The notes under the pieces: model-generated
What the model saw: only the letters and a program-made list of their open reading frames with translations
The model's database searches: none
What the model was told of the DNA's origin: nothing
In this document: piece by piece, positions 1-64,000 of the stretch
Position numbering within the stretch: the first letter of the stretch is position 1
Layout: every line of letters begins with the position of its first letter
From: Bradyrhizobium genosp. L
GTDB taxonomy: Bacteria; Pseudomonadota; Alphaproteobacteria; Rhizobiales; Xanthobacteraceae
Direction of reading: 5' to 3'
Assembly: GCF_015624485.1 (NCBI RefSeq)
Contig: NZ_CP061378.1
Coordinates: 6,386,001-6,450,000 of the forward strand
DNA: 64,000 nt
Program-made: the position numbers and the translations under genes

Positions 1-444
1 AACCTTCAGTACGCCGATGCCTAGCCGGCGCGCGATGGCATCGTCGATGCCGAGCAGTCTCAATCCATCGATCACGTCCTGAAATGCCTTGCCGGCCGTC
101 ACGATGCCGAGCCGGGTTGGACTGTCGGAGCCGAACGCGACGAGGTCGATCGCGTTGCGCCGCGTGAAGGCGCGCACCCGCGGAAGCTTGTTGCGGACCA
201 TACGCCGGTCCTGTGCGGTCACCGCGAGCATTTCGACGCGGATGCTGACCTCGTCACGCGCTGGAGGGACGGCGTCCAGCACCGGAGCGAGTTCGTCGAG
301 CGAGATCATAGTGCCGAACGAGAGGACCGTGTGCGGACGTACTATGCATCGACCGGTCGGGCAATCAGCCAGAAGATTGACAATGGCGCTGTTGACGAAA
401 CCGGAGACGATGCCCGTTTCCAACTCGATTTTGGCTTGTTGCAC
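1..444 (-). pseudogene. Indolepyruvate ferredoxin oxidoreductase, 5'-truncated fragment running off the window
   Basis: The minus strand is open from position 456 to the window edge and reads as an internal part of the large bacterial indolepyruvate ferredoxin oxidoreductase, including the stretch SPTRLGIVTAGKAFQDVID and the following LLGIDD. That enzyme oxidatively decarboxylates aryl-pyruvates from aromatic amino acids to acyl-CoA using ferredoxin. The N-terminal thiamine-diphosphate-binding part, usually a few hundred residues, is missing: a stop lies at 457-459 and the next gene starts there on the other strand. A GTG at 444 could still serve as a start, but the product would lack its first domain. 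The 3' end lies outside the window. Family is moderately sure, non-function is inferred. Confidence 0.6.
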
Positions 445-458
445 GCCGGAGCTTGATC

Positions 459-1885
459 ATGGCACCCGCAAAGAAGTCCTCTTCCAAAAGCAAGGGAAAA
501 AAGGCAAAAGCCTCCGTCAAGAAGAGCGATAAAAATCTCGAAGTGCCGGAGCCCGGCAAGAAGGCACATTCGTCCGACGGCGACGCTCCTTCCGGCGAAA
601 GCGCCAAAGGATTACGGGTGCGGATGTATCGTGTTGGCTTTGGAGACTTCTTTCTCCTGAGCGTGCCAGCCCGTGGCGGGGGAAGCGAGCATATTCTTAT
701 TGATTGCGGCGTTCATTCTCAGGATCTCGGGAGCATCCGGGATGCAGTGGGGCAAATGGCCGAAGAATGTGGATCCAGGCTGGCCCTCATCATCATGACT
801 CACCGGCACGCCGACCACATTTCAGGCTTCGCGAGCTGCAGCGACATATTCAGCAAGTTCACGGTCGATCGTGTCTGGATGCCGTGGTTTGAAGATCCCA
901 AAAACAGTACGGCGATGGCTTTCCAGGCGAGCCTCACTGCAATGGCCAGTCAACTTTCAATGAGACTGGCTGCGCGGGCCGACGACAGCTCATTGATGCT
1001 CAAGGATATGGTCGACAACATCACAGGCGGATTTGCTGCTGCCGGCGGGGTATCAAAAAACCAGAAGGCTCTCGACGTCCTGCACGGCGGGTTCAAGAAC
1101 CAGGCGGACCATGATTATTACAAGGCCGGCGACCAGCCGGTCCTTCCCAAGGTTCTTTCCGATGCCGGCCTGTCGGCCACGATCCTGGGCCCCCGATCGA
1201 CCCCAAATTGATTTCGCAAATGACCAAGAAAAGCCAGCAATATTTGATGGAGGAGAATGAGACGGACGACGAACCCGTGCGGCCATTTGCCCGGGCTTTT
1301 TATACCGACAAGAGCAGCTATCCCGCCGACGCATTCAGGATCTACGACGATCAGGCGATCGTACGACTTGTGAACGGCGCCCAACCCAATCTGCTGGCGG
1401 CCCGCGCCAAGACCGCAGACAACACGTTGAACAACCAAAGTCTCGTGGTCCTGTTCAGCTTTCGTGGAAGACATCTGCTTTTCGCCGGTGATGCCCAATG
1501 GGGTAACTGGGAAAACTTCCTGTATGGTGGTGCGTACGGCACCCCAGGACATACGGATCTAACGGAGCAAGCGAAGTCGATCCTGAACAAGATCGATTTC
1601 TACAAGGTTGGCCATCACGGCAGTGCCAATGCCACGCCCAAGGATGCCGTCGCTGCCATGCGAATGGGGTGCGTTGGAATGTGCTCTACCCAGATCCACG
1701 CCTACAACGAAGTTCCGAGAGAACCCTTGCTGGAGGCGCTCCGCGGACGCATGAATGGTCAGTTGGCCAGAAGCGACCAGGTCGACACACAAGAATACGA
1801 GGCAGAGAAGACAGCGGGAACGCTTCCGAAAGCGTTCAAGCGTTCTACCTCCGGAGAGTTGTTTATCGATTATGATTTTGAATAG
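459..1885 (+). pseudogene. ComEC-like metallo-beta-lactamase-fold hydrolase, one frameshift
   Basis: Two adjacent frames together encode one metallo-beta-lactamase-fold protein of about 475 residues. The first (to 1211) has a Lys/Ser-rich N-terminal tail and the zinc motif THRHADHISGF; the second (from 1208) continues with LFAGDA and VGHHGSAN, the later metal-binding motifs of ComEC/Rec2-type proteins. Adding one C to the run of five C at 1190-1194 joins the frames as LGPPIDPKLISQ, so a one-base deletion or a homopolymer error is likely. The ATG at 459 is preferred over the upstream TTG because a GGAG sequence lies 7 bases before it. No membrane segments are present, so this is a soluble ComEC-like hydrolase, not the DNA-uptake channel. 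Substrate unknown. Confidence 0.7.
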
Positions 1886-1970
1886 CGCGGCTGCATCGGG
1901 TCATGAAGCTGAATAATTCTTTGAGCCTCACTGCAAGTCAGAAATCCCGAGACGGGTTTACGCGCGCCTG

Positions 1971-3208
1971 ATTGACTGGCACAGGAGGCAGTACGCCCTG
2001 TTCGATACGGTGGACGCGGACTGGTTCGACGGCGAGAACTCTCCAGCACGCGGGCCAATGACTATTGGCCGCTCGAGTTCACTATCCACCCGTGCTCCGG
2101 GTGTACGCAATCGAGGTCAATTCGCGGCTTGGCGAAGATGTCGTTGCTCTTGAATGGCTCAGAGTCTGGTCGAAGAGGCTGCCTCTCTGGCTTGAACTTC
2201 AGGTCCTGCCCGATGAAAGTGGCCCTGCAAATCTCTATGGCAACATCAACGGACCTCCTACGCGCGTGCGGTTCTTTCAGGGCTCTATCAGGCAGAACGC
2301 TCTGAACACCCTGAAGAACGTAACTGACCTGTCACCTCACGCAAGACCGGGCGAAGAGATACGGCAAGCTCTCCCGACCGGTGGTCTCGAAGACGTCTTT
2401 GTTCTTGATGTTGGACAAGGCGCTGCAAATGCCCTGGTCAGCAAATCCAGAAAAGTACGGGCATACGTTGATCTTGGAGCGGGCGTGCTGGCGGATGCCA
2501 GCACATGGCCATCTGCTATGACGGGAATCTGCCTCAAAGATGATCCATTGGTGATACTCACGGACTGGCACTATGACCATTTTCACGCCGCCAACAAATT
2601 TACGACGGCTCTCAACAGGACATGGATCGCTCCGTTTCAAATGATTGGGGCCGGCCCGCAAATCGGCCATGGCGAACAGCATCATCCAGAACGGCACCCT
2701 GATGATCTGGAATGGGAAAGGCATTTTGAGGAACGGGGCAGTCGAGCTTGAGCGTTGCACTGGCTCGACCGGAAACTTCAACCGCTCGGGCATTGCCGTT
2801 TTGGTGAACGGACCGGACAAAAGCGATGCTCCCATACTCTTGCCGGGAGATGCGGGCTACGCTGACATTCCCTCCCTGAAGGCTTCGGCGGTACGGTCGA
2901 TCACGTCACTGACTGTTTCCCATCATGGAGGACAGGCTGCAGGCCCGGCTCCCTCCAGGCCGAACCTGTCGGCTACCCGCGCAGCAATGTCTTTCGGGAA
3001 CAATAATAGCTATAAGCACCCGCTTTCGCGGTCGATCAAAAAGCTGCAGAAGGCGGGATGGTGTATCGGTTTTCCGAACGCAAACCTAGACGACCGTCGA
3101 ACCGAAGATCGCCAAAATGGACTTGGCACGATTGGTCTCCGCTGGAAGGGGTCGTCTCTCGGGACTTATTCCTGCAACTGCGGCTGTTCGATTGCGCCAA
3201 CGCAGTAA
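1971..3208 (+). pseudogene. Second ComEC-like metallo-beta-lactamase-fold protein, several frameshifts
   Basis: Pieces in different frames read as one protein. They are IDWHRRQYALFDTVDADWFDG from 1971, a middle part to about 2650 with VFVLDVGQGAANALV and LTDWHYDHFHAAN, and a last part to 3208 with LLPGDAGYADIP and VSHHGGQ. These are the order and motifs of a ComEC-like metallo-beta-lactamase fold. In the zinc motif HxHxDH the first His reads Asp (DWHYDH). At least two frameshifts are needed, near 2040-2090 and near 2645-2660, and no clear start codon is left. It lies about 90 bases behind the related gene at 459-1885, so the two probably formed one operon and work on the same substrate; that is inference. 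Confidence 0.6.
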
Positions 3209-3515
3209 ACACCCTGTCCGCCAGACGGTGAGCAACTGCTCGCAAATCTCTTTCACATGACCAGTTGAGCAGCCTGCCTCACCTTGGCTGGCTCGTCGCC
3301 GTTGTATCGAGGGAGCACGGAGCCGGCATTGGAACCATGCAACTGAGATGAATACTTTGCAGCGGTGACCCAGGTCAGATTTTTCGTCCTGCCGCAGGAG
3401 AGAACCGATTGAGCGACCGATCCGCGGTAGGTACTCGACTCCGAAGCAAGACTCGATCGCCCCGTAAAGGCCGTGCTAGTCCGTTGTAGATTTCACTGAG
3501 CTCCGAGGCGTTTGC
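3209..3515. other. Intergenic region, no gene seen
   Basis: I see no reading frame with coding character and no clear hairpin. It should contain the promoter of the gene starting with GTG at 3516, but no convincing -35/-10 pair can be named. Confidence 0.4.
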
Positions 3516-4888
3516 GTGCGTACTGTTTCCCGCGATGAACTTTACCAGCAGGTCTGGTCAAAACCGATGACCAAGGTCGCCGCCGAGTACGGCTTGACCA
3601 GTACGGCTCTCAAGAAGACCTGTAACCGCCACAAGATCCCCACTCCCGACCGAGGATACTGGGCGAAGCTCGAGCATGACAAACCCGTTCGCCGGGTGTC
3701 CCTGCCGAAGCTAACCGATGCAAGGTTTGACCAAGTGCGCATCTCCGGCGCGAGCGCATCAAACCTGCCAGGACAGGTGAGCAAGGCAGGGATGGAAGCC
3801 CACGAGAGGCTGACGAAGGTGTCTGAACCTCCCGCAGCAGGCGCGACCGACTTTCTGGTGGAGGAGCTCCCTATCCTGGCAGCAACGCTGCGCGCCATTT
3901 CGAAAGCGCGCCCCGACGCGGAGGGTTTCACGAGCGCCCAAGGGCGCGGCATAGTGTCCCTGAAGATCGCGCCCGGCTCAGCCGGTCGGGCTCTTCAACT
4001 TCTGGCCCGGCTCTTTGTCCTTGCCGAAACCGAAGGATACCGCCCCACAGCCACCGAGACCGCACTCGAGCTAACGAATGAAGACGTCTCGATCGCCTTT
4101 GGAATTGAAGAGCGGCCGCGCAAGACTCCACACGAGCCGACAGCAGCCGAATTGAAACGGAAGGAAGATAATCTCCGTTGGGGCAATTTGAGGGACCCTT
4201 GGCCGAATTACGACCGTTCGCCGTCCGGCCGGCTCTCCATCGTCATTCAAGTCAATTTGTGGGCAGGACTTCGCCGGACCTGGTCAGATGGCAAGAGGCA
4301 AAAAGTCGAAGCCATGTTGCCAGAGATCGTCGCAAGCCTTGTTGAGCACGGGGCATTGCTCAAGGAGCGCCGGCGCGCGGCCGAGGAGAGTGAGCGCAAA
4401 CGTCTGGAGGGGGAAGCCCGCCGCAAGCGTGTGGAAGCCTTCAATACGCGCGAGAAGCGTCGCCTTGAGTTTGTCGATGCAGTCCATGAGCAACTCGTTG
4501 AGCGATCAAAGCTCTCTGCCGTGCTTGCGCATCTGGAGCAACTCGGGATGGATGGAGAGAACCCTGCAGAGAACATCTCGGCGTGGATTCGACGACGCAT
4601 TCAGCAGATCGATGCTCTGATCAGCCCGGAGTTTCTCGATCTATCGGCCAGATCGGCAAAGCTTGGTTTCGTCGAACCACCAAAAGACTCCGACCGCGAA
4701 TACGCAGGCGGTTACTACGCCTACTCGTCGGCCCTCGCCTGCAACTCTGGTCGATCGACGAGGAGAAAGAGCTCGCGACATCAATAGGCCCGCTGGAATG
4801 GGCGATCCATGCTGGACTTTTACCAGCAAGCGAAGGCCCTCCCGCGCAAGACAAAACAGCCGAGCCGGAAGCACCGCCGCAGAGCTGA
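3516..4888 (+). pseudogene. Unknown protein with N-terminal HTH-like segment, C-terminal frameshift
   Basis: A GTG start with GAGG a few bases upstream opens a frame for 423 residues. The first 45 residues (SRDELYQQVWSKPMTKVAAEYGL to PTPDRGYWAKLE) form a helix-turn-helix-like segment seen at the start of a family of unknown rhizobial proteins. Residues about 270-320 are an Arg/Glu-rich coiled coil. After AGGYYAYSS the frame ends in a basic tail, while the neighbouring frame from about 4748 gives LWSIDEEKELATSIGPLEWAIHAGLLPAS and ends at 4888; that reads as the natural C-terminus, so one base is missing or extra near 4745. Function unknown; DNA binding is a guess from the N-terminus. Confidence 0.65.
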
Positions 4889-5140
4889 GACGGACAACGG
4901 TACTCCCTCGTGTCGCCGATTTCCCCTCATGATTTTATGAGTTTGCCCCGACGATAAGGCGCACGCGCCGCCCCTCGCCCGCGCTCTTGACAAATCGCGG
5001 CGGCGAGAAAAAAACTGGAACATGAATCGGCTTGCTCGAACCGCGACGTTAGCGTCTCCGGGACTTTCAGTAGTGCCCGGACGTCATGCGGCTCGGGCGA
5101 TTCTGCCGCTACACGAGCACATCCGGCGGAGCGACCGCGG

Positions 5141-7297
5141 ATGAAGCTTCCTGTGCTGCCCGCGTACTACTATCTCGACCACTTCGTCGAGATGCTGGAA
5201 TTCGTACAAAAGATCTACGGTTCGATTCTCGGCGACGAGCACCGCGCTTTCGTCGCATGCTTCGGCGGCCTTTCGCGGGACGCACAATGCCTGCTGATCC
5301 GGATGGTGAACAGGCGTGGAGCGATCTTCAACCGATCGCTCTTCAGTTATCCGGAGATCAAGGACATCGAGCTTGCGGCTGCCGAATTGACGGTTGCCGG
5401 CCACGCTCGTGCGCTGTCGGAATCCGACTACCCTGCGTTCGTCGCCTGCCTTCCCAGGAAGGTCCTTGTAACGGGAGCGCAAGCGGCCGGGCGCGGAGAC
5501 GTCCGCAAGTCGTGGGCAAAGCCGAGGTTCGTCGATTACTATCTCGGGCAAATTCCCTTTTCCGTCGCTGCGCAGCACTGCGGCGGGCACAAATTCATCG
5601 CGCTCGACGGAACGCGCCCAATCGAGTTCCTTCTCTACCTTTACTTTGGCAAGACCGAGGTCGACCTCAAGAATTTTGCCCTGCGCGATCTCGGCATTCT
5701 CCGTACCAACCGGGAAACGTCATTTAACGCGCGTTTCACTGACGGCGATGAGGCCGTGGCGTCTTTCTATTACAGTCAGATCCTCGATCGTCTCGATGTC
5801 AAATCTGAGGCCGTCTATCGCCAGGCAGCCATTGATGTCCTTGGTGGCCCCGCTTGCGGGACGGACTACGCCGCCGATCTTCGCAGCCGTGCGGCACATC
5901 AGGCGGGCCTGTATTTCGAAAAGTGTGATGAGTGTGCCCTCGCCCGTCAGCTCTATCGTGCAGGCTCTTCCCCCGACTGCAACGAACGCCTGGCGCGCCT
6001 GCTCTACAGCGAGGGAGAACGGGTCGAAGCCGAGGAACTGCTGCAGCGTATGATCGATGATCCCGCGAGCGATGGCGAGCACCTGTTTGCCACGGACTTC
6101 TACGCGCACAAGTTCGGGGGACGGCGCACGGGGCTCTACACCGAACTCCTTCGGTCGGGCCGCGCCATTACGGTCGACGACACGCATCGTGGCAATCCCG
6201 AAGCGGGCGTGGCCAGCGTCCTGCGGCGCGAGGGCGCGCGTGTGTTTAACGCCGAGAACGTGCTGTGGCACAGCCTGTTCGGTCTTCTGTTCTGGGACGA
6301 GCTCTTCGAGACCACTCAACTGGCCAGCTGCTTCGACTTTGTGCCGCATTGCCTGAAGGACCGCAGCTTCCGCCGGCTGTTCGCGTCATCGATCGATGCC
6401 AAGCTGGAGGCCATTGAATCCGGTAACGGATTGTCGATCATCCTGCGCACGATCGCCGCAAGATGGGGGCGGCCCAACGGGATTTTTGCCTGGGACAACG
6501 TGCAGGTCGAAGCACTGCGCGCGCTGCTCGAAGGCACCGATCCGGCCGGCGTCGCCCGTATCGTCCGCTCGATGTGCGACGACTTCCGCGACATGAAGGA
6601 TGGCTTCCCCGACCTGATGGTGGTGCGCGACGGTAAAACCTCGTTCATGGAGATCAAGGCAGAGGGCGACGTCATCCGGCGCAATCAGCTCACCCGCCTG
6701 CGCCAGCTCGGCACCGCGGGCATCGTCGCCGAAATCGGCCGGGTCGACTATCGCTTCGACCCCGAACAGGACTACGTCGTGGTCGATATCGAGACCACCG
6801 GCGCCTGGTCGAACGGCGACCGCATCACTGAAATCGGCGCCGTGAAGGTCCGCAATCACGAGGTTGTCGACGAATGGCACACTTTGCTCAATCCGCAGCG
6901 TGCGATCCCGACCAAAATCGTTCAGTTGACCGGTATCACCAACGAGATGGTGCGGGACGCGCCTGTGTTCGCGGAGGTAGCAGAGAGCTTCATGGAATTC
7001 ATGGGTGACGGTATCTTTGTCGCCCACAACGTCAACTTCGATTATGGCTTCATCGCGTATGAGTACGAACGGTTGGAGCGCCGCTTCCGGTTTCCCAAGC
7101 TCTGCACCTGCGCCGGAATGCGGCGGCGCTATCCCGGTCATAAATCCTACGGGCTCGGCAAACTCTGCAAAATCTACGGCATCGAACTCGACAATCATCA
7201 TCGGGCACTCTGCGATGCGCGCGCTTCCGTTCACCTGCTGAACCTGATCAACCGGAAGCGGCACGAGGAAGTGGCACAGGCTGCGGAGGCGGCCTAG
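5141..7297 (+). CDS. FAN1-like VRR-NUC nuclease fused to a DnaQ-type 3'-5' exonuclease
   Basis: The 718-residue product is intact. Residues about 1-370 are an alpha-helical region, with TPR-like stretches, as in FAN1 proteins. Residues about 370-530 carry the VRR-NUC nuclease: LFWDELFE, then GFPDLMVV and FMEIKAEGD, i.e. the PD...ExK core. Residues about 543-705 form a DEDDh exonuclease with VVVDIETTG, HNVNFDYGFI and HRALCDARA. FAN1 enzymes cut branched and cross-linked DNA in interstrand-crosslink repair; DnaQ exonucleases trim 3' ends. Two nucleases in one chain suggest coupled incision and resection, which is inference. It stands alone between unrelated genes, with a start ATG at 5141. A role against foreign DNA is an alternative. 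Confidence 0.8.
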   Translation: MKLPVLPAYYYLDHFVEMLEFVQKIYGSILGDEHRAFVACFGGLSRDAQCLLIRMVNRRGAIFNRSLFSYPEIKDIELAAAELTVAGHARALSESDYPAFVACLPRKVLVTGAQAAGRGDVRKSWAKPRFVDYYLGQIPFSVAAQHCGGHKFIALDGTRPIEFLLYLYFGKTEVDLKNFALRDLGILRTNRETSFNARFTDGDEAVASFYYSQILDRLDVKSEAVYRQAAIDVLGGPACGTDYAADLRSRAAHQAGLYFEKCDECALARQLYRAGSSPDCNERLARLLYSEGERVEAEELLQRMIDDPASDGEHLFATDFYAHKFGGRRTGLYTELLRSGRAITVDDTHRGNPEAGVASVLRREGARVFNAENVLWHSLFGLLFWDELFETTQLASCFDFVPHCLKDRSFRRLFASSIDAKLEAIESGNGLSIILRTIAARWGRPNGIFAWDNVQVEALRALLEGTDPAGVARIVRSMCDDFRDMKDGFPDLMVVRDGKTSFMEIKAEGDVIRRNQLTRLRQLGTAGIVAEIGRVDYRFDPEQDYVVVDIETTGAWSNGDRITEIGAVKVRNHEVVDEWHTLLNPQRAIPTKIVQLTGITNEMVRDAPVFAEVAESFMEFMGDGIFVAHNVNFDYGFIAYEYERLERRFRFPKLCTCAGMRRRYPGHKSYGLGKLCKIYGIELDNHHRALCDARASVHLLNLINRKRHEEVAQAAEAA

Positions 7298-7497
7298 GGC
7301 ATCAACAAGGCATTCATCAGGGACGCCGTCTATTTGACTGAACTTGCACGTCCGATCGGAATTCAGGGCGAGTCGGATCCGCTTCTTCCGGACCTCGCGG
7401 CGGTTGGCCGATATCCCTCGGCGCCCCAAGAGACGAGATCGACGATCGCGAGACGGTCCCATTCTGTGAGAACGCTTAGCCTGCGGCTGACCGCCGA

Positions 7498-8277
7498 TCA
7501 GAACGTGCCGGGATATGCGCCGCCGTCGATGAGGATGTTTTGCCCTGTTATGTATCCAGCTTGCGCCGAGCACAGGAAGGCGCAGGCAGCACCGAACTCG
7601 TGGGGTTGACCGAAGCGCTTGCTCGGATTGGTCATCCTGATTTCCTCGGTGACTTCCACGGCGTCACGTGAGGAGTTCTTTGCCAGCGCAGCCAGGTTCG
7701 ATTTCAGCCGGTCGGTATCGAATGTGCCGGGCAAAAGATTGTTAATGGTCACATTGTGCTCGGCCACCGAGCGAGACAAGCCGGCAATGAAGCCAGTGAG
7801 GCCCGTGCGCGCGCCGTTGGACAATGCCAGCATCGCGACCGGAGCCTTCACCGCGTGCGAAGTCACATTGACGATGCGGCCGACTCTGCGCTCGATCATG
7901 CCGTCCAGCGTCGCCTTGATCAAGGCAATCGGTGCCAGCATGTTGCCGTCGAGTGCCTTGATCCAGTCATCGCGCTCAAGCTTGCGAAAATCTCCAGGCG
8001 GCGGACCGCCAGCATTATTGATGAGAATGTCTGGAGCAGGACAGGCCGACAAGAGGGCGTCCCGTCCTTCATTCGTCGTCACGTCCGCGACAATCGTGTT
8101 CGGGCGGCTTCCCGTTAGTTTCGCAATCTCATCGGCCGTTGCTTCCAGCACCTCTCGCCGCCGGGCAGCGATGAACAGCTCGACACCCTCTCGCGCTAGC
8201 GCCATAGCACTTGCCTTGCCGAGCCCCTGGCTCGCCGCACACACGACGGCTTTTCGACCCTTGAGTCCCAGATCCAT
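7498..8277 (-). CDS. Short-chain dehydrogenase/reductase family protein lacking the YxxxK motif
   Basis: The product of 259 residues begins MDLGLKGRKAVVCAASQGLGKA, with the Rossmann glycine motif for NAD(P), followed by ILINNAGGPPPG and a C-terminal YITGQNILIDGGAYPGTF, all typical of classical SDRs. The catalytic Ser is in NVTS, but where YxxxK is expected the sequence reads LALSNGARTG, so both Tyr and Lys are absent. A group of SDRs with this SNGAR signature exists; their chemistry may differ or they may be inactive. The start ATG at 8277 is chosen because the glycine motif follows at the usual distance. It is the last gene of the minus-strand cluster behind two extradiol-dioxygenase-like genes, so a role in the same catabolic route is likely. 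Confidence 0.85.
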   Translation of the reverse strand: MDLGLKGRKAVVCAASQGLGKASAMALAREGVELFIAARRREVLEATADEIAKLTGSRPNTIVADVTTNEGRDALLSACPAPDILINNAGGPPPGDFRKLERDDWIKALDGNMLAPIALIKATLDGMIERRVGRIVNVTSHAVKAPVAMLALSNGARTGLTGFIAGLSRSVAEHNVTINNLLPGTFDTDRLKSNLAALAKNSSRDAVEVTEEIRMTNPSKRFGQPHEFGAACAFLCSAQAGYITGQNILIDGGAYPGTF

Positions 8278-8342
8278 GATCCCTCGCCAGTATCCACTTC
8301 GCGTCGTTCGATGAAGTGTCGGTCTTTCAGCCTTTGGTGACG

Positions 8343-9185
8343 TTAGCCGGCGGGCTTTGCGCCCCACATGCAGAAGCTCGCTGGCTCGAAACCGAATTGA
8401 CGCGGGCGGTGGGTCTCATCGTTCTCGATTTCGCCGACTCCGACAGAATATTCAAAGACCATGCCGTCAGGACCTTTGAAGTAGAGGAAACGAGCGCCCG
8501 AGGTCGGATGCCGGCCGGGTCCGAATACGATTGGCACGCGCTTCTCGTTCAGGAAGTAATAGGAGCGCAACACATCATCGCTGCTCCCGACCTGGTGGTT
8601 GATGTGCTGGATGCCGGCATTTGGCGCAGGAAGCAGCGCGATGGTGTGATGGATGGCGTTGACGCGCATCAGGGGAACATCACCGATGCGATCGCTAACC
8701 CGGGCGTTGCTTACCTGGGTCCAGAACCGCTCGTCACGCAAGAGATTGGTCGAGTTCAATCCGACGTGGCTGAAGCCGGTGATGCCCGCATCGCGGCTGG
8801 CGAAATAGCGCGGCCCACTGCGTTCCGGTCGCACAACCAGTTCGATGTGATTGCCGGTCGGATCGTAGAAGCCGATGAACGCCTTCACTTTGCGCTGCTC
8901 GGCCTCTTCGGCCGTGCCAGCATGGACGGAGTGGCCGAGCGCTTCGAGCGTGGACGCGGCATCCTGCAGGCTCGCATCATCCTCGACCTCGAAGCCGACG
9001 GTCTGATCGCCCGCATCGCCTTCCGAGTAACATAGCGTGTGCGCCCGATCGTCGGAGCGCAAATAAAGCGCCTTCTTGCCGCGTTCCGCAATCTGCAAGC
9101 CGAGACAGGCGGTCGCAAAGGTTTCGGCCGATTCGAGGTCCGGCGAGCCGAGGCGGACGTAGCTGACATCCTTGAGATAAATCAT
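8343..9185 (-). CDS. Type I extradiol dioxygenase (VOC superfamily), active-site ligands present
   Basis: The 280-residue product has two vicinal-oxygen-chelate modules in the order of bacterial type I extradiol ring-cleavage dioxygenases. The metal ligands of the second module are visible: His in FSHVGL, His in HHTIALLP and Glu in VFEYSVG. Such enzymes open catechol-type rings with O2 using Fe(II) or Mn(II). The ATG at 9185 is preferred to one six bases upstream because AAGGA then lies 7 bases away. The stop lies 65 bases before the SDR gene. The aromatic substrate cannot be read from the sequence; similar proteins act on biphenyl, terpenoid or plant phenolic compounds. Confidence 0.85.
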   Translation of the reverse strand: MIYLKDVSYVRLGSPDLESAETFATACLGLQIAERGKKALYLRSDDRAHTLCYSEGDAGDQTVGFEVEDDASLQDAASTLEALGHSVHAGTAEEAEQRKVKAFIGFYDPTGNHIELVVRPERSGPRYFASRDAGITGFSHVGLNSTNLLRDERFWTQVSNARVSDRIGDVPLMRVNAIHHTIALLPAPNAGIQHINHQVGSSDDVLRSYYFLNEKRVPIVFGPGRHPTSGARFLYFKGPDGMVFEYSVGVGEIENDETHRPRQFGFEPASFCMWGAKPAG

Positions 9186-9205
9186 GCTCATTTCCTTCTT
9201 GTTGT

Positions 9206-10084
9206 CTAGAGAGGGGCGCACAGTTCCGGCACGTCTTTGCTCTCACTGCCCCAGTCGCATAACGACGTCGCTGCCAGTGGAAACTGTCGCGCCAGTCGCG
9301 GCTTGTCGCCATATTCCGCCATCCCGTTGACGTAGGAAAAGATCACGCCGTCGGGTCCCTCGACATGCGAGAAGATCTGGCGCGACGCAGCCTGGCGGCC
9401 GGGGCCCTGCACGATTCTGATCTGGCTCTCTTGCATGAAGTAGCTGTTCTGCATGATCTGATCGAACGCTTCGACCTCGAATGCGGAATAGAGCAGCCCG
9501 TTGCGCTTCGAAGGGAACAGCGCGATGCGGTGATGCATCCCGTCTGTCCGCAGATACGCGATGTCGCCGACCCAGTCGCTGACTTCGGCTCCGACAGCTT
9601 TCCAGAAGGCGAGGTCGCGGACATGGTGCGTGGTCCGAAGGCCGACGCTGTGGAATTGCACGATGCCAGCGTCGCGGGTTGGAAAATAGCGTTTGCCGCT
9701 GCGGGAGGGGCGCACCACGAGGTCAATCCGGTTCTTCGAGGCATCTTCGGCCAGAAGTCCAGATTGGACGTAGCGTCGGCGACACTCTTCCGGGTCGGCG
9801 TTTTTCACCACGAAACCGAGATCGCCCAGGCGCCTGCCAATGATCTCGAGCGCCTTGTCGTCCCACACCTCAATCCCGATGCTCGCATCGTCGCTCGAGT
9901 TGCTGGCGAGACTGACTGTCCGATAACGGTCGTCGGAGCGAAAGGCGATCTCGCCGTCCCGGTCCGCGACGCGCTGCAGGCCGAAGACGTCCGACATGAA
10001 GCGGGCGGTGGCATGCAGCTCGGTGACTGACAAGCGCACATAACAAACCGACGTGACAAGCGGTCTCTCGTTGCCGTTGTTCAT
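9206..10084 (-). CDS. Extradiol-dioxygenase-like VOC protein with degenerate metal site
   Basis: The product of 292 residues aligns along its length with the dioxygenase encoded directly downstream (VTSVCYVRL against VSYVRLG, LVVRPSRSGKRYFPTRDAGI against LVVRPERSGPRYFASRDAGI). The metal ligands are changed: the first reads FHSVGL instead of FSHVGL, and the third reads IFSYVNG, with Ser in place of Glu. Only the His in MHHRIALFP is kept. It is therefore probably a non-catalytic partner or has a different activity. AGGAGG lies 11 bases before the ATG at 10084; a GTG nine bases upstream is a second option. The stop is 20 bases before the next gene, so the pair is one operon and may form a heteromer, which is inference. 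Confidence 0.8.
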   Translation of the reverse strand: MNNGNERPLVTSVCYVRLSVTELHATARFMSDVFGLQRVADRDGEIAFRSDDRYRTVSLASNSSDDASIGIEVWDDKALEIIGRRLGDLGFVVKNADPEECRRRYVQSGLLAEDASKNRIDLVVRPSRSGKRYFPTRDAGIVQFHSVGLRTTHHVRDLAFWKAVGAEVSDWVGDIAYLRTDGMHHRIALFPSKRNGLLYSAFEVEAFDQIMQNSYFMQESQIRIVQGPGRQAASRQIFSHVEGPDGVIFSYVNGMAEYGDKPRLARQFPLAATSLCDWGSESKDVPELCAPL

Positions 10085-10125
10085 CTCGTTCACGCCCTCC
10101 TGACCGCGACTGACGCACGCGGCCT

Positions 10126-11566
10126 TCATAGTTCACGTACGAACACAGTGCGCCCCTCAACAATTGTGCGAATGGCCACGATGTCCTTGATCGCCTCATC
10201 GGGAACGGAAAGGATGTCATCCGAAATAACGACCATATCGGCGTATTTGCCGGGCTCGATCGATCCAGTCTTTCGCTCGGAAAATGAGTAGCGCGCCGCA
10301 GCGCTTGTATAGAGGCGAATAGCCTCCTCGCGGCTGATCCTTTCCGCAGCACCGAATATCTGGCCGCTCCTGTCGCGGCGTGTCACCATCACATACATGT
10401 TGATGAACGGGTTCAGGGAATTGGTGGGATAATCGGTTCCCTGGGCCACAGCATCAAGCCCCATTACATCAATCATGGTGCGCATCGGAAAGGCACGATC
10501 AGCAGTTTCCTTCCCGAGAAACTTCGCGACCGTAGGCGCCTTGTCCCAGAGAAACGACGTTTGCGCGTCGACACGCACGTCAAGTTCGCGCGCACGCTCC
10601 ATCTGGTCCCGGCGCATCAGACTGCCATGAATAATGATAAAACGCCGGCCCTTGATCGAGCGTTCTGCACTGGCTCGCTCGTACGCGTCCAGCACCGTGT
10701 CGATAGCCGCGTCTCCGACTGCATGGACTCCCACACGCCAGCCGTAACGATTCGCCGTTGCAACCAGGGCATTAAATCTGGCCGGCTCAATGACGATCGT
10801 GCCCTTGTATGCCGGATCGTCCGGATAACCGTCGCGCATCGCCGCGGTACGCAGCGTCATGCCGCCATCAATCTGAAGTTTGACACCTGAGTAGCTTAGC
10901 CAGTCATCTCCAAAATCCGAGGCGGCACCGATGCGTGCGAAGAACAGATCCCACTCGTCCGTCGTCATGCCTGGATTGAGGCCGCCGGTTGGCGCGTACA
11001 TCGCGCTGATCCGCAGCGACGCTTTCCCGCTTCGCCGAACACGCTGATGCGCTCGCATCGTCCCGGGGGCGACTGCGGCACTTATCACTGACGTAAGCCC
11101 AAACTCGTTGAAGTACCGCATGGCATGCTGCAATTGTTCGTCGCGCTCATCTTCAGTCCATTGCGGCAACAGAGCGTGTACGAGACCCTCGGCAGCTTCT
11201 TCCAGGGTCCCGTTGGGCTCTCTGGTCGCCCTGTCGCGGTGGATGATCCCACCCTCGGGATCGGCCGTCTCCCGGGTGATTCCGGCCATCGCCAGCGCCT
11301 TCGAATTCACCAGGGTGAAGTGCCCGATAGGAAGACATACAGGATTACGGGGTGCAGCCCGATCCAGCTCCTCGCCTGTGAGGAAGCGCTTTTCCGTCAG
11401 CTGCGCGATCGGATGCCACTCTGCTCCCCTCACCCACCGGCCTTCCGGCAACTTGTCGGCATAATGCCGGATACGATCCAGCGCCTGGGCAACCGTAGCC
11501 ACGTCGTTCAGTTGCACTGTGGATTCCAGCAGGCCAGCGCACTCGACATGGGCATGCGACAGCGGC
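10126..11566 (-). pseudogene. YtcJ-type amidohydrolase, 5' end replaced at the ICE junction
   Basis: Most of a metal-dependent amidohydrolase of the YtcJ type is present. Visible are SHAHVECAGL (HxH metal site), SGVKLQIDGG, VGVHAVGDAA, FIIIHGSL, VAQGTDYPTN and the C-terminal GSIEPGKYADMVVI. These enzymes hydrolyse C-N or ester bonds, often as amidases or cyclic-imide hydrolases. The usual first 60-70 residues ending in LPGFID are missing; upstream of SHAHVE the sequence belongs to trbD in another frame, with the joint near 11555-11575. The frame stays open to an ATG at 11625, but those residues are not part of the family. It would head the operon with the dioxygenases and SDR, so the operon has probably lost its promoter. 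Confidence 0.75.
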
Positions 11567-11743
11567 CATGTGTCCGATGAACCAGAGCACGAGGCCCGCG
11601 ATCCAAAGCCGCAGTCCAAGTCCAAGAGCAGCTGCCAAGGTGCCGTTGACGATCGCGACCGATCGCGGCGCGCCGCCCATCAGGATCGGCTCGGTCAACG
11701 CGCGGTGAACGGGCATGACAAAACCTGCGACTGGTTCATCCAT
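11566..11743 (-). pseudogene. trbD: Conjugal transfer protein TrbD, 3'-truncated
   Basis: The frame starts MDEPVAGFVMPVHRALTEPILMGGAPR and continues through VNGTLAAALGLGLRLWIAGLVLWFIGHMAAV, which is the start and the two hydrophobic segments of TrbD, an inner-membrane part of the Trb type IV secretion system. After about 58 residues it turns into the amidohydrolase sequence read in the wrong frame. About 25-30 C-terminal residues and all later trb genes are missing. The ATG overlaps the trbC stop codon (TGATG), as in intact trb operons. Confidence 0.8.
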
Positions 11744-12069
11744 CAGATCACCACGCCGCCGCCGAAAGAGAAGAACGACAGAAAGAAGCTCGAGGCGGCA
11801 AACGCGATCGAGAGACCGAATACGATCTGGATCAGCCTGCGGAAGCCGCCGGACGAATCGCCGAACGCGAGCGTCAAACCGGTGACGACGATGATGATAA
11901 CGGCGATGATCTTGGCGACCGGGCCTTCGACCGATTGCAGGATCTGATTGAGCGGCTGCTCCCACGGCATGTTCGAGCCAGCCGCCCATGCCGGCGCTGT
12001 CATCAGAAGAACCGCACCCGAAGCAGCCAGAGAAGCGGCTTCTCGAAGAAAGCGAAATCGTAGACGCAT
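11743..12069 (-). CDS. trbC: Conjugal transfer protein TrbC (pilin precursor)
   Basis: The 108-residue product has an N-terminal signal peptide ending near PAWAAGS and two further hydrophobic segments (IIAVIIIVVTGLTLAFG and IVFGLSIAFAASSFFLSFF). This matches TrbC/VirB2, which is processed and often cyclised to form the conjugative pilus subunit. The start at 12069 lies one base behind the trbB stop. The gene looks intact, but with trbE and later genes absent no pilus can be built from this locus. Confidence 0.9.
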   Translation of the reverse strand: MRLRFRFLREAASLAASGAVLLMTAPAWAAGSNMPWEQPLNQILQSVEGPVAKIIAVIIIVVTGLTLAFGDSSGGFRRLIQIVFGLSIAFAASSFFLSFFSFGGGVVI

Positions 12070-12070
12070 G

Positions 12071-13045
12071 TCAGTCTCCTGCTGGTGAAAGGCTGTAGTC
12101 ACCCGTTGCTCCGAGCCCGGTGACGAGGGCGAGTTCGGCGACGCGACGATCGGCGCCACGACCTGCGAGCACGGCGACGAGATTGATGGTCTCGGCGATC
12201 AGGGCGCGCGGAACCGTGATGACGGCTTCCTGGATGAGTTGCTCGAGCCGCCGCAGCGCGCCAAGCGCGGTACCCGCATGGATAGTTCCGATGCCGCCGG
12301 GATGGCCGGTACCCCAAGCTTTGAGCAAGTCGAGCGCTTCGGCGCCCCTAACCTCGCCGATCGGGATGCGGTCCGGGCGCAGTCGGAGCGAGGAACGGAC
12401 CAGGTCGGAAAGCGTGGCTACGCCGTCCTTGGTACGCAGCGCGACGAGATTGGGCGCCTTGCACTGCAATTCGCGCGTATCCTCGATCAGAACGACGCGA
12501 TCGGAGGTCTTCGCCACTTCAGCCAACAGCGCGTTGGTCAGTGTTGTCTTGCCGCTTGATGTGCCACCGGCGACAAGGATGTTTTTGCGAGCGGAGACGG
12601 CACCTCTCAGGGTCGCGGCCTGCCCCGAGGTCATGATCCCCTTGGCGACATAGTCGTCGAGCGTGAAGACGGCGACCGCTGGCTTGCGGATCGCAAACGC
12701 AGGCGCCGTAACGACCGGAGGCAGGAGACCTTCGAAACGCTCACCGGTCACAGGCAATTCCGCAGAGACGCGTGGCGATCCGGCATGCACCTCCGCACCG
12801 ACGTGGTGCGCCACCAAGCGAACAATGCGCTCGCCGTCCGCCGCCGACAGAGTTTCGCCGGTGTCGATCAGGCCAGTCGACAGCCGGTCGATCCACAACC
12901 GCCCGTCTGGATTGAGCATCACCTCGACGATTGACTCATCTTCGAGGTAGCCCGCGATCGCCATACCAAGTGCGCTACGCAGCATTCGCGCGCCGCGTGA
13001 TATGGACTCCGATTGTATGAATTGGATTGCCACCGCCGCCCCCAC
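12071..13045 (-). CDS. trbB: Conjugal transfer ATPase TrbB (VirB11 family)
   Basis: The product contains the hexameric secretion ATPase motifs: Walker [18 protein letters not shown], the Asp box [33 protein letters not shown] and the His box GTIHAG. It powers pilus assembly in Trb type IV secretion. The frame opens at a GTG at 13045, giving [14 protein letters not shown] before the conserved [11 protein letters not shown]; these first residues are unusual and may result from the insertion just upstream, so the true start could also be the ATG of MLRSALG. The normal upstream neighbour, a CopG gene, is 18 kb away. Confidence 0.9.
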
Positions 13046-13049
13046 CGAA

Positions 13050-13074
13050 TGAGGACGTCTAAAGAGCGTCCTCA
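13050..13074. repeat. Perfect 8-bp inverted repeat at the cargo/trbB border
   Basis: TGAGGACG at 13050-13057 and CGTCCTCA at 13067-13074 form a perfect 8-bp stem with a 9-base loop, starting 5 bases upstream of the trbB reading frame. It could be an operator or a recombination scar at the point where the 18-kb cargo entered. No T-run follows on either strand, so it is a poor terminator. Confidence 0.4.
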
Positions 13075-13187
13075 GATGGGGATGATTAGAAGAGCCACCA
13101 ATCGATCTAGCGCAACAAGCGGTTTCGGTGATCGTAGATTGGCGCAGAAAAAGAAAAGCGGGAAGGTCAATTTAATCTGGTCGCCAC

Positions 13188-13901
13188 TCACCACTCCGCA
13201 TCGTCGTCCACAAACACTTGTAGGATCGCTTGTTCGTACAAGCAGACCGGTTCGATTGCATCGGAAGCGTCAAATGAGCCAATCCACGGGCCGAAATGGT
13301 GAAGCCAGGGCAGCGCGAACCACGCCATTGCCGCGATCTGCAGTATTACGTTGAGACCAAACGCGACCTGATAGGCCAAGACGGGCTTATGGCTAACCCC
13401 GGGGGACCATTGCTCCAGGATCAGGCCCGTCGCGTACTGGGCCAAAAATGCCCATCCGAAGTGCAGCACATTCAATGCGCCATTGGCGCGACCTGCGAGC
13501 TCGGGCGGAAAGTAGTCGGCTATCACCGCAAAACTGACCACCGAGGCCGCTCCCACAACTGCTACAACGGACCAGGGCAAGAGGGACGGCAAGGGCTCGC
13601 GAAGTATCAAAGCAGATTGGGCAGCGATGAACAGAACCGCAACCGTCGTCAATATTGATTCCGCCCCGACTCCTCTTCGTCTGAAGCAGTGGACCGCCGT
13701 ACCGAACAACCAGGCACCTGCGAAGACCAGGAAATAGATGGATGTAAGTAGCCCGAGGTCGGCAGCACCAATTCCGATATCGGCGATGAGATGACTCGAG
13801 ATCAGGGCGTTGATCGTTCGGAACAAGTACGAAAGATAGTATCCAGCAGCAAATGGGAAAAAAACGCAGGCGATGAGACGCGACGGCCTGGAAGTGTGCA
13901 T
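13188..13901 (-). pseudogene. Major facilitator transporter with large internal deletion
   Basis: The 237-residue frame starts like an MFS transporter of about 430 residues (FFPFAAGYYLSYLFRTINALIS, then IGIGAADLGLLTSIYFLVFAGAW). It then continues with what looks like the second half of such a protein (SVVAVVGAASVVSFAVIADYFPPELAGRANGALN, then FGWAFLAQYATGLILEQW). The middle part, helices 3 to about 7 with the GxxxDRxGxR loop, is missing without a frame change. A working carrier needs twelve helices, so this is most likely a deletion remnant. It is the first gene of the cargo next to trbB. Confidence 0.65.
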
Positions 13902-14242
13902 GCTGGCCCCTCTGGCTGTCAGCTCATGCGAGCCGATAGCGCGACCAGCTTCTCGTCAGTTGAGCTTAATCGCTCTAGTTGTAGGCAAGCGTAGAAAACG
14001 GAAAGGCCGATGCCATTGCATTTGGGCGTGAATCCAAAATTTCGTCAGGTCCGCTTTGCGCACAGAAGGCGACGTCAACCAGACACCGGTGCAGGCCGGC
14101 TGTGGGCCAAAAGCAGAATCATGCGGCGCAATAAAACGAACTCCTTCCGATCGCCGATTCGGCGTCGGAATCACCAAGATGACCGCAGCGCCGAAACCCG
14201 CAATCGATTTTGTGGCCGCGGCATTTGGCGTGTGTGGATGGA
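13902..14242. other. Intergenic region, no gene seen
   Basis: Several short frames exist on both strands, but none shows coding character. It separates the truncated MFS gene from a small unknown gene, both transcribed leftward. Confidence 0.4.
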
Positions 14243-14491
14243 CTACCCTTTTGACTTATTTTGAAGAGCACGAGCAAAATAGTCGCGAGCTATCGCATCC
14301 AAAGCTTCAGAGATTTGTTCGCTGGACTCTCGCGGGCTGATACGTTCCATTTCCAGTCTTTCGGCCTCGCGAATGTAATCCATCGATAATTCGCGCAAGC
14401 GCTTGGCTTCAGAGTCATCGGGTAAGGGAGCGATTTGTGCCAAAAGGTGTCGTGCACGCGCGCGTGCGTGTTCGGTTCGAGAGCCATCCAT
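14243..14491 (-). CDS. Small unknown helical protein
   Basis: The product, read from the ATG at 14491, begins MDGSRTEHARARARHLLAQIAPLPDDSEAKRLRELSMDYIREAERLE and ends ARDYFARALQNKSKG (82 residues). It is strongly charged and alpha-helical with no membrane segment. Similar short proteins occur widely in Bradyrhizobium; their function is unknown. The ORF extends upstream to 14557, but the family-like part starts at 14491. Confidence 0.55.
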   Translation of the reverse strand: MDGSRTEHARARARHLLAQIAPLPDDSEAKRLRELSMDYIREAERLEMERISPRESSEQISEALDAIARDYFARALQNKSKG

Positions 14492-14764
14492 GATAGCCTC
14501 CGAGGGGTACTTAAGTTGTGGGTTTCTGATCAGTCCCCTCTGCCCGAATAATAACATCGATGCGGGAGGGAGGCCTTTGAGATCGGCTCGCGAAGATCAA
14601 GTGAACTCAACGCGTGCTGCTATGTCGTGTTCCTGACATTGCAGGATTTTTGCGTCATTCCCTCCTGATTCTTCGTTTCGGATTGAAACGTGAAATACCC
14701 AAATGTAGTTTTGACCCACGAACTGATGAAAAAAGTAGTCAAGCTGGAGAGGTGTAACGTGTCG

Positions 14765-14976
14765 ATGACCCGAAAGCGGCTCTCGAATGAAGAGCAGACA
14801 AGCCGCCCGCTTTTAACGAGCGAGTATCCGAGGCAGCTAAAGACCTAGAGGACCCCGCGGGACGGCTGCCGCCCGGTCCGGAGCGCGACGCGCTCCTTCG
14901 CAGGGCTAGCCGCATGGATATAGCCAGACACATAAACGCGTGGCTGTCGTCGCCAGGACTTCAACCACCGAAATGA
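14765..14976 (+). pseudogene. Small rhizobial unknown protein, one frameshift
   Basis: From about 14818 the frame reads ERVSEAAKDLEDPAGRLPPGPERDALLRRASRMDIARHINAWLSSPGLQPPK and stops at 14976. This closely resembles a small protein common in rhizobia (around 60-70 residues). The only matching N-terminus, starting with ATG at 14765 (MTRKRLSNEEQ), lies in another frame, so one indel between about 14795 and 14820 is needed. It is too short to predict a function. Confidence 0.45.
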
Positions 14977-15006
14977 GAAACTCGTACTTCCAGAAGCACT
15001 GCGCGG

Positions 15007-15744
15007 TTAGATGGCCGACGGCTGAATGCGAGTTCCGCCCACGATATCACCCCCACCGAGCAAGCCCTGGTATTGGGACTTCACGGTTTCGTAGCATTCG
15101 CAGGCCGCATCCTGCAGGGCCGGAAGGTTGGTTATCCGGATCTTGCCTCTGGTGTATTTGATGATCCCGGCCTGTTGAGCGTGTGCGCCACGACCGTCAC
15201 GCTTGTTCGACTGACACCTAGCATCTCCGCTAAGAACTCTTGCGTGAATAAGAGGGTATCGCTTTGCGAGAGGTCTCTCGATCTGAGCAGCCAGCGGCAC
15301 AGGCGGGCGTTCACATGATGCGCCGCCATGCAGGCGGTGGATTGCTGCGCCTGAGCGTAAAGGGTTTGCTCGTGTCTGATCAGCAGTGAAAGGAAGCGGT
15401 TGGCTCTGCATGGCCGCCCCCCTGAGCTCCGCCAAGCCGCAAACCATTGCCCTACCGCTCAGCTGGATGACCGCCCGGCTTAGCGACTTCCGGCCATCGA
15501 GCGCCGCCGATGCGCCAATCACGCCGTCTCGGCCAACCATCGCAGCCTCCACGACTTGGCCACTCGACAGCCTGACCACGATAGAAATGACCGCGCTAGT
15601 CGGAAAATAAGTCGCGTCGATGCTATCGCCCGCCTCGAACAACACCTGCTCCTGTTCGAGATCCACGAGCTTTAGGGAGGGTTGAAGGGCAGCCAGATCG
15701 CCCGGCGAAAGCGATGCGAGAAGTAGGTTATCTTTGTGCGGCAT
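15007..15744 (-). pseudogene. Crp/Fnr-type transcription regulator with two compensating frameshifts
   Basis: The first 105 residues (LLLASLSPGDLAALQPSLKLVDLEQEQVLFEAGDSIDATYFPTSAVISIV, then EAAMVGRDGVIGASAALDG) are the cyclic-nucleotide-binding-like domain of a Crp/Fnr subfamily common in rhizobia. The winged helix lies in another frame between about 15390 and 15170 (CRWLLRSRDLSQSDTLLFTQEFLAEMLGVSRTSVTVVAHTL). The original frame resumes with AGIIKYTRGKIRITNLPALQDAACECY to the stop. Two indels that cancel each other thus destroy only the DNA-binding helix. If the indels are sequence errors, the gene is an intact regulator of about 245 residues. Confidence 0.7.
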
Positions 15745-15928
15745 ATTGCGCTCCCTCGGTTACGGCGGGAGCGTAAAAAACTCTCTGTCAACGGTGCCTG
15801 TGGTCTGCCGTCGATGGGCGGACAGTATGCTCAAATGAGAATAAAGCGAGGCCCATATTGCCCGCGCCTGCCGGTCTATGTCCGGCGCCGACATCGCTCC
15901 AATCAAGCGGCGATACTTGTCAGGCTCC

Positions 15929-16351
15929 TTAGCGGCCGTAGGGGAAGCAGCGGTTGCGATCGAGTGTGAGACCGAAATGCGCTCCCAGTGCAGCGATGGC
16001 CGCGTCCTGCTGAGGATAGGGATCGGCATTGGATGCGGCAACGATGATGATCCGGAACCCGGCGCGGTCCTTGCCATCCGGTGGCAGCATCGCTGTAGTC
16101 AGTGCATTGCCCTCCCTGTCGCGCAGCGTGAGGAAAAGCGGCATCTCTCGCTGTACATGGGCCTCGAGGCCGATGTCGCGCTCGATCGCGTTGGGTCGCT
16201 CGGGACGCCAGGACTGGACTACCTTCTCCCGCTCCCGGCGGAAATACTTCTCAACTGTGTGGCCCATCAGGCGCGACTCATGCATCGCTTCACCTTCCGT
16301 CTCGATACGGAACCAGGTCTTGCCCTTCGGCGCGTCGCAAACATACTGCAT
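15929..16351 (-). CDS. Conserved unknown protein of Bradyrhizobiaceae
   Basis: The 140-residue product starts MQYVCDAPKGKTWFRIETEGEAMHESRLMGHTVEKYFRREREK and continues with ERDIGLEAHVQREMPLFLTLRDREGNALTTAMLPPDGKDRAGFRIIIVAASNADPYPQQDAAIAALGAHFGLTLDRNRCFPYGR. I know this as a recurrent unknown protein of this group. It has no signal peptide or membrane segment. It is intact, unlike its neighbour, and stands alone. Confidence 0.7.
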   Translation of the reverse strand: MQYVCDAPKGKTWFRIETEGEAMHESRLMGHTVEKYFRREREKVVQSWRPERPNAIERDIGLEAHVQREMPLFLTLRDREGNALTTAMLPPDGKDRAGFRIIIVAASNADPYPQQDAAIAALGAHFGLTLDRNRCFPYGR

Positions 16352-16974
16352 TTCGCCCGTCCTGCGATCGACGCAATTCTAGAGCGGCGGGCCTGCAAAG
16401 CCAATATGAGATTCGCTCCCGTGTATGGGCGGACACCAAGTTGGGGTGTACCAAGCTGTACCAATCTTGGTTTGGGCACCTAATCATCGGTTTGGTTCAG
16501 GTTTAGCCTGCGCAGGATACGGCCTTTGAGAAGCAATCAAAATTCTTCTTGATAAGAGGGGCTAAGAGTTCTTGATTGGACGTTGAAGTTCTAGTCAGCC
16601 CAAACAACGAGAACGCATTCGTCCGCAGTCGTCGCGATCCGTATCAGAAGATCATGGGATGGCTATTGCCGCGTGCTCATCTCTGAACGACTGTGTCCTC
16701 TGCACATCCTTCGAAGGCGACACCGGGTTCTTCAGCTTGACCCCATGTGGCGAACGGCCCGCGCGATTTAGGGAGCAAACCACGCTCCTTGTCGCAAACC
16801 ACATTGAGCGGGATTTTGTAACTCCGATCAGGCGACGCCCGATTCCCGTTTAGGGTCAAAATGCGAAGAACTCAGGGTGAGCAAATCTGGTCCGCGATGC
16901 CCAATAAGCAGACCTGGACCACACGGGGCGTCACTTCGCTGATGGGCCAATCTCGGAACTGAGATCATCCTTCG
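16352..16974. other. Intergenic region with a 10-bp-period direct repeat
   Basis: No gene is seen in these 623 bases. The octamer TGTACCAA occurs twice, at 16447-16454 and 16457-16464, exactly one helical turn apart and about 100 bases upstream of the gene starting at 16351. This spacing would suit a dimeric regulator binding one face of the DNA, but nothing else supports it. Confidence 0.35.
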
Positions 16975-17762
16975 TCACACGATCTCTTCGGTCCAGACCT
17001 TGAAGCTGACCAGCGTGTTTGGCCCGAACGTCTGGGTGATCGGCACATCGGAGGCGTCGCGGCCCTGCGCGATCAGGATGCGGCCGATCCTCGGCACGTT
17101 GTTGCGCGGATCGAAGGTGCGCCAGTGGCCGCCGAGATAGGCTTCGAACCAGCCGGCGAAATCGCCCGTGGCCCAAGGCTTTGGCGTGCCGATGTCGCTG
17201 AGATAGCCCGTGCAATAGCGCGCGGGAATGTTCATGCAGCGGCAGAACGCGACGGCGAGATGGGCGTAATCGCGGCAGACGCCCTTGCCTTCCGCGTAAG
17301 CCTCCCACGCCGTCTTGCTGGCGCGCGCATGCTCGTATCCGAACGCGATGTGACGGTGCACGAAATCGCAGATCGCCTGGACCCGTGCCCGGCCCGGCGG
17401 TGTTTTCTCGAACAATTGCCAGCGGTTTCGCAATAGCGGCTGCCGAGCAAATAGACCAGGGTATCCGCGGGCAGGTCCTCGACCGCATGCTGAACTGCCG
17501 AAGCAAACACCGGATCGGGCAGGCCGCTGTCGCGAACGACGCCATCGGCCGCAAGACGCACACGACCGGCGGGCGCAACCATGCGGCTGCACCAATTGCC
17601 GAACATGTCGCGATAGGGTCCGATATCGATCGCGGGGTCGGTAGTGAGGAAGTCCGGCACGATCACATCGGACGCGCGCGTGAAGTGTGTGCCCAGCACC
17701 ATGATCATCGGCGTCGGTTGCGGAAAATCGTAGGACATTTCGAATCCGACGCGAATCTTCAT
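16975..17762 (-). pseudogene. Transglutaminase-like family protein, one frameshift
   Basis: The N-terminal part (MKIRVGFEMSYDFPQPTPMIMVLGTHF to LLGSRYCETA) and the C-terminal part in a second frame make one protein of about 262 residues. The second part carries the papain-like transglutaminase core: Cys in GKGVCRDYAH, His in LGGHWRTFD and Asp in FDPRNN. The frames meet near 17425. Family members are mostly proteases or cross-linking enzymes of unknown substrate. A second transglutaminase-like gene lies at 23101-23974. Confidence 0.75.
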
Positions 17763-17954
17763 TCGAAATGCCTTTCGGCCTCCCTACAACTGAAATGGCT
17801 ACGAAACGAACCAGTACAAGGCTTCGGCCGGGTTATTCGGTCAAATGCGGCCGGCAGCGGAAAAAACGATAGCTAATTGCCGCAAAAGCGCGCACGCTGC
17901 GACGATGTCCGCAAAACCTCATGACTTCGCGCGCAGATTCGCCGGGCTGCCGGC

Positions 17955-18224
17955 ATGACCACGCGCACGCGACGGGAAACGGTTCATTTCAGGCATCCCT
18001 TCCGCATCAAGGGTATCGACCGGGAGCTCGCATCGGGAGCTTACGAAATCATCACCGACGAGGAGATGATCGAAGGCCTTTCGTTTCCGTGCTTCCGGCG
18101 GGTCGCCACCATGATCATGGTGCCCGGCGCGCCGCCGCAACGATCCGTGATGGAGATGATCTCGATCAGTTCGATTGATCTGTCCGACGCGCAACGCATC
18201 GATGCGAGTGCTCCGCGTGACTGA
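17955..18224 (+). CDS. Conserved unknown protein (89 aa)
   Basis: The product, MTTRTRRETVHFRHPFRIKGIDRELASGAYEIITDEEMIEGLSFPCFRRVATMIMVPGAPPQRSV and on to ASAPRD, belongs to a small rhizobial family of unknown function with a predicted beta-rich fold. Its stop overlaps the likely start of the next gene by 8 bases, so the two are probably co-translated. Confidence 0.65.
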   Translation: MTTRTRRETVHFRHPFRIKGIDRELASGAYEIITDEEMIEGLSFPCFRRVATMIMVPGAPPQRSVMEMISISSIDLSDAQRIDASAPRD

Positions 18225-18539
18225 GGCCTCGATCGAGTTCGACAAACATCGCGGCATGGCGGGGCAGAAAGCCACCGATATCTGTCGCGTAATCGCCGAA
18301 GTCGAGGCCAATGCGAAGCTGTTGCGTGACAAGCAGGGCGTTGTCAAATCGAGATCCTCGCCGCACCGGCCACCTCGTGGCCCGAGGCGGTGGCCAAGGC
18401 GCGTTACGTGCTCAACCTGTATTCCGCCGGCCTGCCGGCGGCCGACACCCATCACCGCGACCTGGTGTCCGCGGTGCTTGCGGACCTTACCCGACTTTCG
18501 GAGAAGAGACCTGAACAAACCAGTGTTTGGCTCAAGTGA
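18217..18539 (+). pseudogene. Small unknown helical protein, one frameshift
   Basis: A GTG at 18217 inside the end of the previous gene opens MTEASIEFDKHRGMAGQKATDICRVIAEVEANAKLLRDKQGVV. From about 18350 the continuation lies in another frame as EILAAPATSWPEAVAKARYVLNLYSAGLPAADTHHRDLVSAVLADLTRLSEKRPE, with its stop at 18539. Together they give a protein of about 107 residues of a kind often found behind the preceding gene in this group. Function unknown. Confidence 0.5.
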
Positions 18540-18592
18540 GCACTTCATCCTGCCCGTTCGTGCCACGATGGAACGGCCTAACCGAAAGCACC

Positions 18593-18775
18593 ATGATGCA
18601 AAATCTCTCGCCTCGTCACGTCATGACAGAAGAATCGCTTCGTCTCGGTGTGGAATCCGGCTGGTACTCGACCAAAGTCAGCGGAACCTTCGTCTCGGGC
18701 CCGCATTCTTCCGAAGCCGACTGCTTGCGCAGGATCGCTGAAATCAATCCGCCGACAGCGAAAAAGAAGACCTAA
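18593..18775 (+). CDS. Small unknown protein (60 aa)
   Basis: Read from the ATG at 18593 the product is MMQNLSPRHVMTEESLRLGVESGWYSTKVSGTFVSGPHSSEADCLRRIAEINPPTAKKKT. The part ESGWYSTKVSGTFVSGPHSSEADCLRRIAEINP resembles a small rhizobial family with this pattern. It follows the previous small genes in the same direction and may belong to their transcript. Confidence 0.5.
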   Translation: MMQNLSPRHVMTEESLRLGVESGWYSTKVSGTFVSGPHSSEADCLRRIAEINPPTAKKKT

Positions 18776-18892
18776 GTCCGCTCTGTTTCGGGAGAAAGGT
18801 TTGATGCTCGCGCGCGGCAACATCCGGGGATATGAGGACGAACAGATGGGCTGCTGTTTTCTGAACGGCGCTAGGGAAGTGAAAGGCCGTTG

Positions 18893-19331
18893 ATCGCCTC
18901 TTGCTATTGTTTAAGACGCAAGGGACGTTGCCCGAGCGCGCCAAGAAGTCCGTAAAGCGTGGTTAGCCGATACAGATGCCAATCTTCGACGAACGCTATC
19001 AGCAGCATCACCATAACCGCCGTCTCCGCTTTGGTGCCAATGATGGATATCGGTAAAGATGAGATCGAATATCGCTGCGCTACTGTCGATGCCAATCAAT
19101 GTCGATCGTTCGAGTGAGAAGCCGCCAGCCGCGCAATTCTGACCCTGCGGATCGAAACCGTGTTGCGCCGATCTAAAAATGGCGGAGTGCTTGAATACCG
19201 TGTCGATTGCTCGGAATTGACTCGTTACTGGACCGTTAAAAGGCGCACGGTGATTTATCACCGTTTCGGGCTTTCGGCTGTTGTCGGTGACTGACAGTGT
19301 TGAGCTCCCGCCTTGGTGAAAGGGAGATCCT
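18893..19331. other. Intergenic region containing a perfect palindrome at 19247-19264
   Basis: No gene is seen. ACGGTGA (19247-19253) and TCACCGT (19258-19264) form a 7-bp perfect inverted repeat with a 4-base centre, 68 bases upstream of the zinc-ribbon gene at 19332. Position and symmetry fit an operator for that gene, or a hairpin in its leader. Confidence 0.4.
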
Positions 19332-19625
19332 ATGCCCAAGAATACCCCGCCTCCCATCTGCCCGAAGTGCAGCAGGCCTATGCGATTTGTGCTCGTGAAA
19401 ACGGGAGGACGCAAATTCCGCTGCGTCGATTGCGATGTGACAGGTCTCCTTGAATTGCCGGAGGTCACACAGCTTCTTACGGTCGAATTTGCATCCCGAG
19501 CTAAATTGCCTCCGTTGGCTATGGCGATGGTCGCCTGGATTTTCCGGCGTGGCGTCCGAATTGTCTCGCTATCTGGTTACAACAAGCGCAGCTTGGTTCC
19601 GGGGCCTCTGGGAGGTCAGTCATGA
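19332..19625 (+). CDS. Small zinc-ribbon protein
   Basis: The 97-residue product starts MPKNTPPPICPKCSRPMRFVLVKTGGRKFRCVDCDVTGLLELPEV; the two pairs CPKC and CVDC are a zinc ribbon. The first 45 residues match short zinc-ribbon proteins of about 60 residues found in rhizobia. The remaining 50 residues are less typical and may be a read-through extension. It overlaps the next gene by 4 bases (ATGA), so the two are coupled. Confidence 0.55.
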   Translation: MPKNTPPPICPKCSRPMRFVLVKTGGRKFRCVDCDVTGLLELPEVTQLLTVEFASRAKLPPLAMAMVAWIFRRGVRIVSLSGYNKRSLVPGPLGGQS

Positions 19626-19840
19626 GTGGCAATATTTTTAATAGCAATGGCACCCGCGTTGGGGTGGTGGATGGCGCGACCATCTTCAGCCTTAACGGCC
19701 AAGAACTTTATCATCTAAAAGGGATCAATATTTATCGACTTTCCGGCGAGTTGGTCGGCCATCTAAACGGGACGCAAGGCTCCGATAAGCGGCTCGATCG
19801 TTCCACTGACAAGCTATTCTCCGCCAGAGTCAGTCCTTAA
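19622..19840 (+). CDS. Small beta-repeat protein resembling the 4-fold beta flower domain
   Basis: The 72-residue product shows four similar strands of about ten residues: MSGNIFNSNGTRVGVVDGATIFSLNGQELYHLKGINIYRLSGELVGHLNG. Alternating short beta units of this type are seen in the 4-fold beta flower domain of unknown function. The ATG overlaps the upstream stop. The assignment rests on the repeat pattern only. Confidence 0.5.
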   Translation: MSGNIFNSNGTRVGVVDGATIFSLNGQELYHLKGINIYRLSGELVGHLNGTQGSDKRLDRSTDKLFSARVSP

Positions 19841-19852
19841 GACCCTGCCACA

Positions 19853-19951
19853 ATGGTGATCGCCGAGACAGCTCACTGCCTGGCCCATAATCTGGAGGCG
19901 GTCATGAACGTCGTCGGGACCAAGCCGCTGATAGCTGCAATCACGGCCTGA
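19853..19951 (+). pseudogene. Transposase C-terminal remnant
   Basis: The 32 residues AETAHCLAHNLEAVMNVVGTKPLIAAITA before a stop resemble the conserved C-terminal tail of DDE transposases of the IS1182/IS5 type, which end in NLxRVxNIxGxxxLIxAIxA. No other part of the element is visible upstream, where an unrelated small gene ends. It marks an old insertion-sequence event inside the cargo. Confidence 0.4.
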
Positions 19952-20232
19952 GAGCGCGCTCAGAGACGACGGCAATGCTACCTTTGGACTGGAACTAAGA
20001 AGGTGCTGTACAGCATCAGGCCATCAGACTATCGTTGAATGGCAAGGTGGCAGTTGTTCGCCTTGAAGCTGTCCATGAAGCGGTGACTTCCGAAGTCGCT
20101 GCTCGTCGTCGTAGCGGCAGCTAGCGTGCCATCGGAAGGCGCAATCTCACACAGCTAGATGTTTTGCCAAGCGCGGACGCAAGCGGCGTGTGCGGCTGCG
20201 AACCCGCTTGTGCGCAAAAAAAGGAGACCATC

Positions 20233-20604
20233 ATGAGAATGCCCGACATTTTGCAAGGTGAGGCGCGGACTCGCTACCTCCAAGGAATCGCTTTCGGCGC
20301 TGTTGCGGCGATAACGATCGGATTTTCCTGGGGCGGCTGGGTCACCGGCGGTACCGCCCAAACCATGACCACAATGGCGGAGACCAACGGCCGGATGTCT
20401 GTCCTGGTCCCGATATGCGTCGCTCAGTTCACAGCGGCCGACGGCGCCGTCGCCAAGTTCAAGGCGGCGAGCTCCTATTCAAGGGACAGCGTCATCGGCG
20501 AATTTGTGAAGACCGTTGCCTCCACGAGTATGGACTATTCATTCGCCAGGGCGTGCGCAGTCGGCGTAGAAGCTGAACTCTCAAAGACGGCCACAAAGAG
20601 CTGA
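20233..20604 (+). CDS. Unknown small membrane-anchored protein
   Basis: The start ATG at 20233 has AGGAG 7 bases upstream. The 123-residue product begins MRMPDILQGEARTRYLQGIAFGAVAAITIGFSWGGWVTGGTA, with one membrane segment at about residues 18-38. A domain of about 80 residues follows with Cys in LVPICVAQF and ARACAVGV. It is a recurrent unknown family in Bradyrhizobium; the main domain is probably periplasmic. It has its own ribosome site and no close operon partner. Confidence 0.65.
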   Translation: MRMPDILQGEARTRYLQGIAFGAVAAITIGFSWGGWVTGGTAQTMTTMAETNGRMSVLVPICVAQFTAADGAVAKFKAASSYSRDSVIGEFVKTVASTSMDYSFARACAVGVEAELSKTATKS

Positions 20605-21090
20605 GCCCTCGCTTCGCCAAGAATGGGTCCAGCGAAATGAGCGCTCTCGGGTCCGGACGGCCTTCCTACCTTGTATATGCTTGTTGTCCGTCATCCTATT
20701 CGGCGGTTATGTGCTGTTTAATGGCTTTCAAAACGACAATTCCGCAACCATGGCTACGTCCCTGACACTCAATCGTTGACGCCTCGCGCGGTTTGTCATT
20801 GGGAGCCACACGGGCACGTCCACGCCGGCAATTGAATCCGCCGCCTCGTTTGTCTGGAAGGCTACGCAGGCGGCGACCCATCGGCTGGCTTCCGATAGCG
20901 TACATCGGTGCCCGCTCCGAGAATGTTCGCTTTGCGGTCACAAGCGGCAGTCCGGCCGTTCTGTTTGTCAGGTCCGGTTCTCCTCTGAGAGCGGCCTATG
21001 CGGCCCTCGTAGTCAGTTCGGCTGAGGGCCAATGAGCCGACAATGACCGCAATGGACGCGCTTCACTTCCGATCGCGAACCAATTCCCAT
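20605..21090. other. Intergenic region, no gene seen
   Basis: Open stretches on both strands have biased composition but no recognisable protein. I see no clear hairpin or repeat. Confidence 0.4.
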
Positions 21091-21180
21091 CATTGGGGCG
21101 AGCCGGAAGATCTCGCCGCGCTTGCGATGTGTCTGGCGTCACCGGTGGCGCGGTACATAACCAGCACGGTGATCCGATGA
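21091..21180 (+). pseudogene. SDR C-terminal remnant
   Basis: The frame reads HWGEPEDLAALAMCLASPVARYITSTVIR and stops. GEPEDLAALAMxLASPxxRYITGxVI is the near-universal C-terminal end of short-chain dehydrogenases. The closing DGG is missing and nothing of the dehydrogenase is recognisable upstream, so this is a small leftover of a gene. Confidence 0.5.
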
Positions 21181-21250
21181 ATGGCGGTTTGCGGCGGTAT
21201 CAGTTCTAGGGCGGACGAGTCGAACGCCCGCGACGAGACCTGGGCGTGGC

Positions 21251-21451
21251 TTAACTTCCTGACGGGCTGGACATCTCTCCGCTTATGGCGCGGTCCAAGG
21301 CGTCGATGAGCGTTTGCAGCTCGACGAATCTGTTGCGTGCACGCTCGGCTTTGTCGCGATCAAAGGGAGCGGCTAGCACGGTTGCATGCGCGTCCCTGTC
21401 CTCGATCATGCGACTACGGGCTTTCTTAAGTGTTTCAAGTCGCGCGCTCAT
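21251..21451 (-). CDS. Small unknown coiled-coil protein
   Basis: From the ATG at 21451 the product is MSARLETLKKARSRMIEDRDAHATVLAAPFDRDKAERARNRFVELQTLIDALDRAISGEMSSPSGS, 66 residues, charged and helical with heptad-like spacing. The upstream extension of the frame is Arg/Ser-rich and not protein-like. Function unknown. Confidence 0.45.
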   Translation of the reverse strand: MSARLETLKKARSRMIEDRDAHATVLAAPFDRDKAERARNRFVELQTLIDALDRAISGEMSSPSGS

Positions 21452-21491
21452 CAATATTCGCCTTCTTGTCGCTTTGATCCGAACCGAACGC

Positions 21492-21734
21492 TCAATTGAA
21501 GGCCGCCGGTAGCTCACCCTTGCGAAAGATGACCGTAGGCTCATCGTCATAGTCGCCGATTTCGGGATCGCTACTCGACGAGAACGCAACGACAGCAAGC
21601 TTGCTCAACGCGAGCCGCTCCGCCGTTCGGAGCGCGGCACTCTCCGTTTTGCAGGCTATCGGAGAGTCCGGCTTCAGATGTCCGCCCTTGCCGGCGTTGA
21701 ATGCCTGCACAATATAGATTGTTTCGCGGGCCAC
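21492..21734 (-). CDS. Conserved unknown protein (80 aa)
   Basis: The GTG at 21734 is chosen because AAAGGAG ends 5 bases before it, and the product then starts MARETIYIVQAFNAGKGGHLKPDSPIACKTESAALRTAERLALSKLAVVAFSSSSDPEIGDYDDEPTVIF. This is a frequent small rhizobial family of unknown function. It lies about 40 bases upstream of the previous small gene in the same direction. Confidence 0.65.
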   Translation of the reverse strand: MARETIYIVQAFNAGKGGHLKPDSPIACKTESAALRTAERLALSKLAVVAFSSSSDPEIGDYDDEPTVIFRKGELPAAFN

Positions 21735-21841
21735 AAAGGCTCCTTTGACTGCTGACAAACGCGGGATGATGCCAACGACCGCAACTGCTCGCTTCGCCGC
21801 CCTCCCTGTCTCGCACTCCCACTACTGCGGTGTCGCAAATC

Positions 21842-22090
21842 TCAGCAGCCGCGACAGATATTCTTCAGCTTCGCTGCGGTTAGGGCCTCTTCCGCCGCGA
21901 ACGGGTCCTTGTATGCCGCTCGCGATCCGTCGCTCTCGACCGTCACAGGCGCCTTGATTTTCGGAGGAAAAGCGGCGTCATAACAAGCGAGACGTCCGCT
22001 GGTGTTCTCGATCGTGCGGCAGTCGAGCTCGCGGGCGAGAGTGTCTTGGGCACAAGTGCAGAGCGCAAACACCACAAGAAATGTCTTCAT
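21842..22090 (-). CDS. Small secreted protein
   Basis: The product MKTFLVVFALCTCAQDTLARELDCRTIENTSGRLACYDAAFPP has a clear signal peptide (cleavage near TLARE) and two Cys that could form a disulfide. The pattern DCRTI..GRLACYD occurs in many small alphaproteobacterial periplasmic proteins of unknown role. The mature form has about 60 residues and ends in KNICRGC. Confidence 0.6.
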   Translation of the reverse strand: MKTFLVVFALCTCAQDTLARELDCRTIENTSGRLACYDAAFPPKIKAPVTVESDGSRAAYKDPFAAEEALTAAKLKNICRGC

Positions 22091-22131
22091 CATATGCCTC
22101 TCCGAACAATACTCATGAGATTCGTGCGGCC

Positions 22132-22329
22132 TCATGCCTCGAGCTGATCGAACTCGTCGGACAGCAGGATGCGGCCACGCGGCGTGCAAATCCGCACGTC
22201 CGAATAACCCCTATCCAGGAGCTCATTCGCCTTCTTCAAGGCGGCAGCGGTTGTGTCGTGGCTAAAATTGACGCGGCCCGATTGATGGTCCCCGCTGACC
22301 AGGAATTGCAGCTGTGTGGCCCTATCCAT
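22132..22329 (-). CDS. Conserved unknown protein (65 aa)
   Basis: The product is MDRATQLQFLVSGDHQSGRVNFSHDTTAAALKKANELLDRGYSDVRICTPRGRILLSDEFDQLEA. The pattern of a beta strand, a helix with KKANELLDRGYSDVRI and a final strand is common in small Bradyrhizobium proteins. Its ATG overlaps the end of the upstream membrane peptide gene by 8 bases, so translation is likely coupled. Confidence 0.65.
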   Translation of the reverse strand: MDRATQLQFLVSGDHQSGRVNFSHDTTAAALKKANELLDRGYSDVRICTPRGRILLSDEFDQLEA

Positions 22330-22420
22330 GCAGGATGGCCGCTGCTAATACCAGGAGCAGAAGAAAGAGCGGAACGATCACCGGCGGTACGATCCAGTCG
22401 GCCAGACGAAAACGCGACAT
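22322..22420 (-). CDS. 32-residue single-span membrane peptide
   Basis: The ATG at 22420 has a near-perfect GGAGGAG sequence four bases upstream. The product MSRFRLADWIVPPVIVPLFLLLLVLAAAILHG has a basic N-terminus and one membrane helix. It overlaps the next small gene. The strong ribosome site argues for a real gene despite its length; it could help a partner membrane protein. Confidence 0.5.
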   Translation of the reverse strand: MSRFRLADWIVPPVIVPLFLLLLVLAAAILHG

Positions 22421-22826
22421 ACGCGCTCCTCCTTCTCGGCGGGAGCGCTCGTCACCCTCAGTCACCGGTCGAAGCCGCGGGAAGGGCGGTGATGCCGGGA
22501 CCCTACGCTTCCCCATTGGGATTAGCGAGCTTTAAAGCGCGGCCGCCGTCGGCTGGTCTCCGAAATCGATGCGCCCGCCGTGGCGCACCGGAAATTGAGA
22601 GTAGATTGTCGCTAATGAACGGAATCGGCTTCGAGCTTCGGCGCCCAAGCCGTCGGCGCCGCGCAATCCGGAGTCGGGAGCACCGTCGAGGTCCGGCCGA
22701 AATTTCTTGCTGGCTCTTCTACGCGCGATCAATGCAGGTAGAAAGACTTACCGCACCTCTGCGCGACCGTTGGCGGGAGGCAATAGTTCGCGCGCAGGAG
22801 ACCGCTGTTTGCCATACTCAGCCGTT

Positions 22827-23009
22827 TTATTGCCGGTTGATGGACAGCAGCGCGAACAAGGCAGAATCACCCTGAGTTTGAGCAGCCTCCCGCGTAGTTT
22901 CAAAACCCGCCGCGATCTCTGTTGCACCGTCTGAAACGTTCCACTTCCAACGTCCCTGACCGGATTGCGACACGGCGACGTCAAGCAGGCGAACTGGGGA
23001 TTTGGCCAT
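22827..23009 (-). CDS. Conserved unknown protein (60 aa)
   Basis: The product reads MAKSPVRLLDVAVSQSGQGRWKWNVSDGATEIAAGFETTREAAQTQGDSALFALLSINRQ. The WKWxVxxGxxEIAxGxExTREAAQxxGDSALFALL pattern belongs to a small family very common in Bradyrhizobium. No function is known. Confidence 0.6.
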   Translation of the reverse strand: MAKSPVRLLDVAVSQSGQGRWKWNVSDGATEIAAGFETTREAAQTQGDSALFALLSINRQ

Positions 23010-23100
23010 AACAGCAATATGAGCCTGAGTTCCGCAGTTACAAGTTCGACGTGCGCCGAGATCGCCTAGGTCTGTCTCGGACTGCTCGTAGGCGTGGATA

Positions 23101-23974
23101 TTGGAGCTCCTGTTGGTTGCGCTTCGAATTCAACATAAAACCATCTATCGTTTGCGTGGGTTGGTGAGCCTTGGACCACACCGCTTGATGCTTCGCCCAC
23201 GCGAAAGTCGCGACCTTCGTCTCGCATCGCATGACTTGACGATAACGCCGGCAGCGGTGCTGACATGGGCACATGACGTCTTCGGTAATGCAGTCGCTGT
23301 GGCCAATTTCGCGGGCATGACCGACATGCTCGTTATCGATAGCGTGGCGAATATCTCGCTCAACACGGCTCATTGGCCCATTTTTGCCATCGCAGCTTCG
23401 GCCATCTCCTACCCATTTCGCTACTCCGCCGACGAATGCACCGACCTCGGAGCACTGACTATCGCAATACCCCGATCCGGCCGAGCGGTTGCAGAACTGG
23501 GCGACAGGTTTCGTCCGCAGCCATCCGACCGATACGCTTTCCCTGCTGAAGGACTTGAATGCAGGTGTCGCGCAACGCATCCAGTACCAGAGCCGTGAAG
23601 TCGAGGGCACCCAATCGCCCACCGAGACGCTCGACCGTGGCTGGGGCTCGTGCCGTGACTTCGCGGTGTTTTTTGCAGAAGCAGCACGCAAGCTCGGCTT
23701 CGGTACGCGCGTCGTGTCAGGTTATCTGCACGGTCCGAACCACGACCTGCAGGGCTCGGCCGAAGCGGCCGCGACCCACGCCTGGGCCGAGGTTTTTGTC
23801 CCCGGAGCGGGCTGGATCACCTTCGGCCCGACCAACCGCAGTGTCGGAGGTAGCAATCTGATCCCCGTTGCGGTCGCGCGCGATATCAGCCAGTGCACGC
23901 CGGTGTCAGGGAGCTTCTTTGGCAGCAGCGACAGCTTTCTGAGCATGGATGTCGCGGTATCGGTCACCTCATAG
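23101..23974 (+). pseudogene. Transglutaminase-like protein, one frameshift, catalytic Asp replaced
   Basis: The N-terminal beta domain ([43 protein letters not shown]) and the transglutaminase core in a second frame make one protein of about 290 residues. The frames join near 23468 as [12 protein letters not shown]. The core has Cys in GSCRDFAVF and His in THAWAEVF. Where FDPTN is expected the sequence reads FGPTNRSVGG, so the catalytic Asp is Gly. Both the frameshift and this change point to loss of function. The first codon, TTG at 23101, is uncertain. Confidence 0.75.
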
Positions 23975-24074
23975 TCAGAACATCCCGACCGTCGATCGCG
24001 GCATGACCGAAGATAGTCATATCTATCCAGGAGGAAAGAGCGCACAGTCGTGGCGAATACGTCGCCCGGCGAAC

Positions 24075-24098
24075 GATGACGCCAATCCGGGCGTCATC
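24075..24098 (+). terminator. Hairpin behind the transglutaminase-like gene
   Basis: GATGACGC (24075-24082) and GCGTCATC (24091-24098) form a perfect 8-bp stem with an 8-base loop, 100 bases behind the stop. Only CTT follows, so it is a weak intrinsic terminator candidate between this gene and manA. Confidence 0.35.
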
Positions 24099-24293
24099 CT
24101 TCGCAGAGTTGGCTTGCGGAACTGAGCTGCCATCCGGGTCGCGGTAAAAGGATGCTGGCAGCGAACGCCTGCAACGAACGTCTTTAGCGCCACCACATCA
24201 CCGAAGCCAAGCCCACGCCGCTCTCTTCACGAAGAGAAAGCGTCGATTGAATCGCGAGTGGTACGGCTTGCGCCGCAAGGGCCAGGAGGCCGA

Positions 24294-25211
24294 GTGTCGA
24301 TCGAGCGCGCCATTGTAGAGTTCCGACGCAAGCCGTGGGGAAGCCGCAATCTGCTTCCTTGGAGCGACATCGCCGCCAGTGACGATCCCATCGGCGAACT
24401 ATGGTTTCGGCGCGCGGACGCGAATTCTCCGAGGAGCGCGCTGCTGCTCAAACTGCTCTTCACGACGGAGCCGCTGTCCATTCAGGTTCATCCCGACGAT
24501 ACGTTCGCCCGATCGATCGGTCTGGCCAATGGCAAGACCGAGGCGTGGTACATTCTTTCGGCCGTACCCGGTGCCCGGGTTGCCATCGGATTGAAGCGGT
24601 CGCTCTCATCGACGGAGCTGCGAACCGCCATTGCTGATGGCTCGATCGATGACCTCGTGCAGTGGCGTCCGGTTCGCTGCGGTGATGCTATTTTTGTTCC
24701 CGCCGGCACCATTCATGCGATCGGCGCGGGCATCGTTCTTGCCGAAATCCAGCAGCACAGCGACGCCACGTTCCGCCTTTTCGACTACGGACGGCAGCGT
24801 GAGCTGCATCCCGAAAATGCCGTTGCCGCTGCCAAGGCGGCGCCGGCACCGCGTCAATGGCCTTCGCGAAAACTAAATGAGACGCGAACGGCCCTCGTCA
24901 CCAGTGCCCATTTCTTCCTTGAACAAATCGATCTTGCCGCCGGCTCGGTCTGGACGCTCGACGCTCAAAACGAGGCGTGGATTGTCTTGATTAAAGGGCA
25001 AGGCCGGATCGCAGCAGCGACAATGTCCGCCGGTCAGGCGGTCTTTCTCGAGGCGGATCAGCTTAGGATCGAGGTCGGCCCCGACGGTCTGACGGCGCTT
25101 CTCGCCTATCCCGGCCCACATGCAGACTCAGTTGCACTCGTTGAGCATCACCCAGACATGCCCGGACATCCCCGGCCGAAAACGGAGGAGCTGCAAACGT
25201 GGTCGCGCTAA
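24294..25211 (+). CDS. manA: Mannose-6-phosphate isomerase, class I
   Basis: The product of 305 residues has the zinc and active-site motifs of type I phosphomannose isomerase: LLLKLLFTTEPLSIQVHPDD (QxHP), KTEAWYIL (KxE) and VPAGTIHAIGAG. It interconverts fructose-6-phosphate and mannose-6-phosphate and so supplies mannose units. The GTG at 24294 is preferred because AGGAGG lies four bases upstream and the protein then starts MSIERAIVEFRRKPWGS. It overlaps the following glycosyltransferase gene by 13 bases, and a GH130-type gene follows, so the three form an operon for mannose-containing glycans. Confidence 0.9.
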   Translation: MSIERAIVEFRRKPWGSRNLLPWSDIAASDDPIGELWFRRADANSPRSALLLKLLFTTEPLSIQVHPDDTFARSIGLANGKTEAWYILSAVPGARVAIGLKRSLSSTELRTAIADGSIDDLVQWRPVRCGDAIFVPAGTIHAIGAGIVLAEIQQHSDATFRLFDYGRQRELHPENAVAAAKAAPAPRQWPSRKLNETRTALVTSAHFFLEQIDLAAGSVWTLDAQNEAWIVLIKGQGRIAAATMSAGQAVFLEADQLRIEVGPDGLTALLAYPGPHADSVALVEHHPDMPGHPRPKTEELQTWSR

Positions 25212-27475
25212 ATCGGGTCGCATTCATCGGCAATTCATTGCCTCGCCGGTGTGGCATAGCCACATTCACTACCGATCTTCAGCACGCTGTCGCTGCCTCG
25301 CGGCCTGATCTGGAGACGGTCGTCGTTGCGATGACCGACCACGGCCAAGCATATGACTATCCTTCTGCGGTTGGATTTCAGATCAACGACGACCGGCCGG
25401 AGGACTATGTTCGTGCGGCAGAGTTCTTGAACCGCGGCCGGTTCGAGGTTGCATCTCTTCAGCATGAGTTTGGCATTTTCGGCGGCGACTCCGGCAGTCA
25501 CATTCTGGCGCTGCTGTCGCGCCTGAATATGCCAGTCGTGACGACGCTCCATACCGTGCTTGCCGAGCCGACGAAGGTGCAACGCGAAGTCATCGTCCGG
25601 ATTTCCGAGATATCGTCCAAGATCGTGGTGATGGCCGAAAAGGGCCGCGAGTTGCTGAGAACCATTTATCGGGTGGCCAACGAAAAGATCGAGGTCATCG
25701 CGCACGGAATTCCGGAATTTGCGTTCGTTGAACCGGACGAGGCCAAAGCCAGGCGAGGTTTCAGCGGCCGGGCGGTTATTCTTACTTTCGGTCTTCTGTC
25801 GCACAACAAGGGCATCGAAGTCATGATCGACGCCATGCCCGCGATCCTGAGAAGCCGTCCCGATGCTGTCTATGTCGTGCTCGGCGCGAGCCATCCGAAC
25901 CTGATACGCGACCAGGGCGAGGCCTATCGCGATAGCCTCGTGGCGCGTGTTCAAAAGCTCGGGATCGACAGGCATGTCGTGTTTCTTGACCAGTTCGTCG
26001 ACCAGTCGACGCTGCTCGATTTCATTTCGATGTGCGACGTCTATGTTACGCCGTATCTAAACGAAGCTCAGATGACGTCGGGCACGCTGGCTTACAGTTT
26101 TGGCCTGGGAAAGGCGGTCGTCTCCACGCCATACTGGCATGCGCGCGAGCTGCTGGCCGACGGCCGTGGCATCCTGGTTCCGTTTGGAGATACCGCGGCC
26201 ACTGGCCATGAAATCGCGAAGCTACTGACCAACACGGTGTTGCGGCAAGCCATGCGCAAGCGGGCCTATTCGAGCAGTCGTCCCATGACGTGGGAGCGGA
26301 CAGCCGAACGTTACGTGTCGATGTTCGACAATGCCGGTCGCAGGCATCGTTTAAAGGCAATCGTGCGCTCGGACACCAGCACGCTGTTGCGCGATAGCCG
26401 CGCTCCGCCGGAAATGCGCATCGATCATTTCCTGTCGATGTGCGACGACACCGGATTGTTCCAACACGCAGTACATTGCGTGCCGGATCGCTCCCATGGC
26501 TATTGTGTCGACGATAATGCCCGCGCGCTGCTGCTAGCGTGTGCGCTCAACATTCCCGGCGAGGAGCGATTGGCGGAAGTGTTGACGGCGCGGTTTGCCG
26601 GCTTTGTCCAGCACGCATGGAATCCCGACACAAAGCGATTTCGCAATTTCATGGGCTTTAACCGCTGCTGGCTCGAGGATAGCGGCTCGGAAGACAGCCA
26701 TGGCCGGACCTTGTGGGCTCTCGGCGTGTGCGCGTTGACCGACGCGAATCTGTCACGGCGGAAATGGGCTGCGGCGCTGTTTGCCGAGGCTGCGCGGAGT
26801 GTGGAAGCCTTTCGCTCGCCGCGTGCCTGGGCTTTCGTCCTGCTCGGGCTCGACGCCTATTGTGCCGCCGTCCCCGACGACGCGGGCGCCGCCGATCTCC
26901 GGCTTCGCCTGGCGGATCGATTGATGGCGATCTTCGATGCGGTCGAGACCCAGGACTGGGTTTGGTTCGAAGAAGGCCTTGCCTACGATAACGCCCGCTT
27001 GCCGCAAGCCCTCATCCTGACCGGCATGGCGACCAAGAGTGCCGTGTATCTGGACGCCGGCTTGAGATCGCTGCGCTGGCTAGTGAACCAGCAGACTGCC
27101 GCGAGCGGTCAATTCCGGCCCGTCGGCACCGCAGGTTTTGGCGACACGCGGCGGAAGCCGAGGCCGTTCGATCAACAGCCGCTCGAGGCTACGGCCACCA
27201 TCGCCGCCTGTCTCGCGGCATGGCGAGCCGAGCATGATGTCGAGTGGAAAGCCGAAGCCGCGCGTGTGTTCGCATGGTTCCTCGGCAGCAACGACCTTTC
27301 GACTTCCCTGGTCGATCTGGAAACCGGCAGTTGCCGCGACGGCCTGCATCCGGACCGTGCGAATGAGAACTGCGGCGGGGAATCAGTCGTGTCGTATCTG
27401 CTCGGCCTCTGCGAAATCAGGCAACTCGCTCGCCTGAGTGAAAGCCGCGTGCAGCCCGCGCCGCTGGTTGCCTGA
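25199..27475 (+). CDS. GT4-type glycosyltransferase with C-terminal alpha/alpha-barrel domain
   Basis: The 758-residue product has two parts. Residues 1-385 are a GT-B glycosyltransferase of family 4 type, with a nucleotide-sugar-binding half containing LTFGLLSHNKGIEVMIDAMPAIL and later TSGTLAYSFGLGKAVVSTPYWHARELL. Residues about 400-745 are rich in helices with CVDDNARALLLACAL and SEDSHGRTLWALGVCA, as in (alpha/alpha)6-barrel glycan-active domains. The GTG at 25199 has GGAGGAG about 8 bases before it and overlaps manA. With ManA and the GH130 protein it probably makes and remodels a mannoside; the exact linkage is unknown. Confidence 0.85.
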   Translation: MVALNRVAFIGNSLPRRCGIATFTTDLQHAVAASRPDLETVVVAMTDHGQAYDYPSAVGFQINDDRPEDYVRAAEFLNRGRFEVASLQHEFGIFGGDSGSHILALLSRLNMPVVTTLHTVLAEPTKVQREVIVRISEISSKIVVMAEKGRELLRTIYRVANEKIEVIAHGIPEFAFVEPDEAKARRGFSGRAVILTFGLLSHNKGIEVMIDAMPAILRSRPDAVYVVLGASHPNLIRDQGEAYRDSLVARVQKLGIDRHVVFLDQFVDQSTLLDFISMCDVYVTPYLNEAQMTSGTLAYSFGLGKAVVSTPYWHARELLADGRGILVPFGDTAATGHEIAKLLTNTVLRQAMRKRAYSSSRPMTWERTAERYVSMFDNAGRRHRLKAIVRSDTSTLLRDSRAPPEMRIDHFLSMCDDTGLFQHAVHCVPDRSHGYCVDDNARALLLACALNIPGEERLAEVLTARFAGFVQHAWNPDTKRFRNFMGFNRCWLEDSGSEDSHGRTLWALGVCALTDANLSRRKWAAALFAEAARSVEAFRSPRAWAFVLLGLDAYCAAVPDDAGAADLRLRLADRLMAIFDAVETQDWVWFEEGLAYDNARLPQALILTGMATKSAVYLDAGLRSLRWLVNQQTAASGQFRPVGTAGFGDTRRKPRPFDQQPLEATATIAACLAAWRAEHDVEWKAEAARVFAWFLGSNDLSTSLVDLETGSCRDGLHPDRANENCGGESVVSYLLGLCEIRQLARLSESRVQPAPLVA

Positions 27476-27522
27476 CGGCCATCGATGATTTTCCCTCTCC
27501 TTGAAAGCAATCCGAGGATGCT

Positions 27523-28821
27523 TTGTCGCAATCTCCATTCCTGAACCGTCAGGCGCTTTATTTGCGACCCGACCCGACACGGGTCATTGTGCGCCGCTTC
27601 AAGCCGGCTACCGAACCGCGCGATCTCAACCCCACGGACAAGACCCGTGCGAACCACATCGTCGATCGGGTGCTGGCACTCGGTGCCGATGCGGCAGCCC
27701 GCCAACTCGACGATGTTCTTGAGAATTTCATCGGCCGGCACCGCAATTTGCTGCGGGCCTTCGAGGCACGCGCCGACGAAATGGAAGGTGCGTTGGCCGT
27801 CCACGCCTCGTTCACGCAAACGCAACGCCAATTGGTCGGCGCCTATTTTCTCAACGAATACTCGTTCGAAGCATCTGCCTTGTTCAACCCGAGCATCGTA
27901 GCGCATCCCGATCAGTCCGGCGTGCCTCCCGGTGCGTTACGCTTCATCCTGAGCCTTCGTGCCGTCGGCGAAGGGCACATCTCATCGCTGACCTTTCGGT
28001 CCGGAATGATCGCCGCAGACGGAGCGGTCAGCGTCGATCCAACGACGCGCCTGGCCTCGAGCCCCACCATGCTCGCGCAGACGCAGGGGCCCGCCGGGGA
28101 GGATGTCGAGGTTGCTTTCCAAAGCGGCGAAGATATCAGCGAACGGGTCATCTTTCCCATTACCTCGTCTCAGTCAAACGGCATTGAGGATGCACGCTTC
28201 GTGCAGTTCAGCGATGGCGAACGGCAGATCTACTACGCGACCTTCACTGCCTATAGCGGCAGGGCAATCAGGTCGGAGCTGATTGAGACGTCCGATTTCG
28301 TGTCGTTCAGACTGTCCCCCCTGAAGGGCAGCGCCGCGCGCAACAAGGGCATGGCGCTCTTTCCGAAGAAGATCGGCGGCCGATATGCCATGATCGCCCG
28401 GCAAGACAACGAAAATCTCTATCTCATCTATTCCGACGACCTCCATACATGGGACAATGGCGGCCACGCAGTTCTGAAACCTGAATTCCCGTGGGAGTTC
28501 GTGCAGATCGGCAATTGCGGATCGCCGATCGAACTGGATGAGGGCTGGCTGCTGTTAACTCACGGTGTCGGGCCGGTTCGGAAATATTCGATCGGGGCAG
28601 CGTTGCTTGACAAGAACGATCCGTCGAAAGTACTTGCGCGCCTGCATGAACCCTTGCTTCGACCCGATCCGTCCGAACGTGAGGGATATGTCCCAAACGT
28701 CGTGTACACTTGCGGCGCGTTGCGACATCACGACAAGATCATCTTTCCCTACGCCGTCTCGGATACATTCTCTAACTTCGCGACGATCAACATCACCAGT
28801 CTGATGAACGCCATGGAATGA
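27523..28821 (+). CDS. GH130-family mannoside phosphorylase/mannosidase-like protein
   Basis: The 432-residue product matches the five-bladed propeller of GH130: FNPSIVAHPD, GIEDARFVQFSDGERQIYYATFTAYSG, LFPKKIGGRYAMIARQDNENLYLIYSDD, GNCGSPIELDEGWLLLTHGVG and VVYTCGALRHHDKIIFPYAVSD. GH130 enzymes phosphorolyse or hydrolyse beta-1,4- or beta-1,2-mannosides. It starts with TTG at 27523 behind GAGG and lies 47 bases behind the glycosyltransferase gene. Synthesis and breakdown enzymes in one operon suggest turnover of an internal or surface mannan. Confidence 0.85.
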   Translation: MSQSPFLNRQALYLRPDPTRVIVRRFKPATEPRDLNPTDKTRANHIVDRVLALGADAAARQLDDVLENFIGRHRNLLRAFEARADEMEGALAVHASFTQTQRQLVGAYFLNEYSFEASALFNPSIVAHPDQSGVPPGALRFILSLRAVGEGHISSLTFRSGMIAADGAVSVDPTTRLASSPTMLAQTQGPAGEDVEVAFQSGEDISERVIFPITSSQSNGIEDARFVQFSDGERQIYYATFTAYSGRAIRSELIETSDFVSFRLSPLKGSAARNKGMALFPKKIGGRYAMIARQDNENLYLIYSDDLHTWDNGGHAVLKPEFPWEFVQIGNCGSPIELDEGWLLLTHGVGPVRKYSIGAALLDKNDPSKVLARLHEPLLRPDPSEREGYVPNVVYTCGALRHHDKIIFPYAVSDTFSNFATINITSLMNAME

Positions 28822-29078
28822 ACGATATTTTGTTGTAAAAGCAGAGATTGCAAATGGCCAGGTGAGAACCGCGGATCAGTAAATGATCGGTGCAAGTGAA
28901 CGGCGGAGCGGCTCTCATCTGGTCTCGAAATAGAAGAGTCATGCTTCCAGAAAGCGGCATCGCGTCGGCGCTACCCGGATGTCCGTGAAGGGCTCAGAAG
29001 CGGAACGGCAACAGGACGTATTGCATTGCATCACAGTACAGCCCGCGTTAGAGCAGCTGTAGGTTTAGAGGTAGACCC

Positions 29079-29285
29079 ATGTCATACGCCTACAAGCTGA
29101 ATGAAGACGTTCGCCATCAGCCACAATGGCCACAAGGACGTGCTGCTACTGAGCGTCCAATGATTTACACCATCGTTCAATGTATGCCAATCGAGGCAGA
29201 TGGACGTATTAGATACCGCATCAAGTGCAAATCGGAGAAGATCGAGCGAGTCGTTACGGAAGATCAGCTTTCATATTCTCAGTGA
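29079..29285 (+). CDS. Conserved unknown protein (68 aa)
   Basis: The C-terminal part of the product, MIYTIVQCMPIEADGRIRYRIKCKSEKIERVVTEDQLSYSQ, is a frequent small rhizobial sequence of unknown function. The preceding 27 residues are polar. It lies 34 bases upstream of another small gene in the same direction. Confidence 0.6.
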   Translation: MSYAYKLNEDVRHQPQWPQGRAATERPMIYTIVQCMPIEADGRIRYRIKCKSEKIERVVTEDQLSYSQ

Positions 29286-29318
29286 TCTGGCGCGCTTTTT
29301 GACGGTAGGATTCTAGTT

Positions 29319-29498
29319 ATGCTGAACGATCGCGAAAATATCCTGAACGCGCTCCGCGAAAAACCACTCAAAGTCTACGAAGTCATGAGACGTGCCAACA
29401 TCGTGAATGAAGAAACTTGCCAATCCCTCCTGTTGAAGATGCGAGACGAAGGGTTGGTGAAGTTCGATATTCACAAAGGGCGATGGCTCATCGGATGA
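29319..29498 (+). CDS. Small winged-helix-like protein (59 aa)
   Basis: An ATG at 29319 opens MLNDRENILNALREKPLKVYEVMRRANIVNEETCQSLLLKMRDEGLVKFDIHKGRWLIG. Three helices followed by a beta hairpin (LVKFDIHKGRWLIG) are the pattern of a winged helix such as MarR-like DNA-binding domains. There is no further domain, so it would be a minimal DNA-binding protein. It follows the previous gene closely. Confidence 0.5.
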   Translation: MLNDRENILNALREKPLKVYEVMRRANIVNEETCQSLLLKMRDEGLVKFDIHKGRWLIG

Positions 29499-29610
29499 TA
29501 TTCGAGAAATTGCGGCGACCGTCCAGCGTTGATCACTGGAGACTCGCCCCGGCGATTAAGAACACGCTCGAACTTGTGAGCAGGGTCTAATTCGGAACGC
29601 TGCGCGGGAC

Positions 29611-29918
29611 TCAGTGGTCTTGCGGAAGACATTCCGGGCAAGTGTCGCCGATCGAGTCCAACACGTTTCGAATCTCAGCCGCCGCTTGATCGGGAGACAG
29701 GCCGGGCGGCGGATCTTGTCTCGCGATATCAGGGCTCGGTCACGGGCGTGCGGGTCGGCACGGTCCCGCTTCCATCCATGCTCCTCGCACTCGCGGATGG
29801 CGCCAGGGTCCTGCAGCGCGGAAATCGTGCAGCCGCCTAGGGTCCAGATCGCCGGCCGTCTTTCCTTCGTCGTCAGCATATAGATCGCTCCTGCCGGGAC
29901 GAATCCTTCCGCCCTCAT
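29611..29918 (-). pseudogene. Small unknown protein, one frameshift
   Basis: The first part reads MLTTKERRPAIWTLGGCTISALQDPGAIRECEEHGWKRDRADPHARDRAL. From about 29740 the matching C-terminus lies in another frame: DIARQDPPPGLSPDQAAAEIRNVLDSIGDTCPECLPQDH, stopping at 29611. Together they give a conserved rhizobial protein of about 100 residues with a final CPEC pair. One indel separates the halves. Confidence 0.55.
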
Positions 29919-30135
29919 GCTCGTTCCGGGCGCTTAGCACGGAGTAGGGATTCGCAATCGGGAGGGCTGCAGCTTGTCCAGGTGTTCGGCAGCGCCTGTG
30001 CAGAACGCCAAGCCGGCGTTAGAAAGAAATGCGGAGCAGGCCGACTGCTATTCGCTCAAGAGCTGACCAAGGTGGGGCTGCCTCGAAGGTCGCCGATGGG
30101 CCAGAAGTGGAAGTCAGCGTATGGCTGAATGAAAG

Positions 30136-30157
30136 AGGCCGCCAACCGAGGCGGCCT
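30136..30157. terminator. Perfect hairpin, possible terminator
   Basis: AGGCCGCC (30136-30143) and GGCGGCCT (30150-30157) form a perfect 8-bp GC-rich stem with a 6-base loop, followed by TT on the plus strand. A related GAGGCGGCCTT occurs again at about 30352, just at the stop of the leftward gene. It may end leftward transcription from 30362-30610. Confidence 0.35.
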
Positions 30158-30207
30158 TCGACCAACTGTCAAATTGTGATTTCCACATAGCGAACTAAGA
30201 TCGCCAT

Positions 30208-30336
30208 ATGCGCGGGGCGATCATCATAACGGCAGGCGTCTTGGCGTTGGCTCTCGCTATATCGCGCGGGCATCAGACTGGTACGGGTATCCTCCCCACG
30301 CAGTTGCTGCCCCCCGTGATCGCGCCTGACAAATAG
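30208..30336 (+). CDS. 42-residue peptide with signal-peptide-like start
   Basis: The frame encodes MRGAIIITAGVLALALAISRGHQTGTGILPTQLLPPVIAPDK. A hydrophobic stretch at residues 4-18 follows an Arg, as in a signal peptide or membrane anchor. No strong ribosome site is visible, so it is only a candidate. Confidence 0.3.
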   Translation: MRGAIIITAGVLALALAISRGHQTGTGILPTQLLPPVIAPDK

Positions 30337-30361
30337 CGGCGCCACTCTAACAGAGGCGGCC

Positions 30362-30610
30362 TTACTTCGTTAGTCTATAAACGTCACCCGGCTTGAGGCG
30401 GAGTCCTTCGAGCTTCCGTCGTTGCTTCTCCGTCAATTCGATATCCACAATCTCCGCTGTCCAGCCCTCTGGCACCTCCGTGAGAACCAACGTCAGGGCC
30501 TGATCTGGCTTAGCTAGAGCAATCCAACGCTGCTTGGTTGGACCGTCCGTCGACAGTTCGTCGGCGGTGACCTCCACGACGGTAAACGAGTTTCCGAACG
30601 ACTCTGCCAT
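30362..30610 (-). CDS. Conserved unknown protein (82 aa)
   Basis: The product MAESFGNSFTVVEVTADELSTDGPTKQRWIALAKPDQALTLVLTEVPEGWTAEIVDIELTEKQRRKLEGLRLKPGDVYRLTK has alternating beta strands and a final helix-strand. It is a soluble protein found in Bradyrhizobium relatives; function unknown. Confidence 0.6.
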   Translation of the reverse strand: MAESFGNSFTVVEVTADELSTDGPTKQRWIALAKPDQALTLVLTEVPEGWTAEIVDIELTEKQRRKLEGLRLKPGDVYRLTK

Positions 30611-30643
30611 AGCAAGAGAATACTGTAGCAGTCGCGTTTGTTT

Positions 30644-30838
30644 CTAGCTCTGTGGGCCATCAGGCCTGCGCACAGGGCCGGCTAGAAACCTGTAGGTCGG
30701 CACCCAAGCTGAGTTCCAGGTTTCCAGCGTTGCCCCACAGAGGGAGCATTCAAAGCTGCTGATTTCGCGGGTTGGGGCGATCGACTCGCTTCTGTCGTAG
30801 ACGGCTCCGCACTGGCAGGTTCGGTGGTGAGATTCCAT
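30644..30838 (-). CDS. Small zinc-ribbon protein (64 aa)
   Basis: The product MESHHRTCQCGAVYDRSESIAPTREISSFECSLCGATLETWNSAWVPTYRFLAGPVRRPDGPQS carries two Cys pairs, CQC and CSLC, that fit a zinc ribbon. Similar short proteins are common in this group. Function unknown. Confidence 0.55.
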   Translation of the reverse strand: MESHHRTCQCGAVYDRSESIAPTREISSFECSLCGATLETWNSAWVPTYRFLAGPVRRPDGPQS

Positions 30839-31166
30839 GTTCTACTTATGCGCCTCAAAACCAAAACAGGCCACCTAGCAAATCAAACTAGGCCACTGAG
30901 GCCGGAAACGGGCCAGCCCCCAGCCTTGTATGGGAACAGATCGGCAATCTCGGAACTTTTCCCGAACTAAGACGCCGACCAAATGACCCAATGTCCCTAA
31001 CGGGTCAAAAGTCGCCAATGCCGAGACCAAACTGAGCGACTTCGGCTCTTCGCCAATCAGCCGACGGCGATGGTCGAGCGGACTTCAGCTAAGGGTCAAT
31101 CGCGTCGCTTCGGCGCGCTGCCAACCACTTCCGGTTTCTCATAAACACCGGACGCGCCGCTGCTCG

Positions 31167-31596
31167 CTAGGGCTCGCGAGATTCGTTTACCGAGTCTTCA
31201 CGGCGGACCTCTTCTGGGATTTCACGCAGGAAGCTCTGCCCTTTTTGTAAACGGCGCCCGAGCGCCTCGACAAATCCCTCAAAGCGTTCCCGGCCTTTTG
31301 CCTGGGCAGCAGGCTGTGCGTCGTTAGGCAATGGCGGCGTAATCGTCAGCCAGAAGCGGATGAAGAGGGCCAAAGTCTCGGCCGTCAGACCGACGTCACG
31401 CTCCAGCCGTTGCATCTGACGCGATAAACGGTCCAGGCGCCGGGTAAACGCCGCCTCCCGCCTGTCCGCGCCGTCCGGCGATAGAAATGACGCCCGCTTC
31501 CACGATCGCAGATCGGGAGAGCTTTTTGCGATCGGCGAGATCAGAGATCTGCTTCAGAAGCTCCGGCGGGAAATACACGTTCATCCGGTCGCGCAT
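31167..31596 (-). pseudogene. CopG-family (ribbon-helix-helix) protein of the ICE, one frameshift
   Basis: The first 32 residues, MRDRMNVYFPPELLKQISDLADRKKLSRSAIVEA, are a ribbon-helix-helix DNA-binding domain. The rest, from about 31485, is in another frame: SPDGADRREAAFTRRLDRLSRQMQRLERDVGLTAETLALFIRFWLTITPPLP to NESREP. A one-base deletion near 31485 would join them into the usual protein of about 143 residues. Such proteins lie between traG and trbB in this ICE type and probably control them. The start is five bases behind the traG stop side. Confidence 0.75.
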
Positions 31597-31601
31597 GTGT
31601 C

Positions 31602-33584
31602 TCAGAGCTCCATGCCGTCATTTGGGTCGAGCGCGACTTGACGGACGACACCTCGCATCTGTTGTCGTATCAGCCGAGATTGACGGACCGCGTCCTCATC
31701 GTCGTCAAGAACGACGGCAAATTCCTCTACCGGCGTCGGCTCGGTCGTCTCCTTGACGATCGCAACGTGATCGGGCAGTTCGGGCTCTCGGCGAAGACCA
31801 CTATTCGCCGTGTCTTCCCCTGCCTGCGCGGCTTTGTCAGTCGGCTCCGGCGCCAGCGTTCCGAGCGTTGACCATCCGTCCGTTCGCGATGATCGACCCG
31901 ACAGCGCCGGATCAGGCGGTGGCAAGACCCGCTCGGTAAACCGCCGATCCTCATAGTACCGGGCTTTCTTCGCCCGGATCGGCGGCGTGCCCGCCACCAT
32001 GACGATCTCATCCATCGGCGGGAGCTGCATGACCTCGCCGGGGGTCAGCAGCGGCCTTGCCGTCTCCTGACGTGAGACCATGAGGTGCCCCAGCCAGGGG
32101 TTCAACCTGTGGCCCGCATAGTTCTTCATCGCCCGCATCTCGGTCGCCGTCCCCAGCGCGTCGGACACCCGCTTGGCGGTCCGCTCGTCATTGGTCGCAA
32201 AGCTGACCCGGACGTGGCAGTTGTCGAGAATGGCGTTGTTAGGCCCATAGGCCTTCTCGATCTGATTGAGCGATTGCGCGATCAGAAAGCTTTTGATGCC
32301 ATAACCTGCCATGAAGGCGAGCGCGGACTCGAAGAAATCGAGCCGCCCAAGCGCAGGGAACTCGTCAAGCAGCATCAGGACTCGATGCCGGCGGTCGCGA
32401 GCGTGCAAGTCCTCGGTCAGCCGCCGGCCGATCTGATTCAGCACCAGGCGGATCAATGGTTTGGTCCGCGAGATATCGGAGGGCGGCACCACGAGGTACA
32501 GCGTCGTCGGGCGGAGATCCGCAATCAGGTCCGCGATCCGCCAATCGCAACGGCAGGTCACCTGGGCCACTACGGGATCTCGGTACAGCCCGAGGAACGA
32601 CATGGCGGTGGACAGGACACCAGAGCGCTCATTGTCCGATTTGTTCAGGAGCTCGCGGGCGGTCGAGGCGACCACGGGATGAGCACCATGCTCGCCAAGG
32701 TGCGGCGTAGTCATCATTGCCTTTAACGTCGCCTCGATCGGCCGTTTGGGGTCGGACAGGAACGCGGCCACACCGGCCAGGGTCTTGTCCGCCTCGGCAT
32801 AGAGGACGTGGAGGATGGCCCCGACCAGGAGCGAATGACTGGTCTTCTCCCAATGGTTTCGTTTATCGAGCGAGCCTTCGGGGTCGACCAGGACGTCGGC
32901 CACGTTCTGGACGTCGCGAACCTCCCACTCCCCACGCCGGACCTCGAGCAGCGGGTTGTAGGCCGACGATTTCGGGTTGGTCGGGTCGAACAACAGGACC
33001 CGGCCATGCCGCGAACGGAAGCCGGCGGTCAGTTGCCAGTTCTCGCCCTTGATGTCGTGAACGATGGCCGAGCCTGGCCAGACCAGTAACGAGGGAACAA
33101 CGAGACCGACGCCCTTGCCGGACCGGGTGGGCGCGAAACACAACACGTGCTCCGGCCCGTCATGGCGAAGGTAGTCGCCGTCGAGTTTGCCCAGCACCAC
33201 GCCATCGGGACCGAGAAGCCCGGCGGCTTTCGCCTCCTCCGGACTGGCCCAGCGCGCAGAACCATAGGTCTCGACGTTCTTCGCCTCACGCGCCCGCCAG
33301 ACCGACATGCCGATCGCCACCGCAATCGAAATGAAGGTCCCCGACGCCGCGATGAAGGCTCCCTCGACAAAGACCTGAGGCGCATACGCGTCGTAGACGA
33401 ACCACCACCAGAAAAAGACCGGCGGGTAGTAGACTTTCCAACCCAGCAGTTCGAACCAGGGCCGGCCAAGCTCCGGTTGGTAGGCGAGCCGCCACGCCGT
33501 CCATTCGGTTGCTCCCCAGATCGCCAGCAGAACGATCAAGCCGACAACGATCACCTGACCCCAGAGGATCTTGGTTCCGGACAT
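31602..33584 (-). CDS. traG: Type IV secretion coupling protein TraG (VirD4 family)
   Basis: The intact 660-residue product has two N-terminal membrane segments (WGQVIVVGLIVLLAIWGATEW and the region FIAASGTFISIAVAIGM). Walker A follows (CFAPTRSGKGVGLVVPSLL), then Walker B RVLMLLDEFPALGRLDFFESALA. It is the ATPase that brings the relaxase-DNA complex to the transfer channel. The gene is followed by copG and preceded by the relaxase gene, 36 bases away. With the channel genes missing it has no partner here, but could work with a helper system. Confidence 0.95.
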   Translation of the reverse strand: MSGTKILWGQVIVVGLIVLLAIWGATEWTAWRLAYQPELGRPWFELLGWKVYYPPVFFWWWFVYDAYAPQVFVEGAFIAASGTFISIAVAIGMSVWRAREAKNVETYGSARWASPEEAKAAGLLGPDGVVLGKLDGDYLRHDGPEHVLCFAPTRSGKGVGLVVPSLLVWPGSAIVHDIKGENWQLTAGFRSRHGRVLLFDPTNPKSSAYNPLLEVRRGEWEVRDVQNVADVLVDPEGSLDKRNHWEKTSHSLLVGAILHVLYAEADKTLAGVAAFLSDPKRPIEATLKAMMTTPHLGEHGAHPVVASTARELLNKSDNERSGVLSTAMSFLGLYRDPVVAQVTCRCDWRIADLIADLRPTTLYLVVPPSDISRTKPLIRLVLNQIGRRLTEDLHARDRRHRVLMLLDEFPALGRLDFFESALAFMAGYGIKSFLIAQSLNQIEKAYGPNNAILDNCHVRVSFATNDERTAKRVSDALGTATEMRAMKNYAGHRLNPWLGHLMVSRQETARPLLTPGEVMQLPPMDEIVMVAGTPPIRAKKARYYEDRRFTERVLPPPDPALSGRSSRTDGWSTLGTLAPEPTDKAAQAGEDTANSGLRREPELPDHVAIVKETTEPTPVEEFAVVLDDDEDAVRQSRLIRQQMRGVVRQVALDPNDGMEL

Positions 33585-33620
33585 CCCGAACGCCCTTCCG
33601 CTACTGCATTGGTGAGATGG

Positions 33621-35384
33621 TTAGAGGCCCAGGTCGCGCTTGCGACCAAAGCCCCATTCGATGCCACCGCCGTCTTTCACAACGCCGGCGACGTGCTGGC
33701 CGAATTTCGTTTCGAGCTCGCGCGACCAGGGCACGAGTTGGAAGCCGAGCCCGTTGTCGATCATGGCGAATCGCCCGGAGGCGAGCGTCAGGCGCTGGCG
33801 ATAGGTGCCCGCTACATGTTCACCGGAGGCGGACTTCACATGAGGCAGGCCCGTGTTGGCCGAGACTTTTGCCGCCACCTCGTCGAGCTCGCGCCGGCGC
33901 AAGGTATCCAGGAGGTCACGCTGCAGGATGATGCGCTGTCCCTGCCGCCGCGCCAGACCTTGCTGAACCAGATGCTCGGTGCGAGCTTCCATGGCGTGGC
34001 GGGTCTCGCGACCGAATCCGCCCATGGCGAGCGGCACCGGATCACGTTCGACCAGTCGGTGGTCCAGCCAGGTGGCGCCTTTCGCGGTGACCTGATCGGC
34101 AAGATCGAGATCGGAACGGATCGCGAGCACCAAGGTGGGGCGTGGATCGCCGGCGTGACCGAAGCGTCGGACTTCAACGATGCCGCCGACGGGCGGCGCA
34201 TGTTCGAAGGCGTCGATTCCTCGGAAGCGGACGTGGTGAGCGCGTCCGTCTGTTCCATCGATCAGGGCGTAGGCCTCACCCGTCAATTCGTCATGCAATC
34301 CCCGATCGACGAGTCGTCCGATGATATGGGACGATGGCTGTCCACCCTCGATGACGTAGTCGGCAACGCCGCGCGCTTCCCCGCGCTCGGTAAAGGCGCG
34401 GTGCATGGTCTTGATGATGTCGCCGCGCATGCCGAGGTCGCGCAAGCTGCGCTCGGCCTCGAGCCCGACCATCCATTCCCCCGGCGCGGCGGATGCCGCG
34501 AAGCCCATCTTCTCCAGATGCTGAAGGCGGCCAACCATCAGGCGCCGGATCTCGGGATCGGAGCTGCCGGGATTTTCGGGGCGAAGATCGATGTAGCCCG
34601 TCTCATCTGCGGCCAGTCGGACCTCCCGATCGAGCCGTGTCCATCGCTCTGCCGTAACTTCTCTCTCCAGCGAATTGCGGATCTCGTGCTCAGGTTTCGG
34701 ACCGAGCTCGATGCCAACCAGCTCCTCGGCCCGTGAGCGCAGGCCCTGGCTGATGTAGTCGCGGGAGATCACGAGATCGGCCCCTTCCTCATCGACTCCC
34801 CGAACAAGGAGATGGACGTGGGGATTGTCCGTGTTCCAGTGATCGACAGCCACCCAGTCGAGCCGCGTGCCGAGGTCCGTCTCCATCTGTTTGGCGAGAT
34901 CGCGGGTGAAGGCCTTAAGGTCGCTCATGTCGCCCGCGTCCTCAGGCGAGACGATGAACCGAAAATGATGCCGGTCATCCTGGCACCGCTCGGCGAAAGC
35001 GGCGGCATCGACACGATCACTGCCGGCATCGAACATCTCGGCCCGCTCGCCGCTTCGGGTTACCCCATCGCGCTTCAGGTATGAAAGATGGGCTGTCAGC
35101 GGCGCCGAGCGAAACGAACGTCCCTTATGGCGAACGACCCGCGCCTTCACCACAACGCGCCGCGCCGAACTGAACAATCGGCCCCGACTAAAGGCGAGCC
35201 GGCCGCGGCCAAAGGTCGAGCGCCCATAGGCCGCAGAACGCTTGCCAGCCGCAGCCTGACCAGAGGTATGTCCAGCCTTCTTTGCGGCGCGTAGCACCTG
35301 GTTGATAAAACTCTTCTGCTTCGGCGCGCGAGTGCTGCGGATGCGCCCAGGCCGAATGCGCAGATCGCTGTCGCCGACGGTCAT
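33621..35384 (-). CDS. Relaxase/mobilisation nuclease (VirD2-like, DUF3363)
   Basis: The product from the ATG at 35384 has 587 residues. The N-terminal half carries the HUH-type metal motif NPHVHLLVRG with the preceding LDWVAVDHWNTD, and SAPLTAHLSYLKRDGV typical of this relaxase group. The C-terminal half is the DUF3363 region (AYALIDGTDGRAHHVRF, ending ETKFGQHVAGVVKDGGGIEWGFGRKRDLGL). It would nick oriT and pilot the strand. The longer frame upstream of 35384 is not family-like. Confidence 0.9.
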   Translation of the reverse strand: MTVGDSDLRIRPGRIRSTRAPKQKSFINQVLRAAKKAGHTSGQAAAGKRSAAYGRSTFGRGRLAFSRGRLFSSARRVVVKARVVRHKGRSFRSAPLTAHLSYLKRDGVTRSGERAEMFDAGSDRVDAAAFAERCQDDRHHFRFIVSPEDAGDMSDLKAFTRDLAKQMETDLGTRLDWVAVDHWNTDNPHVHLLVRGVDEEGADLVISRDYISQGLRSRAEELVGIELGPKPEHEIRNSLEREVTAERWTRLDREVRLAADETGYIDLRPENPGSSDPEIRRLMVGRLQHLEKMGFAASAAPGEWMVGLEAERSLRDLGMRGDIIKTMHRAFTERGEARGVADYVIEGGQPSSHIIGRLVDRGLHDELTGEAYALIDGTDGRAHHVRFRGIDAFEHAPPVGGIVEVRRFGHAGDPRPTLVLAIRSDLDLADQVTAKGATWLDHRLVERDPVPLAMGGFGRETRHAMEARTEHLVQQGLARRQGQRIILQRDLLDTLRRRELDEVAAKVSANTGLPHVKSASGEHVAGTYRQRLTLASGRFAMIDNGLGFQLVPWSRELETKFGQHVAGVVKDGGGIEWGFGRKRDLGL

Positions 35385-35932
35385 GGCCGAGCCTCGAACA
35401 GCACTAAAACAGCTACAGTGCCGAAAATGCCCTTGATTACATTGTTCAAAACGCAAGGCGCGGCACGCGCCCCGACCGACCGGCACGCCAGAAACCAAGC
35501 CATGCCAATGGCTTGCGGTTCGACCGGCGAGCCCCTTTTATCTCGCCTTCCTAATCGGGCGTGCAAAGTCAACCCACGCCTACGCTTTTCTGCGACTTTC
35601 TGCATTTCAATCATCACGCACTCCTTGCAACAACAACGCACACACCTCACCAAAGCCGCGACCGCGGTTTGCATTCTCCAGGCGGGGTCCATGCGTTCCT
35701 TCGCGTTCAGCACCATGGCCGTCGCATGCTCTTCATCGGGTTCGTAAACAGGGCTGTCCAAGCAATCAGTCGCTCTCATCACGTAGGACGGAAGCAGGCA
35801 AGAAATAGCGGACATTCCCCGTTTCGCGGCCCCGCCAGGGGACGCTCACCGCGCGCGCGGATCTCTAATTGTTGCTCCTCCTCAGCATGCCGGCTGCAAC
35901 ACCAGCGCTCATCCTCCGTGATCCCACAGCAG
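35385..35932. other. Region between relaxase gene and IS110 remnant, possible oriT
   Basis: No gene is recognisable in these 548 bases. In related ICEs oriT lies close to the relaxase gene, so this is the first place to look. I cannot point to a nick-site motif. The IS110-like transposase remnant follows immediately and separates this region from the lytic transglycosylase gene that would normally be next. Confidence 0.35.
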
Positions 35933-36996
35933 TTACTGCGCGGGCTTCAAACGCAATCGTTGCGTGACCTTGGCGCCGAAGCCGACGTGGAAGTCGGTCT
36001 CATTGACCCACATCCTGTGCAGGATGCTCGCGAGCTTGCGTGCGACCGCAACGATCGCGCACAACATGCTCGACCGTTTGGCGATCCGCAGGCCCCAGGC
36101 TCGCAGTGCCGACCATTTCCTGACCCGCAACAGAAGGCTCGCTGCCGCCTCGCAGAGCGCCTCGCGAACCGCAATGTCACCCTGTTTGGTAATCCGGCCT
36201 TCGTAGTCGATGGAGGTTCCAGATTGATGACGTCTTGGCGTCAAGCCAAAATGCGCACCAACTGTCCGGGATCGTGCAAAACGAAGGGGATCATCAACGC
36301 CGACCTTAAACGAAAGCGCCGCAACGGGACCAACGCCGGGCACGGTCATCAGCCGACGACAAATTGCATCATGCTGGACCACCTGCAGAAGCACCTTATG
36401 CAGTCTTCGCAGCCCTCGAAGAGCGATCGCCGAACATCCAACATTGTCTCGATCATCAAGGTAAATACCGGATCGCTGTGCTCGAGCAGCTCGCGGACCC
36501 GTGCTTTGTAACCGCCTCGGCCGACCGCCCCGACCAGCAAGCCGTAAGCCCTGAGCGTACCACGAACGTGATTCTCGACATCGATCAGCTTGCGCTTGAG
36601 CAACTTCCTGTTCGCCAGCAACGAACGCATCTTCTGCATCTCGATATTCTTGACATGGACCGCGCGGTACCAACCCAGTCGCATCATCTGCGCAATGCCG
36701 CGGGCATCATTGCGATCAGTTTTGTTGCGCATGGTCGACAGCGAGACACGCATGTGGCGCGCTTCGACAACAACGATCGGAACCCCAGTCGGCTGCAGTT
36801 CACGGTACAACCAGATACCAAGCGATGACGCCTCGACTCCCACTCTATCGAGGCGATCCGCGTAGCTCCCCAAAGCGGAGCGGATCGCCTCCGGCTCCGT
36901 GCTGAGCTTCACTTCGCGGACCGTGAGGCCCTCGTTATCGACGACGCAAGGGCTGGTTTCCTCAAGACCGACGTCCAATCCAACGTAGAGTTTCAT
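35933..36996 (-). mobile_element. IS110-family transposase, frameshifted
   Basis: The N-terminal DEDD domain starts MKLYVGLDVGLEETSPCVVDNEG and contains VGVEASSLGIWLYREL and KTDRNDARGIAQMMRLGWY. The C-terminal transposase_20 domain is in a second frame: LMTVPGVGPVAALSFKVGVDDPLRFARSRTVGAHFGLTPRRHQSG to RLRLKPAQ. The join lies near 36415 at the residues SLFEG. IS110 elements use a serine-containing C-terminal domain and a structured bridge RNA from the element ends; the ends cannot be placed here because they lack inverted repeats. The copy looks inactive. It sits between relaxase and lytic transglycosylase genes. Confidence 0.85.
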
Positions 36997-37260
36997 CGGA
37001 GCTCTCCCTTGTGGCAACGACGTTCCAAGTCGTTGCACCTGGCTCCGGATTCGGCCACGGCCGCGCTATCCCCGTGCACCGGTATCTCGAAGCCCGATTT
37101 GAAGAGCCGTCCTGTCGTCGTGGTTTCCCGGCCGCTGACTCCGACGGCCCAACCTCCAAGCCAACTCGGTGCTCGCGGCGATTTGCGACAAAATGCAGTC
37201 GTGGTCATTGCGGTAGATCCTTCAATCGCGCCTGCCCGAACACGTCGGCTGGTGGCCAAT

Positions 37261-38313
37261 TCATCGCGAAAGAGCCGCCGCGACTTGGCAGCTGACTTGC
37301 GAAGCCCCACTGTTTCCGAGTGTTGCGATAGCGATCGTTACCCGAAAGGCCGAGACACCCGAAGGGTGGCTCGGTGAGGAGCGAAGCGACGAGTAGAGCG
37401 TGGACCGAAGGCATCGCCCGTACGCCCTCGGCACGTGCCACTTGCTCGGTGAAGCACGCCATGGCTTGCGAACTCCCGAATCCGATCGAGGGACGAACAC
37501 GCCAATCGACCGGGGAACCATGGGCGAAACATCGGGCGCGAAGATTGCGGTCGTGACACCGCCCGGCGGCATGAGCGCCAGCAATCGATCGCGCGGCTTC
37601 ATGAGATCGGATCGTGTGACGAATAGCGTCGCAACTGCTGATGACTGTCCGCTTGACGTCCACCTCGGCGGCAGTTCGATGGCAATCAGATTTGCAAGTT
37701 TTGCGACGTATGCTCGCGTCTCGCCTGGCAGAGAGACGCCCGCGAGATGCTCTTTGTAGCGAGTTGGTCCCGCATTGTACGCGGCAAACACGCCAGGCGA
37801 GCCATACCGATCGAGCAGTTCGCGCAGATAGGCTGTGCCGGCCAGAATGTTGTCGTGCGGGTCGTAGGGGTCGTTCCCGAGATTGTAGCGCTCGCGAAGT
37901 TCCGCCCAAGTCGCCGGCATGATTTGCATCAGGCCCATTGCGCCTTTCGGCGATCTGGCGTGCTGGTCGCCAGCACTCTCGATACGTTGAATTGATCGGA
38001 TCCAGTTCGGCGCAATCGCAAAGCGTTGTGAGGCTTCATCGATGAAACCGTCAAATGCGTGAGTGGTCTGACTGATCGCCGGCTGGGTGGCTGATCCGCT
38101 CTGGGCCAAAGCAGCGCTGTCGAACGCGGTCAGAAGAAGCATCAGGGGCACGACAGCACAAACGCGCGTGCCCAACCGACCCAAGCACGCGGTCGGGCTC
38201 ACGCCAGCCCTGCAGACATCGATCGAGACAGAGGAATGATCTCGCAATCGATCGAACAAGGGAATGGCGAGGAGAACACGTCGAATGCGCACGATCACTC
38301 CTCCCACGTCCAC
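37261..38313 (-). CDS. Lytic transglycosylase of the ICE, altered C-terminus
   Basis: The product has an N-terminal hydrophobic segment (VCAVVPLMLLLTAFDSAALAQ, likely signal peptide) and an SLT domain. That domain carries the catalytic Glu in IQRIESAGDQHARSPKGAMGLMQIMPATW, NILAGTAYLRELLDRYG and FAAYNAGPTRY. It opens the peptidoglycan for the transfer apparatus. Up to RSIGVFVPRSDSG the protein follows its family; the last 75 residues, Ser/Arg-rich, do not, so the true 3' end has probably been replaced by a rearrangement. The start, GTG at 38313, overlaps traF by 19 bases. Confidence 0.8.
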   Translation of the reverse strand: MDVGGVIVRIRRVLLAIPLFDRLRDHSSVSIDVCRAGVSPTACLGRLGTRVCAVVPLMLLLTAFDSAALAQSGSATQPAISQTTHAFDGFIDEASQRFAIAPNWIRSIQRIESAGDQHARSPKGAMGLMQIMPATWAELRERYNLGNDPYDPHDNILAGTAYLRELLDRYGSPGVFAAYNAGPTRYKEHLAGVSLPGETRAYVAKLANLIAIELPPRWTSSGQSSAVATLFVTRSDLMKPRDRLLALMPPGGVTTAIFAPDVSPMVPRSIGVFVPRSDSGVRKPWRASPSKWHVPRAYGRCLRSTLYSSLRSSPSHPSGVSAFRVTIAIATLGNSGASQVSCQVAAALSR

Positions 38314-38807
38314 ACCGGGATCGCACGGCCGATCACGCTAGACGCCGGAAGCAATCCAAAATACCGGCCATCAAGAGAGTTGTCCGACTGCCAGTTCATC
38401 AGAAAGAGCTCGCCGTCGCCGACAACGCTGCAGCCCTGCCATTTCGGTAGCGACCTGCCTCGTCCGTCGTGATCCTTCGCCTCGCCCACCGCGACGTCAT
38501 CGACCGAAATCGTGAGGCCGGTTCTGCAAACACTCTGCCCCGGAAGGGCGAGCACCCGCTTCAGCATGGGGACGCCAATGGGCAAATAGCCGTTAAGGTC
38601 GAGGAAGGTCGCGAGCGGCTCGGGCGGCTGCACGGCGACCAATTCGGTGACTTGGAATTGGTCCGCCGGTCGGAGCCGATAGAGACCGATCGGTACGCTC
38701 GCGGATGCGTTCCAGATGTAAACCGGAAGCGGCTCCAGGACGATCGTCGCGACGAGCGCAGCAGCTCCCCCGAACGTCGCGGCCAGCGTCTTCAGGCGTC
38801 CCATCAT
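38295..38807 (-). CDS. traF: Conjugal transfer signal peptidase TraF (S26 family)
   Basis: The 170-residue product has one N-terminal membrane helix and the S26 active site: Ser in ASVPIGLYRL and Lys in VPMLKRVLALPGQ, followed by LMNWQSDNSLDGRYFG and VIGRAIPVWTW. TraF processes the TrbC pilin. Its ATG overlaps the DUF2840 stop (ATGA), so the two are translated together. Confidence 0.92.
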   Translation of the reverse strand: MMGRLKTLAATFGGAAALVATIVLEPLPVYIWNASASVPIGLYRLRPADQFQVTELVAVQPPEPLATFLDLNGYLPIGVPMLKRVLALPGQSVCRTGLTISVDDVAVGEAKDHDGRGRSLPKWQGCSVVGDGELFLMNWQSDNSLDGRYFGLLPASSVIGRAIPVWTWEE

Positions 38808-39268
38808 CGCATTACCCTCTGCCGGTGAAGCCAGGCCTGGTGGCGCGCTTTCGTATATGGACGCGGATTTTCGTTGACAGACAAACGGTTATGAACGTGA
38901 TGCCAATGATCAGGCGCGACGTCGGCGGGATCGATGCCGAGCACCTCAACGGCATCGGTGATTTGCAGCACGCGCTCGACCTTCGGCCAGCCTGACAGGC
39001 GCAGCAGAATCTCTCCGCCGGGTGTCACATAAGGGACGGTCGAGCAGCGCTGTCCCCGAGCGACTGCGCGCAAGATGTCGATCCGCGAAATGACCGTTCC
39101 AAAGTCGTTGGACGTCCAGCGAACGAAACCAAAGATGCTGCCTGGCGCGAATGACAGGACACGTCGGTGGCGAGCAATCTTCCGTTCCTCGACGATGCAG
39201 CCGAACCGAATGCGGTTCTCGATACGCTTCTCGAGCCACAGCACTTCCACTTCGGTGAGATCGCTCAT
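38804..39268 (-). CDS. DUF2840 family protein
   Basis: From the ATG at 39268 the product has 154 residues, starting MSDLTEVEVLWLEKRIENRIRFGCIVEERKIARHRRVLSFAPGSIFGFVRW and ending KARHQAWLHRQRVMR. This is the DUF2840 family, always found next to traF in this ICE type. Function unknown. A parA gene normally precedes it; here only about 290 bases separate it from repA. Confidence 0.85.
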   Translation of the reverse strand: MSDLTEVEVLWLEKRIENRIRFGCIVEERKIARHRRVLSFAPGSIFGFVRWTSNDFGTVISRIDILRAVARGQRCSTVPYVTPGGEILLRLSGWPKVERVLQITDAVEVLGIDPADVAPDHWHHVHNRLSVNENPRPYTKARHQAWLHRQRVMR

Positions 39269-39487
39269 GCCGCCGCTCCCGGAGACGGGAATGGAGAGCC
39301 GTAAGCATTGGCGGCGGCGAAGCACCTATGCGGCTTCCGCCGACAAGGAGGATTGACGCCCCGCGGTTGCCAGTCGCGTGCGATGCAGTTTCCAGCTTGG
39401 TCCGTTAGAAGAAATCCGAAGGATTTCTGGTTAGTAAAGTTAGAACGGCTGGAAAGCGCGGAGATACAAGCTCTTAAGCTCGATTTC

Positions 39488-39552
39488 GGTCCCCGATAGC
39501 ACGAGGACTGGGTCCCCGATAGCACGAGGGCTGCGGTCCCCGATAGCACGAG
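39488..39552. repeat. Three direct repeats of 18 bp behind repA (iteron-like)
   Basis: GGTCCCCGATAGCACGAG occurs at 39488-39505, 39511-39528 and 39535-39552, i.e. with periods of 23 and 24 bp, about two helical turns. The last copy ends 6 bases before the repA stop codon region at 39558. Spaced direct repeats beside a replication initiator gene are the hallmark of iterons bound by Rep proteins, so this is a candidate origin or autoregulation site. Confidence 0.6.
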
Positions 39553-39557
39553 CTGAT

Positions 39558-40442
39558 TCATAGGTTTTCCTCCGAATTTGGAATGAGACCGCGGCGGCGC
39601 AAGCGTGCCGTTAAGGGATCAATAGGCGGCGTAGGTGCGAAGTTCAGTCGTTCGCTGCCGTTCCGGTCGCGCGTGAGCACGAGCTGATAGCCGGGCAATG
39701 TCTGGCGCTGGACGATCTGGCGCACGTCGTATGCAAAATGTTTGAGCGGCGAGAGGCTGCCGGACTTGGCATGGAGATGCACAAGATCGAAACTCCAGCC
39801 GCCCTCCTGCCGACCGCCGTGCTTGCGCACAAGACGGTACAGCCAGCGCTCAAGTCCGCCCGTCAGATCGAAATAGGCGCGATCGATCGTGAGCACGAGC
39901 GCGTCGTCGATGACGCCGGCATAGAACCAATCAGGCAGGATCAGTTCGAGCCCGAATGGACGTCCGTTTGCATCCGCTGTCTCCTTCCACTCGTTGATCC
40001 AGGAGAAGCGATGCCGTCGTCGCTCTGTCGGCTGGCGGATCGATGTCAGCACGGTCGTTGACTGAAGTCTGTCGAGACCAGCCTTCAGCCGATCATAGTC
40101 GCGCACGCTGGTGCCGCGGCCGACAAACGTCAGAATCTCGTATGGCGTCGCAGCCATCAAGCGCGAAGTCTTCAAGCCCGCGTCTCGCGCTTCAACGATC
40201 TGCGACGCAGCCCAGATCAGGACATCTGCATCCCAGATGGTCGCCATGCCGTGTTCCGGCACCGCTTCGACACGAATGGCGATTGCGCCCGCGCGGAAAT
40301 CGATCGGCACAACGCGTTTGGTCTTTGCCAGCGAAAAGAACGGATATGCCATCAAATCCTGCGCGTCGCGCGGCGCGAGATCGCCGGGCAGCGCACGAAA
40401 CAGTTCCAGTTGATGACGTTCGGAAAGTGGTTTGCGTCGCAT
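39558..40442 (-). CDS. repA: Replication initiator protein A
   Basis: The product from the ATG at 40442 has 294 residues: MRRKPLSERHQLELFRALPGDLAPRDAQDLMAYPFFSLAKTKRVVPIDF, then RLMAATPYEILTFVGRGTSVRDYDRLKAGLDRLQSTTVLTSIRQ, to LRRRGLIPNSEENL. This is the RepA family of IncW/rhizobial ICE type with two winged-helix domains. It suggests that the excised element can replicate. The 18-bp repeats behind it are likely binding sites. Confidence 0.9.
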   Translation of the reverse strand: MRRKPLSERHQLELFRALPGDLAPRDAQDLMAYPFFSLAKTKRVVPIDFRAGAIAIRVEAVPEHGMATIWDADVLIWAASQIVEARDAGLKTSRLMAATPYEILTFVGRGTSVRDYDRLKAGLDRLQSTTVLTSIRQPTERRRHRFSWINEWKETADANGRPFGLELILPDWFYAGVIDDALVLTIDRAYFDLTGGLERWLYRLVRKHGGRQEGGWSFDLVHLHAKSGSLSPLKHFAYDVRQIVQRQTLPGYQLVLTRDRNGSERLNFAPTPPIDPLTARLRRRGLIPNSEENL

Positions 40443-40465
40443 CGCCAGTGCTCTTTTCCTGACGA

Positions 40466-40747
40466 TCAGCGACGTTCCTGGCCCGCATACGGGCGCAAGG
40501 TCGGATGCTTCTTGGCAGGCAACACGGTCCCCTTGCCGGGATCGGACGTCGACGTTTTGGCGCCGAGATCGGCCCATGCCTTCAGGTCATCGAGCGCGTA
40601 AACGACGCGACCGCCGATCTTCCGGTAGGTCGGCCCGGTGCCGTAGGTGCGGTGCTTTTCCAGCGTCCGGCCGGAAAGACCGAGGAATCGCGCGGCTTCG
40701 GGCGTGCGCAAGTATCGCGGCGGCAAGCCGGCGTTCGGATCGGGCAT
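40466..40747 (-). CDS. AlpA-like helix-turn-helix DNA-binding protein
   Basis: The 93-residue product, starting MPDPNAGLPPRYLRTPEAARFLGLSGRTLEKHRTYGTGPTYRKIGGRVVYALDDLKAWADLG, is a MerR/AlpA-type winged helix as used by excisionases and ICE regulators. It lies 23 bases upstream of repA and downstream of the DUF2285 gene in the same direction, so it may control repA or excision. Confidence 0.85.
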   Translation of the reverse strand: MPDPNAGLPPRYLRTPEAARFLGLSGRTLEKHRTYGTGPTYRKIGGRVVYALDDLKAWADLGAKTSTSDPGKGTVLPAKKHPTLRPYAGQERR

Positions 40748-40881
40748 TTGAGAAGCTCCGTGACCATCTGGAGCGCCGGTGCGAACAGCGGCGCGTCGAC
40801 GGTCACCATCGCGGAGAAGGGCCGCGAAGGGGGATGCCGATGTTTGCGGGGTACGTTTTCGATACCCCCTGACTGCAGGTG

Positions 40882-41653
40882 CTATTTGTCCTTGCGCTTG
40901 GGACGCAGCAATTCGCGATAGCGGCCGCGCATCAATGCGAGGCCGCCTTGAACGAGGCGAATCGTGCGATTGCGCAGGTCGTGCGTTTTCCAGGCGCGAT
41001 CGGGGATACGCTTTTTGCCAAACAGATGTTCGGCAATTACACGGTAAGTGCTTCCGGCCGCGTGCGCGTCGAGCGCGCGGATGGTGGCGCTTAATCGCTC
41101 GCGTCTCTGTTTGGACAGCTCGTGAAAGGCCGGTCCCGGCCTGCGCCCATGCATCGCTCGCCACAGCCGTCGGGCTGCATAAGCGCGTGCATCGAAATCG
41201 CCATCAAACGGCAACTCCGCCACATAGTGGGCGCCGATCGCTGGCGGCTCTTTCAGCCAGACACGATGCTCCACTGCGCCGACACGAAGGATGGCGTGCC
41301 ATCCATCGGCGGCGCGCCGTACCCGCCCGGCTGCAAGATCTAGCAGTGGCTGAGGTGTGCCACCGTTGAAGGGCAACGCGACCGGCGCGACTGGAACGAC
41401 AGTCGGCAGGACCTCGGGCGCCCAATAGATGACCTGCTGGCCAAAGGACCCATGCGGCTCATGTGCGAAAGCAGATACCCCATCTCCTCCGGAATTCCGG
41501 CGTCACTTCAGCGTCGCTATCGTTTGCGATCATCGCCTCGTAGTCGCGTTGGTAGTCGACATTGCGGCGCAGGCATTCCCAGGCGATGTCGGTGATGTCA
41601 GCTTCTTGTAGACTCTTGTAAGACTCCGGCGACCGCCAGTCGAATTCAGGCAT
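40882..41653 (-). pseudogene. DUF6499-DUF2285 ICE regulator, one frameshift
   Basis: The N-terminal part (MPEFDWRSPESYKSLQEADITDIAWECLRRNVDYQRDYEAMI to RRRWGICFR) is the DUF6499 domain. The DUF2285 part follows in another frame: QQVIYWAPEVLPTVVPVAPVALPFNGGTPQPLLDLAAGRVRRAADGWHAILRVG to LLRPKRKDK. One extra base near 41455 breaks the gene of about 257 residues. These proteins are found in ICEs near the regulator genes and resemble FseA-like activators of excision, so the defect may freeze the element. Confidence 0.75.
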
Positions 41654-41815
41654 TGCTTCCGCCCCATTGCACAAAGCTAAGGATTGCGGCGCAATAATTC
41701 TGATCGATTGGGTTGTAGGAAGCCCCTACTTTGGCACCACGTGGTGCACTGGGATGACCACCGATCAGCCGAAGAAAATTGTGTTCTCGACAGGCATAAC
41801 GCCGGTGGATTTTTT

Positions 41816-42088
41816 CTATTTCGAGCCAGCACCGCGCAAGAGACGTCCTTGTTCTGTAACCCACTTAGCGCGCTTAAGATGAGTCAGGTATGCGTTGCGC
41901 GCGCGATCGGGTTCCTGCTCCGGATCGATATGCAACACTATTCGTGCGATCTCCCTCCAGTCGGCCCCCTCGCTTTCGGCCTGCAAAAGACGCGTGTACG
42001 TCACGACGTGCTGCTCGTCATAGACCGTCAGCGCCGAATCGGTCGGCGCGACATCCGCGACGTCAGGGTCTAGCTCCGGCTTCGTCAT
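41816..42088 (-). CDS. DUF2285-type small ICE protein
   Basis: The 90-residue product starts MTKPELDPDVADVAPTDSALTVYDEQHVVTYTRLLQAESEGADWREIARIVLHIDPEQEPDRARNAYLTHLKRAKWVTEQG. Related proteins in this position of rhizobial ICEs are annotated DUF2285 and act as regulators. It is divergent from the XRE regulator gene with a 162-base spacer that holds a clear operator. Confidence 0.75.
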   Translation of the reverse strand: MTKPELDPDVADVAPTDSALTVYDEQHVVTYTRLLQAESEGADWREIARIVLHIDPEQEPDRARNAYLTHLKRAKWVTEQGRLLRGAGSK

Positions 42089-42199
42089 GAGTATCCCAGC
42101 AAACGGCGAATGATTCTAATCTATCGAGGCCCTCGTACAATCCCGCAGGTCTCACTTTAGCCCCATTCCGACTCCTGCGGCCAGCGAAGGAGCCCTAAT

Positions 42200-42231
42200 A
42201 CATATTATAGGAGATAAACCTCATAGTATGT
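42200..42231. promoter_or_regulatory. Near-palindromic operator in the divergent promoter region
   Basis: ACATATTATAGG (42200-42211) and CCTCATAGTATGT (42219-42231) form an imperfect inverted repeat with a 7-base centre. It is AT-rich in an otherwise GC-rich sequence and lies 20 bases before the XRE gene start. It fits the site of the XRE repressor, controlling its own gene and the divergent DUF2285 gene. Confidence 0.55.
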
Positions 42232-42250
42232 AAAGCCGCAACTTGCGCGT

Positions 42251-42502
42251 ATGGACATGCGCAAGTTGGTCGGGCGGAATTTCGCAAGACTGCGGAAGCA
42301 GAAGCGCTTCACGCAGGAGAAATTCGCCGAAGCGTCCGGCTTCACGCAGCAATATATCAGTGACCTGGAGCGCGGCCGCCGTAATCCAACTGTCGTAACC
42401 CTGTTTGAACTCGCCAGCACATTGGGCGTCAGCCACGTCGATCTCGTCCTGCCTGACGAAGAGGCGCGCGCCGAACGAACAAAGTCTTCCAAACGGAAGT
42501 AA
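42251..42502 (+). CDS. XRE-family transcription regulator
   Basis: The 83-residue product begins MDMRKLVGRNFARLRKQKRFTQEKFAEASGFTQQYISDLERGRRNPTVVTLFELASTLGVSHVDLV, a complete Cro/C1-type helix-turn-helix, and ends in a basic tail. Small XRE proteins of this kind act as ICE repressors or activators. It is the only plus-strand gene inside the ICE core. Confidence 0.9.
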   Translation: MDMRKLVGRNFARLRKQKRFTQEKFAEASGFTQQYISDLERGRRNPTVVTLFELASTLGVSHVDLVLPDEEARAERTKSSKRK

Positions 42503-42724
42503 TTGGATCTGAGCAGCCCATCTCAATAGTGGTAGATGCTTGCTTTCGCGAGCCGAGCAGAAGGCTCTGCGAGCGCCGGACACGGCACGCGTCATCGCCG
42601 CCGGGCCGGCTTGCCGACCGGCGGCGATGGATAGGCTAGAGGGGCAGACCGAATAGCCGATAAGGGGGCAGAGCGGCTCGATCTGCCGGAGTCTTCACTG
42701 CGAGATGCGCGCCTGAGATTGAGA

Positions 42725-42752
42725 AGCCCCGCCCGGCGGACCGGACGGGGCT
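42725..42752 (-). terminator. Hairpin behind DUF736 gene
   Basis: AGCCCCGCCCGG (42725-42736) and CCGGACGGGGCT (42741-42752) form a 12-bp stem with one position that is a G-U pair only in the minus-strand transcript, and a 4-base loop. The stop of the DUF736 gene is 14 bases away. A pyrimidine-rich TTCTC follows on the minus strand. This is a good intrinsic terminator. Confidence 0.65.
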
Positions 42753-42765
42753 CTGTTGGCGAGCC

Positions 42766-43086
42766 TCAGTCGCCGTTCTTGCGCGGCCGCGACCAGATCA
42801 GGGTGTAGCCGTCACCTTCCTCGTCGTCGAACAGGTTCGCGTAGATCGGCGCGTTGAACGAGGGATCGTCGAGCTTGAGCGAGAGGTAGTCGCGGCCCTC
42901 CTCGGAACGCTTCGACCAGGCGGCCCCGATCTCGGCCCGGCCGACGAAGATGCGGTGGCTCGGGGCATTCTCGTTGGAGCGGTTGGTCTCGGGCACGATC
43001 CGAACGCCCTTGGTCTGGAGGCTGAGGGTGACGATCTCGCCCTGGAAGTCGCTGCCGACCTTCTTGAAAGAACCGATGTTAGCCAT
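42766..43086 (-). CDS. DUF736 family protein
   Basis: The 106-residue product starts MANIGSFKKVGSDFQGEIVTLSLQTKGVRIVPETNRSNENAPSHRIFVGRAEIGAAWSKRSEEGRDYLSLKLDDPSFNAPIYANLFDDEEGDGYTLIWSRP. DUF736 is a constant part of rhizobial ICEs and plasmids with unknown function, perhaps DNA binding. An AAGGAG site precedes the ATG. Its leader contains a conserved long hairpin shared with the DUF2493 gene. Confidence 0.92.
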   Translation of the reverse strand: MANIGSFKKVGSDFQGEIVTLSLQTKGVRIVPETNRSNENAPSHRIFVGRAEIGAAWSKRSEEGRDYLSLKLDDPSFNAPIYANLFDDEEGDGYTLIWSRPRKNGD

Positions 43087-43257
43087 GTTACTTCTCCTTG
43101 CTGTTTCGAGCCGCGACCACCGCGGCCTCGATGGCGATCTACAGGCCGAAGACGATCGACGACGCACCCGCCCGCGGGCCGGAGCGCAGCGAAGGACGCC
43201 AGCGGGGCGACTTTCTTGTTTCGCGAGGAATGGGCGTAGCCCAGGGGAAGAAAGTCG
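43087..43257 (-). ncRNA. Structured mRNA leader of the DUF736 gene (shared motif, copy 1)
   Basis: In the minus-strand leader AAGAAAGTCG (43248-43257) pairs perfectly with CGACTTTCTT (43208-43217). Inside lies a second hairpin (TGGGC 43231-43235 with GCCCA 43239-43243) and the sequence CGCGAAAC. Towards the gene, blocks such as CGCTGCGCTCCGGCCC and GATCGCCATCGAGGCCGC are also found in the leader of the DUF2493 gene (45244-45427). The stem differs between the copies only by paired changes, which supports an RNA structure. Possible roles are cis-regulation or binding of an ICE protein. Confidence 0.6.
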
Positions 43258-43615
43258 ACACACGGCGTTGCGTTCAGGCGATCGAGGCGCAGCCGCTCTT
43301 CGGCCAGATCAAGCCATCAAGAGGCCACGGGGTCCGTGCGCTAAACAGCATCCTCGGAAGAAGTCGTGGCGAATATCGGTTGTGCTGCACAAGAAGTCGC
43401 TGCGTTCAGGCGAAGGGACGGAAACAAAAGCGAAGGAATAGGTCGGCTCGACTGCCTTGAACAATCCGCGATGAGATGCCCCTGCCGGCGTTGCCTCGTG
43501 CCGGGACGTCAGGCGTTAGCTAGCAATCGTTTCGGAACGGGCCGCACCATCGATGATTGATCACACGACCACCAACGCTTCGACCATAGAGAACCTCGCC
43601 CGACGAGATAGAGGC
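43258..43615. other. Intergenic region, no gene seen
   Basis: Upstream of the structured leader no coding frame is convincing. It should hold the promoter of the DUF736 transcript. Confidence 0.4.
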
Positions 43616-44092
43616 TTATCCCTGCCGCGTCGTGGCAGTGAGAGCCGGCTGAGATCCGTTCGGCAAAGCCTCGGCCGGTCGCAGGGGGTCGGCAAAGATT
43701 GTCATCCGCGTCCAGGCCGTGCCGCCGACCGCTATAGCGCCGATCCAGACAAACGCGTCGCGCCATGGCAATGAAGGCACTCCAATTTGCGATAAGCCAT
43801 GAACGACGTTATAGCCCGCGACGGCCGCCGGAACAGCAAAAGCGGCGGCGATCACGGCACGAAGAAGCGTGGATCGAGTCAAAGCAAACGCCGTTTGCCC
43901 AATGAAGAGAGTGAGCACACCTGCAATAATGGCGACACAGAACGCTATGGCGACACCCGCGCCACCGTGTATCGCTGCCAGCCATGCAGAAAGCGCAACG
44001 AAGAATGGAAACGCATAGATAGCGAGTGTGAAAATCAGCCAGCAGAACAGGCCGATGCCAAGCATATTGAGAATGAGTCCAAGGATAAGCAT
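43616..44092 (-). CDS. Unknown inner-membrane protein of the ICE
   Basis: The 158-residue product has four to five membrane helices (LILGLILNMLGIGLFCWLIFTLAIYAFPFFVALSAWLAAI, then GVAIAFCVAIIAGVLTLFIGQTAFAL, then LLRAVIAAAFAVPAAVAGYNVVHGL and AFVWIGAIAVGGTAW) and a short polar C-terminus. It is found in related ICEs between DUF736 and DUF2493 genes. GGAG lies before the ATG. Function unknown. Confidence 0.7.
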   Translation of the reverse strand: MLILGLILNMLGIGLFCWLIFTLAIYAFPFFVALSAWLAAIHGGAGVAIAFCVAIIAGVLTLFIGQTAFALTRSTLLRAVIAAAFAVPAAVAGYNVVHGLSQIGVPSLPWRDAFVWIGAIAVGGTAWTRMTIFADPLRPAEALPNGSQPALTATTRQG

Positions 44093-44310
44093 GGTGGTGG
44101 CTCCACGACAAAAGATATGACGGTCGCGCCTTCCACCACTACCACGGCGCGGTTGAGACTATAACGAAGACAAGCGGCTGCGGGAACAATTATCCTCTTT
44201 GGCCGTGCACGACAAAAGAACAACCACTCTGCTTGCCTCAAATCGGCGGAGTTTAAGAGAACTGCAGTCGTGTGAGTTGCTTAGATGAGGAAGCGCCGGT
44301 GGAGCGGCGC

Positions 44311-45243
44311 TTACGCGCCGCCAAACTTCCAGACGGGAACACCGAGCTTCTTCGCCTTGTCGGCAAGGTTGTCCTGTATCCCGGTGCCCGGGAAGTGCAT
44401 GACGCCGATCGGAAGCGCCGCGAGCATGGCGTCGTTGCGCTTGAACGGAGCTGCCTTGGCATGCTTGGTCCAGTCCGGCTTGAATGCGATCTGCGGAACC
44501 CTGCGGTTAGCGGCCCATTTGGCAACGATCAGTTCGGCGCCCTTCGGCGAGCCACCATGGAGAAGCACCATGTCCGGGTGCTTGGCGTGGACCTTGTCGA
44601 GACGGTCCCAGATCAGGGCGACGTCGTTGAAATCGAGTCCGCCGGTGAGCGCAATCTTGGGTCCCGATGGCAACATCGTCTCGGTCTCCGCGCGGCGCTT
44701 GGCTACGAGGAAATCGCGGCTGTCGATGACAGCGGATGTGAGTGCGCGATGATTGACCAGTGATCCAGTGCGGGGGCGCCAGGGTGAGCCGGTGTGAACC
44801 TCGAATTGGTCTGTTGCCAGGTCGCGGAACAGTTCCATGGCGTTGCGCCGTTCGATCATCGTGATGCCTTCAGCCGTGAGCCGTTCCAGTTCGACTGACC
44901 GCACCTCCGAGCCATTCTGCTCGCGCTGGCTCTTCTGCTGCGCCTGTTCGTTGTCGTCGAGTTCGCGCTCGATGCGACCCGTGGCGCGGTGAAAGAGGTT
45001 GACGGTCGACCAGAGCAGATTCTCGAGGTCGGGTTCGAGTCGGGTGTCGCTTAGGGTCGCCACGAAAGCGTCGAAGATATCGGCGATCGCGCCAGCGATG
45101 ATTTTGGCTTCGGGTAACGGCCTCGGATCGGGCTCGTCGTGGAAGGGACGGTGGCCGTAGAGCTGAAGCTCGTTGAGCGCATGAACGGTCGGGGATGAAC
45201 TGTGCTGCGGTTTGAACTCGGCATCGTCGTGCTCGGTCGTCAT
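44311..45243 (-). CDS. DUF2493 domain protein (SLOG-like nucleotide-binding fold)
   Basis: The product from the ATG at 45243 has 310 residues. The C-terminal 110 residues (KIALTGGLDFNDVALIWDRLDKVHAKHPDMVLLHGGSPKGAELIVAKWAANRRVPQIAFKPDW and MHFPGTGIQDNLADKAKKLGVPVWKFG) are DUF2493, a Rossmann-like fold related to SLOG domains that bind nucleotides or ADP-ribose derivatives. The N-terminal 180 residues are polar and helical. It is a standard gene of this ICE type. Its leader has the shared long hairpin. Confidence 0.9.
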   Translation of the reverse strand: MTTEHDDAEFKPQHSSSPTVHALNELQLYGHRPFHDEPDPRPLPEAKIIAGAIADIFDAFVATLSDTRLEPDLENLLWSTVNLFHRATGRIERELDDNEQAQQKSQREQNGSEVRSVELERLTAEGITMIERRNAMELFRDLATDQFEVHTGSPWRPRTGSLVNHRALTSAVIDSRDFLVAKRRAETETMLPSGPKIALTGGLDFNDVALIWDRLDKVHAKHPDMVLLHGGSPKGAELIVAKWAANRRVPQIAFKPDWTKHAKAAPFKRNDAMLAALPIGVMHFPGTGIQDNLADKAKKLGVPVWKFGGA

Positions 45244-45427
45244 GGTGAGAGGTCCTTTGCCGGATTGACCGCGTCCATCGCGGCCTTCGTGGCGATCACC
45301 AGACGGCGGGCGAAACGGACCAGAACCCGAAGCGCAGCGCAGGGCCGGAGCAAAGCGGAGGATGGCAGGGAGGCGGCTATTTTGTTTCGCGATGCAAAGG
45401 CGCGTAAGCGCCGGCGGAAAATAGCCG
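45244..45427 (-). ncRNA. Structured mRNA leader of the DUF2493 gene (shared motif, copy 2)
   Basis: AAAATAGCCG (45418-45427) and CGGCTATTTT (45374-45383) are perfect complements enclosing a second hairpin (GGCGC 45399-45403, GCGCC 45408-45412) and GCGAAACA. Compared with copy 1 the outer stem differs at three base pairs, each compensated on the opposite arm. The part nearest the gene shares GCTCCGGCCC and GATCGCCACGAAGGCCGC-like blocks with copy 1. The two downstream genes are unrelated, so the leader is conserved for itself. Confidence 0.6.
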
Positions 45428-45560
45428 CACCTCTGCCATTGCCGGACCGGACCGCCTGCCGTCCGATCGCCCTCTAGAAGGCCGGGGACGCGGGCTCTGT
45501 CCGGCAACGCTGACCTCGAGCTGACTGGCGGTGACGAGAGCGCGTTCAAAGCGCTTGCTG

Positions 45561-46625
45561 TTATCCCGCGACGGTCGTCGTCGAAGGAACGAAGCGGACA
45601 ACGTCCTGTGGCACAAGCTGTAAGCGCAAGGCCGCCTCAAGTTTTTCAGCGCCCAGCGTGCGCAGATCTTCGTTGAAGTCATCGAACCTGGGCGACAATG
45701 TGAACCTGGGCGACAATGTGAACGCCTCGATGCCCGCCGCTTCTGCGCGTTTCGTCAAGGTCATCGCGGCGCCCTCTCCAGCTAGATCGGCGTCGCGTGC
45801 AATGTACAGGCGGCGCACCGTCAGTGGGAGGAGCATGGCGGCGAGATGGTTGGCAGAGAGTGCCGCGGCCATCGGCAAAGTCGGCAGCACACAGCGAAGC
45901 GAAAGCATGGTCTCGATACCCTCACCTGCTGCGAGCACATCGTCAGCAGAACCAAAACGGACGGCGTTGCCCAGGAGGTCGCCCATGGCGCGTCGCGGCG
46001 TGTCGATCGGCGCCTTGCCGCGACCGGACGGGTCAAGCCAAGTGCGGTGCACGCCCGTGATCCGGCCGTCGAGGTCGGTGACACGGGCAATCATCGCCGG
46101 CCAGACTTCAGTCGGCGAGTCGTCGTTCACCCGGTAATAGCAGCGCGGATGGAAGCGCAACGCACCTTCGTGATGCACGGATGGAATGCCTCGTCGGCGC
46201 AAATAGGCTTCGACAACAGTTCGGCTGATCGACTGCGACATGCCGAACAGTCGCCGCGCTGCCTCTCGGGATCCGGGCAGGGCCTTGGTGTGTCCGGACA
46301 TCCATTCGGGGGGAGGATCGGGCCGAGGCAGCTTCAAGAATCGTCGCGCCTCGTTGGCAACATCGCGGAAATCAAGCAACCCGCAACTCTCACGGATAAT
46401 ATCGAGCAGGTCGCCATGCTCGCCGGTCGCCGCGTCCGTCCACTTGCCCGCAGGTCCTTTGGTCGATGCAATCAACCGCACGAACATGGAGCGCCCGGGT
46501 GTATTTCTGCTATCGCCGACCAGCCAATAACGGCCCTGGCGACGGCCGTTGGAGAGGTAGTGCCGACACACCGCCTCCGCCTCGCGTGCGAGGCGGAGCG
46601 CCAATTCGGAAGCATCGCGGGGCAT
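45561..46625 (-). CDS. Toprim-domain protein (DUF7146-like)
   Basis: The 354-residue product starts MPRDASELALRLAREAEAVCRHYLSNGRRQGRYWLVGD, the DUF7146 zinc/primase-like N-terminus, and has a Toprim core: VLAAGEGIETMLSLR (Glu) and RRLYIARDADLAGEGAA (DxD). Toprim proteins of this group are thought to act in ICE DNA primer synthesis or replication. Its ATG overlaps the helicase stop (TAATG). A tandem 18-bp duplication near the C-terminus (45684-45719) repeats the residues TLSPRF. Confidence 0.88.
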   Translation of the reverse strand: MPRDASELALRLAREAEAVCRHYLSNGRRQGRYWLVGDSRNTPGRSMFVRLIASTKGPAGKWTDAATGEHGDLLDIIRESCGLLDFRDVANEARRFLKLPRPDPPPEWMSGHTKALPGSREAARRLFGMSQSISRTVVEAYLRRRGIPSVHHEGALRFHPRCYYRVNDDSPTEVWPAMIARVTDLDGRITGVHRTWLDPSGRGKAPIDTPRRAMGDLLGNAVRFGSADDVLAAGEGIETMLSLRCVLPTLPMAAALSANHLAAMLLPLTVRRLYIARDADLAGEGAAMTLTKRAEAAGIEAFTLSPRFTLSPRFDDFNEDLRTLGAEKLEAALRLQLVPQDVVRFVPSTTTVAG

Positions 46626-49600
46626 TATGCTGCCTCCCGCTCGGCGATGCGCTCGATCGGATAACATTCAAGCAGCCTGGCAAGGACGCCGACGCCATCT
46701 GCGTCGACTGGCACGAACATGCGCAGCTTCCAGGAGATGATCTCACTGAACAGTCCATAAGCGCGCAAACGATCGCGCATGGTGTCGGTGAAGCCAGAGA
46801 GCTCGATACGATGCGCGCCCATGACGCGGGCGCGCCGAAGTCGCAGGCCTTCGGCTAGATCGAGAACCGTGCGGCCTTCCGACAACGCCGCTAAAGCTTC
46901 TGCGGGTGCCAGTGTCGGCTGTTCGCCGAGAAGCGCGCCGGCGACCCAGGCAGACGACACCTTTCGGCCGATGATTCGCTCGCCGGCGTCGGTCTGAAGA
47001 CGATAGACACGCGTCGACTCGTCAGGGAGCCGCTTCCAGATCGGCAAGAGGAGACCCGCGACGACATGAAGCGCGTTCTCGGTGAACTCCGGTACTCTCG
47101 CAAGCTCCGCCTGCCAGACGCTACTAAATCGCTCGCGATCCGTCTCGATCCAATGGCTTTCGGCCATTGCGTTGAGCGGAACGCTCAAGCTTTCCATGGG
47201 CCGGATCAATCGCGCGCGTTGCTCGATCTCACCATCATCGAGCATGAGGCTCGGCGCAGGGACCTGAACGGCCGCACGGCCGGACCGTTCGTTGGCCAGC
47301 AGGACAGCACGGCGATCAGAGAGACGGCCGAGCGCGTCGTCGAGGGACAATGGCCGGTTGCGCTCACGCTGGGTGATCGTGAGCAGCCGGGTCTCCGCGC
47401 CGGTACCAGGATGGGTGTAGATCGTGCGCCGATCGGTGACGACGAAGCTTTCCGCCCGCAGCGTCTCGAGACCGACGTCATAAATTCCGGAAGCGATGGC
47501 GCCTTCGATCCGAGTGGTGAGCAACTGCTCGAAGGCGGTGAAGAGCACGTTTTGCAGGTTGATGGTCAGCGCCAGCAGACGGTTGAGGAAGGTCGTGATC
47601 GGCGGAAGCTCATCCTTCATGCCATTGGAGTCGGTCAGCTTCAGCCCGGTTGTATCCTCGAACATCTCGAGCGAGCAGCCCTCCACTTTGCCGCGGACCA
47701 GGAGCGTATAGAGCTGACGCAAGGCGTCGCGACCGTAGCTGCTCTCCAGATTGTCCTCGGGCCGAAACAACCCCTGCCCGCCCGTCTGCCGCTGACCGCG
47801 GGTAATGGCGCCGAGCGTGTCGAGGCGGCGTGCGATGGTGCTGAGAAAGCGCTTCTCGGCTTTCACATCGGTCGCAATGGGACGAAACAGCGGAGGCTGA
47901 GCCTGGTTGGTCCTGTTCGTCCGACCGAGACCCTGGATCGCGGCATCGGCCTTCCAGCCGGGTTCGAGCAGATAGTGCACGCGCAAGCGCCGGTTTCGAG
48001 CAGACAGCTCGGCATGGTAGCTGCGCCCAGTCCCGCCGGCGTCCGAGAAGACAAGGATGCGCTTGACGTCGTCCATGAAGGCTGCGGCCTCAGTGAGGTT
48101 CGCCGAGCCGGCGCGGTTCTCAACGGTGAGGCGGTCGCTTTTGCGGATGATGCGGCGCGAGCGTCCGGTGACTTCGGCGACCATATCGGTGCCAAACCGC
48201 TGCACGATCTGGTCGAGCGAGGCAGGCACGGGTGTGAGCGAGGCAAGCTTCTCGATCAGTCTGTCGCGCCGCGCAACGGCCTCCCGGCTCTCGACGGGCT
48301 GACCATTACGATAGACTGGTCGGGACGATAGGTTGCCCTCGGAGTCGGTGAAGGGCTCGAACAGTTGGACCGGGAAGGAATGGGCGAGATAATCGAGGAC
48401 GTACTCACGCGGCGTGATATCGACCTGGACGTCGTTCCACTCCTCGGTAGGTATCTCCGCAAGCCGGCGCTCCATCAGTGCTTCGCCGGTCGATACGATC
48501 TGGATCACGGCGGCGTGGCCTTCCCCAAGATCGCGTTCGATCGAACGGATCAAGGAAGGCGTCTTCATCGACGTGAGTAAATGACTGAAGAAGCGCTGTT
48601 TTGCGGACTCGAATGCCGATCGCGCCGCGGACTTCGCCTGCGCGTTGAGCGTCCCGGTCTCGCCGGTGACGTTCGCCGCCCGCATGGCGGCGTTGAGATT
48701 GTTATGGATGACGCTAAACGCACCCGCATACGCATCGTAAATGCGGATCTGCTCGCCGGTCAGCCGATGTTCGACGAGTTCGTATGCGACACCTTCGTAT
48801 GAAAGGGAGCGCGCCGCATAAAGCCCAAGTGCCTTGAGGTCGCGCGCCAAAACCTCCATTGCGGCGACGCCGCCAGCCTCGATGGCCTCGACGAACTCCG
48901 AGCGGGTCGCAAATGGAAAGTCCTTGTCGCCCCACAGTCCGAGACGCTGAGCGTAGGCCAGATTGTGCACCGTGGTAGCGCCGGTTGCCGAAACGTAAAC
49001 GACGCGCGCATTCGGCAGGGCGTGCTGCAGCCGAAGCCCCGCTCTCCCCTGCTGCGAGGCAGCCCCCGGACGATTGCCAGCAATCGCCTTGGGATCGCCG
49101 CGTTCGCCCTTGCTGCCCGCGGCATTCTGCATGGCGTGGCTTTCATCGAAGACAATGACGCCGTCGAAGTCGGCACCCAACCATTCGACGATCTGCCTGA
49201 CGCGGGAAACCTTGTCATCGCGGGCATCGGACCGCAGCGTGGCGTAGGTGGTGAAAAGGATGCCGTGCTCCAGCCGGATCGGCGTGCCCTGGCGGAAGCG
49301 CGACAGCGGCGTCACGAGCAGGCGTTCCATGCCAAGCGCCGACCAGTCGCGCTGGGCATCCTCGATCAGCTTGTCGGATTTCGAGACCCATACCGCGCGA
49401 CGGCGGCCCTTGAGCCAGTTGTCGAGCAGGATGCCGGCGACCTGACGTCCCTTGCCCGCACCAGTGCCATCGCCAAGGAACCAGCCGCGCCGGAACTGGA
49501 CCGCATTGTCCGCATCTTCGCGGGCCGCGGAAACGACATCAAAGGTTTCGTCGATCGTCCATGATCCCGCGAGAAAGCCAGCATGCGCCTCGCCGGCATA

Positions 49601-50986
49601 GATAATGGATTCGAGTTGCGCGTCGGCTAGCAAGCCGCAGGTCGCGACATTTCCCGGAAGGTGCGGCCGATAGGAGGGGACCGGAGGCGCCACCGACGCC
49701 ATGGCGGCGGATTGCACCAGCTTGGTCGGATGTGCGTGCGATCCGGGAATCCGGATCGACTGAAGTGCGTATCCCTCATAGAGCGCATCCGTGATCCGGT
49801 CCGCCTCAGCCGGTGTCCATGCGACGGTCTCATAGGTGAGTTCGATCGCCTCAGGGACAGACATCTGGGCCGCCGCGGCGGACGGGCGCGTAGCTGAGGT
49901 GCGCACCGCCCGCGGAATGGCTGGACGCTTGACCGGCGGAGCGGTAACGCTCGCCGCGAGTGGCAGCCGTGCTGGAACGTGTTTCGTGACCCAGCCAAGC
50001 AGCGTGGCAACGTCCGGCGCCACGCCGGGAGACGACGGAAATGCCCTCGTATCGTCCGCGGGTAACCGATCGATCACGGTCAGGCGCGTCTCGACCGAGG
50101 TACCGTGCTTGGCGTAGATCGAGCCGGCGATGGCGGCCGTGAAGACGACACGCCCGCGCTCCTGCAACCGGACAAAGGCGTCAGTCCAGACCGGATTGTC
50201 GGGGGAGCAATTCGCCCCGGTGATCGCGACAAGCCGGCCGCCGTCCGGGAGCCGCGCCAACGCGGACGCAATGTGCCGCAACGCTGCGTCGGACATGCGG
50301 CGATCGACATGTGCCACCGCAGAGAATGGCGGATTCATCAGCACGACGCTCGGCCGGGCGTCGGCGTCGAGATGGTCGTCGATGTGGGCTCCGTCGAACC
50401 TGGTAACGGCGCTGCCGGCAAAGAGATGGGAAAGAAGCTCCGCTCGGACTTCGGCGAGTTCGTTGAGAACGAGCGATGCGCCCGACAGTTCGGCCCAGAT
50501 GGCGAGCAGACCCGTACCGGCCGACGGCTCCAGCACAATGTCCGCCGGCGTGATCGCTGCGGCAGCGCTTGCGACAAGCGCAAGCGTGATGGGTGTGCTG
50601 AACTGCTGGAGGGCTTCACTCTCTTCCGAGCGGCGCGTGTGGGTCGGAAGCAGGCCCCCGATTTTAGCGAGCATCGGCAACAGTGCGGCCGGTGAAGCGG
50701 CACGGGCGCGCATGGCCGGACCAAACTTGCGAAGGAACAGAACGGTGACCGCCTCACAGGCGTCGTAAGCCATCTTCCAGTTCCATCCGCCGTCAGCGTC
50801 GGACGCGCCAAAGGCGTTGATCATCGCCGTCCGCAACAGCGGCGCGTCGATGCGCTGACCATGCTCAAGCTGCAGAAAAAGATCGTGGGCGGCCTTGGCG
50901 ATTGCGGCGGCTTTCGTCGCCGAACCGGACGCAACAGAAAGCGGCGCGGCCGCAACGGCAGCCACGGAGACGGACGTCGATGTCAT
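46625..50986 (-). CDS. DNA methylase fused to strawberry-notch-type helicase
   Basis: The product from the ATG at 50986 has 1453 residues. The first 330 hold a class I methyltransferase (DIVLEPSAGTGLLAIWAELSGA and the catalytic motif VVLMNPPFSAV for adenine methylation). Residues about 430-850 are the SNO AAA-like helicase domain (WFLGDGTGAGKGRQVAGILLDNW, VIVFDESHAMQN, VVYVSATGATTVHNLAY). Residues about 930-1200 are the helicase C-terminal domain (VFSDAGGTGRSYHAEL, IQGLGRTNRTNQAQPP). Such proteins occur in ICEs and phages and may protect incoming DNA from restriction. The gene is intact. Confidence 0.92.
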   Translation of the reverse strand: MTSTSVSVAAVAAAPLSVASGSATKAAAIAKAAHDLFLQLEHGQRIDAPLLRTAMINAFGASDADGGWNWKMAYDACEAVTVLFLRKFGPAMRARAASPAALLPMLAKIGGLLPTHTRRSEESEALQQFSTPITLALVASAAAAITPADIVLEPSAGTGLLAIWAELSGASLVLNELAEVRAELLSHLFAGSAVTRFDGAHIDDHLDADARPSVVLMNPPFSAVAHVDRRMSDAALRHIASALARLPDGGRLVAITGANCSPDNPVWTDAFVRLQERGRVVFTAAIAGSIYAKHGTSVETRLTVIDRLPADDTRAFPSSPGVAPDVATLLGWVTKHVPARLPLAASVTAPPVKRPAIPRAVRTSATRPSAAAAQMSVPEAIELTYETVAWTPAEADRITDALYEGYALQSIRIPGSHAHPTKLVQSAAMASVAPPVPSYRPHLPGNVATCGLLADAQLESIIYAGEAHAGFLAGSWTIDETFDVVSAAREDADNAVQFRRGWFLGDGTGAGKGRQVAGILLDNWLKGRRRAVWVSKSDKLIEDAQRDWSALGMERLLVTPLSRFRQGTPIRLEHGILFTTYATLRSDARDDKVSRVRQIVEWLGADFDGVIVFDESHAMQNAAGSKGERGDPKAIAGNRPGAASQQGRAGLRLQHALPNARVVYVSATGATTVHNLAYAQRLGLWGDKDFPFATRSEFVEAIEAGGVAAMEVLARDLKALGLYAARSLSYEGVAYELVEHRLTGEQIRIYDAYAGAFSVIHNNLNAAMRAANVTGETGTLNAQAKSAARSAFESAKQRFFSHLLTSMKTPSLIRSIERDLGEGHAAVIQIVSTGEALMERRLAEIPTEEWNDVQVDITPREYVLDYLAHSFPVQLFEPFTDSEGNLSSRPVYRNGQPVESREAVARRDRLIEKLASLTPVPASLDQIVQRFGTDMVAEVTGRSRRIIRKSDRLTVENRAGSANLTEAAAFMDDVKRILVFSDAGGTGRSYHAELSARNRRLRVHYLLEPGWKADAAIQGLGRTNRTNQAQPPLFRPIATDVKAEKRFLSTIARRLDTLGAITRGQRQTGGQGLFRPEDNLESSYGRDALRQLYTLLVRGKVEGCSLEMFEDTTGLKLTDSNGMKDELPPITTFLNRLLALTINLQNVLFTAFEQLLTTRIEGAIASGIYDVGLETLRAESFVVTDRRTIYTHPGTGAETRLLTITQRERNRPLSLDDALGRLSDRRAVLLANERSGRAAVQVPAPSLMLDDGEIEQRARLIRPMESLSVPLNAMAESHWIETDRERFSSVWQAELARVPEFTENALHVVAGLLLPIWKRLPDESTRVYRLQTDAGERIIGRKVSSAWVAGALLGEQPTLAPAEALAALSEGRTVLDLAEGLRLRRARVMGAHRIELSGFTDTMRDRLRAYGLFSEIISWKLRMFVPVDADGVGVLARLLECYPIERIAEREAA

Positions 50987-51016
50987 GGGAACAACCTCGA
51001 GGAGCTGGGAAGGATC

Positions 51017-51051
51017 GAGCCGCCGCGGCGCTCTCTCGACCACGCCGGCTC
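51017..51051 (-). promoter_or_regulatory. Leader hairpin of the methylase/helicase gene (second shared motif)
   Basis: In the minus-strand leader GAGCCG (arm at 51046-51051) pairs with CGGCTC (51017-51022), continued by GCG with CGC inside. The loop contains GGTCGAGAGAG. The hairpins before parB and ardC have the same loop motif, and a GAGAGGNAGAG-like purine tract precedes all three. Confidence 0.5.
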
Positions 51052-51151
51052 AAATCCCTCCCGGCCGCCCTCTACCTCTCAAGATCCGTTGCCCCGCAAG
51101 ATATCGACCACGGGAATTGCGGGGCGGTCGAAGCCGCCCCGCAAGCGTGGA

Positions 51152-53275
51152 TCATTCAGCAGCGATGATATGCGGCTGCTCCTCTTCGTCTGTGGTCGCT
51201 TCGTCCTCGGGAGTCGCGAGGAATTCAGGCAAGGCCTCAGCGTCACCGTCGCCATCTTGCCCCGCGGCATCTATCTCCACGAGACGAAGCGGCTCGGGTA
51301 GCCAACCCGTACCGTCGAGCAGCCGCTCGGCTTCGCGAGCCATGTCGCCCTTCTTGAGGTGGTCGATGAGCTGCACCGACGGCTCGCCCTTAGCCTCACG
51401 CACGGCTTCGAGAATGCGAGGCTTGGTAACCCGGCCGAGATAGTTGTCGACGGTCGGCTTCCAGCCCACTGCCGCCATGTCGAGTCCGACGGAGCGAGCG
51501 AGCAAATCGACCTGATCGAGCCTTCGGCGGACGCCATGTGCGGAAACCCGGCTCTCATTGTAGCGGTTAGCCGGCTCATAGAGCGCATTGACTGCGGACG
51601 ATGCGCAATGTGCGAACAGCGCGGCTTGCTCCTTCCCGCCGAGCGCAGAGAGGGCGTCCCAGAGGTCGCCTTCCTCCTTGGGAAGGCGGACCTTCCATCC
51701 ATCGTGCCTGGTATCGATAGCTTCTGCCGACGCGCTCTCCTTCAAGCCCGGCGCAGATGCGGGAAACGCCGGCGTCCGGATCGCAATCTCCAGGCATCCG
51801 CTCGACGAAGCGAAGCGATAGAACGTCGCCAGCACGAAGTTGTGCAATACCGCCTGGAAGGCAACGGCCGGATTGTTCGCCAATGCATTGCGCAGCGCGA
51901 GCGTACGATGCGCGGTCAGCTCGGTAACGAGCCGATCCGGCAGCGGCTTGATGCTGTCGTCCTCCTCTTCATCGACGGGCTCAGCTGGCGCACCGCCGAC
52001 AGTGATGACCGCACGCGGGACTGAGCCAACGGTTGTCGATCGTTCGCCGGTTGCTCCCTCGTCCTGTTCGTCGATCGCCGGATCATCGACGACGGGTGCC
52101 TCGTCCTCGGATCGCACGTAGCCCCGGTCCACCGACAGCGAGCCCTCCGCATCGATGCTGATGAATACACCGGCGCGGGCGATCTCTGCCGGATCGTAGA
52201 TCAGAGATCTGGCTTCAAATGCGGACCGTGCCGTTTCGATCTCGCCAAGGCGCTGATCGATTTCGTCGGGCAGTTCGTCAGCGTCCTGATAGTCCACCTC
52301 GATCTTGTCGTACTCGGCGTTGAGAGCATCGAGCGTCGTCCGCTCCTCCTCCGTCAAATCCGCCGGCTCGCCCTCAAGCTTCCGGAGGCCGCCGGAATGG
52401 CCGTAGGGGAACTCAACGGCGATCGATATCCACTTCCAACCCTCGGCAGCGATCGCCTCGGCGTCAGCCTTGAGTTTCTCGGTCACGAGACGATCGAGCA
52501 ACGGTATGTCCTGCAACCAGCCGCCGTCGTCGTGCTCGAACAGATCTCGCATGACCGAGCCACCAGCCTGCTCGTAGGCGTCTAACCCGATGAACCGCGC
52601 GCGCCGATCGGATGCACGAACCGTATTCTCCGTCAGCATTCGGCGGATCTGGTATGGCTCATCGTAGTTGGAGCGGCTCACATTTTCCCAGACCTGCTCC
52701 TGGCGAGCATGATCACCGGTCACCGCGAAGGCCATTAACTGCTCCAACGTCATGCCGTCGTCGGCATAGACGTCGTGGAGTTTCGGCGAGACCGACGCAA
52801 GACGCAGGCGCTGCTTGACGATCGCCGGCGACACGAAATGCCGTGCGGCGATGTCCTCCTCGCTCATGCCGCCGTTTTGCAGAACCTGGAACGCGCGGAA
52901 CTGATCGAGCGGATGCAGACCAATGCGCTCGTCGTTTTCCGCAAGCGAGTCGTCCTCGGCAATGCCGTCATCCCTGACAACGCAGGGCACCGGTTGCGTC
53001 TTCGCCATCCGCTTCTGCTTCACCAGCAATTCGAGCGCGCGGTAACGCCGCCCGCCGGCGGGGACCTCGAACATGCCGGTCGCCTGCCCCTCGCCGTCGA
53101 CGACGGCGCGGACGCTGAGACCTTGCAGCAAAGTACGCTGCGCAATGCTCTCGGCCAATTGCTCTATCGAGACGCCAGCCTTCACGCGGCGGACGTTGGA
53201 CTGGCTCAACACCAGCTTATTGAAGGGGATATCCCGGGAGGGACTGAGTTTGATCTTCGAAACGGCACTTGCCAT
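51152..53275 (-). CDS. ParB/RepB/Spo0J-type nuclease-domain protein
   Basis: The 707-residue product starts with the ParB N-terminal domain: IPFNKLVLSQSNVRRVKAGVSIEQLAESI, then MFEVPAGGRRYRALELLVKQKRMAKTQPVPCVV, with the helix-turn-helix at HFVSPAIVKQRLRLASVSPKL. The remainder is a long acidic region and a C-terminal domain specific for ICE ParB-like proteins. ParB-like proteins with AGGRRYRAL act in partition or as plasmid regulators with nuclease-type folds. No parA is present nearby. The gene has a leader hairpin overlapping its ribosome site region. Confidence 0.9.
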   Translation of the reverse strand: MASAVSKIKLSPSRDIPFNKLVLSQSNVRRVKAGVSIEQLAESIAQRTLLQGLSVRAVVDGEGQATGMFEVPAGGRRYRALELLVKQKRMAKTQPVPCVVRDDGIAEDDSLAENDERIGLHPLDQFRAFQVLQNGGMSEEDIAARHFVSPAIVKQRLRLASVSPKLHDVYADDGMTLEQLMAFAVTGDHARQEQVWENVSRSNYDEPYQIRRMLTENTVRASDRRARFIGLDAYEQAGGSVMRDLFEHDDGGWLQDIPLLDRLVTEKLKADAEAIAAEGWKWISIAVEFPYGHSGGLRKLEGEPADLTEEERTTLDALNAEYDKIEVDYQDADELPDEIDQRLGEIETARSAFEARSLIYDPAEIARAGVFISIDAEGSLSVDRGYVRSEDEAPVVDDPAIDEQDEGATGERSTTVGSVPRAVITVGGAPAEPVDEEEDDSIKPLPDRLVTELTAHRTLALRNALANNPAVAFQAVLHNFVLATFYRFASSSGCLEIAIRTPAFPASAPGLKESASAEAIDTRHDGWKVRLPKEEGDLWDALSALGGKEQAALFAHCASSAVNALYEPANRYNESRVSAHGVRRRLDQVDLLARSVGLDMAAVGWKPTVDNYLGRVTKPRILEAVREAKGEPSVQLIDHLKKGDMAREAERLLDGTGWLPEPLRLVEIDAAGQDGDGDAEALPEFLATPEDEATTDEEEQPHIIAAE

Positions 53276-53286
53276 GTCGGATTCTC

Positions 53287-53333
53287 CGCGACGGGCGGCC
53301 GAAAGACTCTCTCTCGACCTCCAACCCGTCGCG
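53287..53333 (-). promoter_or_regulatory. Leader hairpin of the ParB-like gene (second shared motif)
   Basis: CGCGACGGG (53325-53333 read on minus) and CCCGTCGCG (53287-53295) form a perfect 9-bp stem. The loop has GGTCGAGAGAGAG. The 3' arm runs directly into GAGAA and the start codon 12 bases later, so pairing would occlude the ribosome site. Confidence 0.55.
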
Positions 53334-53401
53334 AACTGCCCTCCCTCCTCTCACTCTCTGACGCGCTGCGACGCCGGAAGCTGAGGTAACAGGTGAATTC
53401 T

Positions 53402-54349
53402 TCACGCGGCCTCCTCCTTGTCATCGGGATGAGAGTCGATCGCGAGCGGCCGAAAGGCGAGCAGGAAATCGGCAGATTTCGATGCCGCACTCGCCGCACG
53501 CACGACAGCGCGGTTGTCCTCGCGCAACACCTCTAGCCATGAACCGATATAGTCGGCGTGGCGCACGGTCGGCACGATGCCGAGCGAGGCGCAGACGAAC
53601 GCGCCCGCCATTTCGGCCACCAGTTCCTCGCGCGCGTAGGATTTGGAGCCCTTCGAACCGGACAGATCCCGACCAAGCCGTGACGCGGCTCCACTCCAAT
53701 GCGCGAGTTCGTGGAATGCAGTCCGGTGCCAATTGATGGGCTCGAAATACGCAGCCGGCGGCGGTACCTGCACGAAATCGCCGGTCGTGTTGTAGTAGGC
53801 ATGCACACCGCCGATGCGGAAGTCGGCGCCGGTGGCGGCAATCAAGGTTTCGGCCTGCGGCTCAATCAGGCCCTGCGGTGGCGGGACAATTGAGGCGGCG
53901 ACGTCCTCGGGCAACCCGTCGCACTGGTCGGTGTTGAAGACGGTAAAACGCTTGAGGAACGGGATCGCACCCGGCTCTTCGCCCATCTCAGCGGCACGCC
54001 GACGCTCGTCCTCTGGAATGAAACGATCGGCGTAGACGACGGTCGTTCCCCGCTCGCCCTTCCTGACGTGGCCGCCAAGTCCGAGCGCCTGGCGAAAGGT
54101 CAGCCAACTCTGGCCGGAGAATCCGCGTTCAATAACGGCACCCCAGAGAATCAGCACGTTGATTCCGGCATAACGGCGCTGCGTCGAGGCGTTGCGCGGC
54201 ATGGCGAGTGGCGACTTGATCGTGGCGGTCCCCCATGGCTGCACCCACGGCACACGGCCGGCCTCCAGTTCGGCGATGATCTTGTCGGTGATTTCGGCGT
54301 AAAGGCTCGCCCGGTCGTCGCCGACGCGAACTCGTGTTTGTCTGGACAT
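53402..54349 (-). CDS. ArdC-like antirestriction protein with zincin metallopeptidase domain
   Basis: The product from the ATG at 54349 has 315 residues. The N-terminal domain (LYAEITDKIIAELEAGRVPWVQPWG, then RYAGINVLILWGAVIERGFSGQSWLTFRQALGLGGHVRKGERGTTVVYAD) is the ssDNA-binding ArdC domain. The C-terminal domain has the zinc motif FHELAHWSG and EELVAEMAGAFVCASLGI. ArdC proteins of conjugative elements protect entering DNA from restriction. This gene is the first of the ICE block on the minus strand. Confidence 0.9.
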   Translation of the reverse strand: MSRQTRVRVGDDRASLYAEITDKIIAELEAGRVPWVQPWGTATIKSPLAMPRNASTQRRYAGINVLILWGAVIERGFSGQSWLTFRQALGLGGHVRKGERGTTVVYADRFIPEDERRRAAEMGEEPGAIPFLKRFTVFNTDQCDGLPEDVAASIVPPPQGLIEPQAETLIAATGADFRIGGVHAYYNTTGDFVQVPPPAAYFEPINWHRTAFHELAHWSGAASRLGRDLSGSKGSKSYAREELVAEMAGAFVCASLGIVPTVRHADYIGSWLEVLREDNRAVVRAASAASKSADFLLAFRPLAIDSHPDDKEEAA

Positions 54350-54358
54350 CGCGGTTCT

Positions 54359-54405
54359 CCGCGACGGGCGCCGGAAGCCTCTCTCCCGATCTCGACCCGT
54401 CACGG
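54359..54405 (-). promoter_or_regulatory. Leader hairpin of the ArdC-like gene (second shared motif)
   Basis: CCGTGACGGG (54396-54405 on minus) pairs with CCCGTCGCGG (54359-54368). One of the ten positions is a U-G pair, which exists only in RNA made from the minus strand. The loop contains TCGAGATCGGGAGAGAGG. The 3' arm ends in GAGAA, and the ATG follows 10 bases later, as in the parB leader. Confidence 0.55.
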
Positions 54406-54532
54406 CAAAACCGGCCGCCACTCTTCCTCTCCCCGCAGCGCTGCATCGGCTTAACGGGAAGCCGGCGTTCATAGCGCTCGCGCCGCGGGAACGAGCGGGC
54501 ATGGCGGCTGGCGCTCGCTGGCAGGACTGACT

Positions 54533-54844
54533 ATGTTAGACAGGATGAGCCACTACGTTCGGGATGGGCACGAATCTAGGCGCACGGACCCGGTCACGTG
54601 GCACGAATGGGTCATTTCAGCCGATCGCGTCGTCGCAAGGACGCAGGTCAGCGCAGATCTCGTCGTTTCGACCGTCTTCGTGGGTCTCGACATGGGTTGC
54701 GATCCAAGCAGTCCCCTCCTCTTCGAAACCGAGCTCATGAAAGCCGGCGTCTCCTCTGTCGACGCCCGGCGAGTGCGCTACTCAACATGGGCCGAAGCTG
54801 AAGTTGGGCATGAGGAAATCGTGCGCGAGTATCGCGGCTTCTAA
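54533..54844 (+). CDS. Conserved unknown protein of mobile elements (103 aa)
   Basis: The product MLDRMSHYVRDGHESRRTDPVTWHEWVISADRVVARTQVSADLVVSTVFVGLDMGCDPSSPLLFETELM and so on to EEIVREYRGF matches a small family often found in phages and ICEs of this group (the VSTVFxGLDxxxxxxxPxLFET pattern). It is divergent from the ardC gene and may be part of the ICE. Function unknown. Confidence 0.65.
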   Translation: MLDRMSHYVRDGHESRRTDPVTWHEWVISADRVVARTQVSADLVVSTVFVGLDMGCDPSSPLLFETELMKAGVSSVDARRVRYSTWAEAEVGHEEIVREYRGF

Positions 54845-55193
54845 CGCGCAGCGACTAGCCAGCAGAAAGGCAAAAAAGGCACCCGCAGGAGGGTCAGCAT
54901 AGCGCCGACGCGCAGCGGCGGGACCCGGGACCGAGTGCAGTCGCGAGACCGGTTTAAGAAGGCACCCGGGCGCGGGACAGTGATAGCGACGCCGGCATGC
55001 AATGCCGGCGGGGCCCGCGAACGAGTGCCTCCGGCGAGCGACTCATGATTGCGCGAGGGATCGAAGCCGGATGGCCGTGACGCGAAGCGGCACAGTTCAC
55101 GAGAGCCCGGTCCGCGACCAGCGGACGCGCCCAGCCCCAACGAAAATGGCGCCCCACGTTTCCGCTGCCCCAGGAAAGGGATGAGCCCTTGTC
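54845..55193. other. Intergenic region at the outer ICE border, no gene seen
   Basis: No gene or tRNA is recognisable. If the ICE ended here an attachment site would be expected between 54845 and 55193, but no integrase gene or duplicated tRNA end is visible. It follows the stop sides of two convergent genes. Confidence 0.4.
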
Positions 55194-56123
55194 TTAGGCC
55201 GACTTCCGCTGCGGCTTGGCCGCCGGCTTCTTCACTGCAGCTTCCTTCGCTGGCTTCTTGCCTGCGATCGGCATCAGCATCTCCTTCTGGCCGGCCGCCG
55301 CCTTGCGCGGCTTCTTGGCCAGCTTCTTCGCTGGTCCAGCTGCCGCTGCACTGCTGCCGATGCTCTTGCGTAACGCATCCATCAGATCCACCACGTTCTC
55401 GCCGCGGGGACGCGCTTTCACGGCAATGGGCTTGCCGGCACGCTTCTGATTGATGAGATCAATCAGGGCCGTCTCATACTGGTCCTCGAATTTATCCGGC
55501 TCGAAATGCCCCGCCTTCTGATTGACGATGTGCCTGGCGAGATCGAGCATGTCCTTGGTCACTTTGACATCCTGGATTTCGTCGAAGTATTCCTCCGCGC
55601 CGCGGACCTCGTAGGGATAGCGCAGCAGCGTTCCCATCAGCCCCTTGTCCAGAGGCTCGAGCGCGATGATGTGCTCGCGATTGGTGAGCACCACACGACC
55701 GACTGCGACCTTGTTCATCTCGCGGATGGTTTCGCGGATGACTGCGAAGGCGTCGTGCCCGACCTTGCCGTCCGGACACAGATAATAGGGGCGGATCAGG
55801 TAGCGCGGGTCGATCTCACTGCGGTCGACAAACTCGTCGATCTCGATGGTCCTGGTCGATTCCAGCGCCACGTTGTCGAGCTCCTCCTTCGTCACCTCGA
55901 TGAAGGTGTCGGTGTCGACCTTGTAGCCCTTGACGATGTCCTCGTTGGCGACCTCCTCACCGGTCTCGGCATCCATCTTGGCATACTTGATGCGGTGGCC
56001 GGTCTTCCGGTTGAGTTGGTTGAAGGAGACCTTTTCGGATTCCGAGGTGGCCGGATAGAGCGCGACTGGACAGGTGACGAGTGAAAGGCGAAGGAAGCCT
56101 TTCCAGTTGGCGCGGGGGGCCAT
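55194..56123 (-). CDS. ku: Ku protein of bacterial non-homologous end joining
   Basis: The product from the ATG at 56123 has 309 residues: MAPRANWKGFLRLSLVTCPVALYPATSESEKVSFNQLNRKTGHRIKYAKMDAETGEEV, then RSEIDPRYLIRPYYLCPDGK and HFEPDKFEDQYETALIDLINQKRAGKP, ending in a Lys/Ala-rich tail. Ku binds DNA ends and recruits the ligase LigD for end joining. No ligD is in the window. The basic tail is typical of alphaproteobacterial Ku and aids threading on DNA. It is divergent from a LexA-controlled operon. Confidence 0.95.
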   Translation of the reverse strand: MAPRANWKGFLRLSLVTCPVALYPATSESEKVSFNQLNRKTGHRIKYAKMDAETGEEVANEDIVKGYKVDTDTFIEVTKEELDNVALESTRTIEIDEFVDRSEIDPRYLIRPYYLCPDGKVGHDAFAVIRETIREMNKVAVGRVVLTNREHIIALEPLDKGLMGTLLRYPYEVRGAEEYFDEIQDVKVTKDMLDLARHIVNQKAGHFEPDKFEDQYETALIDLINQKRAGKPIAVKARPRGENVVDLMDALRKSIGSSAAAAGPAKKLAKKPRKAAAGQKEMLMPIAGKKPAKEAAVKKPAAKPQRKSA

Positions 56124-56256
56124 GACGCGGAACTCCAACACTGATGCCGGATTCAAGACGATCCAGCCGGTCTGGTTCCGACACCCGGCTCACCTCGGCG
56201 CGGATTTTTTTTTAACAGGCTCTACCCCGATTCCCGCTTCCGTAGACTCGACATTT

Positions 56257-56271
56257 GTTCTTGTTATGTTC
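56257..56271 (+). promoter_or_regulatory. LexA box (SOS box)
   Basis: GTTCTTGTTATGTTC is the alphaproteobacterial LexA site GTTC-N7-GTTC. It ends 10 bases before the first gene of an operon with two unknown zinc-binding proteins, SRAP and dinB. The operon is therefore expected to be induced by DNA damage. Confidence 0.8.
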
Positions 56272-56281
56272 TAATTCGGGC

Positions 56282-56677
56282 ATGACCGACCACCCCGCGA
56301 GCTGGCGCATGCCGACGCCAAAACAGATGGAAAAGCTGGCTGTCGAGGCGGTTCGGAAGCAGGCAACAACCGCGGCGGCTCCCGAGGAACCGCTCCCGCC
56401 CGAATATTGGGATTCCGTGCTCAGGGATCCGCGCGCCAGCGCGACCGGCGCCCAATTGCGCCAAAGGCAGCTCTCGGAAATTCAGCGCCACGTGCTGCGC
56501 ATCAACTGCCGACGCTGTGATCGAACGGTGGAAATCCAGACCGCCGATGCGGTCCGGCTATATGGCCGGAATGCAATCTGGAAAGATGTTGCCCAGCGGC
56601 TGCTCGACGACACCTGCCAGCAGCGCACCGGGAGACACGAAGCAGACGGGTGCTGGCCGGCGTTCGAGATGCCCTGA
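56282..56677 (+). CDS. Unknown zinc-binding protein of an SOS operon
   Basis: The 131-residue product begins MTDHPASWRMPTPKQMEKLAVEAVRKQATTAAAPEEPLPPEYWDSVLRDPRASATGAQLRQRQLSEIQRHVLRINCRRCDRTVEIQTADAVRLYG. CRRC and the later CQQR...DGC could bind zinc. The LexA box lies directly upstream. I know it only as a recurrent unknown protein upstream of SRAP genes in this group. Confidence 0.65.
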   Translation: MTDHPASWRMPTPKQMEKLAVEAVRKQATTAAAPEEPLPPEYWDSVLRDPRASATGAQLRQRQLSEIQRHVLRINCRRCDRTVEIQTADAVRLYGRNAIWKDVAQRLLDDTCQQRTGRHEADGCWPAFEMP

Positions 56678-56723
56678 CCCGGCCCGGATTGCCGATCCGA
56701 TCTCACTGCGTTTGGATGTCCGG

Positions 56724-57173
56724 ATGGCCCCGAAATATCACGCCACGCCGCTGTCAGGCGGCGATCGCAAGGCTCTCGCGAAGGCGCTCGGCAAGTCGCG
56801 AGCGATGATCAACATCCTGGCCACTCAGTCGGCCGAGATGCGGGCCAAGGGAGAAGCGCTGATCCAGCAAGCCGACAAGCTTCTTTGCGAAAGTTGGAAC
56901 GAGCGGATGTGGTCGGACGGCGAACCGATCGATCCGTCACCGACCATCGACCAGGCCGTCAACGGTGGTTTCCCGTGGCTGCAAATCCAGTGCGCGCGTT
57001 GCAAGACGCCGAGCGACGTCGATCTTGCGGCGATGAAGCATCCTCCGACCACCTTCGTGCACGATCTCGCCAGCCGGCTGCGCTGCCGGAAGTGCGCCAA
57101 GGTGGGTCGGCGTCCATCGGCGACTCTGCTCCAGCTCGCATCGCAGCCGCGCCATCCTCGAACCGAAGCCTGA
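56724..57173 (+). CDS. Unknown zinc-ribbon protein of an SOS operon
   Basis: From the ATG at 56724 the 149-residue product has a helical N-terminus (MAPKYHATPLSGGDRKALAKALGKSRAMINILATQSAEMRAKGEALIQQADKLLCESWN). A C-terminal zinc ribbon with the pairs CARC and CRKC follows (QCARCKTPSDVDLAAMKHPPTTFVHDLASRLRCRKCAKVG). It lies between the first gene and SRAP, two bases before the SRAP start, and is likely co-expressed after DNA damage. Confidence 0.65.
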   Translation: MAPKYHATPLSGGDRKALAKALGKSRAMINILATQSAEMRAKGEALIQQADKLLCESWNERMWSDGEPIDPSPTIDQAVNGGFPWLQIQCARCKTPSDVDLAAMKHPPTTFVHDLASRLRCRKCAKVGRRPSATLLQLASQPRHPRTEA

Positions 57174-57175
57174 AC

Positions 57176-57901
57176 ATGTGCAATCTCTACTCGATCACCA
57201 CTAATCAGGCGGCGATCATCGCGCTATTTCGCGTGATCAACCGCTACGTCGGCAACCTGCCGCCGATGCCGGGCGTGTTTCCGGATTACCAGGCGCCGAT
57301 CGTGCGCAACGGCGCCGAAGGCCGCGAGCTTGTCACCGCGCGGTGGGGAATGCCATCGTCGCAGCACGCCCTCATGGAGGCGACCAAGAAACGGGCAAAG
57401 AAACTCGAAGCCGAAGGTAAGCCGGTCGACTTCAAGGAGTTGCTCCGGATGGAGCCGGACGGCGGGACGACCAACATCCGCAACGTGAAAAGCAAACACT
57501 GGACGCGATGGCTGGGAGCCGAGAACCGTTGTGTGGTGCCGTTCAACTCCTTCAGCGAGTTCAACAAGGCCGAAGGCGGCGACATCTGGTTCGCCCTCGA
57601 CGAGTCCCGACCCCTCGCCTGCTTCGCCGGCATCTGGACCAATTGGACGTCGGTCAGGAAGGTCAAGGAAGGCGAAACCAACAATGACATTTTCGCGTTC
57701 CTCACAACGGAGCCCAACGCCGAGGTCGGCGCCATCCACCCAAAGGCGATGCCCGTGATCCTGACCACGCCGGACGCAATCGAGAACTGGATGACCGCTA
57801 CTGGGGACGAGGCCCTAAAACTCCAGCGACCGCTCCCAGATGGGACGCTCCGGATCGTCGCCCGCGGCGTCAAGGAAGATCCGGCCGGACCGTCGGCATG
57901 A
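57176..57901 (+). CDS. SOS response-associated peptidase (SRAP/YedK family)
   Basis: The 241-residue product starts MCNLYSI with the catalytic Cys2, has the family motif [13 protein letters not shown] (Asn and Glu of the active site) and HPKAMPVIL with the conserved His. SRAP proteins form a covalent thiazolidine bond with abasic sites in single-stranded DNA and so protect them. The stop overlaps the start of dinB (ATGA). A second SRAP copy is left as a C-terminal remnant at 59137-59235. Confidence 0.93.
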
Positions 57902-58152
57902 CGGACGAAGACGACGATCAGGGGGCAGCCCCGCCGCGCCAACGGAAGATCATCCACGTTGACATGGATGCATTCTATGCATCGGTCGAGCAGCGGGACA
58001 ATCCGGATCTCCGCGGCAAGCCGCTTGCCGTCGGCGGATCGCGCGAGCGCGGCGTCGTCGCCGCCGCGAGCTACGAAGCCCGGAAGTTCGGCGTCAGATC
58101 GGCGATGCCGTCGGTGACGGCGAGCTTAAGCGCATACAATACGTTCTGTTAG
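57898..58152 (+). pseudogene. dinB: DNA polymerase IV (Y family), truncated after 75 residues
   Basis: After a short acidic start the frame reads [59 protein letters not shown], which is the N-terminus of DinB with the metal-binding Asp of [11 protein letters not shown]. After that it changes to SLSAYNTFC and stops. More than 250 residues with palm and fingers are missing. The break at about 58122 marks the border of the following foreign segment. The product cannot polymerise DNA. Confidence 0.88.
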
Positions 58153-58245
58153 CCGGTAAGGATTTTGCGGACCGAGCTAGAGAGCTAATCCAATCGATTT
58201 AGCGAATTGCCTCTATAGGGTCCGCATCTCTGACGCGGACACCGT

Positions 58246-58746
58246 TCACGGTTCCGCCGGTGGGATTTCCGAGAAGTAGATGCTAGTAACATCACTATGG
58301 CCATGGCGCGGCTTCGTGAACCGCGCCTCGATGTACTTTAGCCGCCCGCTCTTCAGGTCGGCTTGTAACGCCCAGTATGCGGCCTCTGGCAGGTAGGCGG
58401 AGAACAATCCTCCATTCTTGCCCAGTCGCATATTGAGTAAGAAGGGCCTTTCCGGAACGGGCTGACCTTTGCCAATGCGCGGCCAACGCTCTTCGTTAGG
58501 ATCATCGACGCGGCTATATTCGCGCGAGCACATGAGCGAGCAGGTCACTTCCTTGCCGAGGTGCTTGGGTATGTTGGGCGCCATCGCAACGATGTCGCAA
58601 AGCACATCGGTGATCGCTTCGTCCGAGACACCATCGCCGTGATTCCCCACGTAGTAACTTAGCGTGACCGATTTCACGGTCGCGAGCAGCTTGTGCTCGG
58701 GCTCCGGCAACGGTTTGCGCTTGCGTGTATGTCCCTTTTTCGCCAT
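58246..58746 (-). CDS. Unknown protein (166 aa)
   Basis: The product starts MAKKGHTRKRKPLPEPEHKLLATVKSVTLSYYVGNHGDGVSDEAITDVLCDIVAMAPNIPKHLGKEVTCSLMCSREYS and ends HSDVTSIYFSEIPPAEP. A basic N-terminus is followed by an alpha/beta domain. I do not recognise a family. GAGTGAGG precedes the ATG. It lies directly behind the dinB break on the opposite strand, and so belongs to the inserted segment. Confidence 0.6.
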   Translation of the reverse strand: MAKKGHTRKRKPLPEPEHKLLATVKSVTLSYYVGNHGDGVSDEAITDVLCDIVAMAPNIPKHLGKEVTCSLMCSREYSRVDDPNEERWPRIGKGQPVPERPFLLNMRLGKNGGLFSAYLPEAAYWALQADLKSGRLKYIEARFTKPRHGHSDVTSIYFSEIPPAEP

Positions 58747-59136
58747 GACCTCACTCTCTCCAACTCGTGGATGACACTGATTGTCGACGATGGCACCCGA
58801 GACTGGTCGTAGAGCGGTGCGTGGGCAAAACGACTATCACTTCCCTAGGGAAGCGCGCTTCCCCACGGTAGGCGAACTTCAAACACCAATTTGCCGACTT
58901 CTTTCGATCCTTAAGGCAGCCCTGAGGGAAAGTCCGGCAGGCTTATACTTGGCCGACGCGAGGCGAGCCAAGGATTGACGTAAGGAATCGTCCGACCGGG
59001 CGCTACCCGAGCGACCGTCAAAAAGCGAAGCGCTTCGATCTCCCTGAGGCGAATTCACGCAAAGGCGCAAATTCCCCGGCCGGCTCCTGTGCCACCACTA
59101 GCGGTACGTGGGAGCGAGATTGAGACGTAGCTTACA
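58747..59136. other. Intergenic region, no gene seen
   Basis: Short frames occur on both strands without coding character. The region lies upstream of the 58246-58746 gene and should contain its promoter. Confidence 0.4.
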
Positions 59137-59235
59137 GCACCGCCTGAAGCTGCGTTGGAACTGCAACGACCTCTTCCCGATGGTTCGCTCATGATTGTCG
59201 CACGGGGTGAGAAGGAAGACGGCGCGGGAAGGTGA
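59137..59235 (+). pseudogene. SRAP C-terminal remnant
   Basis: The 32 residues [32 protein letters not shown] before a stop match the end of the SRAP protein encoded at 57176-57901 ([24 protein letters not shown]). They differ enough to be a paralogue, not a recent duplicate. So another SRAP gene once ended here, and the segment between has been replaced. Confidence 0.7.
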
Positions 59236-59249
59236 GCCCGAACATCCGC

Positions 59250-60710
59250 CTACTGACGCGGCGGCGGGGCCGTCCCAACGGGTGGGCTGGCGGTGGATTG
59301 AATCGGCGACGCCGCCTTGGTCGGCGATGCTGGCTGTGCAAGCAAAAGAAAAACAAAGACGGACGCAAGTATAGCGCCGCCAAGGACGTAAAACGCCGTT
59401 AGCCGGCGATTTGAATTCATTTTCATGCCAAGAACGGTGACAGTGCCGCTTGCCTCGGAGATAGTCTTACCAAGTCCAATCTCTGGAATGATATCAGCGT
59501 ATCGCTTCTCGATTTTTGCGGAATGGTCCACTGCGCCCTTCAGCAGCATGTGGTACCAATAGCGGTCCATGAGGAAGAATCCGCCCCATGCAAAGATCGC
59601 AGCGCCAACAAGCCCAAGCCCGGCTGGTATCGTGTGACCGAAAATCGTTGTTTGCAGACCCTGCTGGTATGTGAAGCTCATCGCGGCGAGCAAAGCGCCG
59701 ACGACCGTGATTGCAAAATTTCGGATACGCATCTCAAGGTCATTGAAGTGCTGGTGCACATCAACACACTTCTTCCAAAGCTCAATCGCGTTCTTGCTCT
59801 CTTGCTCTGCGCTAATCTGCATGGGCGTTGGCGGGAAAGCAACGAAATCACAATACATGAAAATTTCAGCGAATGAATCCTTGAGCACGGCTGTTGGTGA
59901 GAAGTCGTGCCCCTTCGCCGTGATCTCCCGTTCGCGCTGTACGTCGGCTTCCGTCCAATGCGAAACACGCTGCAAAAGCTTGTACTCCGGCCTCCGCTGG
60001 CTCTCTCCGTACTGCGCATGAACGTCGAGCACGCCGACATCGCGCGCCATTGCCACGTCTTTGAACAGACTGTCGCCGATATAAGCGCATCGCTCTGTTT
60101 TCGCGCCGATGGCTTTGATGATGTCGATGAGCACGCCGGGATTAGGCTTCAACTCGCCCTTCGGCGTGTGACGGATTTCGGTAACCTGTAGCTGATAGAA
60201 GTCGTCGGGATGGCGGCGAAGCTTCTCCAGCGCCACGCCAGCGGGCACATCGTGATCCTCGGGCGAAAAGAGCACGTCGATTACGCCATCGAGGCCGAAG
60301 CGCTTGAGGCGATAAGCGCTGTAAAACGCCATGGACTCAGTGTAGGCAACAATCTTGGTGCCCTTCTTCTTCAAGTCCCAGAGGCTGGGAAAAACGCTCG
60401 GATAAAGCTTCAGGTTCTGATCGCGACCTAATCGTGACCTGTCGAGCGCTTCTTTGAACGTGTCGCGGATGTCGCCGCTCGCTCGCACATCCTTGAGGCA
60501 ATCGATCTCTTCGATGAGGAAGGTGTATTCGGACGTGCGGTGCTGTTGGTGCACCTTGCGGATATCAGCCTCGACTTCGTCGACAGGCTTTCCACTCGCC
60601 TTGATGATCTCGTCATAGACCGGGCGGAACGAAGCGTACCAAACCGCAAACCAGTCAAAAATGGTGTTGTCCAGGTCGAGAATGACCGTGTCGATAACCT
60701 TCCTCGCCAT
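59250..60710 (-). CDS. HAD-family phosphatase fused to a C-terminal membrane domain
   Basis: The 486-residue product starts MARKVIDTVILDLDNTIFDW, HAD motif I with both Asp. Motif II is in VAYTESMAF, motif III at KPNPGVL and motif IV in YIGDSLFKDVAMA. The enzyme part ends near residue 300. A soluble linker with NDLEMRIRNF is followed by two close helices (about residues 335-385: NFAITVVGALLAAMSFTY and GLGLVGAAIFAWGGFFLMDRYW). A helical loop and a third helix (LTAFYVLGGAILASVFVFLLLA) come next, then a Pro-rich tail. The membrane part recalls SLATT-like two-helix effectors; this is only a resemblance. A LexA-like box lies 114 bases upstream. Start chosen for GAGG five bases before the ATG. Confidence 0.75.
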   Translation of the reverse strand: MARKVIDTVILDLDNTIFDWFAVWYASFRPVYDEIIKASGKPVDEVEADIRKVHQQHRTSEYTFLIEEIDCLKDVRASGDIRDTFKEALDRSRLGRDQNLKLYPSVFPSLWDLKKKGTKIVAYTESMAFYSAYRLKRFGLDGVIDVLFSPEDHDVPAGVALEKLRRHPDDFYQLQVTEIRHTPKGELKPNPGVLIDIIKAIGAKTERCAYIGDSLFKDVAMARDVGVLDVHAQYGESQRRPEYKLLQRVSHWTEADVQREREITAKGHDFSPTAVLKDSFAEIFMYCDFVAFPPTPMQISAEQESKNAIELWKKCVDVHQHFNDLEMRIRNFAITVVGALLAAMSFTYQQGLQTTIFGHTIPAGLGLVGAAIFAWGGFFLMDRYWYHMLLKGAVDHSAKIEKRYADIIPEIGLGKTISEASGTVTVLGMKMNSNRRLTAFYVLGGAILASVFVFLLLAQPASPTKAASPIQSTASPPVGTAPPPRQ

Positions 60711-60823
60711 TTCCACCTCAAAATCCCCTGGAAGGGTGGTGTCTTACCATCCTGCCGCGCCTGCTCAAGAAACCCCACTAAAATCGCGCTCTAAGGCTTC
60801 CCCTTGACTCTCCGGCACATATA

Positions 60824-60838
60824 GAACAAATGTAGAAC
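60824..60838. promoter_or_regulatory. Second LexA box
   Basis: GAACAAATGTAGAAC is GTTC-N7-GTTC read on the minus strand. It could control the leftward HAD/membrane gene starting at 60710, or be left over from an SOS gene whose tail may remain at 60898-61017. Confidence 0.65.
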
Positions 60839-60897
60839 ATTCGAGTTCTTTTGTCTAGGAGTACCCAAGGATCGGCCCGGCCAGCCCGCCCACTGCT

Positions 60898-61017
60898 GAC
60901 TACGTCGCTGGCTGGGACAGCCGCGAACCCAAACAGCCAATCGCCAAGCCGCGCGACATGTATGTGCCCGACCTTCACATCGATACGCTGTAGGTGAAGG
61001 TGCGCAACTTTAAATAA
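60898..61017 (+). pseudogene. Possible C-terminal tail of an error-prone DNA polymerase (DnaE2-like)
   Basis: The frame reads DYVAGWDSREPKQPIAKPRDMYVPDLHIDTL, one stop codon, then VKVRNFK and a double stop. The pattern RDxYVPDLHIDTLxVKxRNF looks like the extreme C-terminus of an alphaproteobacterial DnaE2-type protein, a member of SOS mutagenesis cassettes. The match is from memory and short, so it is weak. Confidence 0.3.
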
Positions 61018-61085
61018 TGATCGCCTTGCGCGACTCCCCCGCGTGGTGACGGACGGATTGTCTCGACGACGGTAATGACGATCGT

Positions 61086-63245
61086 TCAAGCAGCAAGTCG
61101 TGTCGGCGTGTATTCAAGGGTCGCAGCTCGAACATCCGTCGCGGTCGGCGCATTAAGGCCTCTCTGCTTGATCCAGTCACTGACCCACCGAAGGCGGTTT
61201 GTGGACCACGGATCGAGGACCGATAAGGATCGGGCTTTCATCCGTACCCCGACCATCGCCTCCACGGCGGCCCCCAGCATCTGTGGCACGTGCTCGTCAT
61301 TCAATCGTTCCCGGACGATCTTCTTGTCTCCCGCAACGTTGGCAAGAATCGCCGACACAAACCCGTTACCTTCAAACGCATCCTCGCGCGGCTCGAACGG
61401 CCCGATGAGCAGCTCAAGATTATCCATCATTCCTTTGGTCACGTAGGGAAACGGAATGACAGGCCCGGCCTGGTCGAACGCGCGCGTGTGATAGGTCAAG
61501 AGCAAACCGTTCAACGTGCGGAAGATATCGAGGAAATTCGGCAAGCCATTGATGTTGCCGCGCCGCACGTGCTTGTGCAGCTTCTCCCATTGATGACGCT
61601 CGACGAAATTCCATATCGCGTCACGAAGATCCGCGGCGGACGTCCCAGACGGCACGTTCAACCAGTTTGCGGGCGTGTCGGGCTGGAACGGATCGCGCGG
61701 CTTCCACCGCGGTTGGCCTTGCCTATGGGAAGACGTCTCTCCGTCCTGGAAACGGATGCTGCAATGGTCGAAGAACTCAATAGCCTCCCTGACGCTGCCA
61801 AGGCTGTCCACATACGGCACAAGGTTTTCACCTGTCTCAGCTATGGTCTGGAGCGGGTTCCGCCCGCCACCATGGGCCGATCTTTCCCGTAGCAGTTGAT
61901 GAAGCTGGACGAGGGCCATGGGGTTGCACAAGACCTCCGTTCCGTCCTGCTTTGTGGCTTTGACTTCACAAATAGCCGCCGCCCGGATTTGCGCAAGCTG
62001 GCTTTCACTTAGCGCGATGCTGGCCTTTCCGTCGGAACGCAGGATGGGGAATGAAAGTGCGGGATGCGTTTCGTTAAAGTTTCGAATTCGTACGGCGGTG
62101 TCGCGAAAGGCTTTGGCTCCATCAAACGTACATTCCAGTACGCCCTGCTCGGAAAGGATCGCGGAGTTTAGCCGAACTTCGTAAGCAAGGTGCTCGTTGT
62201 CATGGTCCTGCTCGGTTCCGGCTTCGAAGTTTGTGGGCGCCACCTCTTCGAACATGATTTGATCGTCATCGAACAACGCATCAACATTCTCTTTGGACCG
62301 AAACCAGATCGCCGCCTCGCTATTCAATCCATCGAACGCGGCTAAGGTGGCATTTGGGCTGCCCGTGAGCCAGAACGTGGCTTGCCGTGTCTCGAAGGCA
62401 AAGGCTTTTGCATGCAGGCGCCTGCCTGGCTTGGGCGTTGCCGCCAGCAAGCGGCTTTTCTTGCCAGATGCAAAAAGCTTGGCCAGCTTCTTTCCCGCTA
62501 GCGTCGCATAGTTTTGCTGCGCAACGACCGTCAACGCGGCGTCCGGCCAGTTTCGGCGCAATCGCTTGAGCAGATCGATGTCTTGATCATAGAAAGGAGA
62601 AACGACCGCGATCTTCTTCACCGCCTGCGCCCCAAGCCGGATCGCCATTTGATTCCAGAGCGGACCATCATGCGAGTGCAAGAGCTCGACATCACCTTTC
62701 GGGAGCTGGGCATCGCCGCGGAGCCAAGGGAAATGATCCTCCGCCGGCTGGAAGAATTGCTCATCAAGCACTGCACGAAGATGTGGAGCAGCGTGCGCGT
62801 ACGATTTCATCGCATCGTAGATTTGCCGAAGGACGCTTTGGGCGTCGCGATCATCTTGCTCGGCGTGATCAGCCCGCGCCGTGAATGTAGAGCAAAGCTC
62901 CATGTTGTAGGCAATTCCACCCGTCGTGCAGTTATTGCTTCCAACGAGTCCATCGGCACGTTTGTCGCCGAGCGCGAGATAAAGCTTGGGATGGAAGACA
63001 CCGCCTTTACGGTCTACGGGAATGACGAGATAGCGCCGATTGAATCCTGCGACCAGAAGGCCGCCCTGAAGCAATTCCTGATACCGCCCACGATCCATGA
63101 AGATGATGAGGCGCTCGGCGGATGCGAACGCCTTTCTCCCCAGCATCCGCCTTTCAAAAAACTGCGGATCAAATTCGTACGTGGCGATGAACGCAAAGGT
63201 GCTCGTGCACTTATCGAAGAATTCAAGCAGGTCGAGCGGTTTCAT
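61086..63245 (-). CDS. Phospholipase-D-fold protein with large unknown C-terminal domain
   Basis: The product from the ATG at 63245 has 719 residues. Two PLD-like motifs are visible: FHPKLYLALGDKRADGLVGSNNCTTGG and LHAKAFAFETRQATFWLTGSPNATLAAF (HxK with GSxN). The Asp of the classic HKD motif is not at its usual place in the second copy. The C-terminal 350 residues do not match anything I know. PLD-fold nucleases occur in several defence systems (for example DISARM DrmC). The start overlaps the stop of the upstream gene (ATGA), so the two work together. The upstream gene leaves the window. Confidence 0.75.
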   Translation of the reverse strand: MKPLDLLEFFDKCTSTFAFIATYEFDPQFFERRMLGRKAFASAERLIIFMDRGRYQELLQGGLLVAGFNRRYLVIPVDRKGGVFHPKLYLALGDKRADGLVGSNNCTTGGIAYNMELCSTFTARADHAEQDDRDAQSVLRQIYDAMKSYAHAAPHLRAVLDEQFFQPAEDHFPWLRGDAQLPKGDVELLHSHDGPLWNQMAIRLGAQAVKKIAVVSPFYDQDIDLLKRLRRNWPDAALTVVAQQNYATLAGKKLAKLFASGKKSRLLAATPKPGRRLHAKAFAFETRQATFWLTGSPNATLAAFDGLNSEAAIWFRSKENVDALFDDDQIMFEEVAPTNFEAGTEQDHDNEHLAYEVRLNSAILSEQGVLECTFDGAKAFRDTAVRIRNFNETHPALSFPILRSDGKASIALSESQLAQIRAAAICEVKATKQDGTEVLCNPMALVQLHQLLRERSAHGGGRNPLQTIAETGENLVPYVDSLGSVREAIEFFDHCSIRFQDGETSSHRQGQPRWKPRDPFQPDTPANWLNVPSGTSAADLRDAIWNFVERHQWEKLHKHVRRGNINGLPNFLDIFRTLNGLLLTYHTRAFDQAGPVIPFPYVTKGMMDNLELLIGPFEPREDAFEGNGFVSAILANVAGDKKIVRERLNDEHVPQMLGAAVEAMVGVRMKARSLSVLDPWSTNRLRWVSDWIKQRGLNAPTATDVRAATLEYTPTRLAA

Positions 63246-64000
63246 GGACCCTGCTCGCTCAAGAGTTCCGCAGCAAGCCACGCGTCGCCGTCATCCGTAC
63301 GGGAGTAACCGCTTTCGTCGTCCCAAGAGACGAGGCCAAGATCGGTGAGGATTTGCAGGGCGCTTCGAAGGCGTACATTGAGCGCCCGGGGGTCGGTATA
63401 ATCGGTATTGGTTCCAATGACGGTAACACCGTCGACATGGAAAAGCGGGGCGTTGCCGCCGAAGCCACGTTCGTAGCTCATGGTTTGATGCTGGCGGACG
63501 ACGAAGCGCCAGATCACCCGATCCAGGACTTCGCGGTTGGAGCGGTCGATCCACGAACCACCAAATTCGCCATGCAGCATATCAAGGACGCCGGGCAAAG
63601 CGATGTCGGCATAGGGGTCCTTGACGTGCCGGGTATACCAGTTGTGAAAAGGCCCTGCGACCGCGGCCGGATAGCGAAGCAGGGTCTGATAGAAGAGCAT
63701 CGCCGCAATGGCTATGCCCGCACTGTCGTTGGCCTCACCGCCGATCAGATGCTCTTCGAGGTTACGTTCGGAAAACGGGGATATGATCGGCAATGCCAAC
63801 TTGATGTCCCCGGCCCCTTGCCCGGATTTCAGCAAGGCAACGCCTGCAAACGCTAGCATGTCGCGCGGGGTCAGGTCGAAAAACTCACCCGGCAGATTAT
63901 GCCCGAACAGTTCTGTGAAGCGAGCCGAGATGGCAGGCGATGAAAACTGATTAAGCAGGTCGATGCGTGCGATCCCACCTGGTCGGTCTCGCAGGATTCG
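63242..64000 (-). CDS. Unknown partner of the PLD-fold protein, 5' partial
   Basis: The frame is open to the window edge, and 252 residues are seen. It reads RILRDRPGGIARIDLLNQFSSPAISARFTELFGHNLPGEFFDLTPRDMLAFAGVALLKSGQG, then GGSWIDRSNREVLDRVIWRFVVRQHQTMSYERGF, and ends with a winged-helix-like LQILTDLGLVSWDDESGYSRTDDGDAWLAAELL. No family is recognised. Its stop overlaps the PLD gene start by four bases. The N-terminus lies beyond the window. Confidence 0.65.
   Translation of the reverse strand, partial: RILRDRPGGIARIDLLNQFSSPAISARFTELFGHNLPGEFFDLTPRDMLAFAGVALLKSGQGAGDIKLALPIISPFSERNLEEHLIGGEANDSAGIAIAAMLFYQTLLRYPAAVAGPFHNWYTRHVKDPYADIALPGVLDMLHGEFGGSWIDRSNREVLDRVIWRFVVRQHQTMSYERGFGGNAPLFHVDGVTVIGTNTDYTDPRALNVRLRSALQILTDLGLVSWDDESGYSRTDDGDAWLAAELLSEQGP

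Follow-up and report, generated by a model that had tools for sequence, protein, structure and literature searches.

A covarying element upstream of DUF736 and DUF2493 genes of conjugative elements, probably selected on the strand complementary to the mRNA

Introduction

Promoters that act on single-stranded DNA (ssDNA) have experimental support in the literature for F and ColIb-P9. The Frpo/ssi elements of these and related plasmids are noncoding stretches of some 200–340 nt that lie directly upstream of leading-region genes, are present in more than one copy per element and fold on the template (T-) strand, and Frpo reconstitutes -35 and -10 boxes in its stem [excerpt of PMC9849209]. An ssDNA hairpin with GCGAAGC is read as a promoter (P1) by the virion RNA polymerase of phage N4 [excerpt of PMC12633501]. 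The STAXI motif (Weinberg 2010) is a structured motif found near SSB, antirestriction and integrase genes, and an ssDNA form was considered by its authors [excerpt of PMC2864571].

The window examined here is a 64,000-nt stretch of Bradyrhizobium genosp. L [NZ_CP061378.1]. An earlier note, made from the letters of this window, claimed that the leaders of a DUF736 gene and a DUF2493 gene share a selected mRNA structure, conserved before unrelated genes of a mobile element.

Results

Two copies of one element

Both leaders carry one structured element of ∼230 nt. Copy A (43105..43338, minus strand) lies directly upstream of the DUF736 gene (42766..43086, minus strand; PF05284, E 8e-36), and copy B (45263..45494, minus strand) directly upstream of the DUF2493 gene (44311..45243, minus strand; PF10686, E 6.4e-29), a family named YAcAr in Pfam and called DUF2493 in plasmid records. 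The ends are approximate, and the parts were placed by mapping the alignment and covariation columns to the window. A 61-nt stretch common to the two leaders is 77% identical. The architecture described in the earlier note, in which a GCGAAAC element and an inner hairpin are followed by conserved blocks as far as the start codon, is present in full. The 10-bp outer stems read as it gave them, CGACTTTCTT/AAGAAAGTCG before DUF736 and CGGCTATTTT/AAAATAGCCG before DUF2493; they differ at three positions, and every change is compensated on the other arm. The extent required correction, as the main stem continues below these 10 pairs to about 20 columns and the element starts ∼70 nt farther upstream, at about 43338 and 45494.

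In copy A the arm of the main stem (H4) distal from the gene (43248..43267, plus strand) pairs with the proximal arm (43197..43217, plus strand), a helix defined by covarying columns 122-139/177-194 and two invariant T-A pairs. The apical hairpin (43231..43243, plus strand) has the loop TAC on the mRNA strand, which is GTA, a GNA triloop, on the plus strand, and TCGCGAAAC is conserved and unpaired (43218..43226, minus strand). Side hairpin H5 (43179..43195, plus strand), placed by covarying pairs 201-207 and 202-206 and by loop counts, has the plus-strand core GCGCAGC, of the form GCGNAGC, and is followed by a short side hairpin, H5b (43167..43178, plus strand). The distal arms of helices H1 and H2 (43298..43310, plus strand) pair with their proximal arms (43136..43151, plus strand). 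The H4 arms of copy B are at 45418..45438 (distal) and 45363..45383 (proximal), both plus strand, its apical hairpin (45397..45413, plus strand) has the loop TTAC on the mRNA strand, or GTAA on the plus strand, and TCGCGAAAC is again unpaired (45384..45392, minus strand). H5 of copy B (45345..45361, plus strand) has the core GCTTTGC on the mRNA strand and is therefore without a GNA loop.

Occurrence

An nhmmer search of genomes gave 259 hits in 264 loci and, with hits having <200 nt after the core start left out, 221 distinct copies, nearly all from the window's class. The gene that follows belongs to DUF736 in 132 copies and to DUF2493 in 75, and was left unassigned in 14, one of which precedes ArdC. 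The element sits directly upstream of the gene start in these several families, often more than once per genome, and the distance from the core start to the ATG is 178–200 nt in 23 of 28 sampled values. The core was found in 104 of 397 sampled genomes of the window's order. Plasmid records matching the DUF736 leader number 519 and those matching the DUF2493 leader 78, headed by Agrobacterium, Rhizobium and Bradyrhizobium. Such numbers are not expected by chance. The structure is conserved before unrelated genes of mobile elements, and the two leaders are not a local duplication, since both stem types recur in many genomes.

A scan of the window with Rfam 15 gave no match at the gathering threshold, in line with the expectation of the earlier note. 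With E values up to 5, leader A had no match and leader B had two far below the cut-off (mir-43_2 and Acido-Lenti-1), neither of them usable.

Covariation

In an alignment of 98 distinct copies, pairing in the 10-bp stem is 91.3%, and doubly changed cells number 160 vs 53.5 in shuffles; the observed values were reached by none of 500 shuffles, or by 1 of 500 for one of the five measures. Of the about 20 columns of the extended stem, five (126-130) are paired in only 43–63% of copies. For a broader alignment, one of the 221 copies was dropped for too little upstream sequence or a far start, and 32 for sharing >60% of their 8-mers with a kept copy, leaving 188 non-redundant copies. In these, 34 pairs within stacked helices covary at z≥5, with counts, like the wobble counts below, weighted by sequence and a null that carries no phylogeny. 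The outer parts of the element pair with each other: H1 and H2 covary, and in the predicted fold the outermost ends are paired as well. The further copies and covariation looked for by the earlier note are present in abundance; its observation is confirmed, and a selected nucleic-acid structure is supported.

Strand under selection

RNA helices tolerate G·U pairs, and an A·C mismatch on one strand is G·T on the other. Over the 34 covarying pairs of the 188 copies, read on the mRNA strand, A·C occupies 183 weighted cells and G·T 80 (bootstrap ratio 1.87–2.86), A·C being the commoner in 24 pairs and G·T in 7. The ten inner pairs of the main stem, counted in a second alignment (980 cells), contain A·C 36 times, G·T 4, pyrimidine-pyrimidine 43 and purine-purine 6. 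A cobalamin riboswitch control gave, in the same order, 11 A·C vs 37 G·T in 26 copies (26 of 30 loci, the four with an empty core being left out). The excess of G·U over A·C on the mRNA strand that is expected of a cis-regulatory mRNA leader was not found in the 34 pairs or in the main stem; column pair 81-252, outside the 34, has 20% G·T. Frpo consensus folds from either strand were left out of these counts, whose result would be biased by the choice of strand to fold.

The loops also point to the complementary strand. Of 112 closed triloops in H5, 81 are TNC on the mRNA strand and hence GNA, the stable mini-hairpin loop of DNA, on the complement; apical triloops are TNC in 72 of 98, with the mirror image in 4. 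Of 50 TNNC tetraloops in H5, at least 36 are GNCA on the complement and not the RNA-type GNRA. A DNA hairpin with a GAA triloop (CGCGAAGCG) is exceptionally stable [excerpt of PMC10527192].

Folded with DNA parameters, the complement is the more stable strand in 182 of 188 copies. In the window the minimum free energies are -71.1 (plus) vs -68.9 (minus) for copy A [43101-43340] and -71.0 vs -66.6 for copy B [45258-45500]. However, this raw comparison is confounded by composition, since downstream coding windows also lean to the complement (160 of 187), and dinucleotide-shuffle controls followed, on 45 of the 188 elements, drawn at random, and on the first 16 of 24 Frpo copies. The excess of the complement over shuffles was -3.09±0.52 kcal/mol for the element (39 of the 45) and -3.14±0.42 for Frpo (15 of the 16), and the riboswitch folded with RNA parameters gave +3.05±0.77. 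The energy test is partly one of composition and is not clean, because with DNA parameters the cobalamin control, too, shows a slight lean to the complement (-0.75±0.46, 19 of 26), the coding windows do likewise, and only 8 of the 16 Frpo copies have the lower z-score on the complement. RNA-parameter folding of the element also favours the complement, by 3.3 kcal/mol over shuffles (37 of 45).

The mRNA or riboswitch-like leader proposed in the earlier note is not supported by this comparison, in that wobble balance, loops and composition-controlled energies all point to the complementary strand. The structure is probably selected there, which puts an RNA reading on the wrong strand.

Orientation towards the relaxase gene

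Both copies point to the relaxase gene (33621..35498, minus strand; PF11843 and PF03432), which is RlxS-like by gene order. Among the matches listed, 119 copies on 71 contigs have a relaxase gene within 20 kb, and 116 of them point towards it; for MOBQ TraA the count is 10 of 11. When the distance is extended to 60 kb, 9 of 133 copies are not directed at the nearest relaxase. A conserved block of co-directional genes would give the same polarity. In the related ICEMlSymR7A, oriT lies between the traF-msi107 operon and rlxS [excerpt of PMC11963761]. The oriT of the window would be expected just upstream of 33621..35498 and was not located in that interval. An IS110-type insertion lies within the same interval.

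In one plasmid the MOBQ nic motif had 10 matches with up to 2 mismatches vs 13.75 expected, and a second, weaker GCGCCCT nearby on the other strand. As this was not decisive alone, the stretches upstream of TraA in 11 contigs were scored on both strands with a 13-letter MOBQ oriT consensus [excerpt of PMC3832669]. In 9 of the 11, including all 6 contigs with copies pointing to TraA, the best match (10–13 of 13 letters) falls on the complement of the traA strand; in the remaining 2 no match rises above chance. The match in pAt, also on the complement, is 10 of 13 letters, a score of 10 or more being reached by 53 of 300 shuffles. The strand cut at a MOBQ nic is our assumption. In other relaxase families the complement would by extension be the T-strand, and the region is likely a leading region, judging by the position of the relaxase gene and, in MOBQ elements, by the nic motif.

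Discussion

On balance, the element is best explained as a cis-acting ssDNA structure of conjugative elements that would probably serve as an early-gene promoter on the T-strand. It would belong to a new family of ssDNA initiation elements, unrelated to Frpo, that are most likely promoters of early establishment genes. During transfer of an ICE or plasmid, the complement of these mRNAs, as the T-strand, would enter the recipient first and as ssDNA. There the element may fold into a rod with a branched middle, comprising H1/H2, H3, the long H4 with its apical hairpin, H5 and H5b; copy A is proposed to act as such a folded plus strand. The fold would mark where to start on a template that is not yet double-stranded, and the gene directly downstream (DUF736, DUF2493, ArdC or another gene of the establishment region) could be transcribed immediately, ahead of second-strand synthesis. 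Pairs of -35 and -10 boxes are not enriched, nor reconstituted in the stem as in Frpo, the best scores against the E. coli consensus resembling those of shuffles on both strands of the 188 copies. With no sigma-70 boxes enriched, a start of RNA polymerase at the element is inferred, as is the polymerase or factor that would read it.

The main rival, which we regard as unlikely, is a priming (single-strand initiation) site, where the folded T-strand would recruit primase, primosome or RNA polymerase for second-strand synthesis and gene expression would be incidental. It draws on the same evidence of strand, loop and polarity, the lack of enriched boxes and the stability of the GAA-triloop hairpin agree with it, and Frpo has been credited with roles in transcription and in primer synthesis alike [title of a reference in PMC11541004]. 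However, the copies are tied to the start codons of particular genes at a near-fixed distance, and a genome often has more than one; priming would need neither.

A structured mRNA leader, whether an RNA-binding-protein site, an RNA thermometer or a riboswitch, would account for strong covariation in a putative 5′ UTR whose sense strand gives stable RNA folds. It is nevertheless improbable, given that the helices hold more A·C than G·U, the main stem has hardly any G·U and a real riboswitch shows the opposite, while RNA parameters also favour the complement. A structured antisense or divergent RNA from the opposite strand, regulating the downstream gene, has a similarly small chance. Wobble and energy fix the strand and not the sugar, which suits such an RNA, but on the complement most triloops are GNA and most H5 tetraloops GNCA, with GNRA a minority among the H5 tetraloops listed. 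Moreover, the element precedes unrelated genes in one fixed orientation and ends near the ribosome-binding site, so an antisense promoter would need to be located within varied coding sequences. An N-terminal extension or leader peptide is very improbable, as the open reading frames 42766-43263 and 44311-45549 that run in frame through the leaders are expected in GC-rich DNA, and the distance between the H4 arms falls in all three frames (75, 62 and 51 of 188, modulo 3).

If the promoter reading holds, a bolder and more tentative proposal is that the element represents a new class of ssDNA promoter, unrelated to Frpo and widespread in alphaproteobacterial conjugative elements, in which exceptionally stable GNA mini-hairpins on the incoming strand, rather than -35 and -10 boxes, might guide a polymerase, or a factor carried by the element, to establishment genes ahead of second-strand synthesis. 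The presence of such a sequence-unrelated family before establishment genes, those for antirestriction among them, in roughly one in four of the order's sampled genomes would suggest that expressing genes early from the incoming strand is general in conjugation and arose more than once, including in ICEs such as symbiosis islands. The balance of A·C and G·U in covarying helices would also offer a simple sequence test of ssDNA vs RNA for other orphan structured motifs.

Comparison with known systems

Cis-regulatory RNA leaders such as riboswitches share with the element a conserved structure upstream of a gene, but their wobble asymmetry is the opposite. STAXI resembles it in gene neighbourhood and in the ssDNA form considered, but consists of tandem pseudoknots with UUCG loops. 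The Rfam scan of the window, whose 4227 families presumably include STAXI, gave no STAXI covariance-model match. The hairpin promoters of phage N4 resemble the GNA hairpins of the element, but are short single hairpins read by a phage polymerase.

Frpo/ssi is the closest in kind. Neither blastn of 24 Frpo copies against the 188 elements nor an nhmmer search of those copies with the core gave a hit. The hosts of the best 5000 Frpo records are nearly all Enterobacteriaceae, whereas the plasmid records of the element are headed by Agrobacterium, Rhizobium and Bradyrhizobium, and its fold is branched with GNA mini-hairpins whereas Frpo is predicted mostly as a rod. Both are noncoding structured stretches of similar length directly before genes of the leading region, a status that for the element is presumptive, and both occur more than once per element. 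In both the structure belongs to the template strand, indicated for the element by wobble, loops and energy, while its identity with the transferred strand follows from polarity and from the MOBQ nic motif with the cut strand presumed; the composition-controlled excess stability of that strand is of the same size in the two.

Two copies of the element and their genomic setting

The structured element spans about 230 nt and lies directly upstream of two minus-strand genes, reaching to near the ribosome-binding site in each case. Copy A (about 43105-43338, minus strand) precedes the DUF736 gene (42766-43086), and copy B (about 45263-45494, minus strand) precedes the DUF2493 gene (44311-45243; Pfam YAcAr), both positions being mapped from aligned copies. 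The stems described in the earlier note were found in both leaders, and the three differences and three compensations it listed were confirmed. The stem region it quoted stands, but the element is longer than it had claimed, as conservation among the aligned copies starts about 70 nt further upstream. The same genome carries a second pair of copies (C1:1017886-1018014 and 1020018-1020113), and a relaxase gene follows downstream of them, near 1026 kb.

The ICE backbone includes genes for TraG, an RlxS-like relaxase, a transglycosylase, a signal-peptidase-like protein, DUF2840, RPA, HTH_17, DUF736, DUF2493, Toprim, a strawberry-notch helicase, a ParB-like protein (scoring below the Pfam cut-off), ArdC and Ku. 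In the related ICEMlSymR7A, oriT and rlxS are preceded by an rdfS-traF-msi107 operon (PMC11963761), and DUF736 genes are present on every element compared in PMC8627217. An IS110-family transposase gene (35933-37038; PF02371, PF01548), apparently split over two reading frames, is inserted between the relaxase and transglycosylase genes, the interval where oriT is expected; an IS110-like gene occupies the equivalent position in a 16.6-kb Gluconacetobacter plasmid. The Toprim gene contains a perfect 18-bp tandem duplication (45684-45719), a multiple of three. Genes for Ku (55194-56156; PF02735) and SRAP (56885-57901; PF02586) lie near ArdC, which suggests end-protection and DNA-damage functions beside the establishment region.

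Distribution and downstream genes

The covariance-model search proposed in the earlier note, conducted with a model of the element core built from 25 copies, recovered many further copies (264 loci, from which 221 distinct copies were taken). The core was detected in 23 of 289 class-wide sampled genomes (E limit 0.01; class taken as Alphaproteobacteria, judged from plasmid matches), 104 of 397 from the order (E limit 0.001) and 32 of 299 phylum-wide (E limit 0.01), 4 of these 32 being outside the class, and the three samples overlap. Among plasmid records, 519 matched the DUF736 leader, of which 347 are predicted to be conjugative, and 78 matched the DUF2493 leader.

The gene downstream, assigned by tblastn, was DUF736 for 132 of the 221 copies, DUF2493 for 75 and neither for 14. 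Pfam searches on five of these 14 identified one ArdC (anti-restriction), one divergent DUF736 and three proteins without a family, two of them small and similar by eye. The element is therefore not tied to a single protein. Short proteins of 76 and 81 aa that follow element copies (L057:1729-1956 and L131:894-1136) both contain MSWDEY near the start, belong to no Pfam family and are candidates for new establishment proteins. The stem type, told by one alignment column, follows the downstream gene mostly but not strictly, with TTTYTT before DUF736 in 104 of 110 non-redundant copies and TATTTT before DUF2493 in 50 of 64.

Fold and covariation

Covariation among the non-redundant copies (188, effective number 121) is strongest in the helices H4, H2, H3 and H1 and in the side hairpins H5 and H5b, which sit on the gene-proximal arm. 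H4, the main stem, extends over up to about 20 columns, five of them weak and mid-stem, and is topped by an apical hairpin. Its inner 10 pairs, the stem first noticed, are 91.3% paired in a model-made alignment of 98 distinct copies, with changes on both sides in 8 of the 10. The covariation predicted for this stem was borne out by five measures, each matched by at most 1 of 500 shuffles (98 copies; these controls ignore phylogeny), and the signal was lost when the partner was slid. Rfam scans of the window and both leaders gave no family that fits. Two copies (L026 and L037) have extra long hairpins within the apical part, and the apex thus seems to tolerate whole inserted stems.

The folding strand

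G·U pairs are tolerated in RNA helices and G·T pairs in ssDNA. A change giving G·U on one strand gives A·C on the other, and strand-symmetric mutation would produce both at roughly equal frequencies. Over the 34 covarying pairs, read on the mRNA strand, A·C exceeded G·T by 183 to 80 weighted cells (bootstrap range of the ratio 1.87-2.86), being commoner in 24 pairs and G·T in 7, and observed/expected values after column-composition correction were 0.44 and 0.25, respectively. Not all pairs agree, with column pair 81-252 having 20% G·T. For the inner 10 H4 pairs in the second alignment (980 cells), the mRNA strand has 36 A·C and 4 G·T, together with 43 pyrimidine-pyrimidine (30 of them C·C) and 6 purine-purine mismatches, so departures on the complement are mostly G·T and G·G. 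In the control, 26 cobalamin riboswitches from the same order, A·C numbered 11 and G·T 37, G·T being commoner in 12 pairs and A·C in 2. This balance test could also be applied to the STAXI motif, for which its authors considered both ssDNA and RNA.

The general d(GCGNAGC) rule for stable DNA hairpins holds only weakly in RNA. H5 has a closed triloop in 112 of 188 copies, and 81 of these are TNC on the mRNA strand (GNA on the complement), while apical triloops on the mRNA strand are TNC in 72 of 98 and GNA in 4 of 98. H5 tetraloops are TNNC in 50 of 64, at least 36 of the 50 reading GNCA on the complement, and GNCA rather than GNRA loops are not what an antisense RNA would favour. Just 20 of 64 apical tetraloops are TNNC. 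Of the window's two copies, A has GNA loops; B, with TTT in H5 and an apical GTAA on the complement, is a partial exception. A melting temperature of 88.5 C is given for the DNA hairpin CGCGAAGCG, whose stem has 3 bp (PMC10527192).

Folded with DNA parameters, the complement has the greater stability in 182 of 188 copies. It is also favoured in 160 of 187 coding windows downstream, so composition matters in the raw comparison. Relative to dinucleotide shuffles, the excess for the complement is -3.09+-0.52 kcal/mol (45 copies). Corresponding values are -3.14+-0.42 for Frpo, the ssDNA promoter of F and related plasmids (a subset of 16 among the 24 copies of F and nine F-like plasmids), with the complement lower by z-score in just 8 of 16, and +3.05+-0.77 with RNA parameters or -0.75+-0.46 with DNA parameters for the riboswitch control. 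The energy test is thus supportive rather than clean.

Orientation relative to the relaxase and nic

Of 177 copies placed relative to relaxase genes, 116 of the 119 within 20 kb (71 contigs) point to the relaxase on the same strand, as do 124 of the 133 within 60 kb; 8 lie beyond 60 kb and 36 are on contigs without a relaxase hit. For MOBQ TraA the figure is 10 of 11, and in pAt traG and traD lie between on the opposite strand. Relaxase genes are typically on the lagging side (PMC11541004), which would place the element on the leading side and make its complement the transferred strand.

This was tested for MOBQ elements by scoring both strands upstream of TraA with the oriT consensus (PMC3832669). 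In 9 of 11 contigs the best match falls on the strand complementary to traA and agrees at 10-13 of 13 letters. These 9 include every one of the 6 contigs with copies directed at TraA, as well as the single contig with a copy directed elsewhere; the remaining 2 had no match above chance. The pAt match is likewise on the complement. Single matches are weak, since 53 of 300 shuffles scored at least 10, but AGCGACGTAT or CTCGTAAG recurs in the flanks. The GCGCCCT strand is presumably the one cut. A weak-scoring copy (G566:C46:16467-16572, with L317) points away from TraA, with the nic motif on its usual strand, and genomes G599 and G523 have two further exceptions of this kind. The polarity supports folding as ssDNA but does not prove it, because a conserved co-directional gene block would also give it.

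Comparison with known ssDNA promoters

In F, leading genes are transcribed with the T-strand, the strand transferred in conjugation, as template, and early expression depends on Frpo1 and Frpo2, which fold on ssDNA (PMC9849209). An anti-CRISPR encoded in the leading region and controlled by Frpo shields the incoming plasmid (PMC11541004). The element would fold on the template strand directly before an establishment gene and could act in the same way. An ssDNA promoter is its likeliest function, which we consider moderately probable. The weak spot of this reading is the promoter boxes: no -35/-10 enrichment was seen in the element. Hairpin promoters without boxes exist, since the N4 virion polymerase recognises a GCGAAGC hairpin in ssDNA (P1 oligo; PMC12633501). 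Among the papers listed in library searches on DUF736, DUF2493, ssDNA promoters, Frpo and structured RNA or ssDNA, no title or abstract opening described the element. It has no sequence match to Frpo and differs in the -35/-10 feature, and so is not classed as Frpo; the likeness lies in its frequent presence at two or more sites in a genome, in each case immediately ahead of an establishment gene and with the fold on the template strand.
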